A stretch of DNA of 64,000 bases from Parabacteroides sp. PH5-46 (GTDB taxonomy: Bacteria; Bacteroidota; Bacteroidia; Bacteroidales; Tannerellaceae): NCBI RefSeq assembly GCF_029892785.1, contig NZ_JARXXA010000010.1, forward strand, positions 62,001 to 126,000, written 5' to 3'. The translations under genes and the position numbers were made by a program. The stretch's first letter is position 1. Each line of letters opens with the position of its first letter. This document shows, piece after piece, positions 1-64,000 of the stretch. The notes under the pieces are model-generated. The model saw only the letters and a list, made by a program, of their open reading frames with translations. It searched no databases and was not told where the DNA came from.

Positions 1-608
1 AAAGAAAAGAGCATACGAATGAGTTGAAGGATTTCTTCGATCGCCATTACGGAGAGAAAGATGCCTCTATCCAACAAGTTGCTAGCGAATTAGAAAAAAG
101 ATATCATTCGCTGAATGAGCAGATACACACAGAGGCTTTGACGGCTTTTGTCATTACAGGTTTGTCTCAAAATGGGAAGTTGGACTTTATCACACTTTTG
201 ATTATCAACTTCCGCTTGGTGAAAAAGGTAGTGTATGCCTCCGGCTTTCGTCCTACCCATAAGCAACTGATCTGGATATACTACAACGTGCTTGGATCGG
301 CCTTACTGACAAGCTTATCGGATGATATGCTGGAAGACATCGACCTGACACCTCTAACGCAAAACATTAAAGTGCCGGGCTTTGTCATTACTTCCTTTTT
401 TGACGGACTGATCTCTGCCCTCCTCACACTACGTATCGGATACATTACTAAGTATTACATCCTCAAAGGAAGCAAAGGTTACAATCGGACAACTGCCAGA
501 CGTTACGGTTTGAAAAATGCACGAAAAGAAATCCTTAGCATTGCCAAACAAGGCAAAGACATTCTAAAAGAAAAGATGACAGGTTTGATGGTCAACACAA
601 CTGAATAA
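1..608 (+). CDS. DUF697-like membrane protein, 3' part
   Basis: The reading frame is open to the left edge, so the true start lies outside the window. The first ATG-like codon inside (TTG at 24) is probably internal. The visible part of about 200 residues has two hydrophobic stretches (AFVITGLSQNG...FITLLIINF and GFVITSFFDGLISALLTL) and a basic C-terminal tail rich in Lys and Arg. This resembles the C-terminal half of DUF697/YcjF-type inner-membrane proteins, whose function is not established. The gene runs toward rny, and the two are separated by a strong bidirectional terminator. Family assignment is from memory of the pattern and is moderate; membrane character is directly visible. Confidence 0.6.
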   Translation, partial: RKEHTNELKDFFDRHYGEKDASIQQVASELEKRYHSLNEQIHTEALTAFVITGLSQNGKLDFITLLIINFRLVKKVVYASGFRPTHKQLIWIYYNVLGSALLTSLSDDMLEDIDLTPLTQNIKVPGFVITSFFDGLISALLTLRIGYITKYYILKGSKGYNRTTARRYGLKNARKEILSIAKQGKDILKEKMTGLMVNTTE

Positions 609-624
609 CAAGATAGTATAAAAC

Positions 625-660
625 AAAAAGGGGGATACCATATCAGGCATCCCCCTTTTT
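625..660. terminator. Bidirectional intrinsic terminator
   Basis: A perfect 12-bp inverted repeat (AAAAAGGGGGAT at 625-636 and its complement at 649-660) encloses a 12-nt loop. The A-run on one side and the T-run on the other give a U-tract on both strands, so it can end both the plus-strand gene to its left and rny on the minus strand. Confidence 0.92.
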
Positions 661-676
661 CATATAACACATTTCT

Positions 677-2212
677 TTACTTCGCGTAGCTTACAGCACG
701 AGTCTCACGGATAACTGTGATTTTCACCTGTCCCGGATAAGTCATTTCGTCCTGGATCTTTTTAGCTATTTCGTTTGACAAGTTTTCGGTGTCTTTATCA
801 TCTATCTTGTCTGCTCCAACAATTACACGCAACTCACGTCCAGCCTGTATGGCATAAGTTTTCACAACTCCGGGATACCCCAAGGCCAGTTGTTCCAGAT
901 CGTTCAAACGTTTGATGTAGGCTTCTACTATTTCGCGACGTGCACCCGGACGTGCGCCCGAGATAGCATCACATACCTGTACAATCGGAGCCAGCAATGA
1001 TTGCATTTCTACCTCATCATGGTGAGCTCCTACGGCATTGCAGATATCTGGTTTTTCTTTGTATTTCTCACATAACTTCATCCCCAAAATAGCGTGTGGC
1101 AATTCCGGTTCATCATCAGGAACTTTACCTATATCGTGTAACAATCCGGCTCTTTTTGCTTTCTTGGGATTCAATCCCAGCTCTGAAGCCATAACAGCGC
1201 AAAGATTAGCTGTTTCGCGAGCATGCTGCAACAAGTTTTGTCCATAGGAGGAACGATATTTCATCTTACCGATCAAACGTACCAGTTCAGGATGAAGTCC
1301 ATGCACTCCCAAGTCGATAGTTGTACGTTTACCGGTTTCGATAACCTCTTCCTCTACCTGTTTACGCACTTTAGCCACAACTTCTTCAATACGTGCCGGG
1401 TGAATACGTCCGTCCTGCACCAACTGATGAAGAGCTAAACGTGCTACTTCTCTGCGCACAGGATCAAATCCTGAAAGCACAATCGCCTCCGGGGTGTCAT
1501 CTACAATGATCTCAATCCCGGTAGCAGCTTCCAAAGCCCGGATATTTCGTCCTTCACGTCCGATAATACGTCCTTTTATTTCGTCTGACTCTATATGGAA
1601 TACTGTAATAGAATTCTCTATGGCTGTTTCTGTAGCTACTCGCTGAATAGACTGAATAACAATCTTCTTAGCTTCTTTATTGGCCGTCATCTTAGCTTCT
1701 TCCACTATTTCATTAATATAAGAAGTAGCTTGCGATTTTGCTTCATCTTTCAGTGATTCGATCAAGCGTTCTTTTGCTTCATCAGCCGATAACCCCGAGA
1801 GGATTTCCAATTGTTCAACTTCTTTTTGATGGAGTTTATCCAATTCTTGTTTCTTTTTCTCCACCAAATCAAGTTGCGTATTCAAATTCTCTTTTATAGA
1901 GTCTATTTCTGCATTTCTGCGTTGAAGGTCTTCCTGACGTTGATTAACCGATAGCTCTTTCTGTTTTAAACGGGCTTCTACTGATTGTATTTTAGAGTTA
2001 CGAGCCGAAACTTGCTTCTCCAGATCAGCTTTCAAATGAAGGAATTTTTCTTTGACCTCCAATAGCTTGTTCTTCTTTATTACTTCCGCTTCCTTTTCTG
2101 CTTCCCTAAGCATAGAGTCATGCTTGGATTTAAAAAGGAAACGCATAATGAACCAGACTAGCAAACCTCCTACTATGAAGGCTACTATTGATATGATTAT
2201 TGTTATTTCCAT
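677..2212 (-). CDS. rny: Ribonuclease Y
   Basis: This is a 511-residue endoribonuclease that starts mRNA decay at the membrane. Visible parts in order are an N-terminal transmembrane helix (about residues 3-26), a long Glu/Lys-rich coiled coil (about 35-170), a KH RNA-binding domain with the GREG loop (about 205-265), and an HD phosphohydrolase domain with the catalytic pair in the segment LLHDIGK (about 330-430). Length and order match the RNase Y family. It lies downstream of zapA, as in other Bacteroidales that I recall, but a terminator hairpin in the 105-bp gap suggests it is at least partly transcribed from its own promoter. No key residue is missing. Confidence 0.97.
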
Positions 2213-2247
2213 TATTACAATTATTTAATAAACTATATTTTAGATAT

Positions 2248-2291
2248 AAAAAAAGCACTCACATTACACGAAAATTCGTGTATGCCAGTGC
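2248..2291 (-). terminator. Two-part hairpin terminator after zapA
   Basis: On the minus strand, GCACT (2291-2287) pairs with AGTGC (2259-2255). After an internal loop, ACACGAA (plus 2266-2272) pairs with TTCGTGT (2275-2281) around a 2-nt loop. Seven U residues follow (plus-strand A-run 2248-2254). The interrupted stem is unusual for a terminator, but the U-tract position fits. Confidence 0.75.
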
Positions 2292-2317
2292 GGAAACCAT
2301 AGATTTATATCAATATA

Positions 2318-2620
2318 TTACAAGCTGTCTTTCAAATATGACTCTAACTCATCCGTCAATTGCTGGATTTTATCCGCAAAAGGAGAGGTATCATTTTTTC
2401 TTTCCAGTCTTAAATTCTCTATTGAAAGCTGAAGAGTAACCATGGCCAACAAATCCTTTACATCCACTTCGGAAGTTGAAAAAACCCTTCGGTACTGAGT
2501 CATCTTACTCTCGATCTGTCTGGCCGCATGGCGAACCAACTGTTCGTCTTTACGTTCGATCCTCAACCCGTAAGGCTTTTCAGCTATTTTTACATGTATA
2601 AGAAATTTATTATCGTCCAT
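2318..2620 (-). CDS. zapA: Cell division protein ZapA
   Basis: This 100-residue protein has the ZapA layout: an N-terminal beta-hairpin head (KFLIHVKIAEKPYGLRI) followed by a helix that makes the dimer and a C-terminal coiled coil (about 65-100). ZapA crosslinks FtsZ filaments at the division ring in the cytoplasm. It is 5 bp downstream of a small coiled-coil gene, so the two are probably co-translated. The companion may play the role ZapB plays in enterobacteria, but that is inference. Confidence 0.9.
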   Translation of the reverse strand: MDDNKFLIHVKIAEKPYGLRIERKDEQLVRHAARQIESKMTQYRRVFSTSEVDVKDLLAMVTLQLSIENLRLERKNDTSPFADKIQQLTDELESYLKDSL

Positions 2621-2625
2621 TACGT

Positions 2626-2919
2626 CTATTCATTTAATAGTGCAATGCACCTATCTACTTCCCGCACCAACTTCGACAATCGTTCTTTTGCATGCTTCAT
2701 TTCCGCTTTATCTTCAGAAATCTTTCGTGCAATTAACAAAAAGTCGTATTTAGCCTCTAGTTTCGAGATCTCTTGTTTTGCAAGCTGCAATTCTTTATTT
2801 TTTATTTCCAAATCATCATTGAGTCTTTCTATCTCACGTTCTTGCTCATTATATTTTGCCAGCAACTCGTGAAACTTATCCTCAAAACCAGCTAACAATT
2901 TTTCTTGATCATCGGTCAT
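2626..2919 (-). CDS. Small coiled-coil protein upstream of zapA
   Basis: This 97-residue protein is almost entirely heptad-like and rich in Glu, Lys and Leu (about residues 10-75), with no membrane segment. I chose the ATG at 2919 rather than the in-frame ATG at 2940, because the -7 promoter box at 2938-2945 overlaps the latter. The preceding promoter and the 5-bp gap to zapA make a two-gene unit. No family is recognised with certainty. Size, coiled coil and linkage suggest a ZapB-like divisome partner, which is inference only. Confidence 0.75.
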   Translation of the reverse strand: MTDDQEKLLAGFEDKFHELLAKYNEQEREIERLNDDLEIKNKELQLAKQEISKLEAKYDFLLIARKISEDKAEMKHAKERLSKLVREVDRCIALLNE

Positions 2920-2937
2920 TTTAAGCCAAATTCTTGA

Positions 2938-2968
2938 CAAAAATAATTGAATGATTTCAATTTAACAA
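2938..2968 (-). promoter_or_regulatory. Bacteroidetes-type promoter for the zapA unit
   Basis: On the minus strand a -33 TTG (plus 2966-2968), a 20-bp spacer and a -7 box TATTTTTG (plus 2938-2945) match the Bacteroidetes consensus TTTG / TAnnTTTG. It lies about 19 bp before the ATG at 2919. Confidence 0.7.
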
Positions 2969-3008
2969 CTGTCTTTCTAATTATTTTAATTTATCAATGA
3001 ATAGATAC

Positions 3009-3042
3009 AAAAAAGGCTGTCCGGTTATTTAACGAACAGCCT
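3009..3042 (-). terminator. Intrinsic terminator of the winged-helix gene
   Basis: AGGCTGT (3014-3020) and ACAGCCT (3036-3042) form a 7-bp stem. On the minus strand it is followed by TTTTTT (plus A-run 3009-3014). Confidence 0.85.
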
Positions 3043-3069
3043 TCTTAATTTCTTTCGTTTTTGACTCTC

Positions 3070-3270
3070 TTAAACAAGACTAACGAATACGTCCCCTTCT
3101 TTTTCCTCAAAAGCAAGCTTACCTTCTTTAGCCAACCAACCTAACGCAGCATACACATCTTTTTCTGCCTTAATTTTGGTTACTTTCTTCAAATCTTTTA
3201 CACTTTGTTTGCCGCCTTCATGCAACGCATTCCAAACAAGGCCGGCATTTGTTCCAATTAATTCAATCAT
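3070..3270 (-). CDS. Small winged-helix protein (DUF2582-like)
   Basis: This 66-residue protein is predicted as a compact winged helix: a helix (GLVWNALHEG), a second and third helix (VKDLKKVTKI, EKDVYAALGWLAKEGK) and a C-terminal beta wing (LAFEEKEGDVFVSL). It fits the DUF2582 winged-helix family common in Bacteroidetes, whose role is not known; DNA binding is the usual guess. The gene is monocistronic: it has its own promoter and its own terminator. Confidence 0.85.
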   Translation of the reverse strand: MIELIGTNAGLVWNALHEGGKQSVKDLKKVTKIKAEKDVYAALGWLAKEGKLAFEEKEGDVFVSLV

Positions 3271-3297
3271 GTTTGATTATTTTTTTGTCAATCGAGA

Positions 3298-3325
3298 CAA
3301 AAGTATGGATTTATCTATTAACCAA
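3298..3325 (-). promoter_or_regulatory. Promoter of the winged-helix gene
   Basis: The -7 box TACTTTTG reads on the minus strand (plus 3298-3305), with TTG about 17 bp upstream (plus 3323-3325). It lies 28 bp before the start codon. Confidence 0.6.
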
Positions 3326-3416
3326 GAAATAATACATGTTTTTTAGCATGTTTTTAGTTGTTTTTTAACTATTAGAGACAATTAACAGTCTTATAACATT
3401 CTTTTTGCTTTTCCTT

Positions 3417-4085
3417 TTAACACTTAATTAAGCTTATTCCCAGATTTGCAGCTGTTACATATTTCTTTAACAAATCTTCTGCATACTCGCCTGTTTTCTG
3501 TAGACCATCCTCACCCGAGTATGCATTAACAATCATTAGCAAGCGAGTTGTTTGAAGGTCTATCTTCGTTCGCTCTTCATCACTTGTGGGTGTACCGATG
3601 CCTCCGGACTTATCTCGATACACCGGCAAGCCGCAGATGTTTAATTCGCCACGACCGATTCCGTGATACAGTTCTCCTTCTCTTCCGACGCCCAACACCA
3701 AGCTTTCGCCATCTATTTTGTCTACATCAAAGGCTCCTATGGAGTAACCGCTTTTAAGGGATACCAGGTTTACGATATCTACCAATGTATCTATTTTATA
3801 TAATGGTAAATCACGTAAGATGCGGCGATAAAGGGCTTCGGCAGACGGGCGATAGCGGTTGGGGTCTTTCCCCAGCGTCTTATATGCTTGTCGCGTTGCT
3901 CTGATTGGCAGCCATTTGTTTACTTCTTCCAATTTAAAGGTATTCCGGATTTCCTCTTCTATCAGGGCGATCTCCCCCCATAGTTTGGGGTCCGAGGGCG
4001 TATTCTTTACATCACAAGAAAGCGCCAGGACATGCAGGTCCGGACAAGCTTTCCTAATCTCTTCCGATATTTGTATTTGTATCAT
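3417..4085 (-). CDS. B3/B4 tRNA-binding-domain protein
   Basis: This 222-residue protein contains the B3/4 domain otherwise found in the phenylalanyl-tRNA synthetase beta chain (visible in YRPSAEALYRRIL, LVDIVNLVSLKSGYSIGAFD and the Gly-rich stretch that follows). Free-standing B3/4 proteins are widespread; some family members may edit mischarged tRNA, but no activity can be read from the sequence. It is the last gene of the hpt-adk-obgE-pgeF run and starts 2 bp after the pgeF stop, so translation is probably coupled. There is no signal peptide. Confidence 0.85.
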   Translation of the reverse strand: MIQIQISEEIRKACPDLHVLALSCDVKNTPSDPKLWGEIALIEEEIRNTFKLEEVNKWLPIRATRQAYKTLGKDPNRYRPSAEALYRRILRDLPLYKIDTLVDIVNLVSLKSGYSIGAFDVDKIDGESLVLGVGREGELYHGIGRGELNICGLPVYRDKSGGIGTPTSDEERTKIDLQTTRLLMIVNAYSGEDGLQKTGEYAEDLLKKYVTAANLGISLIKC

Positions 4086-4087
4086 CT

Positions 4088-4873
4088 TTAATGCTGAATG
4101 AAAATTCCTGTAAGCATGCGTCCACTGGCGATTCCCAAACGTCGAGCCGAAAAGAAATCCTCCTGGTTAGTATAGGTGCAAATGCCTGCTGTTTCTATAT
4201 TTTCAGAAAGAACACCTGCTGTCTGCATTTGCCACTGATTAGCATGCCACAGGTCAATATGGGCTTTTCCGGTTTGAGTGTTTCTTTTCATAATAGAATG
4301 GAGGGGCAAACCTGATGCTGCGAAAGCTTCTACCACTTCTTCTCCCACTTCAAAGGCCTCAAGTCCAATAGAGGGTCCGATGCCAGCTTTCATATGAGCA
4401 ATCTCACAACCGAATGTTTCTTTCATGTACTGAAGCGTTTTTGAGACGATCTGCAAAACGGTTCCGCGCCAGCCGGCATGAACAGCTGCCACGACCTTCT
4501 TATCGGGAGCATATAGCAGCACTGGCACACAATCTGCTGTAGATACAGCGACACATACATTTGCCTCAGCTGTTATCAACGCATCTACACCATGCAGCAT
4601 CTCCCGTTGCTGTTCACAAGAAAGAGCAAGATAGGCCTTATCTAATACAGCTATTTTATCTCCATGTAGTTGATGAGCAGCAAACAGCCTGTCTTCTGAC
4701 AGTCCTAATGCCGAGGATAATAAAGTACGATTTTCAGACACACATTCCGGATTGTCCCCACAATACTCCCCTAAGTTAAATGAAGCATAATTACCAGTAC
4801 TTACACCACCCCGGCGAGTTGATATAAAATGAGAAATGTTGCATTCCTCAGCTAAATGAGTGAATTGCAACAT
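4088..4873 (-). CDS. pgeF: Peptidoglycan editing factor / YlmD-type purine nucleosidase
   Basis: This is a 261-residue YfiH/YlmD/PgeF protein. Family hallmarks are STRRGGVS near the start, the zinc-site segments STADCVPVLLY and AAVHAGWRGT (Cys and His ligands), and GIGPSIG further on. The family was long called polyphenol oxidase or laccase. Members phosphorolyse or deaminate purine nucleosides, and in E. coli PgeF hydrolyses wrongly incorporated L-Ser peptidoglycan precursors. I chose ATG 4873, 13 bp after the obgE stop. An in-frame ATG at 4903 would overlap obgE by 17 bp and is the main alternative. Confidence 0.9.
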   Translation of the reverse strand: MLQFTHLAEECNISHFISTRRGGVSTGNYASFNLGEYCGDNPECVSENRTLLSSALGLSEDRLFAAHQLHGDKIAVLDKAYLALSCEQQREMLHGVDALITAEANVCVAVSTADCVPVLLYAPDKKVVAAVHAGWRGTVLQIVSKTLQYMKETFGCEIAHMKAGIGPSIGLEAFEVGEEVVEAFAASGLPLHSIMKRNTQTGKAHIDLWHANQWQMQTAGVLSENIETAGICTYTNQEDFFSARRLGIASGRMLTGIFIQH

Positions 4874-4886
4874 TTCCAATTCTTTA

Positions 4887-6035
4887 TTATTCAGGATCTT
4901 CATCCTCCCAGTCATACTCTTCATATTCGTCATCCCATTCTTCGTCGTCATCAACAGGAAAGACATAATCGTCGTCATCCTCGAAGGATAGTGTACTCAA
5001 GTCTAAGTTTTTATGAATAATCCGCTCGGCTTCGTGGAATGTTTCCTTGTTTAATTCCTTCCACAAAAGATCTTTCAACTCCATGATACCAAAGCCACTG
5101 ACAGAAGATATAAAAACAGCCGGAACATCTTCCGGTAGCTCTTCCGACAAGGCTTCTATCAGTTCGTCATCCAGCATATCGCTTTTGGTAATCGCCAGCA
5201 CCCTGCTTTTAGTCAGCAACTCGGGATTATACTTCACCAGTTCGTTATGCAGAATTTCATACTCTTTCTTTATATCATCCGAATCGGCAGGGATCATAAA
5301 AAGCAACAGGGAGTTACGCTCAATATGTCTGAGAAAGCGCAAGCCAAGTCCTTTCCCTTCACTCGCTCCTTCTATAATTCCCGGGATATCAGCCATTACA
5401 AAGGAACGATTGTCCCGATAACTAACGATTCCCAGATTAGGCTCCAGGGTAGTAAACGGATAATTGGCAATCTTTGGTTTAGCAGCCGAAACAACCGACA
5501 GCAAAGTGGATTTTCCTGCATTGGGGAAGCCTACCAAACCGACATCGGCAAGGAGTTTTAACTGAAGAATGATTTTACGTTCCTGTGCCGGTTCGCCAGG
5601 TTGAGCATAGCGTGGTGCCTGATTGGTAGACGTTTTAAAGTTCCAGTTGCCTAGTCCTCCGCGTCCTCCGCTTAGCAAGAGCACTTCCTGTCCGTCATCC
5701 GTAACGTCGCACAGGTATTCACCGGTATCGGCATCGTAGACTACTGTTCCGCAGGGTACTTCTATCACGCGGTCTTCACCATCTTTCCCAGAGCTTCGTT
5801 TTGCACTGCCGCCTTCACCATTTGTCGCAAAGATATGGCGCTCAAATTTCAGGTGAAGCAATGTCCAGTAATTTCGGTTTCCACGCAGATAAACACTGCC
5901 ACCTTTCCCTCCGTTACCGCCATCCGGTCCGCCTTTGGGGATATACTTCTCCCGACGGAAATGGGTAGACCCTCTTCCGCCCTTACCCGAGCGACAATAT
6001 ATCTTCACATAATCTACAAAATTTGATTCTGCCAT
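4887..6035 (-). CDS. obgE: GTPase Obg/CgtA
   Basis: This 382-residue essential ribosome-associated GTPase has a glycine-rich N-terminal Obg fold (about 1-160, many GG and GGxGG turns), a G domain with P-loop GFPNAGKST, switch-[22 protein letters not shown] and SSVSG, and a C-terminal tail of about 35 residues made almost only of Asp, Glu, Trp and Tyr. The tail replaces the OCT domain of Gram-positive Obg. It binds the 50S subunit and is involved in late ribosome assembly. It belongs to the hpt-adk-obgE-pgeF run. Confidence 0.97.
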
Positions 6036-6098
6036 TTTCTTTTATTTAGGCAGAACGAAACAGGGAACACGCAGAACGGAGAATCTATTGAAAAAGCC

Positions 6099-6126
6099 GT
6101 GCTGCGTGCTGCGTGCTGCGTGCTGC
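6099..6126. repeat. Four perfect 7-bp tandem repeats
   Basis: GTGCTGC is repeated four times without error immediately after the adk stop codon, in the 91-bp adk-obgE gap. Being a heptamer outside a reading frame, changes in copy number would only alter spacing. Such runs are prone to slippage. No hairpin is evident. Confidence 0.9.
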
Positions 6127-6699
6127 TTATATCAATTCGTTTATTTTTTCTCTTATCAGGTCGAATATACCTTCGATCGTGCCAACACCTTTTACGGCAT
6201 GGTGCTTACCTTCTTTTATGTAGTAATCGGCCAAAGGAGCTGTTTGCGTATGGTATACATCCAGGCGCGATTTGATTGTATCTATGTTATCGTCCGAACG
6301 GCCTGATTTCTTGCCACGTTCCAGCAGGCGATCTACTAACTCATCCTCGTCTACGTGCAAATTAATCATTACCGTAACGTCTGTGCCACGCTCATTGAGC
6401 ATCTTTTTCAAAGCTTCAGCCTGTGGAATGGTACGGGGAAAGCCATCAAAGATAACTCCCTTTGATTCTTTCTTACTATCCAACACCTTGGCCAGTATAT
6501 CGATAATAAGCTTGTCGGGAACCAGTTGCCCTTTCTCTATATACCCACTGGCAATCTTCCCAAGTTCCGTTTCATTCTTGATTTCCGCCCGCAAAACATC
6601 TCCGGTAGAGATATGATCCAGGCCAAATTCTTTGATAATCAATTCACTTTGCGTTCCTTTCCCTGATCCGGGAGCGCCGAAAATTACTACATTTAGCAT
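6127..6699 (-). CDS. adk: Adenylate kinase
   Basis: This 190-residue enzyme catalyses ATP + AMP = 2 ADP. It has the P-loop GAPGSGKGTQ (residues 8-17), the AMP-binding segment HISTGDVLRAE, the FDGFPRT motif and a short LID (LLERGKKSGRSDDN) without zinc cysteines. The length is that of the short-LID form. It starts 8 bp after hpt, so the two are in one transcript, which joins purine salvage to adenylate balance. Confidence 0.97.
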   Translation of the reverse strand: MLNVVIFGAPGSGKGTQSELIIKEFGLDHISTGDVLRAEIKNETELGKIASGYIEKGQLVPDKLIIDILAKVLDSKKESKGVIFDGFPRTIPQAEALKKMLNERGTDVTVMINLHVDEDELVDRLLERGKKSGRSDDNIDTIKSRLDVYHTQTAPLADYYIKEGKHHAVKGVGTIEGIFDLIREKINELI

Positions 6700-6707
6700 A
6701 TCTTGTA

Positions 6708-7256
6708 TTATTTATGGTTATCTTCTTTGATCTTATAGATATCGCGATACGCGCGTCCCAGCTCATCATAATCAAGTCCATAGCCAACAATGAAATCATT
6801 CGAGATCTCCAGTCCCACATAATCCGGTTTAATATCATACTGCATGGCATCCGGTTTCCACAACATCGTTGCCAGCTTTATATCTGCAACACCTTCGTTT
6901 TTCAACTTCTGCATGACACATTTCATAGTAAACCCGCTATCGATAATATCTTCGAGTAAGATCAGAGAACGTCCTTTTATGTCCGACTTTATTGGCATAA
7001 TTTCCTTCAGTTCGCCAGTAGAACCCGTTCCGTGATAAGACGCATACCGGGCAAAAGTTAGTTCGTACGGACCATTCAGATAGTACATTAAATCGGCTAT
7101 GAACATAAAAGCTCCATTCAATATCCCCACAAACAACGGATTCGTGCCCGCTACATCTCTTTCTATTTCCCGGGCAACCCTTTCTATCGCTCCTTTGATC
7201 TCCCTCTCAGGGATATACAATTCAAATTCTTTATCTTTCAGCTGAATGCTGTTCAT
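6708..7256 (-). CDS. hpt: Hypoxanthine phosphoribosyltransferase
   Basis: This 182-residue purine salvage enzyme makes IMP or GMP from hypoxanthine or guanine and PRPP. It shows the PRPP loop LLEDIIDSGFT, a flexible-loop region with RYASYHGTGS, and the C-terminal segment KPDYVGLEISNDFIVGYGLDYDE. I chose ATG 7256 (MNSIQLKDKE) because the longer frame to 7319 would include the -7 box of the promoter at 7290-7297. It is first in the operon with adk, obgE, pgeF and the B3/B4 gene. Confidence 0.95.
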   Translation of the reverse strand: MNSIQLKDKEFELYIPEREIKGAIERVAREIERDVAGTNPLFVGILNGAFMFIADLMYYLNGPYELTFARYASYHGTGSTGELKEIMPIKSDIKGRSLILLEDIIDSGFTMKCVMQKLKNEGVADIKLATMLWKPDAMQYDIKPDYVGLEISNDFIVGYGLDYDELGRAYRDIYKIKEDNHK

Positions 7257-7289
7257 GCTCTTCTTTCCTAAATAATATAAATTAAGGTG

Positions 7290-7320
7290 CAAATTTAGCA
7301 CTTTTTCAAGGAAGCACAAA
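7290..7320 (-). promoter_or_regulatory. Near-perfect Bacteroidetes promoter for hpt
   Basis: On the minus strand TTTG (plus 7317-7320), exactly 19 bp, then TAAATTTG (plus 7290-7297) match the -33/-7 consensus. The -7 box ends 33 bp before the hpt ATG at 7256. Confidence 0.85.
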
Positions 7321-7350
7321 GACCAGACTCTATTAAAGATAAATAATATA

Positions 7351-7358
7351 TACCTTTG
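7351..7358 (+). promoter_or_regulatory. -7 promoter box for the NAD(P)HX repair gene
   Basis: TACCTTTG fits TAnnTTTG and lies 29 bp before the ATG at 7388. It is divergent from the hpt promoter. A clear -33 element was not found. Confidence 0.6.
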
Positions 7359-7387
7359 TCTGTTGATTTATTAAAACACATAGCCAG

Positions 7388-8911
7388 ATGATTAAAATAT
7401 TCACGACAGAAAAGGTAAAAGAACTGGATCAATATACAATACAGCATGAACCGATCCTCTCTATTGATTTAGTAGAACGCGCCGCAACGGCATTTGTACA
7501 CGAATTTATCCGGCGATATTCTAGACAGAAACGTGTTGTGGTATTTGCAGGACAGGGGAATAATGGAGCCGATGCCCTGGCGATTGCCCGCTTACTGAAG
7601 GATGAATCATATAACGTTGTTACCTACCTCTTCAACCCTACGAATCAACTTTCTCCGGAATGTGAAGAGAACAGACAACAACTCCGAGAAATGATCAAGG
7701 ACGACTCCTTTCATGATGTTACTACCCAATTCAAAGCCCCCGATCTGAGCCATCATGATGTAGTGATAGATGGTTTATTCGGCTCAGGTTTAAACCGTCC
7801 GCTCTCCGGAGGCTTTGCCGCTGTAGTTGATCATATAAATGATTCCGATGCTTCTGTGGTGGCTATAGATATTCCTTCGGGCTTGATGGGAGAAGATAAT
7901 CGTGAAAACAATCCGGAAGCTATTATACGTGCGGAACTGACCTTGTCATTCGGTTTTCCTAAGCTGGCTTTCCTTTTTCCTGAGAATGCTCCTTATGTTG
8001 GCGAATGGAAGATACTGGACATCGGGATACATCCTGCTATTATAGAAAGGACTCCAAGTCCTTACCGGCTGATAACCGAAGAAGATATCAGCATGGTACT
8101 GGCTCTGCGTGATAAGTTTGCCCACAAAGGCATATTCGGTCATGCATTGATGATTGCCGGAAGCCGGGGGAAGATGGGAGCCTCTGTGCTGGCATCGAAA
8201 GCCTGTCTGCGAAGCGGTGCAGGATTAGTAACTGCTCATATCCCGCAATGTGGCGAACAGATCCTGCAAACATCCTTTCCGGAAGCCATGGTGAGTCTTG
8301 ATACACATCACGAATATATTACATCTCTGCCGAACTTGACTGCCTATTCGGCTATTGGAGTTGGCCCCGGTTTAGGTAAACAGCCTGATACGGCAGAGGT
8401 ATTGCAACAGCTATTTTCGGGAACAGACGCCCGGATGGTAATAGATGCCGACGCCATCAACCTGATTGCTATGGACGACAACCTGCTGAAGGCTATCCCC
8501 CGGCGCAGTATCCTTACACCCCACCCCAAAGAATTCGACCGCTTAGCAGGCGAAAGCAACTGCGGCTACGAACGCCTGATGAAAGCACAGGAATTTGCGA
8601 AAAAACACGAATTTTTCATCATTCTGAAAGGTGCTCACACTGCTATTTGTACGCCTAATGGAAATATCTATTTCAACAACAGCGGCAATCCGGGTATGGC
8701 AACAGCCGGAAGTGGCGACGTATTGACAGGCATCCTCACCGGTTTGCTGGCACAAGGATACAAGCCTGATACAGCTGCTGCCTTAGGAGTATTCATTCAT
8801 AGTACAGCAGGCGATCTGGCCGTAACGACCAATCCTCACTGTTCTGAAGAAAGTCTGATAGCCGGAGACATCATAGAAATGCTTGGAAAAGCCTTTAAAC
8901 AAGCTAAATAA
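7388..8911 (+). CDS. nnr: Bifunctional NAD(P)HX epimerase/dehydratase
   Basis: This 507-residue metabolite-repair enzyme restores hydrated NADH and NADPH. The N-terminal half (about 1-215) is the YjeF_N epimerase domain with FAGQGNNGADALAIARLL. The C-terminal half (about 230-500) is the ADP/ATP-dependent dehydratase domain with GIGPGLG-like and AGSGDVLTGILTGLLAQG signatures of the ribokinase-like fold. The fused order is the usual one in bacteria. It is monocistronic, divergent from hpt, and ends 38 bp before dyad array 1. Confidence 0.95.
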   Translation: MIKIFTTEKVKELDQYTIQHEPILSIDLVERAATAFVHEFIRRYSRQKRVVVFAGQGNNGADALAIARLLKDESYNVVTYLFNPTNQLSPECEENRQQLREMIKDDSFHDVTTQFKAPDLSHHDVVIDGLFGSGLNRPLSGGFAAVVDHINDSDASVVAIDIPSGLMGEDNRENNPEAIIRAELTLSFGFPKLAFLFPENAPYVGEWKILDIGIHPAIIERTPSPYRLITEEDISMVLALRDKFAHKGIFGHALMIAGSRGKMGASVLASKACLRSGAGLVTAHIPQCGEQILQTSFPEAMVSLDTHHEYITSLPNLTAYSAIGVGPGLGKQPDTAEVLQQLFSGTDARMVIDADAINLIAMDDNLLKAIPRRSILTPHPKEFDRLAGESNCGYERLMKAQEFAKKHEFFIILKGAHTAICTPNGNIYFNNSGNPGMATAGSGDVLTGILTGLLAQGYKPDTAAALGVFIHSTAGDLAVTTNPHCSEESLIAGDIIEMLGKAFKQAK

Positions 8912-8949
8912 ACCAGATATTTCGTACTTTCATACCGATTTATTGATCG

Positions 8950-9031
8950 GTTCACAAAGGTGAGCGACATGGCTCACAAAGGTGAACCGGGCGGATCACG
9001 GGGGTGACCAGCTCGGCTCACCTTTGTGAGC
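8950..9031. repeat. Dyad array 1: four 16-bp dyads at 22-bp period
   Basis: Four imperfect palindromes start at 8950, 8972, 8994 and 9016: GTTCACAAAGGTGAGC, GCTCACAAAGGTGAAC, GATCACGGGGGTGACC and GCTCACCTTTGTGAGC. They are separated by unrelated 6-bp spacers. The shared frame is GnTCAC....GTGAnC. Unit 4 is, apart from one base, the reverse complement of unit 1. The array lies between the 3' ends of two convergent genes, 38 bp from the nnr stop and 22 bp from the methyltransferase stop. Nothing else is seen in this 142-bp gap. Confidence 0.9.
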
Positions 9032-9053
9032 CGCTGAAAAATATACTACTAAA

Positions 9054-9857
9054 TCAGAAATCCGACTTCTTAAAATACTTATAATAAACGGATTTACAGA
9101 ATTCTTTTCCCAGCAATCTTACAATCATCCATTTATTTGCATTTATAATTATCCGGAACAAAGACATTTGAGACAAATCGTTTTTTATCATCTTGAGGTA
9201 TCGTACATGATCTACCATGGGTATTGGGGCGTAATCTATGCAGAAATCACCTTCCGGAGCTTTTATTTCCTCTTTTTTATCCTTGCGGACATACAACAGG
9301 ATGTTTTGCCGGTGAAAATCCAACACATCCATCTTATCCCACAAATATTTCCTCAGGCAATCTACTGCTATAAAGCCATTTTCATTAAATAGCTTGTTCC
9401 AGTACGCAGGCCATTGCTCATTTACGTGATTGTCTCCTCCCTGAAACGGTATAGCAGCCGAAAACAAAATAATATCCGACGCATCCGTAAGTGCCTTAAC
9501 AAATCCTTTTGCTGATTTTTCCAACAAATGTTCAGCCACTTCAATCGAAATAGCTAAATCATATTTCTTATCAAGTACTATTTCTTTATCAAAATCTGCT
9601 TCAACAAAACATTCGGGAGGAATAACTAACAGATCCTTTTTTACCCATGAGCCATCTAAGCCTTTAATCTCTTTCACGCCATATTTCTGTAAGGATGCAA
9701 GCCATGTTCCGGTAGCACAACCGAAATCAACGACCGAATTTATTTGGGGTAATACTTTAAAGGCTTCAGTTAAGACAATATCTACGCTATCAGTCTTTTT
9801 CTTACATCTGTTCCCTTCGTAAAAGAAGTTGTCGTACTGCTTTTTATTTGTTTCCAT
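9054..9857 (-). CDS. Class I SAM-dependent methyltransferase
   Basis: This 267-residue protein has a Rossmann-type SAM site: motif I VVDFGCATGTWLASL, the acidic end of strand 2 in KGLDGSWV, and motif III-like YDLAISIEVAEHL. It resembles methyltransferases of polysaccharide or glycosylation clusters, but the substrate cannot be read from the sequence. It stands alone, convergent with nnr and divergent from the transporter gene. The C-terminal 40 residues are very basic. There is no signal peptide. Confidence 0.85.
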   Translation of the reverse strand: METNKKQYDNFFYEGNRCKKKTDSVDIVLTEAFKVLPQINSVVDFGCATGTWLASLQKYGVKEIKGLDGSWVKKDLLVIPPECFVEADFDKEIVLDKKYDLAISIEVAEHLLEKSAKGFVKALTDASDIILFSAAIPFQGGDNHVNEQWPAYWNKLFNENGFIAVDCLRKYLWDKMDVLDFHRQNILLYVRKDKKEEIKAPEGDFCIDYAPIPMVDHVRYLKMIKNDLSQMSLFRIIINANKWMIVRLLGKEFCKSVYYKYFKKSDF

Positions 9858-9909
9858 AATAGATTTTACACTGGTGTTAGTATGGAAAACGTTACGATAA
9901 GGGTATTTA

Positions 9910-9939
9910 TTGTTTTTTTATAAGGATTGCGTATCTTTG
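9910..9939 (+). promoter_or_regulatory. Promoter of the queuosine-precursor transporter
   Basis: TTG at 9910-9912, a 19-bp spacer and the -7 box TATCTTTG at 9932-9939 fit the Bacteroidetes consensus. The expected transcript start, a few bases later, places the aptamer at 9953 close to the 5' end of the mRNA. Confidence 0.8.
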
Positions 9940-9952
9940 TAGTGAAATTAAT

Positions 9953-9985
9953 TCCGTGTGCTTGTACAACCACGTAAAAAACAAG
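9953..9985 (+). promoter_or_regulatory. preQ1-I-type riboswitch
   Basis: CGTG (9955-9958) pairs with CACG (9971-9974) as stem P1. The 12-nt loop TGCTTGTACAAC holds CTTG (9961-9964), which can pair with CAAG (9982-9985) after an A-rich linker, giving the H-type pseudoknot of preQ1-I aptamers. The short stem, the loop ending in C next to P1 and the AAAAAACAAG tail are the family features. The start ATG follows 6 nt later, so ligand binding would hide the initiation region: translational repression by preQ1 is the likely mode. Basis: seen sequence plus known aptamer design; no covariance test was run. Confidence 0.8.
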
Positions 9986-9990
9986 AAAAT

Positions 9991-10671
9991 ATGCAAAAAA
10001 CAGTAAGTATTCCTTTTATGCTGCTCGGCATTTTGTTTAATGTATGCCTCATAGCAGCCAATCTTTTAGAAACGAAAGTCATCCAGGTATTTGGCATCAC
10101 CGTAGCTGCCGGATTGATTGTTTTTCCCATCTCGTATATTATAAACGATTGCATTGCAGAAGTGTATGGCTATAAGAAAGCCCGGTTGATCATCTGGAGC
10201 GGCTTTGCGTCCAACTTCCTCGTCGTTTTCTTTTCCCAACTGGCCATATTGCTTCCCGGAGCTCCCTTTTGGGAAGGAGAAGCAGGATTTAACTTTGTAT
10301 TCGGACTGGCGCCCCGTATCGTGGCCGGAAGCTTTATCGCTTTCCTTACAGGCTCATTCCTCAATGCCTATATCATGAGCAAGATGAAGATCGCTTCCAA
10401 AGGGAAAAACTTCTCTTTACGCGCCATTGTCTCTACGGTTGTAGGCGAAAGTGCCGACTCGCTTATCTTCTTCCCTATTGCCTTCTGGGGGCTGATGCCC
10501 ACGCGAGAGTTGATCGTCATGATCATTGCACAAACCGTTTTGAAATCCTTGTACGAAATTTTTGTATTACCTGTTACGATCCGGGTTGTAAAATATATCA
10601 AGAAAATAGAAGGTGCGGATGTATATGACACACATACCTCCTTTAACCCTTTAAAGATAAAAGATATTTGA
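9991..10671 (+). CDS. yhhQ: Queuosine precursor transporter (YhhQ/VUT family)
   Basis: This 226-residue integral membrane protein has about six hydrophobic segments and the family stretch VFPISYIINDCIAEVYGYKKAR near the second helix. YhhQ proteins import preQ0 or preQ1, the precursors of the tRNA nucleoside queuosine. I chose ATG 9991 (MQKTVSIPFML). A GTG at 9958 is in frame, but it lies inside stem P1 of the preQ1-like aptamer and would add 11 polar residues. The aptamer independently supports the substrate. It is probably monocistronic. Confidence 0.92.
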   Translation: MQKTVSIPFMLLGILFNVCLIAANLLETKVIQVFGITVAAGLIVFPISYIINDCIAEVYGYKKARLIIWSGFASNFLVVFFSQLAILLPGAPFWEGEAGFNFVFGLAPRIVAGSFIAFLTGSFLNAYIMSKMKIASKGKNFSLRAIVSTVVGESADSLIFFPIAFWGLMPTRELIVMIIAQTVLKSLYEIFVLPVTIRVVKYIKKIEGADVYDTHTSFNPLKIKDI

Positions 10672-10801
10672 AACATGCTAAACAGCTATGTTCTGTAACA
10701 GGCTGTCTTTAATTGCTTTTCTCATCCACATTCCATAATTTGCGAACTTTTGAAAAACAGGAATAATCCTTATTTATAAACACATTAAAAATCCTGATAT
10801 C

Positions 10802-12958
10802 ATGAAGGTTTATCAAGCAAATGAAATTAAGAACATCGCCATCTTGGGTAGTTCGGGCTCTGGGAAAACCACTCTCGCTGAAGCTATGCTTTACGAGGGT
10901 GGAGTTATAAAACGTCGCGGCACTGTTGACGGAGGAAATACGGTGAGCGACTATTTCCCGGTTGAGAAAGAGTATGGATACTCAGTGTTCTCAACCGTTT
11001 TTAGTGTGGAATGGCAGAATAGAAAATTGAATTTTATTGACTGTCCGGGATCCGACGACTTTATCGGCGGAGCTGTATCTGCACTGAATGTTACAGACAC
11101 AGCCCTGATGGTAATCAATGCACAGTACGGAGTAGAGGTTGGAACGATCAACCAGTTCCGCTACACAGAGCAGTTCAACAAACCAGTTATTTTCATCATC
11201 AATCAGTTAGACCAGGATAAAGCAGATTATGACGGAACTATTACCCAGTTGAAAGAAAGCTATGGTAGCAAAGCGGTTCAGATTCAATATCCAATCAGCA
11301 CAGGAGCAGGCTTTAATGCCGTAGTTGATGTATTGAAAATGAAGATGTATCGCTGGAAACCCGAAGGTGGCGTTCCTGAAGTACTGGACATCCCGGCTGA
11401 GGAAATAGATAAAGCAACCGAGCTACATGCCACATTGGTAGAAGCTGCTGCTGAGAATGATGACGCACTGATGGAAAAGTTCTTTGAAGAAGGAACCCTG
11501 AGTGAAGACGATATGCGTACCGGAATCAGTGCCGGATTGATACAACGTAGTATGTTTCCGGTATTCTGTGTGTGTGCAGAAAAGGATATGTGCGTACGCC
11601 GTACCTTGGAATTCCTTGGCAATGTAGTTCCTACTGTTGATAAAATGCCTCATGTAAAAACTATAGACGGACAAGATATTGCTCCGGATCCTAACGGACC
11701 AACCAGTCTGTTCTTCTTCAAAACGACGATTGAATCTCATATCGGACAGGTTTCCTATTTTAAAGTGATATCAGGAAAAGTAAAAGAAGGTGACGACTTG
11801 CTGAATGCAGACCGTGGTTCTAAAGAACGTATCGCTCAGCTATTTTCCGTTTCCGGACAGAATCGGAACCAGGTACCCGAAATGGTAGCCGGCGACATCG
11901 GTGCTACGGTAAAGCTGAAAGATTTACGCCGGGGTAATACCCTCAACGGCAAAGGAGCCGACTATAAGTTCGACTTTATCAAATACCCGAATCCTAAATA
12001 CCGCCGGGCCATCAAACCGGTGAACGAGTCTGACGCTGAAAAGTTGGGAGAATTATTAAACCGCATGCGCGAAGAAGACCCAACCTGGCTTGTTGAACAA
12101 TCAAAAGAACTGAAGCAAACCATCGTTTCAGGACAAGGAGAGTTTCACCTCCGCACCTTGAAATGGAGATTGGAGAATAACGAAAAGTTAGCAATCGAGT
12201 TCCTGGAGCCGAAGATACCTTATCGTGAAACCATCACCAAAGCTTCACGTGCCGACTATCGCCACAAGAAACAATCCGGAGGTGCCGGCCAGTTTGGTGA
12301 GGTACACATGATTGTAGAGCCCTATCACGAAGGCGTTCCTACCCCTGAAGTATATAAATTCGGTGGACAGGAATATAAGATATCTGTACGTGACACGCAG
12401 ACCATTGACTTGGAATGGGGAGGTAAGTTGGTATTTATCAACTCTATCGTGGGAGGTTCTATCGACACCCGCTTCCTTCCGGCCATCTTGAAAGGTATCA
12501 TGGCACGTATGGAGCAAGGTCCGTTGACCGGTTCATATGCCCGTGACGTACGCGTAATCGTATATGACGGTAAGATGCACCCGGTAGACAGTAATGAAAT
12601 TTCCTTTATGCTTGCCGGACGTAATGCGTTCAGTACGGCATTTAAAGAAGCTGGTCCTAAGATTCTGGAACCAATCTACGATGTAGAAGTATCCGTTCCT
12701 GCCGACTATCTGGGAGATGTAATGAGTGATCTGCAAGGACGTCGCGCCGTTATCATGGGTATGAACAGTGAAAAGGGATATGAAAAACTATCGGCCAAAG
12801 TTCCTTTGAAAGAGATGTCTTCCTATTCTACTTCATTAAGTTCTATTACCGGAGGACGCGCTTCTTTCACCATGAAGTTTGCTGCTTACGAACTTGTGCC
12901 TACCGATGTACAGGACAAGCTGCTCAAAGCATACGCAGAAAGCCAGGAAGAAGATTAA
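10802..12958 (+). CDS. fusA2: EF-G2-type elongation factor G paralogue
   Basis: This 718-residue protein spans all EF-G domains: an N-terminal G domain with P-loop GSSGSGKTT (residues 16-24), domain II, and domains III-V including the domain IV loop region near GGAGQFGEV. In switch II the canonical DxPGH motif reads DCPGS, so Ser84 stands where the catalytic His is expected; the guanine-specificity motif reads NQLD. From memory, a Bacteroides EF-G paralogue of this type works without GTP hydrolysis and is needed under carbon starvation and in the gut. That role is by analogy. The gene is single, with a strong terminator after it. Confidence 0.92.
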   Translation: MKVYQANEIKNIAILGSSGSGKTTLAEAMLYEGGVIKRRGTVDGGNTVSDYFPVEKEYGYSVFSTVFSVEWQNRKLNFIDCPGSDDFIGGAVSALNVTDTALMVINAQYGVEVGTINQFRYTEQFNKPVIFIINQLDQDKADYDGTITQLKESYGSKAVQIQYPISTGAGFNAVVDVLKMKMYRWKPEGGVPEVLDIPAEEIDKATELHATLVEAAAENDDALMEKFFEEGTLSEDDMRTGISAGLIQRSMFPVFCVCAEKDMCVRRTLEFLGNVVPTVDKMPHVKTIDGQDIAPDPNGPTSLFFFKTTIESHIGQVSYFKVISGKVKEGDDLLNADRGSKERIAQLFSVSGQNRNQVPEMVAGDIGATVKLKDLRRGNTLNGKGADYKFDFIKYPNPKYRRAIKPVNESDAEKLGELLNRMREEDPTWLVEQSKELKQTIVSGQGEFHLRTLKWRLENNEKLAIEFLEPKIPYRETITKASRADYRHKKQSGGAGQFGEVHMIVEPYHEGVPTPEVYKFGGQEYKISVRDTQTIDLEWGGKLVFINSIVGGSIDTRFLPAILKGIMARMEQGPLTGSYARDVRVIVYDGKMHPVDSNEISFMLAGRNAFSTAFKEAGPKILEPIYDVEVSVPADYLGDVMSDLQGRRAVIMGMNSEKGYEKLSAKVPLKEMSSYSTSLSSITGGRASFTMKFAAYELVPTDVQDKLLKAYAESQEED

Positions 12959-12984
12959 TCATATTACCTTCATACATTTTTATG

Positions 12985-13019
12985 ATAGAGACAGGGCATT
13001 GCCTTGTCTCTATTTTTTT
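12985..13019 (+). terminator. Intrinsic terminator after the EF-G2 gene
   Basis: ATAGAGACA (12985-12993) pairs with TGTCTCTAT (13005-13013), with inner GG/CC pairs and a 5-nt loop. The stem is followed by seven T. It falls between the factor gene and the glycosyltransferase gene. Confidence 0.93.
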
Positions 13020-13098
13020 AACACAAATGTTCTCGAATTGTAAGATTATATTGATAGCTTTGTGTCATATCTGTGTATTATCATATAAATGCTTACAT

Positions 13099-14253
13099 AT
13101 GAAAATACTCTTTATCATCCAGGGAGAAGGGAGAGGACACCTGACTCAGGCCTTGTCTCTTCACCAGAAACTCACCAGTGATGGACATCAAGTTGTAGGT
13201 GCAATGGTAGGTAAGAGCCCTGCACGCAACCTTCCGGATTTCTTTACCGAAAAGATAAACATTCCGGTCTATACATTTGAAAGTCCTAATTTTCTCCCTA
13301 CGGCTAAGAACAAACAGATTAACATATACAAATCCGTTGCCTATAACCTGGCGCTTGCCTATAAATACATAGGTAGCCTACACTATATCAACCGGATGAT
13401 TAAAGAAACGGAAGCGGAAGTTGTAGTCAATTTTTACGAAATGCTTACCGGTCTGACCTACCTGCTTTTCCGTCCGAAAGCAGTTATGATTTGTGTAGCA
13501 CACCAGTACCTGTTCCTTCACCCTGAATTTACGTTCCCGAAAGCCAACCCGGTATCCTTAGCCATGATGATGTTCTATACCCGGATCACCACTTGGGGAT
13601 CCAGTAAAAAGCTGGCTTTATCGTTCCGGAAAATGGATGAAGTTCCTCAAAAGAAGATCGTAGTTGTACCTCCTTTGATCAGGCGAGAGGTGATAGATGC
13701 CGAAATTTCAACAGGAGACTACCTGCACGGCTACATGCTAAATAGCGGTTTTAGCGAAGAAGTAAAAGCCTGGCACAAAGAGCATCCGGATGTGAAGATG
13801 CACTTTTTTTGGGATAAAAAGGACGTGAATAAAGAAACAAAGATAAACGACAAGCTGACATTCCACTTGCTGGATGACAGTTTGTTCGTAAAGTATATGT
13901 CCGGAGCTAAAGCCTATGCTACAACGGCAGGTTTTGAATCGGTTTGCGAAGCCATGTATATGAACAAGCCTGTCCTAATGGTTCCTACCCATATAGAACA
14001 GGCTTGCAATGCGCATGATGCGTCTTTGTCGGGAGCCGGTATGGTGGCCGACTATTTCAATCTAGACAAATTACTGGAATTATCCGAGAAACATACACCA
14101 AACCTTCATTTCCGGCATTGGGTAAGCCAAGCCGACTGGCTGATTCTGCGTGAATTCCGTCAGGATTTGCTAACCGATGAGCCTCTGGTTTCCAGATCTT
14201 TTCGTCATTTATTCTCAAAAATCATCTATAAACTCTCTAAATTATCTCCCTGA
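13099..14253 (+). CDS. GT1/MurG-like glycosyltransferase
   Basis: This 384-residue protein has a GT-B fold. The N-terminal IQGEGRGHLTQALSL resembles the MurG-type glycine-rich loop and HLTQ motif, and the C-terminal AYATTAGFESVCEAMYMNKPVLMVPTHIEQACNAHDA is the nucleotide-sugar binding half. The acceptor is unknown. Related proteins make cell-surface glycolipids or polysaccharides. I chose ATG 13099: the frame is open up to 12982, but that extension begins inside the terminator hairpin. The 3' end overlaps the convergent fimbrial gene by 12 bp. Confidence 0.85.
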   Translation: MKILFIIQGEGRGHLTQALSLHQKLTSDGHQVVGAMVGKSPARNLPDFFTEKINIPVYTFESPNFLPTAKNKQINIYKSVAYNLALAYKYIGSLHYINRMIKETEAEVVVNFYEMLTGLTYLLFRPKAVMICVAHQYLFLHPEFTFPKANPVSLAMMMFYTRITTWGSSKKLALSFRKMDEVPQKKIVVVPPLIRREVIDAEISTGDYLHGYMLNSGFSEEVKAWHKEHPDVKMHFFWDKKDVNKETKINDKLTFHLLDDSLFVKYMSGAKAYATTAGFESVCEAMYMNKPVLMVPTHIEQACNAHDASLSGAGMVADYFNLDKLLELSEKHTPNLHFRHWVSQADWLILREFRQDLLTDEPLVSRSFRHLFSKIIYKLSKLSP

Positions 14254-16389
14254 TAAAACGACATCTGTAATCCAGGCCCACAGGTTACCCATTAAATAGT
14301 CCTGATCTTTGCTCAAGTTTCCGGCACCCGTTAAATAATTCGCTCCGGTAGTGGTAAACAGGTTACAATCACCTATATAAACAATCCGTCTTTTCTTATT
14401 TACGCCTAATACCATTCCTCCGTCATACGAACTGGTAAGCAAAGGAATAACATACTCAGAATAGTTCAATGTTCGTCCCCAATAGGCATCCGTCCGTCCA
14501 AATACAGAGGAAGAAGATACGCCGCCGAAAGGACCTGTCTGGGTAAATATGCTGTTCGCTTCTGTTGGTTCTACAAATTTGAAGTTTCCTCCATCATCTT
14601 TATAGATCCAGTCCCAGGTATCCCCTAAGGCTGATAAGAGGTTGATATTGGTACCGGTCCAGTCTGCCGCAACGATCAACACTCTGTTTTTCTTGTTGTT
14701 TAACCATTGAAGCGTATTGACTATCGTTCCAGTACTCGGTTTGCTGTCATAGGTATAGAACATCACATCATAATCCGCCATAATATTAGCTGCTAATGTA
14801 TTTGAGCCGCTAATCACAGTTTGAGCCATCTCATTGAAACTATATCCACCCATATCTATAAGGCTTGCAGGGTAAAAGTAATAATTCAAGATCTGTCGCA
14901 TAGCCGCGCCACTTGCATTCAATGTACCATCCGAAGAATACCCGGTACCTAAATCACCTACATTGGTGAAAGACAATACCCTCACAACCTCTTCCAGAGT
15001 CGCAGCATAGCCAAGTTGTGCAATCTTGATTACAACTTTCCATTGCCCGGCCTGAATGGTAAAATAATCATTCCTCTCCCCATGATTGCCATTACGGGTT
15101 AGGGCCTCCACATGTATAAGTGTCTTATTTTCTCTTAGTTGAACAAGATAATTGGTATTCTGAATAGACGTCTCCGATGCAACTCCAAGTAAATTCCCAT
15201 TCTCATCAGACCACTGTATGGTATAATCACTGACATCTGTGTTTACGGAGATTTCACTAGTTGAACCGGCCCATGACTTGAGTAACACCGTGCGTGCGGA
15301 AACCCCAATGTAGTGTTCCCCGTCAAAATACATGTCGGTAGAGTTCTCATCCCAGGTCTGAACTTCGGAAATGATACCTACAGAAGGTGCTTTGGCTGCT
15401 TCTTCAGGCGTTTTTTTACCCGGCATCCCCACCTTTAATATATTGAAAATATATTTATGATTCCTCAATATCTGTCCGAACGGATGTCCGGACATCCCTA
15501 AATTGAAATCTATCCGATAGTACGTAACCTCTCCGTTTGCATACTTTCCGCCAACAATAATACATGTTGCCTTTGAATCCTTCTCACTTTCATCCGGAGC
15601 GCTCGACTCCGGAACATAAAGCTGTGACTGAGAGACATTACCGCTTACCGATATTTCGGAAGTAATGATACTCCCACTGCTATTGCCTGGTATGGAGGGT
15701 GAGGTTACAGCCGCATCTGTCATGTTATTCGGAATAATTTGCATCTTATTATTCGCACGATAAAGCTGTACACTTACCATTTCAAAATTCGTGACATCAT
15801 CCGCAACAAGAATATCCGCCCGGGCTACGGAGCGAAGCATCTTAATTCCGCTTATCTCGTTGTTATTGAATGTATCTAACGATGGCAATTCATATTCGCC
15901 AAACATGGGAAACGGAGAAGATATTCCGCTTACCGTAAAGGCATGTTGTATTTTGGCTTTTACCTCACTTTTGCTATCACCTGCTGCTATATTGGCGGCA
16001 TCTATAGCCTGATTACTGTTTGCTAACAGAAAAAGTACAATAGGCGACGACGAGGTTTTCAACTCCGCATCAAAAGTGGTAGATGTTGCCGTGTGGTCTA
16101 GAATAGACCCCTCTGCCGAATAGATATAGGTATCGTTCCGAAACACCAAAATCCGGATTTCATTGATACTTGCTTCTTCGGCTGTTTGTGATTTGGTAGC
16201 CCCCTTAGGCAGAACCGTTGGAGGAGTATTGATTGTCAGCTTTAAGGACATATTTTCACCATCTCCTGCTACTACTGAAGGCGGATTAAGCATTTCTTCA
16301 GTCGAGCAGGATATGGCAAACACACACAATATAAACCAAAGGAATATATTGTGTGCTGAATATGTTTGGAAAATAGTCTTTTTTACCAT
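14242..16389 (-). CDS. Fimbrial accessory/tip lipoprotein with C-terminal GATase-like domain
   Basis: This 715-residue secreted lipoprotein has a signal helix ending in the lipobox region FAISCSTEE. The first about 340 residues look like FimA/Mfa-type fimbrillin beta domains (KATCIIVGGKYANGEVTYYRIDF, then HKYIFNI). Next comes an Ig-like stretch (ARTVLLKSWAGSTSEISVNT, typical of DUF4906-type fimbrial proteins, by memory). The last about 230 residues resemble an alpha/beta glutamine-amidotransferase-like fold (YDVMFYTYDSKPS...NKKNRVLIVAADW...RRIVYIGD). It overlaps the upstream fimbrillin gene by 7 bp, so the pair is translationally coupled. A tip or anchor role is inference from this pairing. 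Confidence 0.75.
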   Translation of the reverse strand: MVKKTIFQTYSAHNIFLWFILCVFAISCSTEEMLNPPSVVAGDGENMSLKLTINTPPTVLPKGATKSQTAEEASINEIRILVFRNDTYIYSAEGSILDHTATSTTFDAELKTSSSPIVLFLLANSNQAIDAANIAAGDSKSEVKAKIQHAFTVSGISSPFPMFGEYELPSLDTFNNNEISGIKMLRSVARADILVADDVTNFEMVSVQLYRANNKMQIIPNNMTDAAVTSPSIPGNSSGSIITSEISVSGNVSQSQLYVPESSAPDESEKDSKATCIIVGGKYANGEVTYYRIDFNLGMSGHPFGQILRNHKYIFNILKVGMPGKKTPEEAAKAPSVGIISEVQTWDENSTDMYFDGEHYIGVSARTVLLKSWAGSTSEISVNTDVSDYTIQWSDENGNLLGVASETSIQNTNYLVQLRENKTLIHVEALTRNGNHGERNDYFTIQAGQWKVVIKIAQLGYAATLEEVVRVLSFTNVGDLGTGYSSDGTLNASGAAMRQILNYYFYPASLIDMGGYSFNEMAQTVISGSNTLAANIMADYDVMFYTYDSKPSTGTIVNTLQWLNNKKNRVLIVAADWTGTNINLLSALGDTWDWIYKDDGGNFKFVEPTEANSIFTQTGPFGGVSSSSVFGRTDAYWGRTLNYSEYVIPLLTSSYDGGMVLGVNKKRRIVYIGDCNLFTTTGANYLTGAGNLSKDQDYLMGNLWAWITDVVLSGR

Positions 16390-17417
16390 TTTACGCCTTG
16401 TTCAGGAACTGTTTCCCAGTCCTGAGGTTCAATTGTTACTGTTAAGGTAGCCGGATCTACAAATTCTTCAGGGTGCGTAGCACCAGCTGCCGGTTTATTA
16501 ATCACAACATTCACCTTATGGAAGGTGTTACGAACGATATACGTACCATCACCTGTATGGCTGTCATTGATTACAAAGGGGAAATACACGGTTTCACCAT
16601 TATATGTTCCTTCTAATGTCATCAATGTAGCATCTGTTCCAGTCGCATCATTCGGAAATACGTAGAAATAAGCCGTATTATTATCACTAACTGAAGCACT
16701 TTTTGTAAGGTAATCCCGGTATATACTAACGATATTTTTTCCGTCTACAGAAGTAAGATTAACCCCTCCATAGAGGTCTCCGGAAGTTAAAATACTTGGT
16801 ACACCTACTGTAGCTGTACTCTTTGCTTTCATTATATGAACAGACGTTAATGTAAACGTTCCGGTCTGACCTGTAACAGGAGCAACAGTTACACTTCCCA
16901 ACTGGATTTTAGCAACTACCCGATAAACAGGAATGTTCAAAGTATTCGCACCGGTAGTCAGCGTATGCGTAGTTTCACCACTCATTAGAAGCCCGTTAGT
17001 ACCTATAGTTGAGGTTGTTTGAGTATCTAAGTCAATTAATTCACCTTCCAAATCCGAATATTCCAATATAGGAGAAGTAGGGAAACCGGCAGGAGCATTC
17101 ACTACTACCGCAATTTTCTTACCTCCGGTAGTCAGATCATCAACTGCTATTTCATTATTAGCAGGAATCGTTGATGTCGTCACCGAAGACTCAAGCAGTC
17201 CATTGCTGAAAAACACATAAACAGAGACATTCTTCACAGCATTTTCTTCAGGCAAAGCGGCTGTTGTAGCACGCGTACCTAAGTCTTGACCTTCCAGTTT
17301 AATAGAAATAGATGCTTTTTCTTCTGTTTGGATTATTTCATTCTCACTGCTACTGCATGAAACGGCAAATAGCAAAACATTTGCTAAAAGAGCAAAAAAT
17401 AAAAAGTTTTTTCTCAT
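16383..17417 (-). CDS. FimA/Mfa1-like fimbrillin lipoprotein
   Basis: This 344-residue protein starts with a signal peptide ending in the lipobox region LLFAVSCSSSE. It continues as beta-rich fimbrillin sequence, with the typical LPEENAVKNVSVYVF at the start of the first domain and a C-terminal strand ending TVTIEPQDWE. Bacteroidales fimbrillins are exported as lipoproteins, cut by a gingipain-like protease and assembled by donor-strand exchange. I chose ATG 17417 at the signal peptide; 50 more in-frame codons upstream run through the promoter region. It is the first gene of a two-gene unit. Confidence 0.8.
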   Translation of the reverse strand: MRKNFLFFALLANVLLFAVSCSSSENEIIQTEEKASISIKLEGQDLGTRATTAALPEENAVKNVSVYVFFSNGLLESSVTTSTIPANNEIAVDDLTTGGKKIAVVVNAPAGFPTSPILEYSDLEGELIDLDTQTTSTIGTNGLLMSGETTHTLTTGANTLNIPVYRVVAKIQLGSVTVAPVTGQTGTFTLTSVHIMKAKSTATVGVPSILTSGDLYGGVNLTSVDGKNIVSIYRDYLTKSASVSDNNTAYFYVFPNDATGTDATLMTLEGTYNGETVYFPFVINDSHTGDGTYIVRNTFHKVNVVINKPAAGATHPEEFVDPATLTVTIEPQDWETVPEQGVKW

Positions 17418-17482
17418 TGATTTAATTAATTTGTAAATTAGCGTTTTGTACAATTCGTGTTTATATAAATTTATATTCGACG

Positions 17483-17490
17483 CAAAAATA
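17483..17490 (-). promoter_or_regulatory. -7 promoter box for the fimbrial operon
   Basis: TATTTTTG reads on the minus strand (plus CAAAAATA), about 65 bp before the ATG at 17417. No clear -33 element is present, as is common for regulated promoters. The 470-bp stretch 17418-17887 otherwise holds only dyad array 2; I see nothing in 17500-17730. Confidence 0.5.
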
Positions 17491-17731
17491 GATACAAAAT
17501 ATGACATATTTCCACTTTTTGTGTATATTTTTTCATTTTTTAAATCATTATAGGCGATTCTATACAATATTTAAGGCGTTTATCGAAACAATTATGCAAT
17601 ATCTCAGGGAAACATTTGCTCTTTCCGGTCAAATAGAAAAAGGGTTTTATTTACCCTTTACAGCAATTTAATTACTTTTATCCTACATTTTTCACTAAAA
17701 CCTTCAGTTTTTCCATATCATATTATTCTGT

Positions 17732-17836
17732 TGAGAAAAAAATTTCATGCCGATAAGAAAAAATTCTCATGCGGGTGAGAAAAAATTCTCAACGGCATGA
17801 GAATTTTTTCTCATCCAGATGAAACTTTTAGTTTCA
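17732..17836. repeat. Dyad array 2: four 16-bp dyads plus a fifth, 22-bp period
   Basis: Dyads start at 17732, 17754, 17776 and 17798: TGAGAAAAAAATTTCA, TAAGAAAAAATTCTCA, TGAGAAAAAATTCTCA and TGAGAATTTTTTCTCA. A fifth 17-bp palindrome, TGAAACT-TTT-AGTTTCA, starts at 17820. The spacing is exactly 22 throughout. Dyad 4 is the exact reverse complement of dyad 3. The 6-bp spacers are more G+C rich than the dyads. The array lies 51 bp past the metY stop and could also act as its terminator, though no long U-tract follows a strong stem. Confidence 0.9.
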
Positions 17837-17887
17837 CTACAAAAAAAGAATAAAACTTTTGCGTGAAAAAGTATGCAAATAGCTTAT

Positions 17888-19162
17888 TTACAGGGCTTGA
17901 TCCAAATCGGCAAGAAGGTCGTCTACATGCTCAATTCCGACAGACAGGCGGATCAGGTCAGGAGCCACTCCTGCTTCTAATAACTGCTCGTCTGTTAGTT
18001 GCCGGTGTGTATGGCTGGCGGGATGCAGTACCGAAGAACGGGCGTCTGCAACATGCGTTACAATCGCTATCAGCTTGAGGTTATCCATAAAACGGATAGA
18101 CTCTTCGCGTCCGCCTTTCAGCCCGAAGGATAATACACCGCAAGAGCCTTGGGGGAGATATTTCTTTGCCAAATCGTAGTACTTATTCCCTTCCAACTCG
18201 GGGTAATTAACCCAGGCTACTTTATCGTTCTTCTGCAACCATTGAGCTACAGTCAGTGCATTTTTGCAATGCTGCGGCATACGCAGATGTAGGGTTTCGA
18301 GCCCCAGATTGAGCAAGAAGGCATTTTGCGGAGACTGTATAGAGCCTAAGTCACGCATCAACTGGGCGGTTGCTTTTGTGATGAACGCTCCCTTGCCAAA
18401 GGCTTTTGTATAGGTTAATCCGTGATACGAGTCGTCTGGCTCGCAGAGTCCGGGATACTTGTCGGCATAGGCGTCCCAGTTGAAGTTTCCGCTATCAACG
18501 ATACAACCACCTACGGCTGTGGCGTGCCCGTCCATGTATTTAGTAGTAGAATGTGTTACGATATCGGCTCCCCATTCAAAGGGGCGGCAATTAATCGGAG
18601 TAGCAAAGGTATTGTCTATAATCAGTGGAACCCCGTTTGCATGGGCTATTCGTGCAAATTTTTCCAGATCGAGAACCGTTACACCCGGATTGGAAATAGT
18701 TTCTCCGAACAATAGTTTGGTGTTCGGGTGGAAAGCCTTGCTGATTTCTTCTTCTGAGGCATCCTGGTCTACAAACGTACATTCGATCCCCAGCTTCTTC
18801 AGGGTAACGGAAAATAGGTTATAGGTTCCTCCGTAAATGCTGGTGGCGCTAACAAAATGATCTCCGGCTCCGCAAATATTGAAAATGGCAAAGAAGTTCG
18901 CTGCCTGTCCGGAAGACGTAAGCATACCGGCTACCCCACCCTCCAGGGCGGCAATCTTAGCTGCTACGGCATCGTTCGTTGGGTTCTGCAAGCGTGTGTA
19001 GAAGTATCCACTCTCTTCCAGGTCGAAAAGTTTCGCCATCTGCTCACTTGTTTCATACTTAAATGTAGTACTCTGGTAAATAGGAAGTACACGCGGCTCT
19101 CCTTTCTTTGGGTTCCATCCCCCCTGAACACAAAGGGTTTCAGGCTTCAATTGCTTGCTCAT
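17888..19162 (-). CDS. metY: O-acetylhomoserine sulfhydrylase (PLP enzyme)
   Basis: This 424-residue Cys/Met-metabolism PLP enzyme of the MetY type makes homocysteine from O-acetylhomoserine and sulfide. Visible marks are MLTSSGQAANF (cofactor phosphate site), VPLIIDNTFATP (Asp to the pyridine nitrogen), the Schiff-base lysine in THSTTKYMDGH, and a C-terminal SSVLHPASHTHRQL substrate region. The length fits MetY (about 425) rather than MetB (about 385). It has its own promoter and is followed by dyad array 2. Confidence 0.93.
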   Translation of the reverse strand: MSKQLKPETLCVQGGWNPKKGEPRVLPIYQSTTFKYETSEQMAKLFDLEESGYFYTRLQNPTNDAVAAKIAALEGGVAGMLTSSGQAANFFAIFNICGAGDHFVSATSIYGGTYNLFSVTLKKLGIECTFVDQDASEEEISKAFHPNTKLLFGETISNPGVTVLDLEKFARIAHANGVPLIIDNTFATPINCRPFEWGADIVTHSTTKYMDGHATAVGGCIVDSGNFNWDAYADKYPGLCEPDDSYHGLTYTKAFGKGAFITKATAQLMRDLGSIQSPQNAFLLNLGLETLHLRMPQHCKNALTVAQWLQKNDKVAWVNYPELEGNKYYDLAKKYLPQGSCGVLSFGLKGGREESIRFMDNLKLIAIVTHVADARSSVLHPASHTHRQLTDEQLLEAGVAPDLIRLSVGIEHVDDLLADLDQAL

Positions 19163-19199
19163 CTCTGATTGTATTTAATATCATTCGTTTACTGAAATG

Positions 19200-19207
19200 C
19201 AAAAGTA
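19200..19207 (-). promoter_or_regulatory. -7 promoter box for metY
   Basis: TACTTTTG reads on the minus strand (plus CAAAAGTA), 37 bp before the metY ATG. It lies in the 84-bp gap after the carbohydrate operon. Confidence 0.6.
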
Positions 19208-19246
19208 AAAAATATAATGAACAGAGAAACATGCGCATGATAACTT

Positions 19247-20032
19247 TTATACTGTTCCCACAGTAATAAACCATTCCAGGATTTTACCTGACTTTTCGGC
19301 AGGAAGCAGGCTGCGAAGCACAAAACAAGCGCTCTGGTCTTCATTCCGGCCGTCGTAGAGTAGTAGGTCTTGCTCGGTACTGCTCACCGTAATATGTCTT
19401 TTGGCATCATCGGGGGCGATGTCAAATTTCTTTCCGACAACGATAGGGCTTGGTTCTAACTCGTCTGTTTTCATAACGATCGTCTTATCGTCCGAATATT
19501 GTGAATAGAGTGTAGACGTAAATTCAATATTCAAACCTGCTACTCCCACCAGATCATCGGGAACGGGCTGGTCTGTCCATACGCTGACATAGATGCCGCC
19601 ATCACCCAATCGTACTTGAATCTGGTAGATGAAATGCGGGGTGTCGTATTTTAGTTGTGCTATGATAAGGTTATTCTCCCGCTCCACTTTCCTTTCAATT
19701 AATGTGGAGTGCAAATCCCATTGCCCGGGTATCGGATTCAGTCGTACATCTCCATTCGTAACCGTACGCAGGCCATGATGCACAATTTCAATACCTACCA
19801 TTTGGGAATCATCAGACATCGCATCATACGAATGGCTGAACACCATTACGTTTAGTCCGGGCGCTTCGAAATAAGAGGAATCATTCAACACAAGCTGTGC
19901 CGAACCTCCTTTTGTCATTTTACCTGAACAAGCGGACAGGAGCAGGCAAAACGCCACTCCCATCACGCTTGATACAATACGTTGTAATGACAGACATTTA
20001 ATGGTCACGGAAGTTCCATTTGGAATTGTCAC
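19247..20032 (-). CDS. Lipoprotein like the N-terminal module of GH9 enzymes, no catalytic domain
   Basis: This 261-residue protein has a signal peptide and lipobox (LLLSACSG). The rest (LNDSSYFEAPGLNVMVF, NGDVRLNPIPGQWDLHST, LLLYDGRNEDQSACFVLRSL) recalls the N-terminal beta-sandwich module that precedes the catalytic (alpha/alpha)6 barrel in Bacteroidetes GH9 proteins. Here the frame stops right after that module (EWFITVGTV), and metY follows, so no catalytic domain is present. It overlaps the upstream GH43 gene by 35 bp. A later ATG at 19963 would leave a poorer signal peptide. It may be a glycan-binding surface protein or a remnant; the family call is from memory. Confidence 0.6.
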   Translation of the reverse strand: MTIPNGTSVTIKCLSLQRIVSSVMGVAFCLLLSACSGKMTKGGSAQLVLNDSSYFEAPGLNVMVFSHSYDAMSDDSQMVGIEIVHHGLRTVTNGDVRLNPIPGQWDLHSTLIERKVERENNLIIAQLKYDTPHFIYQIQVRLGDGGIYVSVWTDQPVPDDLVGVAGLNIEFTSTLYSQYSDDKTIVMKTDELEPSPIVVGKKFDIAPDDAKRHITVSSTEQDLLLYDGRNEDQSACFVLRSLLPAEKSGKILEWFITVGTV

Positions 20033-21455
20033 TGTTCATATCGAATTTACCGAGTGAAGGAGTGCTGTCTCCTGTGGATACCAGAACCAGTTCTTTATCT
20101 GTTCCAGGCACTTCTTTGGGCATAATCCGGTAGGTACCGTCCGTCAACTGATCGATTCTCCACAACTGCTCGGGCGCTCCCGTAAACGCAGGAACTGTCA
20201 CCACTTCCGCATCCGTTGTGGCAGCTAATGCACGATTGGTTCCTTCAATCACAATCTTGTAATAATGTCCGCCCAGATATCCGCCGGCATTAGACACAGC
20301 AGTAATGGTCCACTTCTGATGGGGGCGGAACATGTAGTCACCGATTCTTACATTGATATCTCCCTGCGGCCAGGTTCCGATCACATCATCCAGTGTTTGC
20401 GACTTCAGAGGCACAAGAGGTTTGTCATCTTTCTCCCAGAAGCGATGCATGCTACCCTGCATGCGCACGAAGTCGACAGCCAGTTCGAGGGCATAGCCTC
20501 TGCGTTCAGACTCAATCTCGTACGTTCCTTCCTTAAAAGCTTCTCCAGCTACGGGCCATCCGTTTTTCCACACAAGCGGGCGTATGGCCAATACACTGCG
20601 TCCACCCTGATCGAAATCGGCTTCATAATGATAGGACATCTTCTCCACACCATCTTCTACAATGAAACGTCCGAAGTGTCCGGGACCGGTTTTGCGGTCT
20701 GATGCGGCAATCACCATCTTGCCGCCACCCTCCAGCATATCTCGTCCTACATTGTCAATGTATGGTCCCGTTACTTTACGCGAGCGGCCTACTACAATAT
20801 TATAGGTAGAGTTCGGGCCGTCACAGCAAGTGCCGTGTGTACCCAGAAGATAGTACCATCCGTCGCGATAAGCCAAAGTGGTGGCTTCGCAATCAATGGC
20901 GATATCTATCGCTTCGTTGCCTTCCACGCGTTTGCCTGTCTTGGGATCAAGTTCCACCAGCCGGATAAAGCCGAAATAGGTACCATAAGAACACCACAGC
21001 CGACCATCCGTCGGATCAAGCAGCAGCCCGGCATCAATAGCATCACAGTCTTCATCATCAAGCGAATGCGCCACTTCGATAGGTTCGGTGTAGGCGAAAT
21101 CGGGAGAATTAGGATCCAAGGTTTTGTTCCACATGGTAAGCACTTTGCCGGCATGTCCGCCGCCCAAGCCGCCGCCGGTGGAACTGTAAGCAATCAGGTA
21201 ACGATCACCGATTTTTATGGCATCCGGTGCAGCACCTCCGCCGGGACGTACTCCTCCGCCGTGCCATTCCCAGCCGTCTTCGGAAATCAATCCGCCTCCG
21301 CCCGTTCCGAAAGTATAGTACTTACCCTCGCACTCCATGATGGTGGAGGGGTCGTGGATATAAGGAGTGCCAATTTGTGCAGACGCTTCTTCGGATGTCA
21401 AAACAGACATCAGGGCTACTGTGCCCAATAGTATAGCTTTTGTTTTCATACTCAT
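19998..21455 (-). CDS. GH43 arabinanase-like enzyme with C-terminal beta-trefoil-like region
   Basis: This 485-residue secreted protein has a signal peptide ending near EEASAQ. The GH43 five-bladed propeller shows the three acidic residues in order: base Asp in YIHDPST, modulator Asp in CDAIDAGLLLD, and acid Glu in DCEATTLAYRDGWYYLL. The last is followed by a GTCCDG motif typical of endo-1,5-alpha-arabinanases. The last about 130 residues (MFRPHQKWTITAV to the end) have repeated Q/W-type strands like ricin-type or CBM modules. Its start overlaps the stop of the upstream gene (ATGA), so the two are coupled. It is probably periplasmic or surface-exposed. Confidence 0.85.
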   Translation of the reverse strand: MSMKTKAILLGTVALMSVLTSEEASAQIGTPYIHDPSTIMECEGKYYTFGTGGGGLISEDGWEWHGGGVRPGGGAAPDAIKIGDRYLIAYSSTGGGLGGGHAGKVLTMWNKTLDPNSPDFAYTEPIEVAHSLDDEDCDAIDAGLLLDPTDGRLWCSYGTYFGFIRLVELDPKTGKRVEGNEAIDIAIDCEATTLAYRDGWYYLLGTHGTCCDGPNSTYNIVVGRSRKVTGPYIDNVGRDMLEGGGKMVIAASDRKTGPGHFGRFIVEDGVEKMSYHYEADFDQGGRSVLAIRPLVWKNGWPVAGEAFKEGTYEIESERRGYALELAVDFVRMQGSMHRFWEKDDKPLVPLKSQTLDDVIGTWPQGDINVRIGDYMFRPHQKWTITAVSNAGGYLGGHYYKIVIEGTNRALAATTDAEVVTVPAFTGAPEQLWRIDQLTDGTYRIMPKEVPGTDKELVLVSTGDSTPSLGKFDMNSDNSKWNFRDH

Positions 21456-22221
21456 TGATAACTGATTGTAATGTTCGTAACTGGCATTCCATTCTCATCC
21501 ATAAAGCGGACGCAGAAGTCACTCATACCCGGGCCATTGATAATGGCTCCGCGCAAGATGTTCCGCCCCTTCTTCAGCGTCAGCCGACGCGACAGGCCGT
21601 CATCCACCACCATGCGACGGTCGCCCGAAAGCAGAAGGACTTCCTCGCCATTCAACCACCACATAGAGGCAGAGTTGGAACCAGCCGAGAAGCGGACGTT
21701 CTCCATATCTTCCGGGCAATCAATAACGGTAACAGCCCAGAATAATACGCCGTACACTTGCTTCTTCAGACCAGCCGCCAAACGATACAGCTTCACGTTA
21801 TATAGTTTACTGTCCAGCGCATGCCAAGCCAACTTCTGCTTGCCTACTTTCACTTTGTCTCCATCTTTGGGTAAGATAGAGAACTGATTCTTGAAGTACA
21901 GCGTATCAAATGTCTGGCGCAAATAGCTGTCGGTAAAGACTGTGTTGGAGCGATTGGGCTTATCGATAGGCTCCAGCAGCAGCCAGCGGCGGATAAAACC
22001 GTTTTCATCCGGTGACACAACGCCCGGGGTTGCTTCCGTGAAATAGTCGGCAAGGTACGTGGGTGTTTGAATCTTGTACGCTTGTCTTGGAGGTGGAAAA
22101 TCTCCCGCCGGCGGGTTCTGTGCAAAAGCGGGCAGAGCCAGTAGTGCCGCGAGACACATAGCCAATCCTGTTTTTCGATGGATAATGTTCATTGTCATAA
22201 TATGTTTTTGTGAATTATACA

Positions 22222-22222
<1 letters not shown>
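21452..22222 (-). CDS. Secreted protein of unknown function, coupled to esterase and GH43
   Basis: This 256-residue protein has a signal peptide (GLAMCLAALLALPAFA-QNPP). The mature part starts with a Pro-rich stretch and then a beta-rich region with FRRWLLLEP-like and SMWWLNGEEVLLLSGDRR segments; the latter resembles the galactose-binding-like (CBM) folds attached to esterases and hydrolases. I do not recognise a family with certainty and see no catalytic triad. Its start overlaps the esterase stop (TAATG) and its stop overlaps the GH43 start (ATGA), so stoichiometric synthesis is likely. Confidence 0.75.
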
Positions 22223-23382
<1,160 letters not shown>

Positions 23383-23420
23383 TCAAATAATAAGAGTTAA
23401 TAGTTATCATTTATTATCGA

Positions 23421-23428
23421 CAAATGTA
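23421..23428 (-). promoter_or_regulatory. -7 promoter box of the esterase operon
   Basis: TACATTTG reads on the minus strand (plus CAAATGTA), 41 bp before the esterase ATG. There is no good -33 element, as expected for an activator-dependent promoter. The rest of the 272-bp divergent region is very A+T rich. Confidence 0.55.
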
Positions 23429-23612
23429 ACGGCGAAAAACGATGACGTGATTTAAAAATAAATATTTGTTTTCCATTATTAGATACAAGGGCACATATAT
23501 AGAGAAATGCTTCACTATATTCCAATATTAACAAAATGAGGAGTATAATAACAATCATTGAAAAATAGTATCTACAATTTGAAATAATACCCATTATTTT
23601 TATCTATTATTG

Positions 23613-23632
23613 TAGATTAATCTAGATTAATT
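23613..23632. repeat. Direct repeat in front of the HTCS gene
   Basis: TAGATTAATC is followed at once by TAGATTAATT. Each copy contains the palindrome GATTAATC, and together they give TAGATTAATCTA. The pair ends 19 bp before the HTCS ATG and is a candidate binding site for an AraC-type domain, possibly autoregulatory. Confidence 0.5.
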
Positions 23633-23651
23633 CATGTTCCATTGAAGAAAT

Positions 23652-26600
23652 ATGAAGCAATATTTTTTATTTATCGTCTTTTTGCTTCTGTCGTTTGAGG
23701 ATATTCGTGCGGATGACCTGAACTTCTATGATATTAATGATATTTATGGAGTGTCTATTCGTGAAACCACTTCAATATGTAAAGATACTGACGGATTCAT
23801 CTGGATCGCCGCCCGGACGGGGATTATCAGGTTAACAAACAGTGATTGCCGGGTTTACAGTTTGCCTTATAAATCGGCAGCTGTGGTTTCTGTCGAAGTC
23901 ACATGGCAGCAAGAACAGTTGTTTGCCTTTACCAATCAGGGCGAAATATTCCGATACAATCCGCGCAGCGACAAATTTGAACGGTATATAGACTTTCCCA
24001 CTCAGGTAAATATTGCCAACTTATGGCTTTCCGATTTGGAGGTAGACCAAGACGGTGGTTTGTGGCTAGCCTCCTCCATAGGCCTGTATTACTTCAAAGA
24101 CAATCAATGCTCAAAAATCGGACAAATAGCGGCCTCTGTCGGTGATATGACCCGCTATGACGATAATCATTTGATTGCCGCCAGCATTGAAGGAATTTAC
24201 CTCATTGATACGGAACGAAAGCAAGTGGAGCTGTGGAGCGAGGACATAGGCGTCGCACCGGCATCGCTATTGCTCGACCCGGCTATGAACCGTCTGTGGA
24301 TCGGTACGTTATCCAGCGGGCTTTATTACTTCGACTACGCCGCAAAAAAACTACATGTAGCACCTGTGGAGAACTTTCCGCAACAATGTGTCAAGACGAT
24401 CAAGTTGGTATCAGACTCTACTATCTGGTGCGGTATCGACGGACGTGGTGTATGGGTTCTGTCGCGCGATGGCAGCCGGACGAGTCATATCTACCAGGAA
24501 GAACCAGACAATCCGTTGTCTATCGGGGGAAACGGGGTATATGATATATACTATGAAAGCCCCGGTCGTGTCTGGGTCTGCTCCATTACCGGCGGTGCAT
24601 CAGTAGCCGAGCTTGGCTTACCGATGATTACACAGATTCAGCATCGCATCAATAACCCGAACTCTTTAGTCAGTAATTATATCCACGATCTGATTGAAGA
24701 CAGTCGCGGACAACTGTGGGCAGGGACTAACAGGGGTCTGAGTTGTTGGAACCCGCATACCGACAAATGGACCCACTACTTTGAAAAAAAAGCCTCAGAA
24801 GCCTTCATCGTCCTGGCTCTTTGCGAGGATGACGACGGGAATATCTGGGTGGGTACGTATGCACACGGGGTATACGTCATTGACGGCAAGCGTCCGGCAA
24901 TCCTCGCCCATCACACACGGCCAACGGGCATCCTCGCCAAAACAGGCTTCGTCTTTGATATCCTGAAGGACGCAAACGGGAATATGTGGATTGCAGGAAT
25001 GAATGGGGAAATACTGATGTACGAACGCCGTACACGGGAGTTCAAAACCTATCCGGCAGAACCGGTGTATGCTATGGATGAATGGGGCGATCGCACATTG
25101 ATTCTGGCTTGCAACTACGGACTGCTCACGCTCGACAAAGAGACGAAAGAACGAACGGTTTTGCTGACCGACAATATGATTCAGGATATAGCTGTTGTGC
25201 AGGACAAGATATGGGCAGGCAGTAATGGAGGAGGTCTCCTCAGCTACAACATCCGCACACACGAAACGGAAAAATACGATACGCGTCATGGTATCATATC
25301 CAATTACGTGAACAGTATTCTCTACGCCGACGGTTACCTCTGGCTGGGAACAGACAATGGCCTTTGCCGCTTCAATACAATTGACAAGACGATTACTGCT
25401 TATCCTTTCCCCATGATTATTTCCGGCGCGTCCTACACCTCGGACGCCTGCTTCTGGTTGCACAACGGCATGTCTGCATGGGGAACATCCAATGGTATCA
25501 TTATGTTAGACCCTAAATCCCTGAGCCAGCAAAAGGCTACAGGCCGCATATATATCCAGGACCTACTCCTGTCCGGTCGGTCTATCCGTGAGTATCCGGA
25601 CTTACTGCCCGACATTCCGTTGGATAGTATAAGCGATATTACGCTCAACCACTCACAAAACAACGTAACACTCAACATACTGCCATTGGGCAACTATTCT
25701 AGCACTGCTCGCTTTTCGTGGAAGATGCAAGGTTTTGATGATGATTGGAGCGATCCGACCGACCGGAGTGTCATTAACTATACCAATTTGAACCCAGGCG
25801 TTTATTTATTATCCATCCGCTTGTATAATCATGATCTCATTTCCGAACGCATATTGACTATTCGCATCACTCCTCCTTTTTGGGCTACTTGGTGGTTTAG
25901 ACTGGGGTGTATTCTTTTCGCCGGCTGGTTGCTTTACTTCCTGCTCCGGTTCTATATCAATCGCCTCAACCAACAGCATGCCGAAGATAAACTGCGTTTC
26001 TTTACTACCACCGCACATGATTTGCGCACCGCACTCACGCTTATTAAGGCGCCTATTGAAGAGCTGAATCAGTCCGGCAGCATATCGGAACACGACCGGC
26101 AGCACCTCCATCTGGCGGTAAAGCAAATACAACAACTGACATCAGTAGCAACACAACTGATGAATTTCCAGAAAACGGATATGGGTAAGGAACAGTTTCG
26201 CCCGGTCATGTCTGATGTTGTCACACTTGTGGGTAATCGCGTCAGCATGTTCGAATCAATAGCGGCAAGCAAACATATTAATATTGCTTATGACTATGAT
26301 GCAGATAGCTATCTCACGGCAATAGACATCGGTATGATGGAGCGGGTGATAGACAATTTGCTCTCTAATGCCGTCAAATATTCCCATGAGCAATCTGTTG
26401 TGGAAGTACATTTTAAGAGTAACGAAAACGAGTGGCGACTGAGTGTCATTGATTACGGCATTGGCATCAGCCATAAAGCGCAAGGCAAGCTGTTCCATGA
26501 GTTTTATCGTGGCGAGAATGCTATTAACGCAAAAATCGTAGGTTCCGGAATCGGATTAGCCATGAGCAAAATACTGATAAACCTGCATGGCGGCAAGATT

Positions 26601-27494
26601 AGTGTGAAAAGCGAAGAGAATATGGGGTCTACCTTTGAAATTATCGTACCTCGTCGTAAAAAACAAGTCCACAAAGATGCCGACAAACAAGCAAGTATAT
26701 TGCAGGATGATCCGGCCGGTGATAATGGAACCGGGGAGATGCGTATTCTGATTGTTGAGGATAACAACGAGTTACGCAACTTTATGACGCGCTCATTAGG
26801 CAAACATTTCCGCGTAGCGACGGCTACCGATGGGGTTGAAGCCTGGGAATACATCCGGCAAGAAATCCCCGACCTGATCGTGTCGGATATCCTAATGCCA
26901 CGCATGGACGGCTTAGAACTCTGCCGGCTGGTAAAGTCAACCTTCGACACATCACACATTCCCATCATCCTGCTTACCGCCCTTTCCGAAAAGACCGACG
27001 AACTGCACGGGCTAGGGCTGGGAGCTGATGACTATATGACCAAACCGTTCGACATGGAGACGCTGACACAGCGTATCATTTCCATCATACGTAACCGCCG
27101 TATCACTGGTAAAAGATTCATTTCTGCTGGTTCTTTCACTGAAGCGAAAGGCAAGGACGGGGAAGCTGTCAACGTGCTGAACGATGCTTTCGTGAAGCAG
27201 TCGCTGGAAGTGGTCATGCGTCATCTGGACGACACGAGCTTTGGTAAGGAGGAGTTTGCACGGGAAATGGGCATCAGTACATCACTACTCTTCAAAAAGA
27301 TGAAAGCGCTGACAGGCATGTCTGTCGTTGATTTCATACGTAGCGTACGCATGGAGCATGCCATGAAACTTATCAATGAAAAAAGGTACAGCGTTAGTGA
27401 GATAGCCGACAGGTGCGGATTCTCCTCTATCGGCTACTTTAGCACCGTTTTCAAGAAGCATTTCGGCAAGTCGCCTACCGACTTCACCTCTTAA
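23652..27494 (+). CDS. Hybrid two-component system regulator (HTCS)
   Basis: This 1280-residue one-protein signalling system has, in order, a signal peptide (1-20), a periplasmic double beta-propeller of Reg_prop repeats (about 25-665, recurring WIGT/LWLGT motifs), a Y_Y_Y domain (about 675-745), one transmembrane helix (about 752-775), HisKA with phospho-acceptor His789 in the segment AHDLRTALT, HATPase (about 890-1010, DNLLSNAVKYS and GIGLAMSK), a receiver with Asp1079 (VSDILMP), and a C-terminal AraC helix-turn-helix (about 1190-1280). HTCS proteins bind glycan breakdown products and switch on the adjacent polysaccharide utilisation genes. It sits between the esterase operon and the GH43-GH127 operon and likely controls both. 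Confidence 0.96.
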   Translation: MKQYFLFIVFLLLSFEDIRADDLNFYDINDIYGVSIRETTSICKDTDGFIWIAARTGIIRLTNSDCRVYSLPYKSAAVVSVEVTWQQEQLFAFTNQGEIFRYNPRSDKFERYIDFPTQVNIANLWLSDLEVDQDGGLWLASSIGLYYFKDNQCSKIGQIAASVGDMTRYDDNHLIAASIEGIYLIDTERKQVELWSEDIGVAPASLLLDPAMNRLWIGTLSSGLYYFDYAAKKLHVAPVENFPQQCVKTIKLVSDSTIWCGIDGRGVWVLSRDGSRTSHIYQEEPDNPLSIGGNGVYDIYYESPGRVWVCSITGGASVAELGLPMITQIQHRINNPNSLVSNYIHDLIEDSRGQLWAGTNRGLSCWNPHTDKWTHYFEKKASEAFIVLALCEDDDGNIWVGTYAHGVYVIDGKRPAILAHHTRPTGILAKTGFVFDILKDANGNMWIAGMNGEILMYERRTREFKTYPAEPVYAMDEWGDRTLILACNYGLLTLDKETKERTVLLTDNMIQDIAVVQDKIWAGSNGGGLLSYNIRTHETEKYDTRHGIISNYVNSILYADGYLWLGTDNGLCRFNTIDKTITAYPFPMIISGASYTSDACFWLHNGMSAWGTSNGIIMLDPKSLSQQKATGRIYIQDLLLSGRSIREYPDLLPDIPLDSISDITLNHSQNNVTLNILPLGNYSSTARFSWKMQGFDDDWSDPTDRSVINYTNLNPGVYLLSIRLYNHDLISERILTIRITPPFWATWWFRLGCILFAGWLLYFLLRFYINRLNQQHAEDKLRFFTTTAHDLRTALTLIKAPIEELNQSGSISEHDRQHLHLAVKQIQQLTSVATQLMNFQKTDMGKEQFRPVMSDVVTLVGNRVSMFESIAASKHINIAYDYDADSYLTAIDIGMMERVIDNLLSNAVKYSHEQSVVEVHFKSNENEWRLSVIDYGIGISHKAQGKLFHEFYRGENAINAKIVGSGIGLAMSKILINLHGGKISVKSEENMGSTFEIIVPRRKKQVHKDADKQASILQDDPAGDNGTGEMRILIVEDNNELRNFMTRSLGKHFRVATATDGVEAWEYIRQEIPDLIVSDILMPRMDGLELCRLVKSTFDTSHIPIILLTALSEKTDELHGLGLGADDYMTKPFDMETLTQRIISIIRNRRITGKRFISAGSFTEAKGKDGEAVNVLNDAFVKQSLEVVMRHLDDTSFGKEEFAREMGISTSLLFKKMKALTGMSVVDFIRSVRMEHAMKLINEKRYSVSEIADRCGFSSIGYFSTVFKKHFGKSPTDFTS

Positions 27495-27572
27495 CTTGAG
27501 TCATATATGTTGGAAAAGCCCGTTGTATCTAAAAATATAAATCAATTATCTATTCACAAAAGAGAATGGCGG

Positions 27573-27590
27573 TACGATGTCGTATCTTTG
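27573..27590 (+). promoter_or_regulatory. Promoter and palindrome before the GH43-GH127 operon
   Basis: A -7 box TATCTTTG (27583-27590) is overlapped by the dyad TACGA-TG-TCGTA (27573-27584). No -33 TTTG is seen 19 bp upstream. The dyad is a candidate activator or repressor site. Confidence 0.55.
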
Positions 27591-27642
27591 CCGTTGTAGG
27601 TAAAAGCCTTTATCCATAAACATAATAATAAAAGAAACAAAC

Positions 27643-28653
27643 ATGAAAAGAATTGCATTACTTGCGTTACTGATTATCGTAGCCATGACAAGCTGTACCC
27701 AGCAGTCGAAACTTCCAACATTCAAAAACACAGGGAATCCGCTCATTAAAGACAAATTTACCGCTGACCCAGCTCCATTGGTTCATAACGGTACGCTCTA
27801 TCTCTATGTCGGACATGACGAATACTACGAGGGGCAAGATTCTGCCAGCGGAGGAAAAGAGTTTAACATCACGGAATGGCTGTGTTATTCCACCCAAGAC
27901 ATGCAGACGTGGACAGATCATGGCACCGTATTGAAACCGACGGATTTCAGCTGGGGTATAGGCGAGGCATGGGCAGCGCAGGTGGTAGAGAAAGATGGTA
28001 AATTCTACTACTACGTTACAGCCATGGCTAATGAGCCCTACAACAGTCGGGTGGTAGGAGTAGCTGTTGGCGACAATCCTACCGGACCGTTTACAGACCC
28101 TATTGGCAAACCCTTGGTAACAGATGATATGACCGACAACGGCGCGCGCGGATGGTGGAATGACATTGATCCCACGGCTTTGATTGACGATAATGGGCAG
28201 GCATGGCTCTGCTGGGGAAACGGAACATGTTTTCTCGCCAAACTGAAACCTAATATGGTAGAGTTGGATGGCGAAATACAGGTGGTCGACATACCTAACT
28301 TCGTGGAAGGCCCATGGTTGTCGAAACGAGACGGAATATATTATCTGACGTATGCTTCCTTTGGAGAAGGAAGAGAGACTATCTCATACGCGACAGCTTC
28401 TTCCGTAGGAGGCCCATGGACACCACACGGCGAGTTGACCGGTATGGCAGAAAACAGTTTCACCATTCATCCGGGAGTCATCGAGTTCAAAGACAAATGG
28501 TATTTGTTTTATCACAATGCTACTTTGACCCTTGACGGTCACAAAGGGGCAATCGGTCGTCGTAGCGTTTGTGTGGACGAGCTTCATTATAATCCTGATG
28601 GAACGATGCAGTATGTAGAACAAACGAAACAGGGCGTGTCTGCATCGCGATAA
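27643..28653 (+). CDS. GH43 family lipoprotein
   Basis: This 336-residue GH43 enzyme has a lipoprotein signal (IVAMTSCTQQ). Catalytic acids in order are Asp in FTADPAPLVHNG, Asp in NDIDPTALIDDNGQAWL and Glu in FVEGPWLSKRDGIYYL. It lacks the CC motif of the arabinanase-like GH43 across the regulator, so it is more likely an exo-acting arabinofuranosidase or xylosidase. It has no accessory domain. The next gene follows after 13 bp, so the two form an operon. Confidence 0.88.
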   Translation: MKRIALLALLIIVAMTSCTQQSKLPTFKNTGNPLIKDKFTADPAPLVHNGTLYLYVGHDEYYEGQDSASGGKEFNITEWLCYSTQDMQTWTDHGTVLKPTDFSWGIGEAWAAQVVEKDGKFYYYVTAMANEPYNSRVVGVAVGDNPTGPFTDPIGKPLVTDDMTDNGARGWWNDIDPTALIDDNGQAWLCWGNGTCFLAKLKPNMVELDGEIQVVDIPNFVEGPWLSKRDGIYYLTYASFGEGRETISYATASSVGGPWTPHGELTGMAENSFTIHPGVIEFKDKWYLFYHNATLTLDGHKGAIGRRSVCVDELHYNPDGTMQYVEQTKQGVSASR

Positions 28654-28666
28654 TAAATCCTATACC

Positions 28667-31600
28667 ATGAAACACTATTTGATTCTTCTTTCACTTTTAC
28701 TCTTTTGGGGGCTGAAAACATCTGCTCAGGAAAGACTAAACCCCGTACCCTTCAATGAGGTTACACTAAACGACCCGTTCTGGCGGCCAAGGCTTGTAAA
28801 ACAAAAGGAAGTACTGGTTCCCTTTGCCCTGGACAAAGCCAAACCGGCAGTTGAAAACCTGAGGAAAACGGCCAACTACCTGAAGGGAATCAAGGACGAC
28901 CTACCTTTCCCCCACCGCTACATCTCTTCTGATTTATACAAGGTTATGGAGGGAGCCGCTTACCTGTTGAAGCTGGAGCGAGACCCCGCTCTGGAAAAAC
29001 AGATGGACGACATCATAGATATCATCGCCGGTGCCCAACAAAAAGACGGATACAACTACGAATCACATATTACCGGCGTATCCGCTCAGCGGGTCGACGA
29101 GATGGGGCACACTCCTTACTCGTACGTGGTACATAGCCATGAATTATACAACATGGGGCACATGTACGAAGGTGCCATTGCCTATTACCAGGCTACGGGG
29201 AAAGATAAATGGCTGAAGCTTGCCGAAGCAAATGCCTGCCATATCAACCGGGTATTCTTTGAAGGCGATCCGGCTTACAATAACGGCAAACCGGTAAACC
29301 AGGCGCCCGGCCATCAGGAGATAGAGCTGGCATTGGTAAAGCTATACAAGGTAACAGGAGATACCCTGTATCTTAATATGGCCAAGCGCTTTATTGATAT
29401 CCGTGGCGTTACCTACAGACCCGAAGGGAATGGCACCATGTCTCCCGAATACGCCCAACAGCATTTGCCTGTCCGCAAGCAGACCAAAGCCGTAGGGCAT
29501 GCCGTACGTGCCGCTTACCTTTATTCCGGTATGGCAGACGTCAGCGCTTATACGAACGACTTGTCATTACGTCCTGCGCTGGACAGCATCTGGCATAATA
29601 TAGTAGATACGCGGATGCACATCACCGGCGGATTAGGAGCTGTTCATGGCATAGAGGGATTCGGTCCCGAGTATGAGTTGCCGAACAAGGACACGTATGA
29701 CGAAACCTGCGCTTCGGTAGGAAATGTGTTGTTTAATCACCGGATGTTCCTGATGGAGAAAGACGGAAAATACATGGACGTAGCGGAAGTTGCCTTGCTC
29801 AATAATGTGTTGGCAGGTGTGAACCTGGAAGGCAACCGTTTCTTCTATGTAAACCCGTTGGAGACAGATGGAATCAGAGCCTTTAATCATGGGCTGAAAG
29901 GACGTTCGCCTTGGTTTGAGACGGCTTGTTGCCCTTCCAACCTGGCACGCCTGATTCCCCAGGTGCCCGGCCTGATGTACGCAACAACGAAGAGTGAAAT
30001 TTACTGCTCCTTTTATGCCGGCAGTCAAACGACCTTACAGTTAGACAACGGCTCCGTTGAGCTAAAGCAGCAGACCGAATATCCATTTGGCGAGAAGGTG
30101 GTGTATGAAGTATCGCCGGAAAAAGAAAACCAGGTGTTTAGCTTAATGCTCAGGATACCTACCTGGATTGGAAAGCAGTTTGTCCCCGGAGCATTATATA
30201 ATTACACAGACGCTCAAGCTTCCGGATGGAGCGTTAAGCTAAACGGGAAGAAAATAAAGGCAGAAGTGATCAAAGGCTTTGCTACCGTTCATCGTGCCTG
30301 GAAAAAGGGAGACGTTGTAGAGCTATCCTTACCGATGCCTGTCCGCTTCTCTACTGCTATCGACCAGGTAAAAGCCGACAGGGGACGGGTATGCATCACC
30401 CGTGGCCCGCTCGTGTATTGCGCCGAAGGCATTGATAATGCAGAGATACTGGATAATGTCTTTATCCCCAGTTTATCGGTAAAGGTTCAGACCGGGTTAC
30501 ATACTGATTCTACTCTTAAGGGGATTCCGTGGATTAACCTTCCTGCCAAAGAAAAACAGATGAATGGTGATAAAGATCACACACTTACTCTCCTCCCCTA
30601 CTTCGCATGGAATAACCGGGGAGATGGCAGCATGATGGTTTGGTTCCCCAGAGCCGGAAAAAATTACACCAATAACCGCTACCCTCTGATCACTAAAGCC
30701 TATACAGAGCTGCCTATCGGAACAATAAAACCTGCCGGATGGATGGAAGAGCAGATGAAGCGGATGGCATCGGGCATGACAGGTCACATGGATACCATTT
30801 ACGAAAAAGTGATGGGTGCAAGGAACGGTTGGCTGGGTGGCGACGGCGATGTATGGGAACGCGGTCCTTACTGGATTGACGGGCTTCTTCCGTTGGCGTA
30901 TATACTGAATGATAAAGCCTTGATTGAGAAGACACAGCCTTGGATTGAATGGGCTTTGGCATCACAAAAGACAAACGGCTATTTCGGACCCGACACGGAT
31001 CGTCCGTATGAGCAAGGGCTTCAACGCGATAACGCGCAGGATTGGTGGCCAAAGATGGTAATGCTGAAGATCATGCAACAGTATTATTCTGCCACCGGAG
31101 ACCAGCGGGTGATCTCCTTTCTGACCAATTATTTCAAGTATCAGCTGGAACAGCTTCCGCAGAACCCGCTGGGCAAATGGACGTTCTGGGGAGAACGCCG
31201 GGGTGGCGACAATCTGATGGTGGTTTACTGGCTATACAACATAACGGGAGATAAATTCTTGCTGGAACTGGGAGAACTGATTCATCGGCAAACGTTCAAC
31301 TGGACAGACGTCTTCCTGAATCGCGATCACTTGTCAAGGCAGCACAGCCTGCATTGTGTGAATCTGGCACAAGGCTTCAAGGAACCTGTTATTTACTATC
31401 AGCAGAGCCATGATCGCCAACATATACAAGCTGTCAAGAAAGCAGTAAAAGATATGCGTAAGACCATTGCCTTTCCTATCGGGCTGTGGGCTGGTGACGA
31501 ACTACTGCGCTTTGCCGACCCGATACAGGGCTCGGAACTCTGCACGGCTGTAGAAATGATGTTCTCACTCGAAAAAATGCTGGAGATTACCGGTGATGTA

Positions 31601-32614
31601 CAATGGGCAGACCATCTGGAGCGAATTGCCTACAATGCCTTGCCTACGCAGATCAGCGACGATTTCTCCGGGCGTCAGTATTATCAGCAAATCAATCAGG
31701 TAGAGGTGTCCTGCAAGCATCGGAATTTCGTAACACCTCATGATGATACCGACAACCTGTTCGGCACTCTCACCGGATATCCCTGCTGTACCTCCAACTT
31801 GCACCAGGGATGGCCAAAGCTGGTGCAGCACCTTTGGTTTGCTTCTGCCGACAATGGATTGGCAGCTTTGGTTTATGCCCCGTCTGCGGTTACGGCTCAG
31901 GTAGCAGGAGGCACCTCTGTTACTATCGCGGAAGAAACGGCTTATCCGTTTGACGAGCAAATCCGTTTCCGCTTTACGTATGCCGACAAGAAAGTGAAAA
32001 GTGCTTTCTTCCCCTTCCATTTCCGTATCCCTTCTTGGTGCTCCCAGCCGGTAGTACGCCTCAACGGAACGCCGCTTGAGATAGATACTCATGCCGGAGG
32101 CATTGCACAGATCAGCCGGGAGTGGAAAAACAATGATGTCCTGACCTTGGAATTACCTATGGACGTAGCTGTCAGCTATTGGTACGACGGAGCCGCCGTA
32201 GTAGAGCGAGGCCCAATCGTCTATGCTCTGAAAATGAATGAAAAGTGGGAAAAGAAAACGGTCGAGGCAGAGAAGAAAAACCAATATGGCGAATGGTACT
32301 ACGAGGTAACGTCTGATAGTCCGTGGAACTATGCCTTTAAGAGTGCTAATCTAAAGCCAGAGGTAATAGGAAACAACTTTGTTGTAGAAAAAGCAGCTTC
32401 GGTAGCCACCTATCCCTGGACCCTGCAAGATGCTCCCGTAACCATTAAAACAAAGGCCCGCAGAATGCCCCGCTGGCAACTGTACAGCGGCTCAGTAGGT
32501 ACCATCCCATACTTTACCCAGCAAGGAGAAATACTGGGAGAAGAAGAAACCATCGAATTAATACCCTATGGCTGTACAACGCTCCGCCTAACGGAATTCC
32601 CTGTGAGAAACTAA
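28667..32614 (+). CDS. Tandem GH127-GH127 beta-L-arabinofuranosidase fusion
   Basis: This 1315-residue secreted protein has a signal peptide (to about residue 20) and two complete DUF1680/GH127-type (alpha/alpha)6-barrel enzymes in one chain: about 25-655 and 668-1315. In characterised GH127, Glu and three Cys hold zinc and one Cys is the nucleophile. The first copy has Glu346, Cys348 and Cys421-Cys422; the second has Glu957, Cys959 and Cys1040-Cys1041, so both sites look intact. The halves are only distantly similar, which suggests different substrates. Single-domain GH127 proteins are about 650 residues. It is the last gene of the operon, followed by a terminator. Confidence 0.9.
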   Translation: MKHYLILLSLLLFWGLKTSAQERLNPVPFNEVTLNDPFWRPRLVKQKEVLVPFALDKAKPAVENLRKTANYLKGIKDDLPFPHRYISSDLYKVMEGAAYLLKLERDPALEKQMDDIIDIIAGAQQKDGYNYESHITGVSAQRVDEMGHTPYSYVVHSHELYNMGHMYEGAIAYYQATGKDKWLKLAEANACHINRVFFEGDPAYNNGKPVNQAPGHQEIELALVKLYKVTGDTLYLNMAKRFIDIRGVTYRPEGNGTMSPEYAQQHLPVRKQTKAVGHAVRAAYLYSGMADVSAYTNDLSLRPALDSIWHNIVDTRMHITGGLGAVHGIEGFGPEYELPNKDTYDETCASVGNVLFNHRMFLMEKDGKYMDVAEVALLNNVLAGVNLEGNRFFYVNPLETDGIRAFNHGLKGRSPWFETACCPSNLARLIPQVPGLMYATTKSEIYCSFYAGSQTTLQLDNGSVELKQQTEYPFGEKVVYEVSPEKENQVFSLMLRIPTWIGKQFVPGALYNYTDAQASGWSVKLNGKKIKAEVIKGFATVHRAWKKGDVVELSLPMPVRFSTAIDQVKADRGRVCITRGPLVYCAEGIDNAEILDNVFIPSLSVKVQTGLHTDSTLKGIPWINLPAKEKQMNGDKDHTLTLLPYFAWNNRGDGSMMVWFPRAGKNYTNNRYPLITKAYTELPIGTIKPAGWMEEQMKRMASGMTGHMDTIYEKVMGARNGWLGGDGDVWERGPYWIDGLLPLAYILNDKALIEKTQPWIEWALASQKTNGYFGPDTDRPYEQGLQRDNAQDWWPKMVMLKIMQQYYSATGDQRVISFLTNYFKYQLEQLPQNPLGKWTFWGERRGGDNLMVVYWLYNITGDKFLLELGELIHRQTFNWTDVFLNRDHLSRQHSLHCVNLAQGFKEPVIYYQQSHDRQHIQAVKKAVKDMRKTIAFPIGLWAGDELLRFADPIQGSELCTAVEMMFSLEKMLEITGDVQWADHLERIAYNALPTQISDDFSGRQYYQQINQVEVSCKHRNFVTPHDDTDNLFGTLTGYPCCTSNLHQGWPKLVQHLWFASADNGLAALVYAPSAVTAQVAGGTSVTIAEETAYPFDEQIRFRFTYADKKVKSAFFPFHFRIPSWCSQPVVRLNGTPLEIDTHAGGIAQISREWKNNDVLTLELPMDVAVSYWYDGAAVVERGPIVYALKMNEKWEKKTVEAEKKNQYGEWYYEVTSDSPWNYAFKSANLKPEVIGNNFVVEKAASVATYPWTLQDAPVTIKTKARRMPRWQLYSGSVGTIPYFTQQGEILGEEETIELIPYGCTTLRLTEFPVRN

Positions 32615-32654
32615 ATATTTGATGGCTGTTTCATAATAAATAGATGCTTAGTTT

Positions 32655-32686
32655 GCCCGGAATGTTACGTCATTTCGGGCATTTTT
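32655..32686 (+). terminator. Terminator after the GH127 gene
   Basis: GCCCGGAATG (32655-32664) pairs with CATTTCGGGC (32671-32680) with one mismatch and a 6-nt loop. ATTTTTATT follows. Confidence 0.9.
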
Positions 32687-32700
32687 ATTCCAGCAAATTG

Positions 32701-32788
32701 TTGGCTGACAGCTGTCGGCCAATTGACCGACAATTATCGACCAGTTGGCTGACGGCCGTCGGTCAACTGGTCGATAATTATCAGCCAA
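32701..32788. repeat. Dyad array 3: four 22-bp dyads, eight 11-bp half sites
   Basis: Units start at 32701, 32723, 32745 and 32767. Each is a dyad over its full 22 bp, so the array reads as eight 11-bp half sites in alternating orientation with consensus YTGRYYGAYRR, for example TTGGCTGACAG and (complement) CTGGTCGATAA. Inner 16-mers start at 32704, 32726, 32748 and 32770. The array begins 15 bp after the terminator and ends 57 bp before the -7 box of the next gene. A long reading frame crosses it, but that is incidental. Confidence 0.92.
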
Positions 32789-32844
32789 CAAAAATATCGG
32801 CAATAAAATTCAATATCCATATGCTTTTTACTGCGTTTTTAGTC

Positions 32845-32852
32845 TATCTTTG
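32845..32852 (+). promoter_or_regulatory. -7 box immediately before the PAS-LuxR gene
   Basis: TATCTTTG ends only 4 bp before the ATG at 32857. With the usual distance from -7 box to transcript start, the mRNA would begin at or just after the ATG, so it would be leaderless. Confidence 0.6.
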
Positions 32853-32856
32853 CTGC

Positions 32857-33621
32857 ATGATTTCCAATAACATAACACCTAAAGAACTTTGGTCAAGACA
32901 GCAGATTAGCAGTCTTGATATTGACTATGATTTGTGGAATAAGAAGCGGGAATCGATACGGAGTTTCTCTCAAATGACTCAAAGCTGCATCTTTACTGTT
33001 GATGTATTCAAAGCGAGATATGACTTTGCTTCTGACAATTTCTCTACTCTTTTTGGGTATAATCCTACATGGATAAGAACGATACGAAAGCATGGCGATG
33101 TCTTGGAAGACAGAATACATCCGGATGATCGCTCTCTGTTGTTGGAATACCAAATTGAGCATGGGAAGTTTATCTATTCGCTTCCACAGGAAGAAAGGAA
33201 CGATTACCGGCAGATGTTTCAATACCGGATACGGAATGCTAAAGGGCAATATGTAAATGTGATCAGCCGTCAGCAGGTTCTTGAAAAGGATAGGAACGGC
33301 AAGGCATGGATTATTATGGGAATAATGGATATCTCTCCTGACCAGATAGTTACAGAAAAAATCAAACGGACGGTCATTAACAGTAAAACGGGCGAAATAC
33401 TTGCACCGACATTCATTCCGGCAGAGAAACAACTAACCAAGCGGGAAAAAGAAATACTGTTATTAATTCGTCAGGGTTTTCTAAGTAAAGAGATTGCAAA
33501 TAAATTGAATATCAGCATTTATACGGTAAGCAATCACCGAAAGAATATATTGACCAAACTGGAGGTTGACAATGTAATGGAGGCTATCAATACTGCCCGG
33601 GATTTGGGCATCACCTATTAA
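32857..33621 (+). CDS. PAS-LuxR family transcriptional regulator
   Basis: This 254-residue protein has an N-terminal PAS-like sensor domain (about 30-165; IFTVDVFKARYDFASDNFSTLFGY, ending GIMDISPDQ) and a C-terminal LuxR/GerE helix-turn-helix (about 190-254; LTKREKEILLLIRQGFLSKEIANKLNISIYTVSNHRKNILTKL). There is no membrane segment. I chose ATG 32857 because the upstream in-frame extension covers array 3 and the promoter. The signal is unknown. The last 4 bp overlap the convergent nucleotidyltransferase gene. Confidence 0.88.
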   Translation: MISNNITPKELWSRQQISSLDIDYDLWNKKRESIRSFSQMTQSCIFTVDVFKARYDFASDNFSTLFGYNPTWIRTIRKHGDVLEDRIHPDDRSLLLEYQIEHGKFIYSLPQEERNDYRQMFQYRIRNAKGQYVNVISRQQVLEKDRNGKAWIIMGIMDISPDQIVTEKIKRTVINSKTGEILAPTFIPAEKQLTKREKEILLLIRQGFLSKEIANKLNISIYTVSNHRKNILTKLEVDNVMEAINTARDLGITY

Positions 33622-34202
33622 GGCAGCCAATCCAAACTATTTGTCAGCGGATTAGTTCTTCGCCATTGTTCCAGTTCTTCATAGCTTTTCACTCCACCTG
33701 TGAAAACAGCATGGTATATCTCTATACCAGGGATAAATATACCCTCCGGTACATTGTATTTAATTTGAAGGATTGTCTGCCGAAGTTCAGGGGTTAGCTG
33801 TTTGATGATAGCATCGGTCACTCGCTCTACTGTGCCATCATATTTCGATCCCCGCCGGATATGAATCATGTCAAGCTTCCATATATTCCGTTCCTTATCT
33901 TCGTACAGGCTATGCCATTCGATACACTCTTCTTCCGTATCAATTCCGTTGATATACTGAATTTCTTTCAAAGGTAGTCTTTCTGCTAACTCCTGCATAA
34001 CAGAGAAGCTTTCGGCAATATCGAGTTTGTCTGTGTAAATATGCATATCTATATCCCGGATTTTCATTAGTAAGCCGGATTTGAGTGAGCCAACCAGATT
34101 GACGGTTGCCCCAATGCGTTCCCACGCCGGAATGAGACCGGTTTCTTCCAGCACATTCCATGCCGACTGCTGATTCTTTTCTGCGAGTTTTAGGATATCC
34201 AT
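33618..34202 (-). CDS. Nucleotidyltransferase-fold protein
   Basis: This 194-residue protein carries the pol-beta-type signature: GSLKSGLL, then the metal-binding DIDMHIYTD with a DxD pair, and a likely third acid in KLDMIHIRRGSKYDG. It fits small stand-alone nucleotidyltransferases (GrpB/MNT-like), whose substrates are unknown here. There is no antitoxin-like partner: neighbours are a convergent LuxR gene and a divergent helicase gene. A -7-like TACCTTTA lies on the minus strand in the divergent gap. Confidence 0.7.
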   Translation of the reverse strand: MDILKLAEKNQQSAWNVLEETGLIPAWERIGATVNLVGSLKSGLLMKIRDIDMHIYTDKLDIAESFSVMQELAERLPLKEIQYINGIDTEEECIEWHSLYEDKERNIWKLDMIHIRRGSKYDGTVERVTDAIIKQLTPELRQTILQIKYNVPEGIFIPGIEIYHAVFTGGVKSYEELEQWRRTNPLTNSLDWLP

Positions 34203-34226
34203 ATTCTGCTATTGAATGTGTAAAGG

Positions 34227-34273
34227 TAGCTATAAATAGCTATTTCATGCGCCGTTGCTACATTGTAATTTTG
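34227..34273 (+). promoter_or_regulatory. Palindrome and promoter before the HelD-like gene
   Basis: A 16-bp palindrome TAGCTATAAATAGCTA (34227-34242) is followed by TTTC (34243-34246), a 19-bp spacer and the -7 box TAATTTTG (34266-34273). The -7 box ends 7 bp before the ATG at 34281, so the leader is almost absent. The palindrome lies between divergent promoters and could be an operator for both. Confidence 0.6.
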
Positions 34274-34280
34274 CACTCTT

Positions 34281-36350
34281 ATGATATTTAATAAAACAGA
34301 GGAACAGGAACATGAGTATTTGCAGCAGGTTATCAATTTGCTGAATAAAACCATCAGTAGTGCGGATGTATCGGTAAAAGAGCGAGTGAAAACCCTGAAC
34401 GAGCAAAAGCAATATCTCTGGGACAACCGCGATATCGACCCTCACGAAATAACCCAAGTGAGGGGAAATATCCTGAATGTCTTTGCCCTTGGTGAAGAGG
34501 TTATCGCAAAACGCAAACGCCTGGGTAAGATATTAGACATTCCCTACTTCGGACGGATTGACTTTAAGGAGAGAAAGAAGGAGAAAGGAGTTCCTATATA
34601 CATAGGTGTACATTCGTTCTATGAGCCGGAAAGCCTGAAGAATATTATTTATGACTGGCGTGCTCCCATCTCCAGCATGTTCTACGAGTATGAACTGGGA
34701 GAAGCGTCTTACCTCTCTCCCACAGGAAAGATCGAGGGAGATATTTTGCTCAAACGCCAATACCGCATCCGGAAAGGACATATGGAATTTATGATCGAAA
34801 GTTCCGTAACCGTTCACGATGACATTCTACAAAAAGAGCTCAGCTTCAATGCAGACGATAAGATGAAGAATATCGTTGCCACTATCCAACGGGAACAGAA
34901 CCGGATTATCCGTAATGAAGATGCCCCAGCACTTATCATTCAGGGTGTGGCTGGCTCGGGCAAAACATCCATCGCTCTGCATCGTATCGCCTATCTGCTT
35001 TATACTTTCAAGGAAACCCTGTCCTCGAAAGACATTCTGATTATCTCGCCCAACAAGGTGTTTGCCGATTATATCTCGAACGTACTTCCTGAACTTGGTG
35101 AGGAAACCGTACCCGAAACCAGCATCGATCAAATCCTATCAGGTATATTAGGCAACAAATACAAATACCAGACTTTCTTTGAGCAGATCAACGAATTGCT
35201 CGGTAAGCCTGCCACAGGCTTCATCGAACGGATACAGTATAAGGCTTCTTTCGACTTTATTTCCCAACTAGACCGGTTTATCCTGCATATTGAGAATACT
35301 TATTTCAAGGCTACGGATGTAAAGCTGACTAAATTTGTTACCCTCCCAGGCGAATACATCGAAGAACAATTCCACCGCTTCAATCGCTACCCCATGCGCC
35401 AGCGCTTTGAAACGATGACGGATTATATTCTGGAAATGGCACAAATCCAATACCACATCACTGTTACCACCGTCCAACGGAACATGCTCAAGAAAGAGAT
35501 TCGAAACATGTTTGCCGGGAATAACGATATGCAGGTTTATAAAGATTTCTTTGAATGGATAGGTAAACCGGAACTGTTTAAAATGCGCAAGAACCACACC
35601 CTCGAATATGCAGATCTTGCACCGCTGGCCTATCTACATACTGCTTTAGACGGGAATAATATGCAATCCTCAGTCAAGCACCTCTTAGTAGATGAGATGC
35701 AGGACTATTCTCCCATCCAATATAAAGTATTACAGAAGCTTTACCCCTGTAGGAAAACCATTCTGGGTGATGCCAACCAGTCAGTAAACCCCTACGGCTC
35801 ATCTACTTCGGATATGATTCAAAAAGTATTTGCTTCGGGCAAAGTGATGAAGTTATGCAAAAGTTATCGTTCAACCTACGAGATTACCGAGTTTGCACAA
35901 AGGATTCGGGAAAATGAAGAACTGGAACCCGTTGCACGACATGGACAGAAACCGCAAATATTGGAATGCAAGAATGAGGAAGAAGAAATCGCTGCTATTG
36001 TAAAGCTGATAGTTACTTTCAAACAATCCGACTACAAATCGCTTGGGATTATCTGTAAAACAGAATCACAGGCGCAAGAGCTATCGGATAAACTGAATAC
36101 CTATACCGATGACATTTATTTCCTTTCCAGCCAAAGCTCAGCCTTTGTGCAGGGTATTATCATTATTTCGGCACATATGGCAAAGGGGTTGGAGTTTGAT
36201 GAGGTAATTATTCCGCAAGCTAATGAGAATAATTATCATTCGGAGATTGATCGCAGCATGCTGTATGTGGCAGTAACCAGAGCGATGCATAAATTAAGTT
36301 TGACCTATGTTGATTTGCTCATCAATTCTTTGAAGAAGTCGTCGCGGTAG
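34281..36350 (+). CDS. HelD-like RNA polymerase recycling helicase (UvrD/Rep superfamily)
   Basis: This 689-residue protein has an N-terminal charged coiled-coil arm (about 1-75), helicase motif I (GVAGSGKTSIALHR, about 222-235), motif II (LLVDEMQDYSP), and C-terminal motifs with SAHMAKGLEFDEVIIPQA and YVAVTRAMHKL. The arm plus split UvrD-like core is the HelD layout. HelD proteins remove stalled RNA polymerase from DNA, and some variants protect against rifamycins. It is monocistronic. The 3' end overlaps the convergent LytTR gene by 46 bp. Confidence 0.88.
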   Translation: MIFNKTEEQEHEYLQQVINLLNKTISSADVSVKERVKTLNEQKQYLWDNRDIDPHEITQVRGNILNVFALGEEVIAKRKRLGKILDIPYFGRIDFKERKKEKGVPIYIGVHSFYEPESLKNIIYDWRAPISSMFYEYELGEASYLSPTGKIEGDILLKRQYRIRKGHMEFMIESSVTVHDDILQKELSFNADDKMKNIVATIQREQNRIIRNEDAPALIIQGVAGSGKTSIALHRIAYLLYTFKETLSSKDILIISPNKVFADYISNVLPELGEETVPETSIDQILSGILGNKYKYQTFFEQINELLGKPATGFIERIQYKASFDFISQLDRFILHIENTYFKATDVKLTKFVTLPGEYIEEQFHRFNRYPMRQRFETMTDYILEMAQIQYHITVTTVQRNMLKKEIRNMFAGNNDMQVYKDFFEWIGKPELFKMRKNHTLEYADLAPLAYLHTALDGNNMQSSVKHLLVDEMQDYSPIQYKVLQKLYPCRKTILGDANQSVNPYGSSTSDMIQKVFASGKVMKLCKSYRSTYEITEFAQRIRENEELEPVARHGQKPQILECKNEEEEIAAIVKLIVTFKQSDYKSLGIICKTESQAQELSDKLNTYTDDIYFLSSQSSAFVQGIIIISAHMAKGLEFDEVIIPQANENNYHSEIDRSMLYVAVTRAMHKLSLTYVDLLINSLKKSSR

Positions 36351-37015
36351 GAATTCCCTATGGCTATTTCATATGCTTTGATAAACACATCGTTATTGTC
36401 AAAAGATTCAATATGATTCTTATTTACGATATAGGAACGATTGATTCGCAGGAATACTTTTTTAGGTAATAAATCGTGGATCGTTTTAACATTCATGCGT
36501 GTGATGATCCGCTGTCCGTCCATCTGTATTATGACGTAGTCCTTTAAGGCTTCTATGAACAGGATGTCTTTCAGGTTTACTTTGAAAAACCGTCTGTCTG
36601 ATTTGACAAAAATAGATTCGCCTTCTATATTTTCCACACTCTTTTCTTCCTCTTCCAGCAAAAGAGAATGATACGTGATGGCTTTATTTACTGCCTTACG
36701 GAACTTCGTAGGATCAATCGGTTTCACCAGGTAATCAATAGCATCTACCTCGTAACTATCCAGCGCATATTCGGAATAAGCTGTTGTAAAGATGATCAAC
36801 GTATGTTTTGGGATGATTCGTGCCAGTTCGATTCCGTTCATTCCTTGCATCTGAATATCCAGAAACAGGAGGTCTACCGACGATGTTTTCATATACTCCA
36901 AGGCCGGTTCCGCATTATTAAAACATTCCAGTAGTTCCAGTTGGGGTATTTCTTCTATCAGTTTTTTCATCCCTTTGCGGGCAATAGGCTCATCATCTAC
37001 TATTATACATTTCAT
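36305..37015 (-). CDS. LytTR family response regulator
   Basis: This 236-residue protein has a receiver domain (1-120) with DDEP near the start, phospho-acceptor Asp in LLFLDIQMQGMNG and Lys in VKPID, then a LytTR DNA-binding domain (about 140-236; DILFIEALKDYVIIQ, INRSYIVNKNHIESF). It overlaps the kinase gene upstream by 4 bp (ATGA type), so the pair is translationally coupled. The usual targets are nearby or extracytoplasmic functions. Here the operon starts with a TonB-dependent receptor, so autoregulation of that gene is plausible. Confidence 0.94.
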   Translation of the reverse strand: MKCIIVDDEPIARKGMKKLIEEIPQLELLECFNNAEPALEYMKTSSVDLLFLDIQMQGMNGIELARIIPKHTLIIFTTAYSEYALDSYEVDAIDYLVKPIDPTKFRKAVNKAITYHSLLLEEEEKSVENIEGESIFVKSDRRFFKVNLKDILFIEALKDYVIIQMDGQRIITRMNVKTIHDLLPKKVFLRINRSYIVNKNHIESFDNNDVFIKAYEIAIGNSYRDDFFKELMSKST

Positions 37016-38076
37016 ACGTTTATCTGTAATTTAACCGTGTAAATATTATCTGCTTTTGTTTGCTCCAAAGAGTAATTATTGCCGAATAGTAAATCCAGCC
37101 TTCTCTTGATATTTATTAATCCCAAACCACCTTTTTCTTTCTTTACCGATTCTACTGAAGGAATTGAATTTTGGCAAATAAAAGTAAGCCTTTCGCGGTA
37201 TAGACTAAAAGAAATACGAACAAATGAATCACCTTCATTCGTAGCGTTGTGCTTAACGGCATTCTCTACAAAAGGGATAAATAATAAAGGAGCAACTGAT
37301 ACGTTTTCCAGCTCACCGTTTTTCGATATTTCATAATCGAATTTATCTCTTCTTGTTTTTTCCAGTTCAAGGTAATTTGCCAGGAAACGAATATCAGCCT
37401 GAAGATTAACTTTATCCTGTAAGCTATCGTTCAGTTGATATTGGAGTAGTTCTTTCAGCTTGATTAAAATACCGGAGGCCATATCCGGTTCTTCATCTAT
37501 CAGAATATTGGCATTATTCAGCATATTGAACAGAAAATGAGGATTGATCTGGCTCTTCAGGAATTTCAGTTCCGATTCGGAAGTTGCAGCCTTCAGGTCA
37601 TACACGCGTTGGTTGCTTTGTATCCATTGTTTGAACAACAAGAAAGCAGCTACTCCTCCGATAAAAAGAAACATTGATAACAACGAAGAAGCAATACTAA
37701 AAAAAATAGCTGCCGCCGACGGTTCCTGATGTATCACTGCTATATCATAGAAATATTCTTGCAAAATCATCATTCCAAACATCATAAAAACCGTAAAAAT
37801 AATAACTGAAACGATATATAAAAGCATTTTGTTTTTTGCCAGAAAACGAGGATATAAAACGTAAACATTAAAATAAACAAGCACATTTAAGAACAGGTAA
37901 TAACCTATCCAACCGTAAAAGCGGTTCCAGGTCAGATTGAGTTTATCGGGCGCATCAAAAAAATTACCGATTGTTATCATCAAAATGATCAGTTGTAATA
38001 AAAGATGCCTGTAAATACGAAACTTATCATCCAGCAAAAAAGAGGAGATTTTGTCTTTATCTGTCCTTATTTCCAT
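37012..38076 (-). CDS. LytS/YehU-type sensor histidine kinase
   Basis: This 354-residue membrane kinase has four hydrophobic helices in the first about 155 residues, a short coiled linker, then the His_kinase domain with phospho-acceptor His180 in QINPHFLFNMLNN. The ATPase domain has the N box FIPFVENAVKHN and the glycine box KGGLGLINIKRR. There is no separate periplasmic sensor domain. The stop/start contacts on both sides (1 bp with the upstream paralogue, 4 bp with the regulator) make a tight operon. It is the catalytically complete member of the kinase pair. Confidence 0.94.
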   Translation of the reverse strand: MEIRTDKDKISSFLLDDKFRIYRHLLLQLIILMITIGNFFDAPDKLNLTWNRFYGWIGYYLFLNVLVYFNVYVLYPRFLAKNKMLLYIVSVIIFTVFMMFGMMILQEYFYDIAVIHQEPSAAAIFFSIASSLLSMFLFIGGVAAFLLFKQWIQSNQRVYDLKAATSESELKFLKSQINPHFLFNMLNNANILIDEEPDMASGILIKLKELLQYQLNDSLQDKVNLQADIRFLANYLELEKTRRDKFDYEISKNGELENVSVAPLLFIPFVENAVKHNATNEGDSFVRISFSLYRERLTFICQNSIPSVESVKKEKGGLGLINIKRRLDLLFGNNYSLEQTKADNIYTVKLQINV

Positions 38077-39113
38077 TATACAGAGGTATCTATTCTTAGT
38101 TCAATAATTCCTGTTTCCAATAACAACGTATACTTATCCGGATAGATCAGATCCAGCCTTCTCTTTATCGTATAAGCCTCGTCTTCATCCATCTTTCTTT
38201 CATTATCTGATTCGTAACGAAAAAGAAGTGATTGATCTTCAAGTGAGAAAAACAGTTTTATTATTGAACTGTTTTCAATCATATTTTGAATCAGAGAGAT
38301 AAAAAGCAAGGGTGAAATAAATGTGTTATTAATATCTCCTTTCGTTTCAACGGAATAGACTAATTCTTCTTTATTAATTTGCTCTATCCGTAGAAAGTTT
38401 TCCAAAAAGCTTATCTCTGATTTCAGCAACACCTTCTCCCTGTTACAATCATAAAGTTGATAGCGTAATAGTAGCCCCAGTTGCATAAGCATTTCAGTCG
38501 CTTTTCGGGGATTTGTTTTTACTAATAAGGAGGCATTTGTCAGCGTTTTCGACAGAAAAGCGGGAGTTACCTGCCCTTTCAGTTCATTAATTTCCGACAA
38601 CAGATGCTCTTGTTCCATCCTGTTGAGATGCTCTTTACGCTCTATCCAGCTACGAAGTAAGGCAAGAGCCGACATACCGAAAAAACAGATAAGCACCAGC
38701 ATACACAGAGCCAGATTGTCTACCAGAATCAATGGATTGGCGTAAGACGTAATCCGGTGAGGCAAATCCCATGTGTTACGCACCCAATATTCCTGTAAGA
38801 CAGAAGCCATTGGTAATAGAAAGACTACAACTACCAGAAAAACCGAATACAGAATATATTTACCTTTTAAAAGGAAGCGGGGAATCAGGTAATAATAGTT
38901 GAATAACATAGCAACAGCATACAATAAAAAAGTAGATACAGCAATTAAATAGACCCTATTTCCCAACAGTTTACTACAATCCTGATAGGCCACAAATACC
39001 ATATTGAATGTTATAATTAATCCGATTATAGCAATCAGTATTAAGCGCCAAATTCTATATTTGGGATCTATCAGGAAAGGAGAAAATATATAGTTTTTTC
39101 TTATTGTATTCAT
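38076..39113 (-). CDS. Histidine-kinase-like protein without phospho-acceptor His (pseudokinase)
   Basis: This 345-residue paralogue of the next gene has the same four-helix membrane part and the same length. The signature is changed: where the partner has NPHFLFNML, this protein reads TPAFLSKTL, with Ala185 in place of the phospho-acceptor His. The N box is altered (SLIQNMIENS) and the glycine-rich GLGLIN is missing before IKRRLDLIY. It should therefore neither autophosphorylate nor bind ATP normally. It may act as a regulatory or sensing partner in a heterodimer. It lies 17 bp after the receptor gene and touches the true kinase gene. Confidence 0.85.
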   Translation of the reverse strand: MNTIRKNYIFSPFLIDPKYRIWRLILIAIIGLIITFNMVFVAYQDCSKLLGNRVYLIAVSTFLLYAVAMLFNYYYLIPRFLLKGKYILYSVFLVVVVFLLPMASVLQEYWVRNTWDLPHRITSYANPLILVDNLALCMLVLICFFGMSALALLRSWIERKEHLNRMEQEHLLSEINELKGQVTPAFLSKTLTNASLLVKTNPRKATEMLMQLGLLLRYQLYDCNREKVLLKSEISFLENFLRIEQINKEELVYSVETKGDINNTFISPLLFISLIQNMIENSSIIKLFFSLEDQSLLFRYESDNERKMDEDEAYTIKRRLDLIYPDKYTLLLETGIIELRIDTSV

Positions 39114-39130
39114 TGTTCTGCAAAAATAGA

Positions 39131-41479
39131 TTAAAAATCAAGTCTGTACACAACATTCAATACAGAATTCTTTAGTCTCCTGGGTTCAATAATTCCTGTT
39201 TGCAGATTATATGCATGCCCGAAATATTCTTTATAGCCCGTAGCATTCATGCCTTTAATGGCAAATTCGTGAGATACACTCCGACGATTCATTCGGTAAC
39301 TAATAGTATAATTAGCCAGAAAAACAGGAGACAGTTGCTTTGAGAAGGCCTCATTTTCATCATATTGTGTTTCTTTATCCGGGTGAGCCAATGTTGCTGT
39401 TTCATTTATGGGAGAATACCTGTCGCCACCCTGCAATGTCAGTTTAACGTTTATACCCAATACATTCCTGTCATTTTTCCCAAACATCCATTCTTTGCCG
39501 AATAATCCGTCTACAATATAATTCCGGTTATACTTTGTACTATGCCAAACGCCATCACCTCCGCAATATTCAGAATTAAAGACCGATGCTGTCACCATAT
39601 AGTACATACCCTTTGCCATGTATTTTTCCAGTGTAATATCCAGGCCGTAATTCCGCCCTTTTCCTTCATTTACCAAAGCATCTTCTATATATACCGTATT
39701 ACGGTTCAGAATTGAAAAAGAGCTGTCGGCTATTACCGGAACATTAAATAAATATTGGAAATAAGGTTCCACTTTCAGATTCATATTTTCGGATATTCTG
39801 TGATGATATGAAAGTGAAAAGTGATGGGTTTTCGTAAAATCCAATTCTTTATTTACCAAGCCTGTCGTGCTTTCTTTTGGTTTCACAAAATAAACATCCA
39901 ATTTCTCCATACGGCTATGTAAACCATACGCCAAAGCAAAAGAACTCTTGCGGGATGGCTGCCATTTTATAGCTGCCCGGGGTTCAATTGTCCAGTTATT
40001 ATTTAATGTCAAGATCTGTCCGTTTATACCGACTGTTGCAGATACCTTATCATTCAGGTTAAACAAAGAACTGGTATAAGCAGAGATCAGGTTGGTATTC
40101 CCTTCTCCTTTGGAAATGGTGTTTAATGGTTTTCCTACAAACGGAGCCAGTTTTATATCCGTATTGTAGCGCATATTTGTGATTGTAAAACCTGTTCTAT
40201 TTGTATGCCTGCTACTGTATTTCTTATTAAAGTATGAGGTAAGTATCAAATGGGTATTTCTGTTCTTAAAGTGATTATCCGGTGTTGAGTTCATATTCAC
40301 ATCGTAACGATCTTCTTTGGCATCTACATCCGAATGAGTTACTGCCAGGGTGGTTTTAAGCAAACCATTATCAGCAAAGAAAAAGCGATGACTAAGACCT
40401 GCAGCTGCCGATGTCTGCTCCATAGCCGAAGCTTTGCTATCATCATAATATTCCCAATCTGCCGATTCGTCTACATCTGCCGGAACTTTATCTTTCAGGG
40501 CCGTACCCCAAACAGAGAAAATTCCGCTTCTTTGGGTTGGGAAATGCAGTTTAAAATTCAAGTCCTGGTAATCCAGCGTCTGTCCCATATCTGCGATTTT
40601 ATTCAACAGTCCGGTCGTAGAATATCTGTAATTAAAAATGTAAGAAGAGTTATATTTCTTACTGAATGGGCCTTCCGAAGCTAAGTCTATACCTAAAATA
40701 CCGGCTTGGAATGTGTGCTCGTAATTCCGGTTGTTTCCATTGCGCAGCTTCATATCAAATACACCCGATACAGCATTATTATACTCTGCCGGAAAGGCTC
40801 CGGTAAAGAAGTCTGAGTTTGCCAATACATGACTACTCAGCGAAGATAACAAACCACCGCCCAAGGTCGTAAGATCAGCAAAATGGTTGGGCGTTGGTAT
40901 TTCTACATCCTCTAAACGCCATTGAAGCAAGTTGGGAGCATTTCCGTGTACTGAAATCCCATTGTTTCCTACGCCGGGAGAAACTCCGGCAAAAGAGCTG
41001 ACCAGACGAGCCGGGTCGTCCATTCCTCCCGCATAGCGGGAAGCCTCTTCTACGCTAAGCATTCTGGCTCCCGATAAGGCCATATTATTTAAAGGTAGTT
41101 CCTTTTGTGTTTGTACGGTAACTACCACCTCTCCCAACTCTGTAAGATTCTCTGTCAGTTTAATTTCCAGAAAGACTTCTTTGCCAGAAGTCAGCAAAAC
41201 TTCTTTTATAATCATGGTTTCATATCCCACAAAAGATGCTTGCAGATCGTGACGCCCAATCGGTACATTTTGTAAAATAAATTCTCCTTTTTCATTCGTT
41301 GTTGTACCTGTCAGCGGAATATCCTGAAGCATAATTGTTACATAAGGTAACGGAGCACCCGATGAACGGTCCGTTACAACTCCCTGAATAGTTTGTCCTA
41401 ATTTTCCTTCTGCCAATACGTTTCCCGTTCCGGCAAAAACACTCGCAATAATCAATATTAATACAATAAGCTGTTTCAT
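39131..41479 (-). CDS. TonB-dependent receptor-like outer-membrane protein
   Basis: This 782-residue protein has a signal peptide (to about residue 23), a carboxypeptidase-like regulatory domain (about 30-115; TIQGVVTDRSSGAPLPYVTIML), a plug domain (about 120-240; RLVSSFAGVSPGVGNNGISVHGNAPNLLQWRLEDVEI) and a beta-barrel ending in an aromatic residue (VVYRLDF). No SusD-like gene is nearby, so it is not a classical SusC. It is first in an operon with two LytS-type kinase-like genes and a LytTR regulator, which suggests a regulated uptake or surface-sensing system. The ligand is unknown. Confidence 0.9.
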   Translation of the reverse strand: MKQLIVLILIIASVFAGTGNVLAEGKLGQTIQGVVTDRSSGAPLPYVTIMLQDIPLTGTTTNEKGEFILQNVPIGRHDLQASFVGYETMIIKEVLLTSGKEVFLEIKLTENLTELGEVVVTVQTQKELPLNNMALSGARMLSVEEASRYAGGMDDPARLVSSFAGVSPGVGNNGISVHGNAPNLLQWRLEDVEIPTPNHFADLTTLGGGLLSSLSSHVLANSDFFTGAFPAEYNNAVSGVFDMKLRNGNNRNYEHTFQAGILGIDLASEGPFSKKYNSSYIFNYRYSTTGLLNKIADMGQTLDYQDLNFKLHFPTQRSGIFSVWGTALKDKVPADVDESADWEYYDDSKASAMEQTSAAAGLSHRFFFADNGLLKTTLAVTHSDVDAKEDRYDVNMNSTPDNHFKNRNTHLILTSYFNKKYSSRHTNRTGFTITNMRYNTDIKLAPFVGKPLNTISKGEGNTNLISAYTSSLFNLNDKVSATVGINGQILTLNNNWTIEPRAAIKWQPSRKSSFALAYGLHSRMEKLDVYFVKPKESTTGLVNKELDFTKTHHFSLSYHHRISENMNLKVEPYFQYLFNVPVIADSSFSILNRNTVYIEDALVNEGKGRNYGLDITLEKYMAKGMYYMVTASVFNSEYCGGDGVWHSTKYNRNYIVDGLFGKEWMFGKNDRNVLGINVKLTLQGGDRYSPINETATLAHPDKETQYDENEAFSKQLSPVFLANYTISYRMNRRSVSHEFAIKGMNATGYKEYFGHAYNLQTGIIEPRRLKNSVLNVVYRLDF

Positions 41480-41507
41480 TACTTTTCTGTTTTTATTTTT
41501 ATAAACA

Positions 41508-41515
41508 CAAAAGTA
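41508..41515 (-). promoter_or_regulatory. -7 promoter box of the receptor/kinase operon
   Basis: TACTTTTG reads on the minus strand (plus CAAAAGTA), 28 bp before the receptor ATG. No -33 TTTG is seen at the expected place. Confidence 0.55.
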
Positions 41516-41659
41516 GAGTTCAGCTTAAAACCCTTTTAAGTTATGAGACGAATGCAATCTTTTCAGCGACAAAACCCGTTAATTAATATACGAATTGAAT
41601 CCCCGCCCGGCTTTTATTCTTTCCATTTTTGACTGTATCTTCGTTATATGATTATTATG

Positions 41660-41786
41660 ATAAGACGTACAATGAGAATATGATAGCTTATGAAGTAGGT
41701 TTCAAGATCCTAAGTATTTCACCTGCTGCTTTAGCAAGTACTTTGAAATGACTCCCAGTAGCCTACAGGAAAAAAAGCAGACATAA
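41660..41786 (+). pseudogene. Decayed C-terminus of an AraC-type DNA-binding domain
   Basis: Read in two frames, the sequence gives IAYEVGF (41683-41703) and, after a one-base shift near 41704-41708, DPKYFTCCFSKYFEMTPSSL ending QEKKQT and TAA at 41784-41786. This is the second helix-turn-helix of an AraC domain as found at the end of HTCS or AraC regulators (IAYEVGFnDPKYF...F...G.TPS). Nothing upstream of about 41660 matches the rest of such a gene. It is a frameshifted, 5'-deleted remnant. The 371-bp gap 41480-41850 otherwise holds only promoter elements. Confidence 0.8.
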
Positions 41787-41813
41787 AGGTAAGGTAGAAA
41801 GCTTTAAAAACAT

Positions 41814-41821
41814 TACCTTTG
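41814..41821 (+). promoter_or_regulatory. -7 box before the 251-residue protein gene
   Basis: TACCTTTG lies 29 bp before the ATG at 41851 and directly after the AraC remnant. No clear -33 element is seen. Confidence 0.55.
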
Positions 41822-41850
41822 CCAGTTGAGAAAGAGAAAGCAAGGAGATT

Positions 41851-42606
41851 ATGAAAGAAAAAGACGATGTATTTGGGCGTTTTCGGGAGTCTTTTAGTAA
41901 AATGGATGGCCATTTTCACATACTGGAACAACGGGTACCTGTTGATTTGCAGATGGAATACTTCAAATATTCCGAAAAAATACGGCAGGATCAGCCGAAT
42001 AATATGACAGAAGAAGAATACGAGTCTTACAAGCAAAGCCTTTCCGATAAAGAAATCGCAACCGATCAAAAGAAATATGCCCTCTCCTCTTTGGCCGTAT
42101 CCAATGAGGTTAGAGCTTATAGAGTGTTAGAGCAATATGTGCAACATCCCGATCCGGATGTTATGAACTGGGCTTATATGGCTTTGATGGAAAGCCGCAT
42201 TTCATTAGAGTCCGAATTGTCGGAAGAAAAGCAAATCTATATTTCTACCGGTTTAGGAGGAAAAGGTGAAAAATTACGCTTTTATGTATTGATTCTTGCT
42301 ACCGAAAACACACCTTTCCAGGACTATCAACGACAAGTTATCGAACGGGAGTTTGCCTATTACCTACCTAAGGAGAATTGCGAAATAGAGCGACTTACAA
42401 TCCATGATGTTTATGTGGAGCTGTTGTTTCTGATTCCAGTTCGTGTAGATATCCAATCAGCATTGAATAATGTAATATCGGAATGTAACCAATATGGCAA
42501 CTTCTTGTCCATGGCATTTACGGTAACCAACGTAAAAGAACTCTCTGAAACAGAAATCGCCGAAATAATTAAAAAGAAATATGGGGACGATCAGGCAACT
42601 CTTTAA
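41851..42606 (+). CDS. Conserved-looking cytoplasmic protein of unknown function
   Basis: This 251-residue protein has no signal peptide or membrane segment and is mostly helical in the first 130 residues. It has a HEAT-like pair (KKYALSSLAVSNEVRAYRVLEQYVQHPDPDVMNWAYMALMESR) and then a mixed alpha/beta C-terminal part. I do not recognise a family. It is first in a run with GtrA and a GT2 glycosyltransferase; its 3' end overlaps gtrA by 26 bp, so it may be linked to lipid-linked glycan modification, by position only. Confidence 0.75.
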   Translation: MKEKDDVFGRFRESFSKMDGHFHILEQRVPVDLQMEYFKYSEKIRQDQPNNMTEEEYESYKQSLSDKEIATDQKKYALSSLAVSNEVRAYRVLEQYVQHPDPDVMNWAYMALMESRISLESELSEEKQIYISTGLGGKGEKLRFYVLILATENTPFQDYQRQVIEREFAYYLPKENCEIERLTIHDVYVELLFLIPVRVDIQSALNNVISECNQYGNFLSMAFTVTNVKELSETEIAEIIKKKYGDDQATL

Positions 42607-42967
42607 GTATGGAATTGTCGGCCTAAGTAATACACTGATCACGGCTATTGTTATCTGGGTAATGATGAAGGTATTCGACTGTTCGGATGTCTTGTCGAAC
42701 ATTGTAGGATATATTGCCGGGGTATTGAACAGTTTTGTATTGAATAAGCAATGGACCTTTAAAAGTTCCGACAGTTGGATGGGAAGCGCTATCCGCTTCG
42801 GGATTGTTTTTGGTATCTGTTACTCATTACAACTTGGTCTGTTACTTTGGCTGAATAAAACCTTGAGTATAGACGGGTATTATAATCAGTTAATTGCCAT
42901 GGCCTTTTACACGGTGATCAATTTTCTGATGAATAAATTCTACACGTTTAAAGAGCAGAAAGGATGA
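42581..42967 (+). CDS. GtrA family membrane protein
   Basis: This 128-residue protein has four transmembrane helices and the GtrA pattern: FKYGIVGLSNT at the start, then NSFVLNKQWTF after helix 2, and a C-terminal NFLMNKFYTFK repeat of the same motif. GtrA proteins are thought to flip undecaprenyl-phosphate-linked sugars or to partner with GtrB-type glycosyltransferases. The next gene is such a transferase and overlaps by 4 bp. The start overlaps the previous gene by 26 bp. Confidence 0.9.
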   Translation: MGTIRQLFKYGIVGLSNTLITAIVIWVMMKVFDCSDVLSNIVGYIAGVLNSFVLNKQWTFKSSDSWMGSAIRFGIVFGICYSLQLGLLLWLNKTLSIDGYYNQLIAMAFYTVINFLMNKFYTFKEQKG

Positions 42968-43914
42968 AAACCGTTGCGATTATTGTCCCTTGCCACAATG
43001 AGGAGGCAGTTATTGCCGAGTCGTATCGCCGCATAAAGGATGTATTATCATCTTTAGCCTACCCTAGCGAGATTATTTATATCAACGATGGGAGTACCGA
43101 TAAGACCCGGATATTGCTTGACAATATTGCATCTTCTGATCCACACATAAAAGTCATTCATTTCTCACGAAACTTCGGACACCAGCCTGCCGTAACGGCT
43201 GGAATCAATAATTGCACCGCCGACCTGGCCATTATTCTTGATGCCGACATGCAGGATCCTCCGGAATTAATTCCCGAATTGCTGGCCTTACAGGAGAAAG
43301 AACAGGCCAATGTGGTCTACTGTATCCGTAAATCACGTGTAGGAGAAGGATTCTTCAAACGTATCTCAGCCAAGATGTTCTACAAGATAATGAATTATAT
43401 GAGCGAGGTACAATTCCCCTTAGACACCGGTGATTTCCGTTTGATAGACCGGAAGATCATGGATGAATTCAACCGCTTAAAAGAAAAAGGAAAATACATC
43501 CGGGGGCTGATCAGCTGGGTAGGATTCAAGCAAGTTCCATACTATTACCAACGTGAAGTACGCTTTGCCGGAAAAACAAAATATCCGATCAGGAAGATGC
43601 TGAAATTTGGCTCCAATGCTTTACTTTATTTTTCTAAAAAGCCATTGCGTATGGTTATGGGTCTGGGCTTTCTGGCTGTCCTGGTCGGAATTATTCTGGC
43701 TATCTGGTTTACACTGGGTAAGATATACGGATTCAGTAATGCCGAAACAGGGTGGACTTCCATTATATTTACGATCATCTTCTTCGGAGGTGTGCAACTG
43801 ATTACCGTAGGTGTATTGGGACAATATATGGGGATACTGTTCGACGAAATCAAAGCGCGCCCGGAATACATTATCGAAGAAAAACGAAACTTTCAAGACT
43901 TGTCCGATCAATGA
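42964..43914 (+). CDS. GtrB/DPM1-like glycosyltransferase, family 2
   Basis: This 316-residue protein has a GT-A catalytic domain (about 1-230) with IIVPCHNEEAVI, NDGSTDKT and the metal-binding LDADMQDPPELIPE. Two C-terminal transmembrane helices follow (about 232-255 and 268-292). It matches polyprenyl-phosphate hexosyltransferases (GtrB type) that load one sugar on undecaprenyl phosphate. Together with GtrA it forms the usual flip-and-modify pair. A third gene, a GT-C transferase that would use the product, is not next to it. Confidence 0.93.
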   Translation: MKTVAIIVPCHNEEAVIAESYRRIKDVLSSLAYPSEIIYINDGSTDKTRILLDNIASSDPHIKVIHFSRNFGHQPAVTAGINNCTADLAIILDADMQDPPELIPELLALQEKEQANVVYCIRKSRVGEGFFKRISAKMFYKIMNYMSEVQFPLDTGDFRLIDRKIMDEFNRLKEKGKYIRGLISWVGFKQVPYYYQREVRFAGKTKYPIRKMLKFGSNALLYFSKKPLRMVMGLGFLAVLVGIILAIWFTLGKIYGFSNAETGWTSIIFTIIFFGGVQLITVGVLGQYMGILFDEIKARPEYIIEEKRNFQDLSDQ

Positions 43915-43961
43915 TCGTTTACCTCTGACTACTTTACTGTCAATTCTATAACATCTTTTCT

Positions 43962-44003
43962 CAAAAATGATAGTTTTGGCTTAGCAAAGAATGATATTTT
44001 TGC
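43962..44003 (+). promoter_or_regulatory. Promoter and two inverted repeats before the GH78 gene
   Basis: CAAAA...TTTTG (43962-43978) and GCAAA...TTTGC (43984-44003) are two imperfect dyads. The second overlaps a -7 box TATTTTTG (43995-44002), 25 bp before the ATG. They may be operator sites. Their centres are about 23.5 bp apart, so they do not fit the 22-bp arrays. Confidence 0.5.
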
Positions 44004-44027
44004 TTGTTGTAATAAAATACCTATATC

Positions 44028-47000
44028 ATGAAAAACACCTATAGTCTGCTATGCCTGCTATTGTTCTCTTTACTAGTGATGTTTCATCCTGCACAGGCTG
44101 CAACAGAAATCATAAACTTACAAGTAGAATATCAGACAAACCCTCTGGGTATTGATGTAGCCAAACCCCGCTTCAATTGGCAGATGGTATCCGAACGTTA
44201 CGGTGCTGCTCAAACAGCTTACCAACTATGGGTAGCAGAGAGTGCCGAAGCTTTGGCATCCGGAAGCTATACATATGACTCCGGAAAGATATCTTCCGAT
44301 GCCTCAGTTAGTATCCTTTATGAAGGGGATATACTACAAGCCTGTAGTCGTTATTACTGGAAGGTAAGAGTATGGGATGAATCCGGAAATGCTTTAAATT
44401 CAATGGAAACAGCCTGGTTTGAAACCGGTCTGTTGGGGTCCGGTTGGAGTCATGCTCAATGGATTGGCTCTTCTAAAGTACAACTACCCAAATATCGCTC
44501 TCATTACGTGATTGACTTTGATATGCAAATATCGGAAGGAAGTAATCGAGCGGTCTTTGTCTTTGGTGCACGTGACGACAAAAATTTCGTTTCTGCCGAA
44601 ATCAACCTGAACGGGAAAGGAGATACCCAATTTATTCTGAGCCATACCACAGACGGAAAGGAAGTACAGGACGCTATAGAGAACATATCCGACATCATCC
44701 CTGCAGCAGATAAACATAAAAAACATCATCTGAAAATAGATGTTACTACAGCTCAGTACGCACTTAAGTACTTTGCCAACATTAGTATCAACGGTAAAGA
44801 ATTGACCGACACTTCTCTTTCATCCGAAGAATTGAAACGTAAGCAAACACCCGGTTGGTGGGGAGATACGGAAGGTATGTTTACAGTCTATCCCTATCCA
44901 AACGGAGACTTGGTTTATCATTGTCGGCTGTATGCTATTGGATTCAAGCAACCTAAAGGAGAAAAGGCCAACTTTTCCGGTATTACAATCAGCGAAAAAG
45001 TATGGAATACGACTTTATATCATTCATCGGAAACCTATACTGAAAACGGCTCCGGAAAACTGAATGTATGGTTGCCGGGAGAGGATGTGTCCGCTCCAAT
45101 GCTACGTAAAAGTATCCAGATTGACAAACCCATCAAAAAAGCACGTTTGTACGCTACGGCACGCGGCATCTATGAATTTTCCATCAATGGAAAAAAATTG
45201 GGTAATGATTACTTCAACCCCGGATGGACAGATTATCGCTTTCGCTTTATGTATAACACATATGATATTACATCATTATTTAAGTCTGGCGACAACGGTA
45301 TAGGAGCCATGCTAGGTACAGGCTGGTGGAGCGAGCATAGCGGCTTTATGACAACTTGGCAAGACCAGTACGGAACCCGCCAGTCGCTTCTGGCAAAAAT
45401 AACAATCGAATATACCGACGGAAGTACACAAACGATTGTGACAGACAAAAGCTGGAAGTGCTTCGACAATGGCCCCATCCTCCTGAACAGCTTACAGAAT
45501 GGTGAGGAATATGATGCCCGCAAAGAGGTGAAAGGCTGGACAGATCCCAACTTTAACGATTCTTCCTGGGAGAATGCCCTGGTATATCAACAACCTCCTG
45601 CAAACGTAAAAATCCAGGCATACGTGGGTAATCCCGTTCAAAATAATATTACACTGACAGCTCAGTCGGTAGTAGAAGCCCTTCCAGGTGTTTATGTATA
45701 TGATATGGGGCAGAATATGGTAGGGGTTCCCCGTCTTAGTATGAAAGGAAAGAATGGACAAGAAATCATGATCCGTTTCGGAGAGATGAACTATCCCGAC
45801 ATCATTCCAACCGATCCCGTTGCGCCTTATACCATCGAAATGTACAAACAGAAAAAGGGACAAGTATATACCGACAATTACCGTAGCGCCCTATCTGTTG
45901 ATCGCTATATCATGAAGGGTGATCCTTCAGGCGAGACATACGAGCCTCGCTTTACCTTCCACGGATACCGGTATGTAGAGATACACGGACTTGACAAACC
46001 ACTCCCACTGGAAGATGTAAAAGGTATCGTACTTGAATCAATTGGAGCACAAACCAGCAGCTATAAGACTTCTAATGAACAGGTAAACCGCCTGTATGAA
46101 AACATCCTTTGGGGGCAAAGAGGCAACTTTCTTGCTGTACCGACCGATTGTCCCCAACGCGACGAGCGTATGGGATGGACAGGTGACGCCCAGGTATTTG
46201 CCCGTACAGCTACCTACAATATGAATGTAAATCCGTTCTATACTCGCTGGCTCTACAGCGTACGCGACAATCAGGGAGAAGACGGACGGTATGCCAACTA
46301 TATTCCGGTAGTGGGTACACCTCCACATGGAGCAGATATCGGCGGAGGCGCTATGGGATGGATGGAAGCCGGGATTATTGTTCCCTGGCAAATGTATCAA
46401 CAGTACAATGATATCGGTATTCTGGAACAACATTATGCCTCTATGGTTGCCTACATGGACTATCTGGAGCGAACAGCTGTGAACTACGTACAACCTTTCG
46501 GGGGATTTGGCGACTGGCTGGCCATCGAAGGAACAAACTCCATGCTCACGAATACGGCATACTCAGCTTATGATGCACTTCTTATGGAGCAGATAGCCAA
46601 GCGACTGGGGAAAGAGGCCGACAGCAAACGTTTTCGTGCTTTTTACGAAAATGTAAAGGAATCTTTCAATAAGTATTTTGTCGATAACGAAGGCTACACC
46701 TACGCTCCAGCTCCCAATGAGATTTTCGGACAAGGACAGGGCGATATGTGGTCCGGTCCTTCCGGCAATGAGGGAAAGCGGGTAGATACACAAACCTCTT
46801 ATGTTGTGCCTCTGCAGTTCGGTTTGTTTAACGACAAAAATAAACCTTTAGCCCTTAAACATCTGACCGAGAATATCAAAAAGCATAATTATACGTTGAC
46901 TACCGGTTTCATCGGAACTCCGTACCTCAACCTTGTTTTGTCGGATAATGGCTACGATGATATCGCCTATAAATTGTTTGAACAAACCGCCTATCCCTCA

Positions 47001-47471
47001 TGGCTATATCCGGTATTACAGGGAGCTACTACCATCTGGGAACGTTGGAATTCCTATACATTGGTGAATGGCTTCGGTCCGGTAGATATGAACTCCTTCA
47101 ATCACTATTCATACGGAGCTATTGAAGAGTGGATGATTGCCTACTCTATCGGTATCCAACGCGACGAGCAAAACCCCGGTTACAAACACATCCTATTGCA
47201 GCCTCGTATAGGAGGAAACTTTTCCTTTATCAAAGGGCATTACGATTCTGTTTATGGCCGAATAGAGAGCGGCTGGCAAAAAAGCAGAAAAGGATATATC
47301 TACAATGCTTCAGTTCCGGCCAATACAAAGGCTACATTAACATTACAGGTAAAGAATCCATCTAATGTTAAACAAATAAAAGGGCGCGAAGGCATCCGTT
47401 TCATTAGCTTCTCCAACGGGAAGGCAACGTACGAACTACAAGCGGGCTCCTATCAGTTTAGTATAGAATAA
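44028..47471 (+). CDS. GH78 alpha-L-rhamnosidase
   Basis: This 1147-residue secreted enzyme has a signal peptide (to about residue 24), N-terminal beta-sandwich domains (about 25-330), a Bac_rhamnosid_N-like domain (about 350-520; ARLYATARGIYEFSINGKKLG) and an (alpha/alpha)6 catalytic barrel (about 680-1020). The GH78 signature is TDCPQRDERMGWTGDAQVF (general acid Glu in RDERMGW), with a second acidic residue in TIWERWNSY. A C-terminal beta-sandwich follows. It releases terminal alpha-L-rhamnose from plant polysaccharides such as rhamnogalacturonan, or from flavonoid glycosides. It is monocistronic, with no regulator beside it. Confidence 0.94.
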   Translation: MKNTYSLLCLLLFSLLVMFHPAQAATEIINLQVEYQTNPLGIDVAKPRFNWQMVSERYGAAQTAYQLWVAESAEALASGSYTYDSGKISSDASVSILYEGDILQACSRYYWKVRVWDESGNALNSMETAWFETGLLGSGWSHAQWIGSSKVQLPKYRSHYVIDFDMQISEGSNRAVFVFGARDDKNFVSAEINLNGKGDTQFILSHTTDGKEVQDAIENISDIIPAADKHKKHHLKIDVTTAQYALKYFANISINGKELTDTSLSSEELKRKQTPGWWGDTEGMFTVYPYPNGDLVYHCRLYAIGFKQPKGEKANFSGITISEKVWNTTLYHSSETYTENGSGKLNVWLPGEDVSAPMLRKSIQIDKPIKKARLYATARGIYEFSINGKKLGNDYFNPGWTDYRFRFMYNTYDITSLFKSGDNGIGAMLGTGWWSEHSGFMTTWQDQYGTRQSLLAKITIEYTDGSTQTIVTDKSWKCFDNGPILLNSLQNGEEYDARKEVKGWTDPNFNDSSWENALVYQQPPANVKIQAYVGNPVQNNITLTAQSVVEALPGVYVYDMGQNMVGVPRLSMKGKNGQEIMIRFGEMNYPDIIPTDPVAPYTIEMYKQKKGQVYTDNYRSALSVDRYIMKGDPSGETYEPRFTFHGYRYVEIHGLDKPLPLEDVKGIVLESIGAQTSSYKTSNEQVNRLYENILWGQRGNFLAVPTDCPQRDERMGWTGDAQVFARTATYNMNVNPFYTRWLYSVRDNQGEDGRYANYIPVVGTPPHGADIGGGAMGWMEAGIIVPWQMYQQYNDIGILEQHYASMVAYMDYLERTAVNYVQPFGGFGDWLAIEGTNSMLTNTAYSAYDALLMEQIAKRLGKEADSKRFRAFYENVKESFNKYFVDNEGYTYAPAPNEIFGQGQGDMWSGPSGNEGKRVDTQTSYVVPLQFGLFNDKNKPLALKHLTENIKKHNYTLTTGFIGTPYLNLVLSDNGYDDIAYKLFEQTAYPSWLYPVLQGATTIWERWNSYTLVNGFGPVDMNSFNHYSYGAIEEWMIAYSIGIQRDEQNPGYKHILLQPRIGGNFSFIKGHYDSVYGRIESGWQKSRKGYIYNASVPANTKATLTLQVKNPSNVKQIKGREGIRFISFSNGKATYELQAGSYQFSIE

Positions 47472-47506
47472 ATGCTGTAGCTCAGCCGCATATTAATTCA
47501 CGGGAC

Positions 47507-48076
47507 TTAAAAGCAAAGGGAAGCATAGATGCCAAAATGCTTTTCTCCGGCCATAGGGCTGATAGTCAAGTTATGCTTTTGAGCAAACGGGCGGGTAAAC
47601 AGATAGGCACTCCCTACTCCTAAAACGGCTCCGGCAGTCACATCCCACCAGTCGTGCTTCTTAGCATATGTCCGAGCCCATCCGGTGTAAGCCGCTACAG
47701 CATAAGCGGGTATCCCCCACTTCCAACCATACCGGCGTTGTATAAAAGCAGCTCCGGTAAATGAAACACTTGTATGCAGGGAAGGAAACGAATGGTCGTC
47801 GCTCCTATCAGGACGATCCTTACTAATCAAATATTTCAAAGCATAACTGACGCCCATAGTCATTACACCTGCAAAAGCCCCTTGTTTCAAGCCTTCCCAG
47901 TCTTGCAAAGCCAACGTCGTAACAAGGCAGGCCACAGGCGTAATAGCCGCTGAAACATCACTCGACACCCGCACATTCTTCCGACTCTGACTCACCTCTA
48001 TCGGCTGGGCCGATAGAAACATATTTCCTAAAAAAAACAAGATAAAAGCAATCCAACACTTCACTCCTCTCAACAT
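47507..48076 (-). CDS. PAP2 family membrane phosphatase
   Basis: This 189-residue membrane protein has the three-part lipid-phosphatase signature: KDRPDRSDD (KxxxxxxRP region), PSLHTS (PSGH-like) and ARTYAKKHDWWDV (SRxxxxxHxxxD-like). An N-terminal signal-like helix precedes the core. PAP2 enzymes remove phosphate from undecaprenyl diphosphate, phosphatidic acid or lipid A. Its start overlaps the upstream DgkA-type gene by 7 bp, so the pair may handle the phosphorylation state of the same lipid carrier. Confidence 0.9.
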   Translation of the reverse strand: MLRGVKCWIAFILFFLGNMFLSAQPIEVSQSRKNVRVSSDVSAAITPVACLVTTLALQDWEGLKQGAFAGVMTMGVSYALKYLISKDRPDRSDDHSFPSLHTSVSFTGAAFIQRRYGWKWGIPAYAVAAYTGWARTYAKKHDWWDVTAGAVLGVGSAYLFTRPFAQKHNLTISPMAGEKHFGIYASLCF

Positions 48077-48447
48077 AATGCTATTATTTTAGGTAAAAAG
48101 ATAATCAAACCTACGATGGCGGCGGCTATGGCGGTGAAGAGGACGCCGCCTGACATCAGGTCTTTTACCTGTTTGATCATTTCGTTGTATTCGGGGGAAA
48201 CGACATCTGAGAGTTTTTCTACGGCTGTATTGAAGGCTTCGGCGCTCAATACCATACCTATAACGATGATAACGGCAATCCATTCTGTGCTTGATATGTT
48301 CAATAGGAAGCCTGCTATCAGTACGCAGACGGTCGCGATCGTATGTATCCAGGCATTGTGTTCGTGCCTTAACAGCAACTTAATACCGTTGAAAGCGTAT
48401 TTAAAACTGGCCAACCTTTTGCGCAGTGTAAATCCTTTATTGTCCAT
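48070..48447 (-). CDS. dgkA: DgkA-type undecaprenol/diacylglycerol kinase
   Basis: This 125-residue protein has three transmembrane helices and the DgkA core AEAFNTAVEKLSDVVSPEYNEMIKQVKDLMSGGVLFTAI. An N-terminal amphipathic helix starts RKRLASFKYAFNG. Gram-negative DgkA uses diacylglycerol and Gram-positive homologues use undecaprenol; the HNAWIHTIATV segment and the partner PAP2 gene leave both possible here. It is first in a two-gene unit with its own promoter. Confidence 0.92.
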   Translation of the reverse strand: MDNKGFTLRKRLASFKYAFNGIKLLLRHEHNAWIHTIATVCVLIAGFLLNISSTEWIAVIIVIGMVLSAEAFNTAVEKLSDVVSPEYNEMIKQVKDLMSGGVLFTAIAAAIVGLIIFLPKIIALC

Positions 48448-48489
48448 AAGCTCTTTTCGTTAATAAAGCATCCTGCAATAAATAAGGTA

Positions 48490-48497
48490 CAAATATA
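48490..48497 (-). promoter_or_regulatory. -7 promoter box for the dgkA unit
   Basis: TATATTTG reads on the minus strand (plus CAAATATA), 42 bp before the dgkA ATG. No -33 TTTG is present. Confidence 0.55.
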
Positions 48498-48566
48498 CAT
48501 GATAAATCTAATTTTTATATCTTCGCAAATAATGGATTAAGTATAAATCCCCAAAAAGAGAAAACC

Positions 48567-49466
48567 ATGAGTGAGAGTAAAAACAAAAACAGGCATAGTG
48601 ATAAGGTGATCAAAATGCTAATATCAATCATATTTATAGTAGTTGGTTTACTCTTGGTTGCACTATTTGCTGATTCTACAGATAAAACTTGGCAACCTGT
48701 CGTTTTTAATTTTGGTACTGCTTTAAGTATCGCAGGGATTGTCGCGCTTTTTAATGAATCATTATTTGGTAAAAATGAAAGCCCTAAGCCTGAAGGCTTG
48801 AAAATAATAACGAAAGAAAGACAAAGTTTTTCCGGTTATTATAATTGGGTAACGGAAAAGAATGTCAAAACAATAAAATGTTCCGGGCATGCCGTATTAA
48901 AGTCCATGAAGGATGGTCTCAACAAAAAATATAATCTAACAGATACTTTTATTAATAAGATGAAGGAAGGCACCAATATATATGTGCTTTTTTTCGATCC
49001 GGAGTTGAAAATAATTGAAAAAGTTACTACAGATATAGCCGGAGAAAACAAGGAAATATTATACAATAGATTGGATGCTGCATTAGCAATAACAAAGGAA
49101 TTACATGATAAAATAAATAATGAACTGAAAAATTCCGCAGACATTAAAGGAACACTAAATGTCAAATTAATTGATGCTGCTAATAATCAGTATGCTTATC
49201 ATTATGTTGAATACCAAGATAAGAGTGAAGTGTTTTTAGGATTTTACACTGCAGGTATCCTGGGGAATCATTCTCCGGTATTTGGTGTTGAAGATAAAGA
49301 AATCTTGAGCTATTTCGACGGAAACTTCAATCACTTATGTCATACCTCCGCAAGTCTGTTGAGATTTGAAAGTGGGATTTTGACATTATCACCCAGGTTT
49401 AACATGATAACTGATTTTGTGAAGGGTAAACTGGCTAATGCCAAAATCCAAACATCCAACAACTAA
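48567..49466 (+). CDS. Two-helix membrane protein with unknown cytoplasmic domain
   Basis: This 299-residue protein has two close transmembrane helices (about 15-35 and 45-65, with a short external loop) and then a soluble C-terminal part of about 230 residues. That part contains IYVLFFDPELKIIEK and YHYVEYQDKSEVFLGFYTAGI, a layout that recalls phospholipase-D-like folds, but no HKD motif is present. I do not recognise the family. The gene is clearly more A+T rich than its neighbours, with many AAA and ATA codons, which suggests lateral gain. It stands alone, followed by dyad array 4. Confidence 0.7.
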   Translation: MSESKNKNRHSDKVIKMLISIIFIVVGLLLVALFADSTDKTWQPVVFNFGTALSIAGIVALFNESLFGKNESPKPEGLKIITKERQSFSGYYNWVTEKNVKTIKCSGHAVLKSMKDGLNKKYNLTDTFINKMKEGTNIYVLFFDPELKIIEKVTTDIAGENKEILYNRLDAALAITKELHDKINNELKNSADIKGTLNVKLIDAANNQYAYHYVEYQDKSEVFLGFYTAGILGNHSPVFGVEDKEILSYFDGNFNHLCHTSASLLRFESGILTLSPRFNMITDFVKGKLANAKIQTSNN

Positions 49467-49511
49467 ACATTCGTAGTATATAGAAAAACAGCAGATTAGA
49501 ACAAGATAAAA

Positions 49512-49593
49512 AACGCATGCATGCGTTTTGCAGATCGCATGCATGCGTTTTCAAAATTGCACCCATGCGTTTTATTAATCGCACGGGTGCAAT
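49512..49593. repeat. Dyad array 4: four 16-bp dyads at 22-bp period
   Basis: Dyads start at 49512, 49534, 49556 and 49578: AACGCATGCATGCGTT (perfect), ATCGCATGCATGCGTT, ATTGCACCCATGCGTT and ATCGCACGGGTGCAAT. The 6-bp spacers are TTGCAG, TTCAAA and TTATTA, with T-rich sequence after the last. The array is between convergent genes, 46 bp after one stop codon and 28 bp from the other. Apart from it, the 154-bp gap holds nothing I can identify. Confidence 0.93.
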
Positions 49594-49620
49594 TTTTACT
49601 TCATACAAAATCCTGTTATT

Positions 49621-50889
49621 TTACTCATACCGGAGAGATTCCGCAGGCTGGAGATTTACTACTTTGCGCGAGGGGAACCAAATACCAGTACTTATCATAA
49701 GAGTCATCAGTATGAAAGTTATGCCTTGGCAAAGAATGAAACGACCTATCGTAAAAGGCATTACTTCCACATCTACTATTTCTTTTAAACCCAGATTAAG
49801 CGCAATACAGGCAGCCGGCACAAAGGCAAAGAGTAGGATAACAAGGCCTTCACCTATCAATATGGAACGCAAATTTCGAGTGGTGGAACCAAGTGCGATG
49901 CGCAAGCCCATTTCGCCCAAGCGGTGCTGCGTGCGGAAAAAGAAGGTTCCAACAACACCCAGGAAAATGTTGATCAGCAAGAAGAAAACCCCAGCAAGAT
50001 ACATCTTGGCTTCATTAATATCGGTACGAATATAGCGGGTACGAATATCGTCGTACGAGCGGATATTGAGCAAATAAATATTATGGTAGCGCAACTGCTC
50101 TCTCATCTCCTTCAGGAAATTAGTAGCAAAGTCTTTACCTGTCGAAGGATTCGCACGCAAGGTGACATCTATCCTTCCGAAATAAAGTTCGTTCAGCTCT
50201 GTGGCAATGGCATTTTCGCTCAGTGAACGGATGAAGGTAGGGGTATATGTATCAAAATCGCCAAAACGTATCGGAGACATTACACCTCCTACATATATGG
50301 CAAGGCTATCATTGGCGTAGGAAAGGAATTTACCGGTAGCATTTCCTTCAGGAAACAAGGTTGCCGCTGCGTCGGAAGTGATAATCTGTTGATTGAAGCT
50401 GAGGTTGTCGGCCAATGCATCTGTATTGCCTTCTTCCGTGGCATAGCGGAACACACGTATATAGTCCGGCGTGCCATTGAAACGGCGCAAGCGTCCACAG
50501 TTCAGCGTATCTTCCGTTTCCAGATTGATCCGTTGCATATTTGAATAGTTCCTTGAATAAGAATAAGATAGTGAAGACTCGGATATACCTACAACTTCTA
50601 CTCCGGGATAGGTACGCATACGGGAAACTACCGTCAGGAGGTCTTCACCCAGTGTCGTTCCATATTCGCTTTGCGGACGATATTGCTCGTTTTCATTGGT
50701 GAGCAAATGCAGGTCTACCACATACACATCGGAGATATCATATCCCATTGGCGAGAGGTACAACTTGGCACGTAGATACAGGTCGTCTACAATATACCAC
50801 AAACAGATAGATACCAGCAGCATTTCCGCCCAAATCCAAGCGTTACTCGTACGTTGGTTCCAGATTATTTTGATGATTTGATTGAACAT
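49621..50889 (-). CDS. MacB/FtsX-type ABC permease, type A, pair 5
   Basis: This 422-residue permease has one N-terminal helix (about 18-38), a periplasmic MacB-like domain of about 240 residues and three C-terminal helices. It has the type-A features of this operon: opening FNQIIKIIWNQRTSNAW, the segment FLGVVGTFFFRTQHRLGEMGLRIALGS after helix 2, and the ending FPSRKVVNLQPAESLRYE. It is the last gene of the operon, 16 bp after its type-B partner. It would form a heterodimer with the preceding permease and use the single ATPase encoded upstream; that pairing is inference. Confidence 0.88.
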   Translation of the reverse strand: MFNQIIKIIWNQRTSNAWIWAEMLLVSICLWYIVDDLYLRAKLYLSPMGYDISDVYVVDLHLLTNENEQYRPQSEYGTTLGEDLLTVVSRMRTYPGVEVVGISESSLSYSYSRNYSNMQRINLETEDTLNCGRLRRFNGTPDYIRVFRYATEEGNTDALADNLSFNQQIITSDAAATLFPEGNATGKFLSYANDSLAIYVGGVMSPIRFGDFDTYTPTFIRSLSENAIATELNELYFGRIDVTLRANPSTGKDFATNFLKEMREQLRYHNIYLLNIRSYDDIRTRYIRTDINEAKMYLAGVFFLLINIFLGVVGTFFFRTQHRLGEMGLRIALGSTTRNLRSILIGEGLVILLFAFVPAACIALNLGLKEIVDVEVMPFTIGRFILCQGITFILMTLMISTGIWFPSRKVVNLQPAESLRYE

Positions 50890-50905
50890 ATCAGGTCGTC
50901 TTTTA

Positions 50906-52177
50906 TCAAATTTCGTTTAAAGCATATACGATATTTTCACGGGAAGCACGCCAGGCCGGTATACCGGCACTGAGAAGGTTCAGCACCAGACAAAATAGGA
51001 AGGCATATATAAATACCTTTGGATTTACCAGCATTTCAACATTAATAGAGAGCGCTCCTTCGCGAAAGTTACTCATCTCGGTAGCCAGTAGCCAATCACT
51101 CATCAGTGTAACAGCCAGGTAACTGATAATAAGCCCAAGCAAACCGCCTATAATGGTAAGGATCAAGTTCTCATACAATATCTGCCACAACAGCTTGCCG
51201 GTAGTTGCTCCAAAGGCCTTGCGCACACCAATTTCGGGCATACGTTTCTTCATCCTCGATAGCGTCATACCCGACAGGTTGATAGTCGGTACCAGTAGAA
51301 GAATGAAAAGGATAATAGCATACCTGAGAATTACACGCTTACCGTCTGCTTGCATATTGCCTTGCCGGTACATACTGAGAAAAAGGTTTTCGGGTTGTCC
51401 ATTGAGCCTGTATTCTCCTTTACTCAGGGTGGCATTTAACTGTATCAATAAGCGTTCAGCCTCTTCGCGGATAAGCGGAAAGTCTTTTGGGGAACGGGCC
51501 AGTATATAACAATTAAATGACCCTGTTGTATTCTCTGTCTCATGATTCCTGGGAAAAGTAGTAGTGGTATGTGGCACCCAGACTTCGGCATAGGCCGCCT
51601 CAGCAAGAGTAGATACCGCAGGCACAACCCCACAGATAGTGTACTCCGTATAACTAATAAGAATCGGCTTGCCAACTACATAGGTGGAACCATACAATCC
51701 ACGGGCAATAGCCTCGTTAATAACAGCTTTCTTTATGCCGCTTTGTACATCGTCTTCCGTAAACGGTTTCCCGGCAAGGAAACGAAAGTCAAATACCTTC
51801 CAGAAGCGCTCATCCGTATAGCACACCTCGGCCTTATATTCATTTCTGCCGGCAGAGATAGATACAAGTCTTTCGTTTCCAAGAGAAACAGCCGTTACAG
51901 CCTCTGCCGTAGATATCGGATAAAATACCTCCTTTATTAAATGAAAGGAATTACTCGAAGAGCTATTATTGTTCTCACTCACATAATTACCCTTTGTTGC
52001 ATACAGCATCCGGTCGCGATTCGTTTCCGGCCTGTAATTGGCTGTCCGTACCTCAAAGGCAATCACAAGAACCATAATCATGGCAATAGCCAATGCCGTC
52101 CCCACAATAGAAATGAAGCTAAGAAGCGGATTCTCCTTCAAAGTAGCCAACGCCTGTTTAAAATATTGCTTATACAT
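50906..52177 (-). CDS. MacB/FtsX-type ABC permease, type B, pair 5
   Basis: This 423-residue permease has the type-B features: opening YKQYFKQALATLKENPLLSFISIVGTALAIAM, a periplasmic domain, then TINLSGMTLSRMKKRMPEIGVRKAFGATTGKLLWQILYENL and a final pair of helices ending AWRASRENIVYALNEI. The RKAFGA segment is the cytoplasmic coupling region that touches the ATPase. It is preceded by the type-A gene of pair 4 after a 17-bp gap. Confidence 0.88.
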   Translation of the reverse strand: MYKQYFKQALATLKENPLLSFISIVGTALAIAMIMVLVIAFEVRTANYRPETNRDRMLYATKGNYVSENNNSSSSNSFHLIKEVFYPISTAEAVTAVSLGNERLVSISAGRNEYKAEVCYTDERFWKVFDFRFLAGKPFTEDDVQSGIKKAVINEAIARGLYGSTYVVGKPILISYTEYTICGVVPAVSTLAEAAYAEVWVPHTTTTFPRNHETENTTGSFNCYILARSPKDFPLIREEAERLLIQLNATLSKGEYRLNGQPENLFLSMYRQGNMQADGKRVILRYAIILFILLLVPTINLSGMTLSRMKKRMPEIGVRKAFGATTGKLLWQILYENLILTIIGGLLGLIISYLAVTLMSDWLLATEMSNFREGALSINVEMLVNPKVFIYAFLFCLVLNLLSAGIPAWRASRENIVYALNEI

Positions 52178-52194
52178 CTTATGTTAAGTATTAA

Positions 52195-53451
52195 TTATTC
52201 ATAATGTAGTGCTTCTGCGGGTTGAATACTTGCTGAACGCCAAGCAGGATACCAGGTTGCAAGGATAATAACCAAACTGAGTGGCAGAATGGTGAACAGA
52301 CTATTCAGTGCAAAGCGCTGCCAGGTTAAGCCTAGTGTATGAACCGGTAATGTTTCCACCAATATCAGGTTTCCCCATATTATAATAGCCGGAACCAGGG
52401 CGATGAGCAGTAAGCCCAGGCTCTCTGTCATCATTTGTCTCATTACCTGATGCCGTGAGGAGCCAACGGCAATGCACAAGCCTATTTCTTCCCTTCGTTT
52501 CTTTATACGCAACCAGAAAGTCCCAATCACCCCGAGAAATACATTGAGCAGAAAGAAGACCGTGAAGCCTGTTCGGTTTTGAACCGACTCATACACTCCA
52601 TCCGCTTTTAAGGTTAATGTTCGCAATTCGCTTATAGGGATGATTCCGGTAATATAAAAGTTACCGATACTGAGTTGGGTATTCATCTCTGCCTTGAAAG
52701 AAGAGGCAAAATCTTTCTCATTCATACCGGAACGTGTACGGAAAGTAATACTGGTGTTGTCTTTAATATTCTCTTCATTCATTCCCATAAGTGTATGTTC
52801 CTGAAAAGGAAAATAAATATAATTATCCCGACGGCTAAACCGATGATTCTTTAAAGGAACGGATACGGCACTCACCCGATAGCTGCTTGTACTATCGTTT
52901 GTCAGTATCGTTTGTCCAGCAGCATGCGAGCCGGGGAAAAGGGCTTCTTCCATACCGGATGAGATAATCACCCCATGCTCCAAAGCCTCTCCCAGCAAAG
53001 AAGGCTCTCCACCTGCAGCAGGATGAACGCTGAACATCTCAAAGTAGGAAGGTGTTACATACAGAATCCGGGCATTTACCCGTAAAGAATCATGGCGATA
53101 ACCCGCAGTCATATTCGAACTGCAATAGGGATAATGCCACTGTCCTATGCTTACGTCCATTATCTCGGAATGATTCCTTATACGATCTACGATGCGAAGA
53201 AAGTTCAGAGCAGGTTCTTCGCTGTCTTCTCCATAATCTATATAATTAGGATTATCAGATTGGTAATGAGCTATCTTTACTGCGTAGGTGTTCTCTATTT
53301 CAAAACCGAGCGGTATCCGGCTGGTAATAAGCATGACACTGAAGTAGTCTACAATATACCACATCAAGGCTGATACGATGAAAAGCTCAAGAATAATCCA
53401 GATGTTATTCTTCCACTGTGTCTTTATTAATTTGAAAACATGCTGTATCAT
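52195..53451 (-). CDS. MacB/FtsX-type ABC permease, type A, pair 4
   Basis: This 418-residue type-A permease reads IQHVFKLIKTQWKNNIW at the start, FLGVIGTFWLRIKKRREEIGLCIAVGSSRHQV in the coupling region, and ends SASIQPAEALHYE. I chose ATG 53451, 7 bp after the preceding stop; the longer frame to 53544 runs inside the upstream gene and would add 31 residues without a match to the paralogues. It has one N-terminal and three C-terminal helices around a periplasmic domain. Confidence 0.86.
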   Translation of the reverse strand: MIQHVFKLIKTQWKNNIWIILELFIVSALMWYIVDYFSVMLITSRIPLGFEIENTYAVKIAHYQSDNPNYIDYGEDSEEPALNFLRIVDRIRNHSEIMDVSIGQWHYPYCSSNMTAGYRHDSLRVNARILYVTPSYFEMFSVHPAAGGEPSLLGEALEHGVIISSGMEEALFPGSHAAGQTILTNDSTSSYRVSAVSVPLKNHRFSRRDNYIYFPFQEHTLMGMNEENIKDNTSITFRTRSGMNEKDFASSFKAEMNTQLSIGNFYITGIIPISELRTLTLKADGVYESVQNRTGFTVFFLLNVFLGVIGTFWLRIKKRREEIGLCIAVGSSRHQVMRQMMTESLGLLLIALVPAIIIWGNLILVETLPVHTLGLTWQRFALNSLFTILPLSLVIILATWYPAWRSASIQPAEALHYE

Positions 53452-53458
53452 ACCTTTC

Positions 53459-54763
53459 TTATTTATCATGAATAGCTTCCACAATGTTTTTTCGCGATAC
53501 ATTCCATACTGGAATAAGAGAAGACAGCAGGTTGAGAACCACACATATCATAAAAGCATAGAAGAAAACCATGAAATTCATCAACATACCGGGAGACAAG
53601 GAAACTGCAGACGTTATTTCGCTGTATTTAGACATCAACAATGTGTTACTCAAAACCAAGACAATGCCGTATGATACCACCAGCCCGCAAAGCCCTCCCA
53701 GCAATGTAAGAAACAGGTTCTCGGTGAGTATCTGGTTGATCAAGGTTGTCCATCCGGCTCCAAAAGCCTTGCGAATGCCTATTTCCGGAATCCGTTCCTG
53801 CATTCGTGAAGCCATCAGTCCGGATAAATTTATTGCCGGAACCAATAAGAATACACAAATGATCAAGGAATAGCGAAGGATGATTTCATCAGAACTGCTG
53901 CTAAAGTCTATTTGCCTGATGGCTTCCTGCTTTTGGGAAAGAGGGGGTCTGCTTTCCAATGTAAATTCATAATCAATAAGCTGCGTATTATATTGTTTTC
54001 GTTTTTCTTCTATCTCTTTGCGAATCCTTTCAAAATCAGAAGGTTTATGAGCCAGAATATAAGCACGTATCGGCCCAACAATGTTCTCATATTCTTCCGT
54101 CCGAGTAAATACCGGCATAGATGTGAATGGGATCCATAGATCGGCATATGTGATTGTCATAGCAGGTGATATGTCTTTTACGATAGCTCCTACTACATAC
54201 TCTATATCATTAATCAAAAAACTTTTACCGGAAATTTCCGACACACTTCCAAATAGCTTTCGTGCCATCCCCTCCGTGAGTACTGCCTTATGATAGCCGC
54301 TTTCAAACTCCTCCGTATTGTAAGGCTTGCCTTCAAGAAAAGAAAAACTAAAAACCTGCCAGTAGTCTGCATCTGTGCCACTTATATCGGCTGTATATTT
54401 ATCTTTACTACCCGGAATAGAAAGATAGATATCTCCCAAAAGACGCTTTACCTGACCTACAGAAACAGAAGCCGCTACAAGCTCAGGACTCTTCAAGCTA
54501 TAATAGCATTCCTTCAATGTTTGGTAGGAAAGTGAATAATTAATCGTTCTGCTACCATCCTTCTTCTTTGCAGTCCCGCTCTCATTCAGCAGCAAACGGC
54601 TCCTGTTTACCTCCGGTGCTATGTCTGCTGTCTTGATATGATAGACGATAGCTATCACCATCACCAAGGCTATGGCAAGCCCTGTTCCGGCAATATATAT
54701 AGCGCTATAGAAGCGGTTCTGCTTCATCAGCTGCCAAGCCTGTTTGAAGTAAGTTTTATACAT
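53459..54763 (-). CDS. MacB/FtsX-type ABC permease, type B, pair 4
   Basis: This 434-residue type-B permease opens YKTYFKQAWQLMKQNRFYSAIYIAGTGLAIALVM. The coupling segment is SGLMASRMQERIPEIGIRKAFGAGWTTLINQILTENL and the end is IPVWNVSRKNIVEAIHDK. It is closer to the type-B member of pair 3 (56073-57374) in its opening AGTGLAI/IGTGLSI than to the others, which suggests a recent local duplication of that pair. It starts 2 bp after the preceding gene. Confidence 0.87.
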   Translation of the reverse strand: MYKTYFKQAWQLMKQNRFYSAIYIAGTGLAIALVMVIAIVYHIKTADIAPEVNRSRLLLNESGTAKKKDGSRTINYSLSYQTLKECYYSLKSPELVAASVSVGQVKRLLGDIYLSIPGSKDKYTADISGTDADYWQVFSFSFLEGKPYNTEEFESGYHKAVLTEGMARKLFGSVSEISGKSFLINDIEYVVGAIVKDISPAMTITYADLWIPFTSMPVFTRTEEYENIVGPIRAYILAHKPSDFERIRKEIEEKRKQYNTQLIDYEFTLESRPPLSQKQEAIRQIDFSSSSDEIILRYSLIICVFLLVPAINLSGLMASRMQERIPEIGIRKAFGAGWTTLINQILTENLFLTLLGGLCGLVVSYGIVLVLSNTLLMSKYSEITSAVSLSPGMLMNFMVFFYAFMICVVLNLLSSLIPVWNVSRKNIVEAIHDK

Positions 54764-54765
54764 AA

Positions 54766-56076
54766 TTATTCATCTTTGAGTGCTTCAACGGGTTTTATGC
54801 GACTGGCTGAGCGGGCAGGATACCAGATTGCCAATACAACTATAGCCGCTAATAATAACCAGGTGATAGCATTTGTAATCAGAAAGCGAACGATGGTATG
54901 ATCGGGTAAATAATCGCCGTATGAACTATTACTTTGTCCCAATGTAGAGATCAGCCCGGCAGCGATAAACTGAGACTCTATGATCATGGCAGGTATGAGA
55001 ATAAGGGTGAGCAATATGATTCCTTCCAGGACAAACAGTTTCTTTATTCCGGCTTCATTGGATCCCATAGCCCGGCGAATACCTACTTCTTCTTTCCGTA
55101 CATTCACTCTGTACCAGAAGGTACCCAGCACACATAAGGTGATGTTGATGAGGAAAAACAGCATCAATCCGGACAGCGAACGTACCATGTTAGTCATTGC
55201 ATTGTTGGTTTCCTTTTCCATTGCAACCAAAGATTTGACATTTTTCAGATAGTAATTCCCTACACGGAGGTTACTGCTCATTTGCTTTTTGAATGCCGGA
55301 ATGAAGCGCGAAGCCGGGATATGCTCTTTGGAACGTATCGCTATATAAATGTAATTATAGTTTTGTTCGGAGATACGCTGCGGAAAGAATATAATCCCTT
55401 GCGGGCGATTATAGTTAAAACGTTTAAGATCATCAAGCACACCTACAACCAGGTGTTGGTCTCGTGGTGCGTCCGGACTTTTATAACTTGTTTCAATTGT
55501 TTTTCCAATGGCTGATTCTCCGGGAAAAAGACGTTCTGCCACCATCTGGGAGATCAAAACTGCTGATGGGTTTCCCCAGTCGAAATCAGTTAATGAGATG
55601 GCTTTTCCCTGATTCGATGTATGGCGGAAAGCACGGAAATAATCTTCTTCGGGGATAAATGTTATCCGCTGGATACCGGCTCTTTTAGTGCTGTCTGTAG
55701 CACTCCTGTATTCGCTCCCGTTGTAACTGCCTACTCCCGGTAAGGAAGAAAAGCTCTGACATAAAGCAACTGATTCGACATCAGGATATTCTTTAATTCG
55801 GTTTACGATGCGATACAGGTTGGCGATACCGGCCGATGGTTCGGCTTCAGCTTCTTTATATTCAGGCAGGGTTTTTGCCAAAGTTCCCAACTCTATATAA
55901 TAGGTATTATTCAGATCCCGGTGAGAAGTCAGACTTTTGTTGTATTCCAACACAAAAAAGAAATCAACCATAAACCAGATCAGGCAAAAAACCAGCAACA
56001 GAGCAAGGAGTATCCATCCATTACTTTTTTTACGGTTCAGTATTTGTTTACATATACTCCACAACATAAGGCTCAT
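54766..56076 (-). CDS. MacB/FtsX-type ABC permease, type A, pair 3
   Basis: This 436-residue type-A permease reads LWSICKQILNRKKSNGWILLALLLVFCLIWFMVDFFF at the start, LCVLGTFWYRVNVRKEEVGIRRAMGSNEAGIKKLFVLEGI in the coupling region, and ends ASRIKPVEALKDE. The start ATG overlaps the stop of the upstream gene (ATGA), so it is translationally coupled; ATG 9 bp further in is the alternative. Confidence 0.87.
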   Translation of the reverse strand: MSLMLWSICKQILNRKKSNGWILLALLLVFCLIWFMVDFFFVLEYNKSLTSHRDLNNTYYIELGTLAKTLPEYKEAEAEPSAGIANLYRIVNRIKEYPDVESVALCQSFSSLPGVGSYNGSEYRSATDSTKRAGIQRITFIPEEDYFRAFRHTSNQGKAISLTDFDWGNPSAVLISQMVAERLFPGESAIGKTIETSYKSPDAPRDQHLVVGVLDDLKRFNYNRPQGIIFFPQRISEQNYNYIYIAIRSKEHIPASRFIPAFKKQMSSNLRVGNYYLKNVKSLVAMEKETNNAMTNMVRSLSGLMLFFLINITLCVLGTFWYRVNVRKEEVGIRRAMGSNEAGIKKLFVLEGIILLTLILIPAMIIESQFIAAGLISTLGQSNSSYGDYLPDHTIVRFLITNAITWLLLAAIVVLAIWYPARSASRIKPVEALKDE

Positions 56077-57374
56077 TTTGCATTAAGTGAATAAATAATT
56101 TCTTTCCGGGAAGCTCTCCAAGCCGGCAGAACAGTTATAAGTAAATTCAACACGACACAAATACCCAAGGCAATAAAGAATATGTTGAAATTGATCATCA
56201 TAGATGGTTTCATAATGCTATGCGTCCCTTCAGGAGGCATTCCTTCAAACATGACACTATCCATTCCTATTTGTAAGATCCAGTTTTGTGCCAGATAAAC
56301 GATTAAAAAAGAAAGAATCAAGCCTAATAGCCCTCCAAGCAAAGTAAAAAAGAGGTTCTCTGCTACCAATTGGTTCATCAGCGTATATTTAGGAGCACCA
56401 AATGAGCGTCGGATGCCTATTTCTGCCAAGCGTTTCTCCATTTGTGAATCAGCCATTCCAGACAGACTTACAGCCGGAACAAGGAGTAAAATAAGAATAA
56501 GGACTCCATACTGAAGTAGTTCCTTGGTGAAATCGTCTCTCGTATTCCATTCGCGGATAGCGCTTTGCCATTGTTTGTCCGGCTGACCTTTAATGGAAAA
56601 AGTAGCTCCTTCCAGGGTAGAATCAAATTTACGTATATTCTCTTTTGCTTCTGCCTGCACCTGCTCTACATCTCCCTCCGACGAAGCTAATATATAAGCT
56701 GTAAATGCTCCCAGACAACCATTCGTATCAGTTTCTTCCAACTCAATATCTTCTATGGATGTATACGGTACCCATACTTGAGCGTAAGTGTTTACTGTTG
56801 CATATGATACATCCTTTACTACTCCACATATTTTGAACGGACGGAAGTCTAAACTGATCGTTCGCCCTACTACATCAACCGAACCGAATATCCGGCGTGC
56901 AAATGTCTCGGCGATAACAGCCGTTTGCATACCCGACTGCATGTCAGCTTCCGTAAAAGGATTGCCTCCTCTGAAGGAGAAATTAAAAACTTTCCAGAAT
57001 CCGGTATCTACATACTTTATTTTGACAGGAATCTGCTCTGCACTCCCTTCCGGCTGGACGAATGATTCGTTGGATGCCTCATAAACAGCTGAAACGGCTT
57101 CTGCACCCTGTAGCGGGTAGAAACAAGTTTCAATCGTTTGTAGTGACAGGTAATAAGCATTCATACCACCATCATCTTTAACAACTTCTGCGTATTTGAC
57201 ACTAAGCAAACGGCTTCTGTTTGTTTCAGGGTAGATATTCGCAATCTTGATATAGTAAACAATCGCCAACACCATCACTACGGTTATAGAAAGTCCTGTC
57301 CCGATGATGTATATCGAGCTGAACAGTTTTTCCTGACGAATCAGGTTCCAGGCTTGTTTGAAGTAAAGCAACAT
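56073..57374 (-). CDS. MacB/FtsX-type ABC permease, type B, pair 3
   Basis: This 433-residue type-B permease opens LLYFKQAWNLIRQEKLFSSIYIIGTGLSITVVM. The coupling region is GMADSQMEKRLAEIGIRRSFGAPKYTLMNQLVAENL and the end is LPAWRASRKEIIYSLNAK. The periplasmic part differs strongly from the type-B members of the other pairs, as expected if the pairs handle different cargo. It is coupled to the following type-A gene by ATGA. Confidence 0.87.
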   Translation of the reverse strand: MLLYFKQAWNLIRQEKLFSSIYIIGTGLSITVVMVLAIVYYIKIANIYPETNRSRLLSVKYAEVVKDDGGMNAYYLSLQTIETCFYPLQGAEAVSAVYEASNESFVQPEGSAEQIPVKIKYVDTGFWKVFNFSFRGGNPFTEADMQSGMQTAVIAETFARRIFGSVDVVGRTISLDFRPFKICGVVKDVSYATVNTYAQVWVPYTSIEDIELEETDTNGCLGAFTAYILASSEGDVEQVQAEAKENIRKFDSTLEGATFSIKGQPDKQWQSAIREWNTRDDFTKELLQYGVLILILLLVPAVSLSGMADSQMEKRLAEIGIRRSFGAPKYTLMNQLVAENLFFTLLGGLLGLILSFLIVYLAQNWILQIGMDSVMFEGMPPEGTHSIMKPSMMINFNIFFIALGICVVLNLLITVLPAWRASRKEIIYSLNAK

Positions 57375-57399
57375 ATTTTTAACCGTTAATCGTTATAAT

Positions 57400-58665
57400 T
57401 CATTCATCGCGTAAAGCATCTATCGGCTGTATGGAGGCTGCCCGGTTGGCAGGCCAGAAGGTACCGCTTATTACAATTACGCACATGATAAGCAGAGCCG
57501 ATCCTAAGGCTATTAAGGTACGTCCGGCCGTAAAGGGCAGGCGCCAGGTATCCAGTATATCTGCATTAAGCATATTCAGGTAAACCAGAAAGGCGGGTAT
57601 GATGATAAGCGACACTAAGCAAAGGCTTTCTACAAGAATAGAACGCCAGACGACTGTATTATTCGCTCCCATCGCCATACGGATACCGATCTCAGCCCGA
57701 CGCTGCCGGGTACGTAACCAGAAAGCTCCGAATACACCCATAAATACAGTGATGAGCACAAATATCATAACATAGGTCATAGGCAACACGTCTTCGCGTA
57801 TCATCTTACCTACTACATCATCCCGCAGTTTGTCGGATGAGACTATCGAAGCTACATACAGGTTATTCTCCCTCAAGCGATCACCCATTTCCGATATGAA
57901 ATGCTCTTCAAAATGCCGGGCGCTTCCAGGGCGGATACGAAGACAGATATTCGTCCATGTGATATCATTGTTCTTTACCCACTCTTCATACTTAGAAGTA
58001 GAAAGCATCTCAAAATAAGCTCCTTCGTATGGATAGAAGTCCTGCCGTTTTAGTAGGTTGCAAACCTGTGCTATCTTATTTGGCTGAGGGATTTCGCCTT
58101 CAAAGCCTTCAAAAAACACTTCCTGTCCGATGGCCCGATCGGCCTCTCCGAAAAGTAGTTCACCTATATCTTCGGTCAGTACCAGTTGGCTATATCCGGT
58201 TTCCTGTACCTGAATAGGCTTACCATCAGGGGTTCGGATCTGAAACACATCAAAATAAGAAGGTGTTACCATCCGGTTTCGTACCGAAGGTGTTTGTATG
58301 CTGTCTGCCCGTAAGCCAATCCAGAATCCGCCCATCGAATACGGCTCTGAAAAGAGGGAAACGGAGGCTACTTCTACATCCGGGTGTAGCTTGATTCGCT
58401 CCACAATAGTAAATAAATCCTCAACAGATGTTTGGGTTATCTCTTCCGGGTTCACATAATGTTGCGCAATAGGCTCCAGCATTTTTAGCTTCATCATATA
58501 GGTGTTTTCTATGTTGAAGCCTTTAGGCTCCATATAGTTTTTCAGCTTAACCCACAAGAAGTCAGTCATCAATAGAAGGAAAAAGAATACAACAGCCAAT
58601 TCAATCAACAACCAGGCATTCTGTTTACGTTCTACCCATATCTGTTTAAATAGTTGCTTTATCAT
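57400..58665 (-). CDS. MacB/FtsX-type ABC permease, type A, pair 2
   Basis: This 421-residue type-A permease starts IKQLFKQIWVERKQNAWLLIELAVVFFFLLLMTDFLW. The coupling region is FMGVFGAFWLRTRQRRAEIGIRMAMGANNTVVWRSILVESL and the end is RAASIQPIDALRDE. The periplasmic domain has about 245 residues. It lies 12 bp after its type-B partner. Confidence 0.88.
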   Translation of the reverse strand: MIKQLFKQIWVERKQNAWLLIELAVVFFFLLLMTDFLWVKLKNYMEPKGFNIENTYMMKLKMLEPIAQHYVNPEEITQTSVEDLFTIVERIKLHPDVEVASVSLFSEPYSMGGFWIGLRADSIQTPSVRNRMVTPSYFDVFQIRTPDGKPIQVQETGYSQLVLTEDIGELLFGEADRAIGQEVFFEGFEGEIPQPNKIAQVCNLLKRQDFYPYEGAYFEMLSTSKYEEWVKNNDITWTNICLRIRPGSARHFEEHFISEMGDRLRENNLYVASIVSSDKLRDDVVGKMIREDVLPMTYVMIFVLITVFMGVFGAFWLRTRQRRAEIGIRMAMGANNTVVWRSILVESLCLVSLIIIPAFLVYLNMLNADILDTWRLPFTAGRTLIALGSALLIMCVIVISGTFWPANRAASIQPIDALRDE

Positions 58666-58677
58666 TGGACGAATTGT

Positions 58678-59940
58678 TTAGATGTTTGTATTCAGAGAGT
58701 CAACCACTTCAGCCCGAGAGGTTCTCCAAGCCGGAAAAGTAGTAGACAAAAGATTGATGACCAAGCAAGTCAATAAGGCTGCAGCAAACAAAGCCGGTTT
58801 AAATATCATCGACAACTGGAGATTGACATCCGGTCGTTGAAGCAGGCTATCTTTTGTAATATAAAAGAATAGAAAAGATAGAAATAGCCCGATGATACTA
58901 CCCAACAGTGTAATGATAAAGTTTTCGGCCAGTATTTGTCCTACAATATCCTTGGTCGTTGCCCCAAAGGCTTTCCGGAGGCCAAACTCAGGGTTTCGTT
59001 TCTGCATCTGCGAAAACATCATTGCCAACAGGTTGAATACCGGGAGAAACAGAAATAAAGCTGCCAAGGATAGCATACCGCTAAAGTTGCCGTGCATGCG
59101 GTCTTCCGGGGCATAGTAAAACATCTGTTGTGTGCTGCTAAGGGGTTGCTTCCATATATTGGCAAGAAACTCCTTCTGCCCGGTATTAAAGGTAGCTACC
59201 CGGTTTTGCGCCTCCTGGCGGATTGCGTCAAAATCAGCTGTAGACTTCGCTAACATACAAAGCTGTAACTGCCCTCCTATGCCCTCTACCATGCCGCCGC
59301 TCATAATATCCCGGTTCAAGGTATAAGGAATCCATATTTCGCCATATGCCTCACTGACAGCCTCGCTCACCGATGCTACAACGCCCTGTATCCGGTAGTC
59401 TACAAAGTCCAGCTGAATGCTTAATCCTGCTACCTGAGTGGTACCGAAAAACTCGCGAGCCACCCGCTCACTGACTACTGCTACAGGAATAGCTGAAGTA
59501 ACCATCTCCGGCGTATAGGGGACTCCGTTGAGAAAGCGGAAGTCGAATACCTTCCAGAAAGCAGCATCTGTCTCACGCACATCACATTCACGCACGGTTT
59601 TACTTCCGGGAGCGCTTGTCTGTTTCTGCCGGACATGTGCCCCTACAGCTGTGATACTTTCAGGGGTAGTCATCGGGTAAAAACATTCATTTATAATACG
59701 GTATCCCAAAGCTCCTCCCCTAAACCCGGCATTCTTATCGTTAAGCCCCTCGATAGCACTAACATAAAGCATACGATGCCGCTCGGAAACAGGGGCAAAA
59801 GAGGCTGTCTTCACCTGGTAAACCAAGACCAGAACCATCATCATAGCTACAGCCAAAGCTGTCCCTAAAATGGTCAGAAAACTAACCAACGGATTTTCCC
59901 GGATAGTGGCTATTGCCTGTTTGAAATACTGCTTGTACAT
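58678..59940 (-). CDS. MacB/FtsX-type ABC permease, type B, pair 2
   Basis: This 420-residue type-B permease opens YKQYFKQAIATIRENPLVSFLTILGTALAVAMMMVLVLVYQVKTASF, nearly the same as pair 5 type B. The coupling region is MMFSQMQKRNPEFGLRKAFGATTKDIVGQILAENF and the end is FPAWRTSRAEVVDSLNTNI. It starts 2 bp after the ATPase gene, so expression is closely linked to it. Confidence 0.88.
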   Translation of the reverse strand: MYKQYFKQAIATIRENPLVSFLTILGTALAVAMMMVLVLVYQVKTASFAPVSERHRMLYVSAIEGLNDKNAGFRGGALGYRIINECFYPMTTPESITAVGAHVRQKQTSAPGSKTVRECDVRETDAAFWKVFDFRFLNGVPYTPEMVTSAIPVAVVSERVAREFFGTTQVAGLSIQLDFVDYRIQGVVASVSEAVSEAYGEIWIPYTLNRDIMSGGMVEGIGGQLQLCMLAKSTADFDAIRQEAQNRVATFNTGQKEFLANIWKQPLSSTQQMFYYAPEDRMHGNFSGMLSLAALFLFLPVFNLLAMMFSQMQKRNPEFGLRKAFGATTKDIVGQILAENFIITLLGSIIGLFLSFLFFYITKDSLLQRPDVNLQLSMIFKPALFAAALLTCLVINLLSTTFPAWRTSRAEVVDSLNTNI

Positions 59941-59942
59941 AC

Positions 59943-60608
59943 TTATTGAATTTGTCGTCCGTCGAAGAAGCGGATGGTGCGGCTGGTTTGCTTGGCCTGG
60001 TGCTCGTTGTGCGTTACCATCACGATGGTACGTCCGTCTTCTTTGTTCAGCTTGTGCAGGATATCCATTACTTCGATACCCATTTTACTATCTAAGTTAC
60101 CGGTCGGCTCATCCGCCAGTATGATGTTAGGAGCTCCTACAATAGCACGGGCGATGGCTACACGCTGACACTGTCCACCGGATAATTGGGTGGGGAAATG
60201 CTTCATACGATGGCTTAAGCCTACTTTCTCCAACACAGCCTGTGCAGCCTTCTTACGTTCTGAGGCTGATACCTTGCGATACAACAGGGGAAGTTCCACA
60301 TTGTCCAGTACATTGAGGGAGTTGATCAGGTGAAAGCTCTGGAACACAAAGCCCAACTGATGGTTACGGAAAGCAGCCTGCTCTTTATCGTTCATGCTAA
60401 CGGTATTAATTCCGTCTATCTCTACCACTCCGGTAGTAGGGGCATCCAGTAAGCCCATAATATTCAAAAGGGTTGACTTTCCGCAACCCGACGGTCCCAT
60501 AATAGACAGGAACTCACCTTGTTTCACCTCTAGGTTTACGTTCTCTAATGCTACCGTTTCAATTTCTTTCGTGCGATAAATCTTCTGTAAATTCGTTAAT
60601 TTGATCAT
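59943..60608 (-). CDS. ABC transporter ATPase (LolD/MacB-type)
   Basis: This 221-residue ATPase is the only one visible in the operon. It has Walker A GPSGCGKST, the Q-loop region FVFQSFHLI, the ABC signature LSGGQCQRVAIARAI, Walker B IILADEPTGNLD and the H-loop VTHNEHQAKQ. Sequence and size place it in the LolD/MacB/FtsE group, which drives mechanotransmission permeases rather than pumping through the membrane. It lies between pair 1 and pair 2 and may serve all five permease pairs. Confidence 0.95.
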   Translation of the reverse strand: MIKLTNLQKIYRTKEIETVALENVNLEVKQGEFLSIMGPSGCGKSTLLNIMGLLDAPTTGVVEIDGINTVSMNDKEQAAFRNHQLGFVFQSFHLINSLNVLDNVELPLLYRKVSASERKKAAQAVLEKVGLSHRMKHFPTQLSGGQCQRVAIARAIVGAPNIILADEPTGNLDSKMGIEVMDILHKLNKEDGRTIVMVTHNEHQAKQTSRTIRFFDGRQIQ

Positions 60609-60629
60609 GACTTTTTATTTTAATGATTA

Positions 60630-61895
60630 TTATTCATATCGTAGTGCTTCAGCCGGGGGAAGGGAGGCTGCTTTTCGTGCCGGTAGCCAGATACCCAGGC
60701 AAATCATACCGCCCATCAGCAGATAAGAAGCTATCGTTACAGTTACTAAGCGCCAGAGAGATAACGACAAGCGATCGCTGGCTATCTGATCTGCCGAGAT
60801 CATCCCGACCACAAAAAAGAGAAGAGGTAGCAAGGTGGTAATCAACAAGCAAACGCCTTCTATATTCATAAAACGGTAGATTCCTCCTTTACTGGAGCCT
60901 ACTGCCACACGCAAACCAATCTCTCCTCTTCGGTACTGGGTACGCAGCCAGAACGTACCGATAATACCGAAGAATACGTTGATGAGCATGAAGGCCATTA
61001 GCGAAACTTTGATTTTACTCTTTCTTTCATACGTCTTTATCATATCATATCGCTGATCCTTAAACGATTTCGCCCCATATACATAGAGATTGTTTACCGT
61101 CAGGCGCTCGCTTATCGATTCCAGAAAGCGGTTCATGTCTTCCGGGCTCATCTCTTGTTTCAGCCTTACGCACAGTTCAGCCTTAGAAGCGCTAAAGTAA
61201 TCCACATTCTCCCTTAGTCCGCTCCCTACCAGGACTGTATAAAGACATGGTTCACTTATTTCGTAATCAGAATTCCGTATAGGCTCACTTACAGCTACTA
61301 CAGGTATCTCTTCTTCCGATCCGGGATATCGCAGCTTGCGTCCTTTGCCGCTTTGTGCTCCAAAAAACTTCTTCTCCAGATCTGCCGATATCACCATCGA
61401 ACCCTCAGTTACACTCAACTGTGGAATAATGGAATTTCCCTGCTTATCATTAACACGGAAAACCGTAAAGTATTCCGGTGTAACCCGCCGTACATGAAAC
61501 GAACCGGAAGAAAGCCCTGTCGTATCCCCATCTATCGGCTCAATGCTTGTCCACGAATTGCCGAATGAGTAAGGACAGGAGAAATAGGTAGCGCATACCT
61601 CTTCTACCTCCTCGCTCAGGCGGATCTGATCCATTAGTCTCAGTAAGTCATCTGTTTCTGAAGTGGTCTTCTCTTCCGGCAACACATAGCCTGGTGCCTG
61701 GCTATTCAGGTTTCCCAGTTTCAAACGCCAGGTGTTCTGTATATCGTATCCCAGCGGAAGGTTATAGGTATGGGTATCAACCAGTAATTGATCTGCCATA
61801 AACCAGAGTACACCCATCACGATCAGAAGTTCCGCAAAGATCCAGCTATTGGTGCGACGCTGTTTCCATATTATTTTGAATATCTGTTTCAACAT
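60630..61895 (-). CDS. MacB/FtsX-type ABC permease, type A, pair 1
   Basis: This 421-residue type-A permease starts LKQIFKIIWKQRRTNSWIFAELLIVMGVLWFMADQLLV. The coupling region is FFGIIGTFWLRTQYRRGEIGLRVAVGSSKGGIYRFMNIEGV and the end is KAASLPPAEALRYE. Its start and coupling segment resemble pair 5 type A most. It lies 21 bp before the ATPase gene and 23 bp after its type-B partner. Confidence 0.88.
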   Translation of the reverse strand: MLKQIFKIIWKQRRTNSWIFAELLIVMGVLWFMADQLLVDTHTYNLPLGYDIQNTWRLKLGNLNSQAPGYVLPEEKTTSETDDLLRLMDQIRLSEEVEEVCATYFSCPYSFGNSWTSIEPIDGDTTGLSSGSFHVRRVTPEYFTVFRVNDKQGNSIIPQLSVTEGSMVISADLEKKFFGAQSGKGRKLRYPGSEEEIPVVAVSEPIRNSDYEISEPCLYTVLVGSGLRENVDYFSASKAELCVRLKQEMSPEDMNRFLESISERLTVNNLYVYGAKSFKDQRYDMIKTYERKSKIKVSLMAFMLINVFFGIIGTFWLRTQYRRGEIGLRVAVGSSKGGIYRFMNIEGVCLLITTLLPLLFFVVGMISADQIASDRLSLSLWRLVTVTIASYLLMGGMICLGIWLPARKAASLPPAEALRYE

Positions 61896-61918
61896 GATAT
61901 ATCCTTATTTTCAGATTA

Positions 61919-63184
61919 TTATTCTATTTCTTTTAACGAATCTACCACCGGCTGACGGGATATTCGGAAAGCCGGGAAAAAGGCACTTGATATATTCATC
62001 AACAGCACAAAGAGTAGTGCAATCAGTAATGTGGCAGGCTGTAGTAGCATATCCATTGTGAGCATCGGCTCGTTGGGAAGCAGGAAGCTGCGGCAAGCCA
62101 GTAAAAGCAGGAAAGAGAATGCAAAACCGATGATCCCACCAATACAGGTTATCACCAGATTTTCACACAGTATCTGAAACAGCAGTTTCCGGTTCGTTCC
62201 ACCGAAAGCCTTTCTTACGCCCATCTCACTTCTCCTTCGCTGGACAGACGACTGAGCTACTCCGCTCAGGTTAAGCGCCGGAACCAGCAGCAAAAAGAGT
62301 AGCAAAGCACCCGTTTCAGTCAAGAATTCACTAGGCTTTACACGTTTAAAACCAGTACTTCCCATCGCTATATCCATACGGGTTAGAGTCCCTTCCAGAA
62401 AGCCAACTTCGTACTCTATTTTGTTGGCATTATATTGAGCTTTCCGTCGTTCCAATTCATTGCGAATTGCCTCAAAATCACCCTTTTTTTTCGCCAATAT
62501 ACAGACATTGAACTCACCGGGTATTCCCTCGCTGTGGCGCACCGGCAACAGGTTTTCGTCGGTAGTATAAGGAAGCCAGATGTCGGCATACGCGTCTGTA
62601 GCGGCATTACTCACTTCTTTCACCACTCCACAGATTGTATAATGCATAAAGTCCAGCGAAACAGTTTGTCCCACTACATCAGTTGTTTCAAACAATTCAT
62701 ATGCCAGCCGGTCATTGATTACAGCTGTCCGGATACCCGACTGAAAGTCTGCTTCGCTAAAGGCTCTGCCTTTCAGAAAGTGAAAGTCAAATACTTTCCA
62801 GAAGTAGTGATCTGTTGATTTAATGGAATATTCCTTGTATAAACGTTTGCCTGGCAAAGATATCGGGCGCTTGTCGGAAGCTATAGCCGTAACAGCTTCA
62901 GGCGTTTCCAACGCATAAAAACATTCTTTCACCACTTCAGTAGACATACTTCCCCTGTTCCGCATACCATTCGAGTCTTTCGCCTGGGATTGGGTAGCGT
63001 TGATATAAAGCATCCGTTCCCTCCTGATCTCGGGGGAATAAGCGGCCAGCTGTATCTGGTAAATCAAGATAACTACCATGATAGCAGCAATGGAAAGTGC
63101 TGTCCCCAGTATAGAAATTGTGCTCACCAAAGGGCTTTCCTTCAGCATTTGTAGAGCCTGTTTAAAGTATTGTTTAATCATCAT
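61919..63184 (-). CDS. MacB/FtsX-type ABC permease, type B, pair 1
   Basis: This 421-residue type-B permease opens IKQYFKQALQMLKESPLVSTISILGTALSIAAIMVVILIYQIQLAAY. The coupling region is SGVAQSSVQRRRSEMGVRKAFGGTNRKLLFQILCENL and the end is FPAFRISRQPVVDSLKEIE. The ATG shares its first base with the stop codon of the membrane fusion protein gene (TAATG), so it is translationally coupled to it. Confidence 0.88.
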   Translation of the reverse strand: MMIKQYFKQALQMLKESPLVSTISILGTALSIAAIMVVILIYQIQLAAYSPEIRRERMLYINATQSQAKDSNGMRNRGSMSTEVVKECFYALETPEAVTAIASDKRPISLPGKRLYKEYSIKSTDHYFWKVFDFHFLKGRAFSEADFQSGIRTAVINDRLAYELFETTDVVGQTVSLDFMHYTICGVVKEVSNAATDAYADIWLPYTTDENLLPVRHSEGIPGEFNVCILAKKKGDFEAIRNELERRKAQYNANKIEYEVGFLEGTLTRMDIAMGSTGFKRVKPSEFLTETGALLLFLLLVPALNLSGVAQSSVQRRRSEMGVRKAFGGTNRKLLFQILCENLVITCIGGIIGFAFSFLLLLACRSFLLPNEPMLTMDMLLQPATLLIALLFVLLMNISSAFFPAFRISRQPVVDSLKEIE

Positions 63185-64000
63185 TATTTAAGTTTCAGTT
63201 TGTTTTTCTCTTTGTAGTTATTCATGTCAGAAACTACTACTTCGTCTCCTTGCTGCAAACCTTCTACAACTTCCACATACTCAAAGTTACTGTCGCCTAA
63301 ACGCACTTTTCGCTTGATTAACTGATTGTCGTTTACTACAAACAGTTCATACTCACCCTTGCCTATATAGTAAGAGCTATTGCTGATACGCAACACGTCG
63401 TCTTTGATGGCATTCATCACATATACATCAGTCTTTAAGCCGGATCGGAGCCTCCGGTGGTTGTCTTCTTCCAGTTGTACGGTGAAAGAAATCACACCAT
63501 TCTTGGACAGAGGAGTTACATCACTTACTACACCATTCAACTTGTCGTTGCCTATCTTCACTACCGCTTTGCTTCCCGGGGCAATCCGGTCGCCATAGGT
63601 ATCGGCTATTTCTCCTTCTATCTTAAAATGAGACAGATCGGAAACGATAGCCACCCGATTACCCTGTTGTACCTGGGCGCCTACTTCATTGTTTACATAT
63701 GTAAGGATGGCTTTGCGCGGAGAGCGTATCTGCGCATCTTCCAGGGTGCGTTTCATTTCGGCCAACTCCTTGCGGAAGATGCTTAGTTCCAATTCTTTTA
63801 CTTTCAGTTCGGCTTCAGACAAGGCCTGTTCGTTTGTATATTTCTGTTCGTCTTCATTCAGTTGGAGTTGTCCTACATTGTAGCTCAGTTCTACCTGTCG
63901 TACTTTATCGGTGGTTCCGGCACCCAGGCTGTCCAGGTACTGTTCGTTGCGTAGCTCTACCTCTTTGCGGTTCAGCTCCATACGGGATACTTTCAGTTTC
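63184..64000 (-). CDS. HlyD/MacA-type periplasmic membrane fusion protein, 3' part
   Basis: The frame is open to the right edge; the ATG at 63981 is internal and about 272 residues are visible. They cover the second half of a coiled-coil hairpin (RNEQYLDSLGAGTTDKVRQVELSYNVGQLQL to KRTLEDAQIRSPRKA), the returning lipoyl half-motif (VNNEVGAQVQQGNRVAIVSD), a beta-barrel domain and a membrane-proximal domain ending EGLQQGDEVVVSDMNN. Such proteins join MacB-type permeases to an outer-membrane TolC channel. It is the most upstream visible gene of the permease operon; a TolC gene may lie outside the window. Confidence 0.92.
   Translation of the reverse strand, partial: KLKVSRMELNRKEVELRNEQYLDSLGAGTTDKVRQVELSYNVGQLQLNEDEQKYTNEQALSEAELKVKELELSIFRKELAEMKRTLEDAQIRSPRKAILTYVNNEVGAQVQQGNRVAIVSDLSHFKIEGEIADTYGDRIAPGSKAVVKIGNDKLNGVVSDVTPLSKNGVISFTVQLEEDNHRRLRSGLKTDVYVMNAIKDDVLRISNSSYYIGKGEYELFVVNDNQLIKRKVRLGDSNFEYVEVVEGLQQGDEVVVSDMNNYKEKNKLKLK

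Follow-up and report, generated by a model that had tools for sequence, protein, structure and literature searches.

The locus and its array

The window, as the whole 64-kb stretch of DNA analysed here is called, carries an array of short palindromes at 32701–32788, between a GH127 gene and a PAS-LuxR gene. The former spans 28667–32614 and encodes a 1315-aa protein with two stretches of GH127 catalytic domain, possibly a fusion of two beta-L-arabinofuranosidases. Two neighbouring features lie outside the element, a terminator-like hairpin 3' of the GH127 gene (32654–32681, + strand) and the Bacteroidetes-type -7 box of the LuxR gene, TATCTTTG (32845–32852, + strand). This box precedes the ATG of the PAS-LuxR gene (32857–33621, + strand), which encodes 254 aa with PAS_3 and GerE (LuxR) domains, and is kept in most LuxR orthologues of the named genomes. 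A first-pass annotation had placed the array between a terminator and the LuxR promoter, and this order holds. The PAS-LuxR protein is 83–88% identical to proteins of other Bacteroidales genera, while its best match in 18 congeners reaches 39%; judged by these identities, the gene was likely acquired horizontally.

All eight 11-bp blocks of the array fit the half site YTGRYYGAYRR, strictly alternating between + and - orientation with zero spacer, exactly as first described. Each of the four 22-bp units has an internal dyad axis, and the junctions between units are dyad axes as well. The units, like the flanks and the other arrays below, are given without strand, and consist of TTGGCTGACAG and CTGTCGGCCAA (unit 1, 32701–32722), TTGACCGACAA and TTATCGACCAG (unit 2, 32723–32744), TTGGCTGACGG and CCGTCGGTCAA (unit 3, 32745–32766), and CTGGTCGATAA and TTATCAGCCAA (unit 4, 32767–32788). 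The array attains a dyad score of 56 out of 64, whereas 40 dinucleotide-type shuffles of the window reach 51 at most at any position. Differences between its units are exclusively transitions, which bears out the earlier statement that they are almost all of this kind. The left flank of the element (32684–32700, TTTATTCCAGCAAATTG) is partially complementary to the right flank (32789–32806, CAAAAATATCGGCAATAA), and flanks resembling the left one are found at other copies of the same family, termed F3. The reverse complement of the right flank fits the left flank of other F3 copies, for example L010; judged by its flanks, the window copy therefore runs in the opposite orientation to those.

Copies and families in the genome

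With the array as query, the same 4.42-Mb genome yields approximately 14 distinct F3 copies at 75–84% identity, spread over many contigs, of which 13 were aligned. In their half sites TTG and GA (and TC and CAA) are nearly fixed, and the intervening positions vary almost solely within purines or within pyrimidines. The window contains two further arrays built on the 22-bp plan. Array 1, of family F1, lies at 17729–17843 and is made of TGAGAANNNNTTCTCA units with 6-bp spacers, and array 2, of family F2, lies at 49503–49602 and is made of CGCATGCATGCG-type units. F1 and F2 have ~20 copies each in this genome. Copies of F2 and of a fourth family, F4, have conserved flanks that reach past the array; at the F2 array of the window these flanks are conserved, imperfect inverted repeats, and the total length of the F2 element is perhaps ~150 bp. 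BLAST found no match to F3 in plasmids and phages, and a search of viral contigs with one exact core pattern of F4 returned none.

Arrays were also sought de novo with a sequence-independent scan for four consecutive dyads, covering 800 kb of the genome and the 64-kb window (864 kb sampled). Dyad scoring had to tolerate exchanges within purines and within pyrimidines, as strict Watson-Crick scoring with high thresholds missed most arrays. Set to a period of 22 bp and a threshold of 50, the scan returned 22 arrays from the 800 kb plus 2 from the window; the remaining periods between 16 and 32 yielded 0–2 each, shuffled sequence ~1, and a period of 33, the half-unit harmonic, 6. Lowering the threshold to 46 gave 37 calls in the 864 kb, of which ~34 look real, with the remainder lying inside genes and matching no family. 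Sorted by eye, the arrays make up nine or more sequence families with unrelated cores and a common plan of approximately four 22-bp units. Extrapolation would put the number of arrays near 170 per genome, and in these gut bacteria they would therefore shape a good many of the regions between genes.

The dyads of another family, F6 (G000:C1:361504, C2:333225, C2:365442 and others), contain GAACAYRTGTTC, which resembles the Gram-positive LexA box, probably by coincidence. In F1, the four bases between TGAGAA and TTCTCA form a loop, and loop types occur in reverse-complement pairs (TTTT/AAAA 24/8, CTTT/AAAG 11/2, TCTT/AAGA 4/2, and also TAAA/TTTA). Across the family these non-palindromic loops are thus present in both orientations while the spacers hold a single orientation. 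Flipping DNA hairpins formed by the dyads would yield such pairs, as would a dimer able to read the loop both ways. In plastid DNA, hairpins are known to give rise to small inversions between inverted repeats (PMC6387583). Complementarity of the F1 loops over the whole element was also considered and set aside, as by eye the loop types of unit 1 and unit 3 look independent.

Genomic context and turnover

The real arrays are intergenic, although ~93% of the genome is coding; gene calls and array contexts rest on a simple ORF caller. F1 and F2 arrays are enriched in convergent (3'-3') gaps (13/27 vs. a background of 29/194, p 2e-4). F3 and F4 arrays prefer upstream (5') regions, and the ratio of convergent to divergent gaps is 13:3 for F1/F2 vs. 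1:12 for F3/F4 (p about 1e-4). This placement bias suggests a function, or a choice of sites, beyond plain dispersal. Four F3 arrays (L006, L010, L012, L018) are situated between a divergent pair of promoter boxes, outside both predicted transcripts. A fixed spacing between array and promoter was rejected, since the distance from array to -7 box at F3 copies varies widely, from 56 to 131 bp. No common function was found among the genes next to arrays.

Orthologous loci indicate that arrays are gained or lost. The Sir2-FKBP gene pair has an F4 array in this genome and none in congener G015, where the matching sequences are 81 bp apart vs. 255 bp here; in congener G010 the pair is separated by other sequence without an array. 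Similarly, an F1 array neighbours asd here and is missing in G010, G014, and G015. As congeners are empty at these two gene pairs and LuxR orthologues lack the array, arrays appear to come and go, untied to genes, although their absence in congeners could be loss. The flanks of F3 and F4 copies show no copy-specific direct repeat of the kind left by target-site duplication, and the empty sites have diverged too far to give precise junctions. No case of recent insertion inside a single species was found, and F3 copies are old (75–84% identity). The same IS3-family remnant abuts two F3 arrays, ~11 bp from the edge of each (L016:2776-3027, L017:2758-3099).

Arrays in related genomes

A search of 80 relatives found F3-like matches in one congener and in five other genomes of the same family, and none in 32 other families of the order. 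The genomes with matches contain palindromic arrays of differing cores. Two further genera that were sampled (G028 and G041) have array families of their own, again with a period of 22 bp, and the array sequences of different genera are completely unlike. No arrays were detected in four other families at a threshold of 48 (~282 kb sampled).

With one of its own arrays as query, G041 proved to hold at least 40 copies of that array family, the best of which are 92–95% identical. Among 30 copies read (L299–L328), the core measures 68 bp in 16 and 89–90 bp in 13, which indicates that length changes in whole 22-bp steps, by one unit more or less. The outer 11-bp block of this family, ATATCCTTTAT, occurs in either orientation and on either side, in all four combinations, and inverted ends are present.

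Alternative readings

The transitions had initially been proposed to keep pairing in RNA, a reading in which the array would be a structured RNA (leader, sRNA or 3' UTR hairpin) maintained by pairing. Folded as RNA, the + strand of the window array does give a strong predicted structure (-58.5 kcal/mol, z -9.3), and transitions dominate the minor alleles of F3 (175 vs. 11, or 175/186 = 94%), a share that stands at 40% in F1, 48% in F2, 65% in F4, and 58–65% in the coding background of an orthologous gene. However, across the 13 F3 copies the long hairpin covaries no more than shuffles do (0.238 vs. 0.242); for the unit dyads the excess over shuffles is weak. In substance no excess of pairing-preserving changes is found. 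Mismatches of the G-T and A-C types occur in nearly equal numbers (99 vs. 79; 75 vs. 57), so neither strand is favoured, and Rfam returned no family at gathering score, its weak matches being unrelated hairpin models far under the cut-offs. The window array also follows the terminator and precedes the predicted LuxR promoter, and several copies sit between divergent promoters. Lack of covariation over shuffles, balanced mismatches, and these divergent sites together make an RNA role highly improbable, and the first two of these favour an interpretation of the purine/pyrimidine pattern as a constraint on the DNA itself, in which near-fixed TTG and GA would be combined with flexible pyrimidine or purine positions. 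The position directly upstream of the LuxR promoter, which had been taken as a hint of protein binding there, would suit an operator of the PAS-LuxR gene. This reading fails on the ~14 dispersed copies that adjoin unrelated genes, and on the LuxR orthologues of the named genomes, which are 83–88% identical to the window protein and have no array upstream at any of 21 loci (one with just 92 bases upstream). In substance no orthologue has the array, and it is most improbable that it serves as the operator of this gene.

A broader alternative is that the arrays are architectural or regulatory, with a nucleoid protein or transcription factor binding four phased dimers and dispersal being secondary. 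Sites between promoters (F3, F4) or gene ends (F1, F2) would then act as insulators, supercoil sinks or operators. Helical phasing at 22 bp in all families, fixed contact-like bases with variation limited to purine or pyrimidine exchanges, the mostly upstream and partly divergent placement of F3, and the convergent enrichment of F1/F2 are all consistent with this. Conversely, the variable distance to the -7 box, the lack of shared function among neighbours, the orthologous gene pairs without arrays, and the complete sequence difference between genera speak against it, and it is considered unlikely, while remaining well ahead of the other alternatives. Among these is a REP/BIME/REPIN identity, with a RAYT (Y1) transposase as the moving agent. 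The arrays are intergenic, high in copy number, hairpin-forming, and alternating, as this would require, and the genome has three Y1_Tnp genes; one F2 array (L109:1205-1293) lies near a Y1_Tnp gene with its own GGCGGCGCCAGCCCC inverted ends. However, the two of the three Y1_Tnp genes that were inspected have different inverted repeats, the 13 aligned F3 copies have no GTAG/GTGG-type foot at their ends, with a half site of YTGRYYGAYRR, and the array-bearing G041, G028, and G039 have no match to Y1_Tnp (PF01797). Because these genomes, G041 with its 40 or more copies among them, hold arrays without such a gene, a REP-type Y1 transposase is excluded as the general agent, and on gene content the RAYT reading appears largely refuted and has very little probability left.

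Proposed nature of the element

The element is ~90–130 bp long, non-coding, and intergenic. It usually comprises four palindromes of 22 bp, spaced by two turns of the helix, and its flanks are partly inverted. It occurs in many copies and in many unrelated families of one geometry, is gained or lost at orthologous sites, and in a relative changes length by whole units. The preferred reading, with a probability of roughly 0.6, is that the window array is one F3 copy of a REPIN/MITE-like, non-autonomous, dispersed DNA element with phased protein-binding dyads, spread by a putative protein. Each palindrome would be the site of a protein dimer, and with a spacing of 22 bp all dimers would sit on the same side of the double helix. 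A putative protein, or a protein family of changing specificity, may copy or move the element as RAYTs do for REPINs, and selection against insertion in genes would leave the copies between them. The element would act as DNA and not as a transcript. No parent IS, transposase or autonomous partner was found on examination of Y1_Tnp and of the IS3 remnant beside two copies.

That families without shared sequence all follow one strict 22-bp dyad plan implies that something in common recognises them physically. Once found, this recogniser could define either a new system that mobilises non-autonomous elements in Bacteroidales or a new protein that organises the chromosome or regulates genes. Tentatively, and at somewhat less than even odds, the arrays may constitute a superfamily of dispersed DNA elements new to bacteria and defined by geometry rather than by sequence, namely three or four palindromes repeating every 22 bp exactly, with many unrelated families per genome, each presumably having its own putative binding or mobilising protein of one kind, independent of RAYTs. 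Individual arrays could be misread as operators or RNA leaders.

Comparison with known systems

Multi-family arrays of 22-bp dyads were not found described in the open-access literature, to which the search was confined, so their novelty is provisional. Iterons share the ~22-bp spacing, which sets bound proteins on one face of the DNA, however they repeat directly and belong to a single replication origin, whereas the arrays are dispersed palindromes. Fremin and Bhatt (2021) reported palindromic elements of 80–132 bp in Bacteroidetes, mostly predicted terminators (PMC8040213). These are likewise palindromic and were put forward as structured-RNA candidates, but the part of that report considered here describes no 22-bp multi-dyad architecture, which by description sets them apart.

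The arrays also resemble MITEs such as BrickBuilt of Porphyromonas gingivalis, which is non-coding, strictly intergenic, and present in ~20 copies with inverted ends (PMC4596501). The likeness covers the non-coding and intergenic character and the comparable copy number (~20). As for inverted ends, F2 and the G041 family have them, while F3 flanks are only partly complementary. BrickBuilt is built from 23-nt tandem direct repeats with a leader, a tail, and IS5-like ends (PMC4596501), and was rejected as an identity for the arrays, which consist of 22-bp palindromes in alternating half sites.

REP, BIME, and REPIN elements are short intergenic palindromic units of alternating orientation and high copy number, capable of forming hairpins and ~100 bp in size (PMC2817692, PMC8049555). 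The arrays share the intergenic location, high copy number, hairpin capacity, and alternating palindromic units, and resemble BIMEs in the regular spacing of these units. IS elements insert next to REPs (PMC1525189), and an IS3-type remnant adjoins F3 arrays twice here. Nonetheless, the sequence of the array unit bears no relation to the REP consensuses given in PMC2817692, and a REPIN is a REP doublet with a RAYT, whereas the arrays usually have four dyads at an exact 22-bp period. Unlike REPs and REPINs, they also form many unrelated families within one genome.
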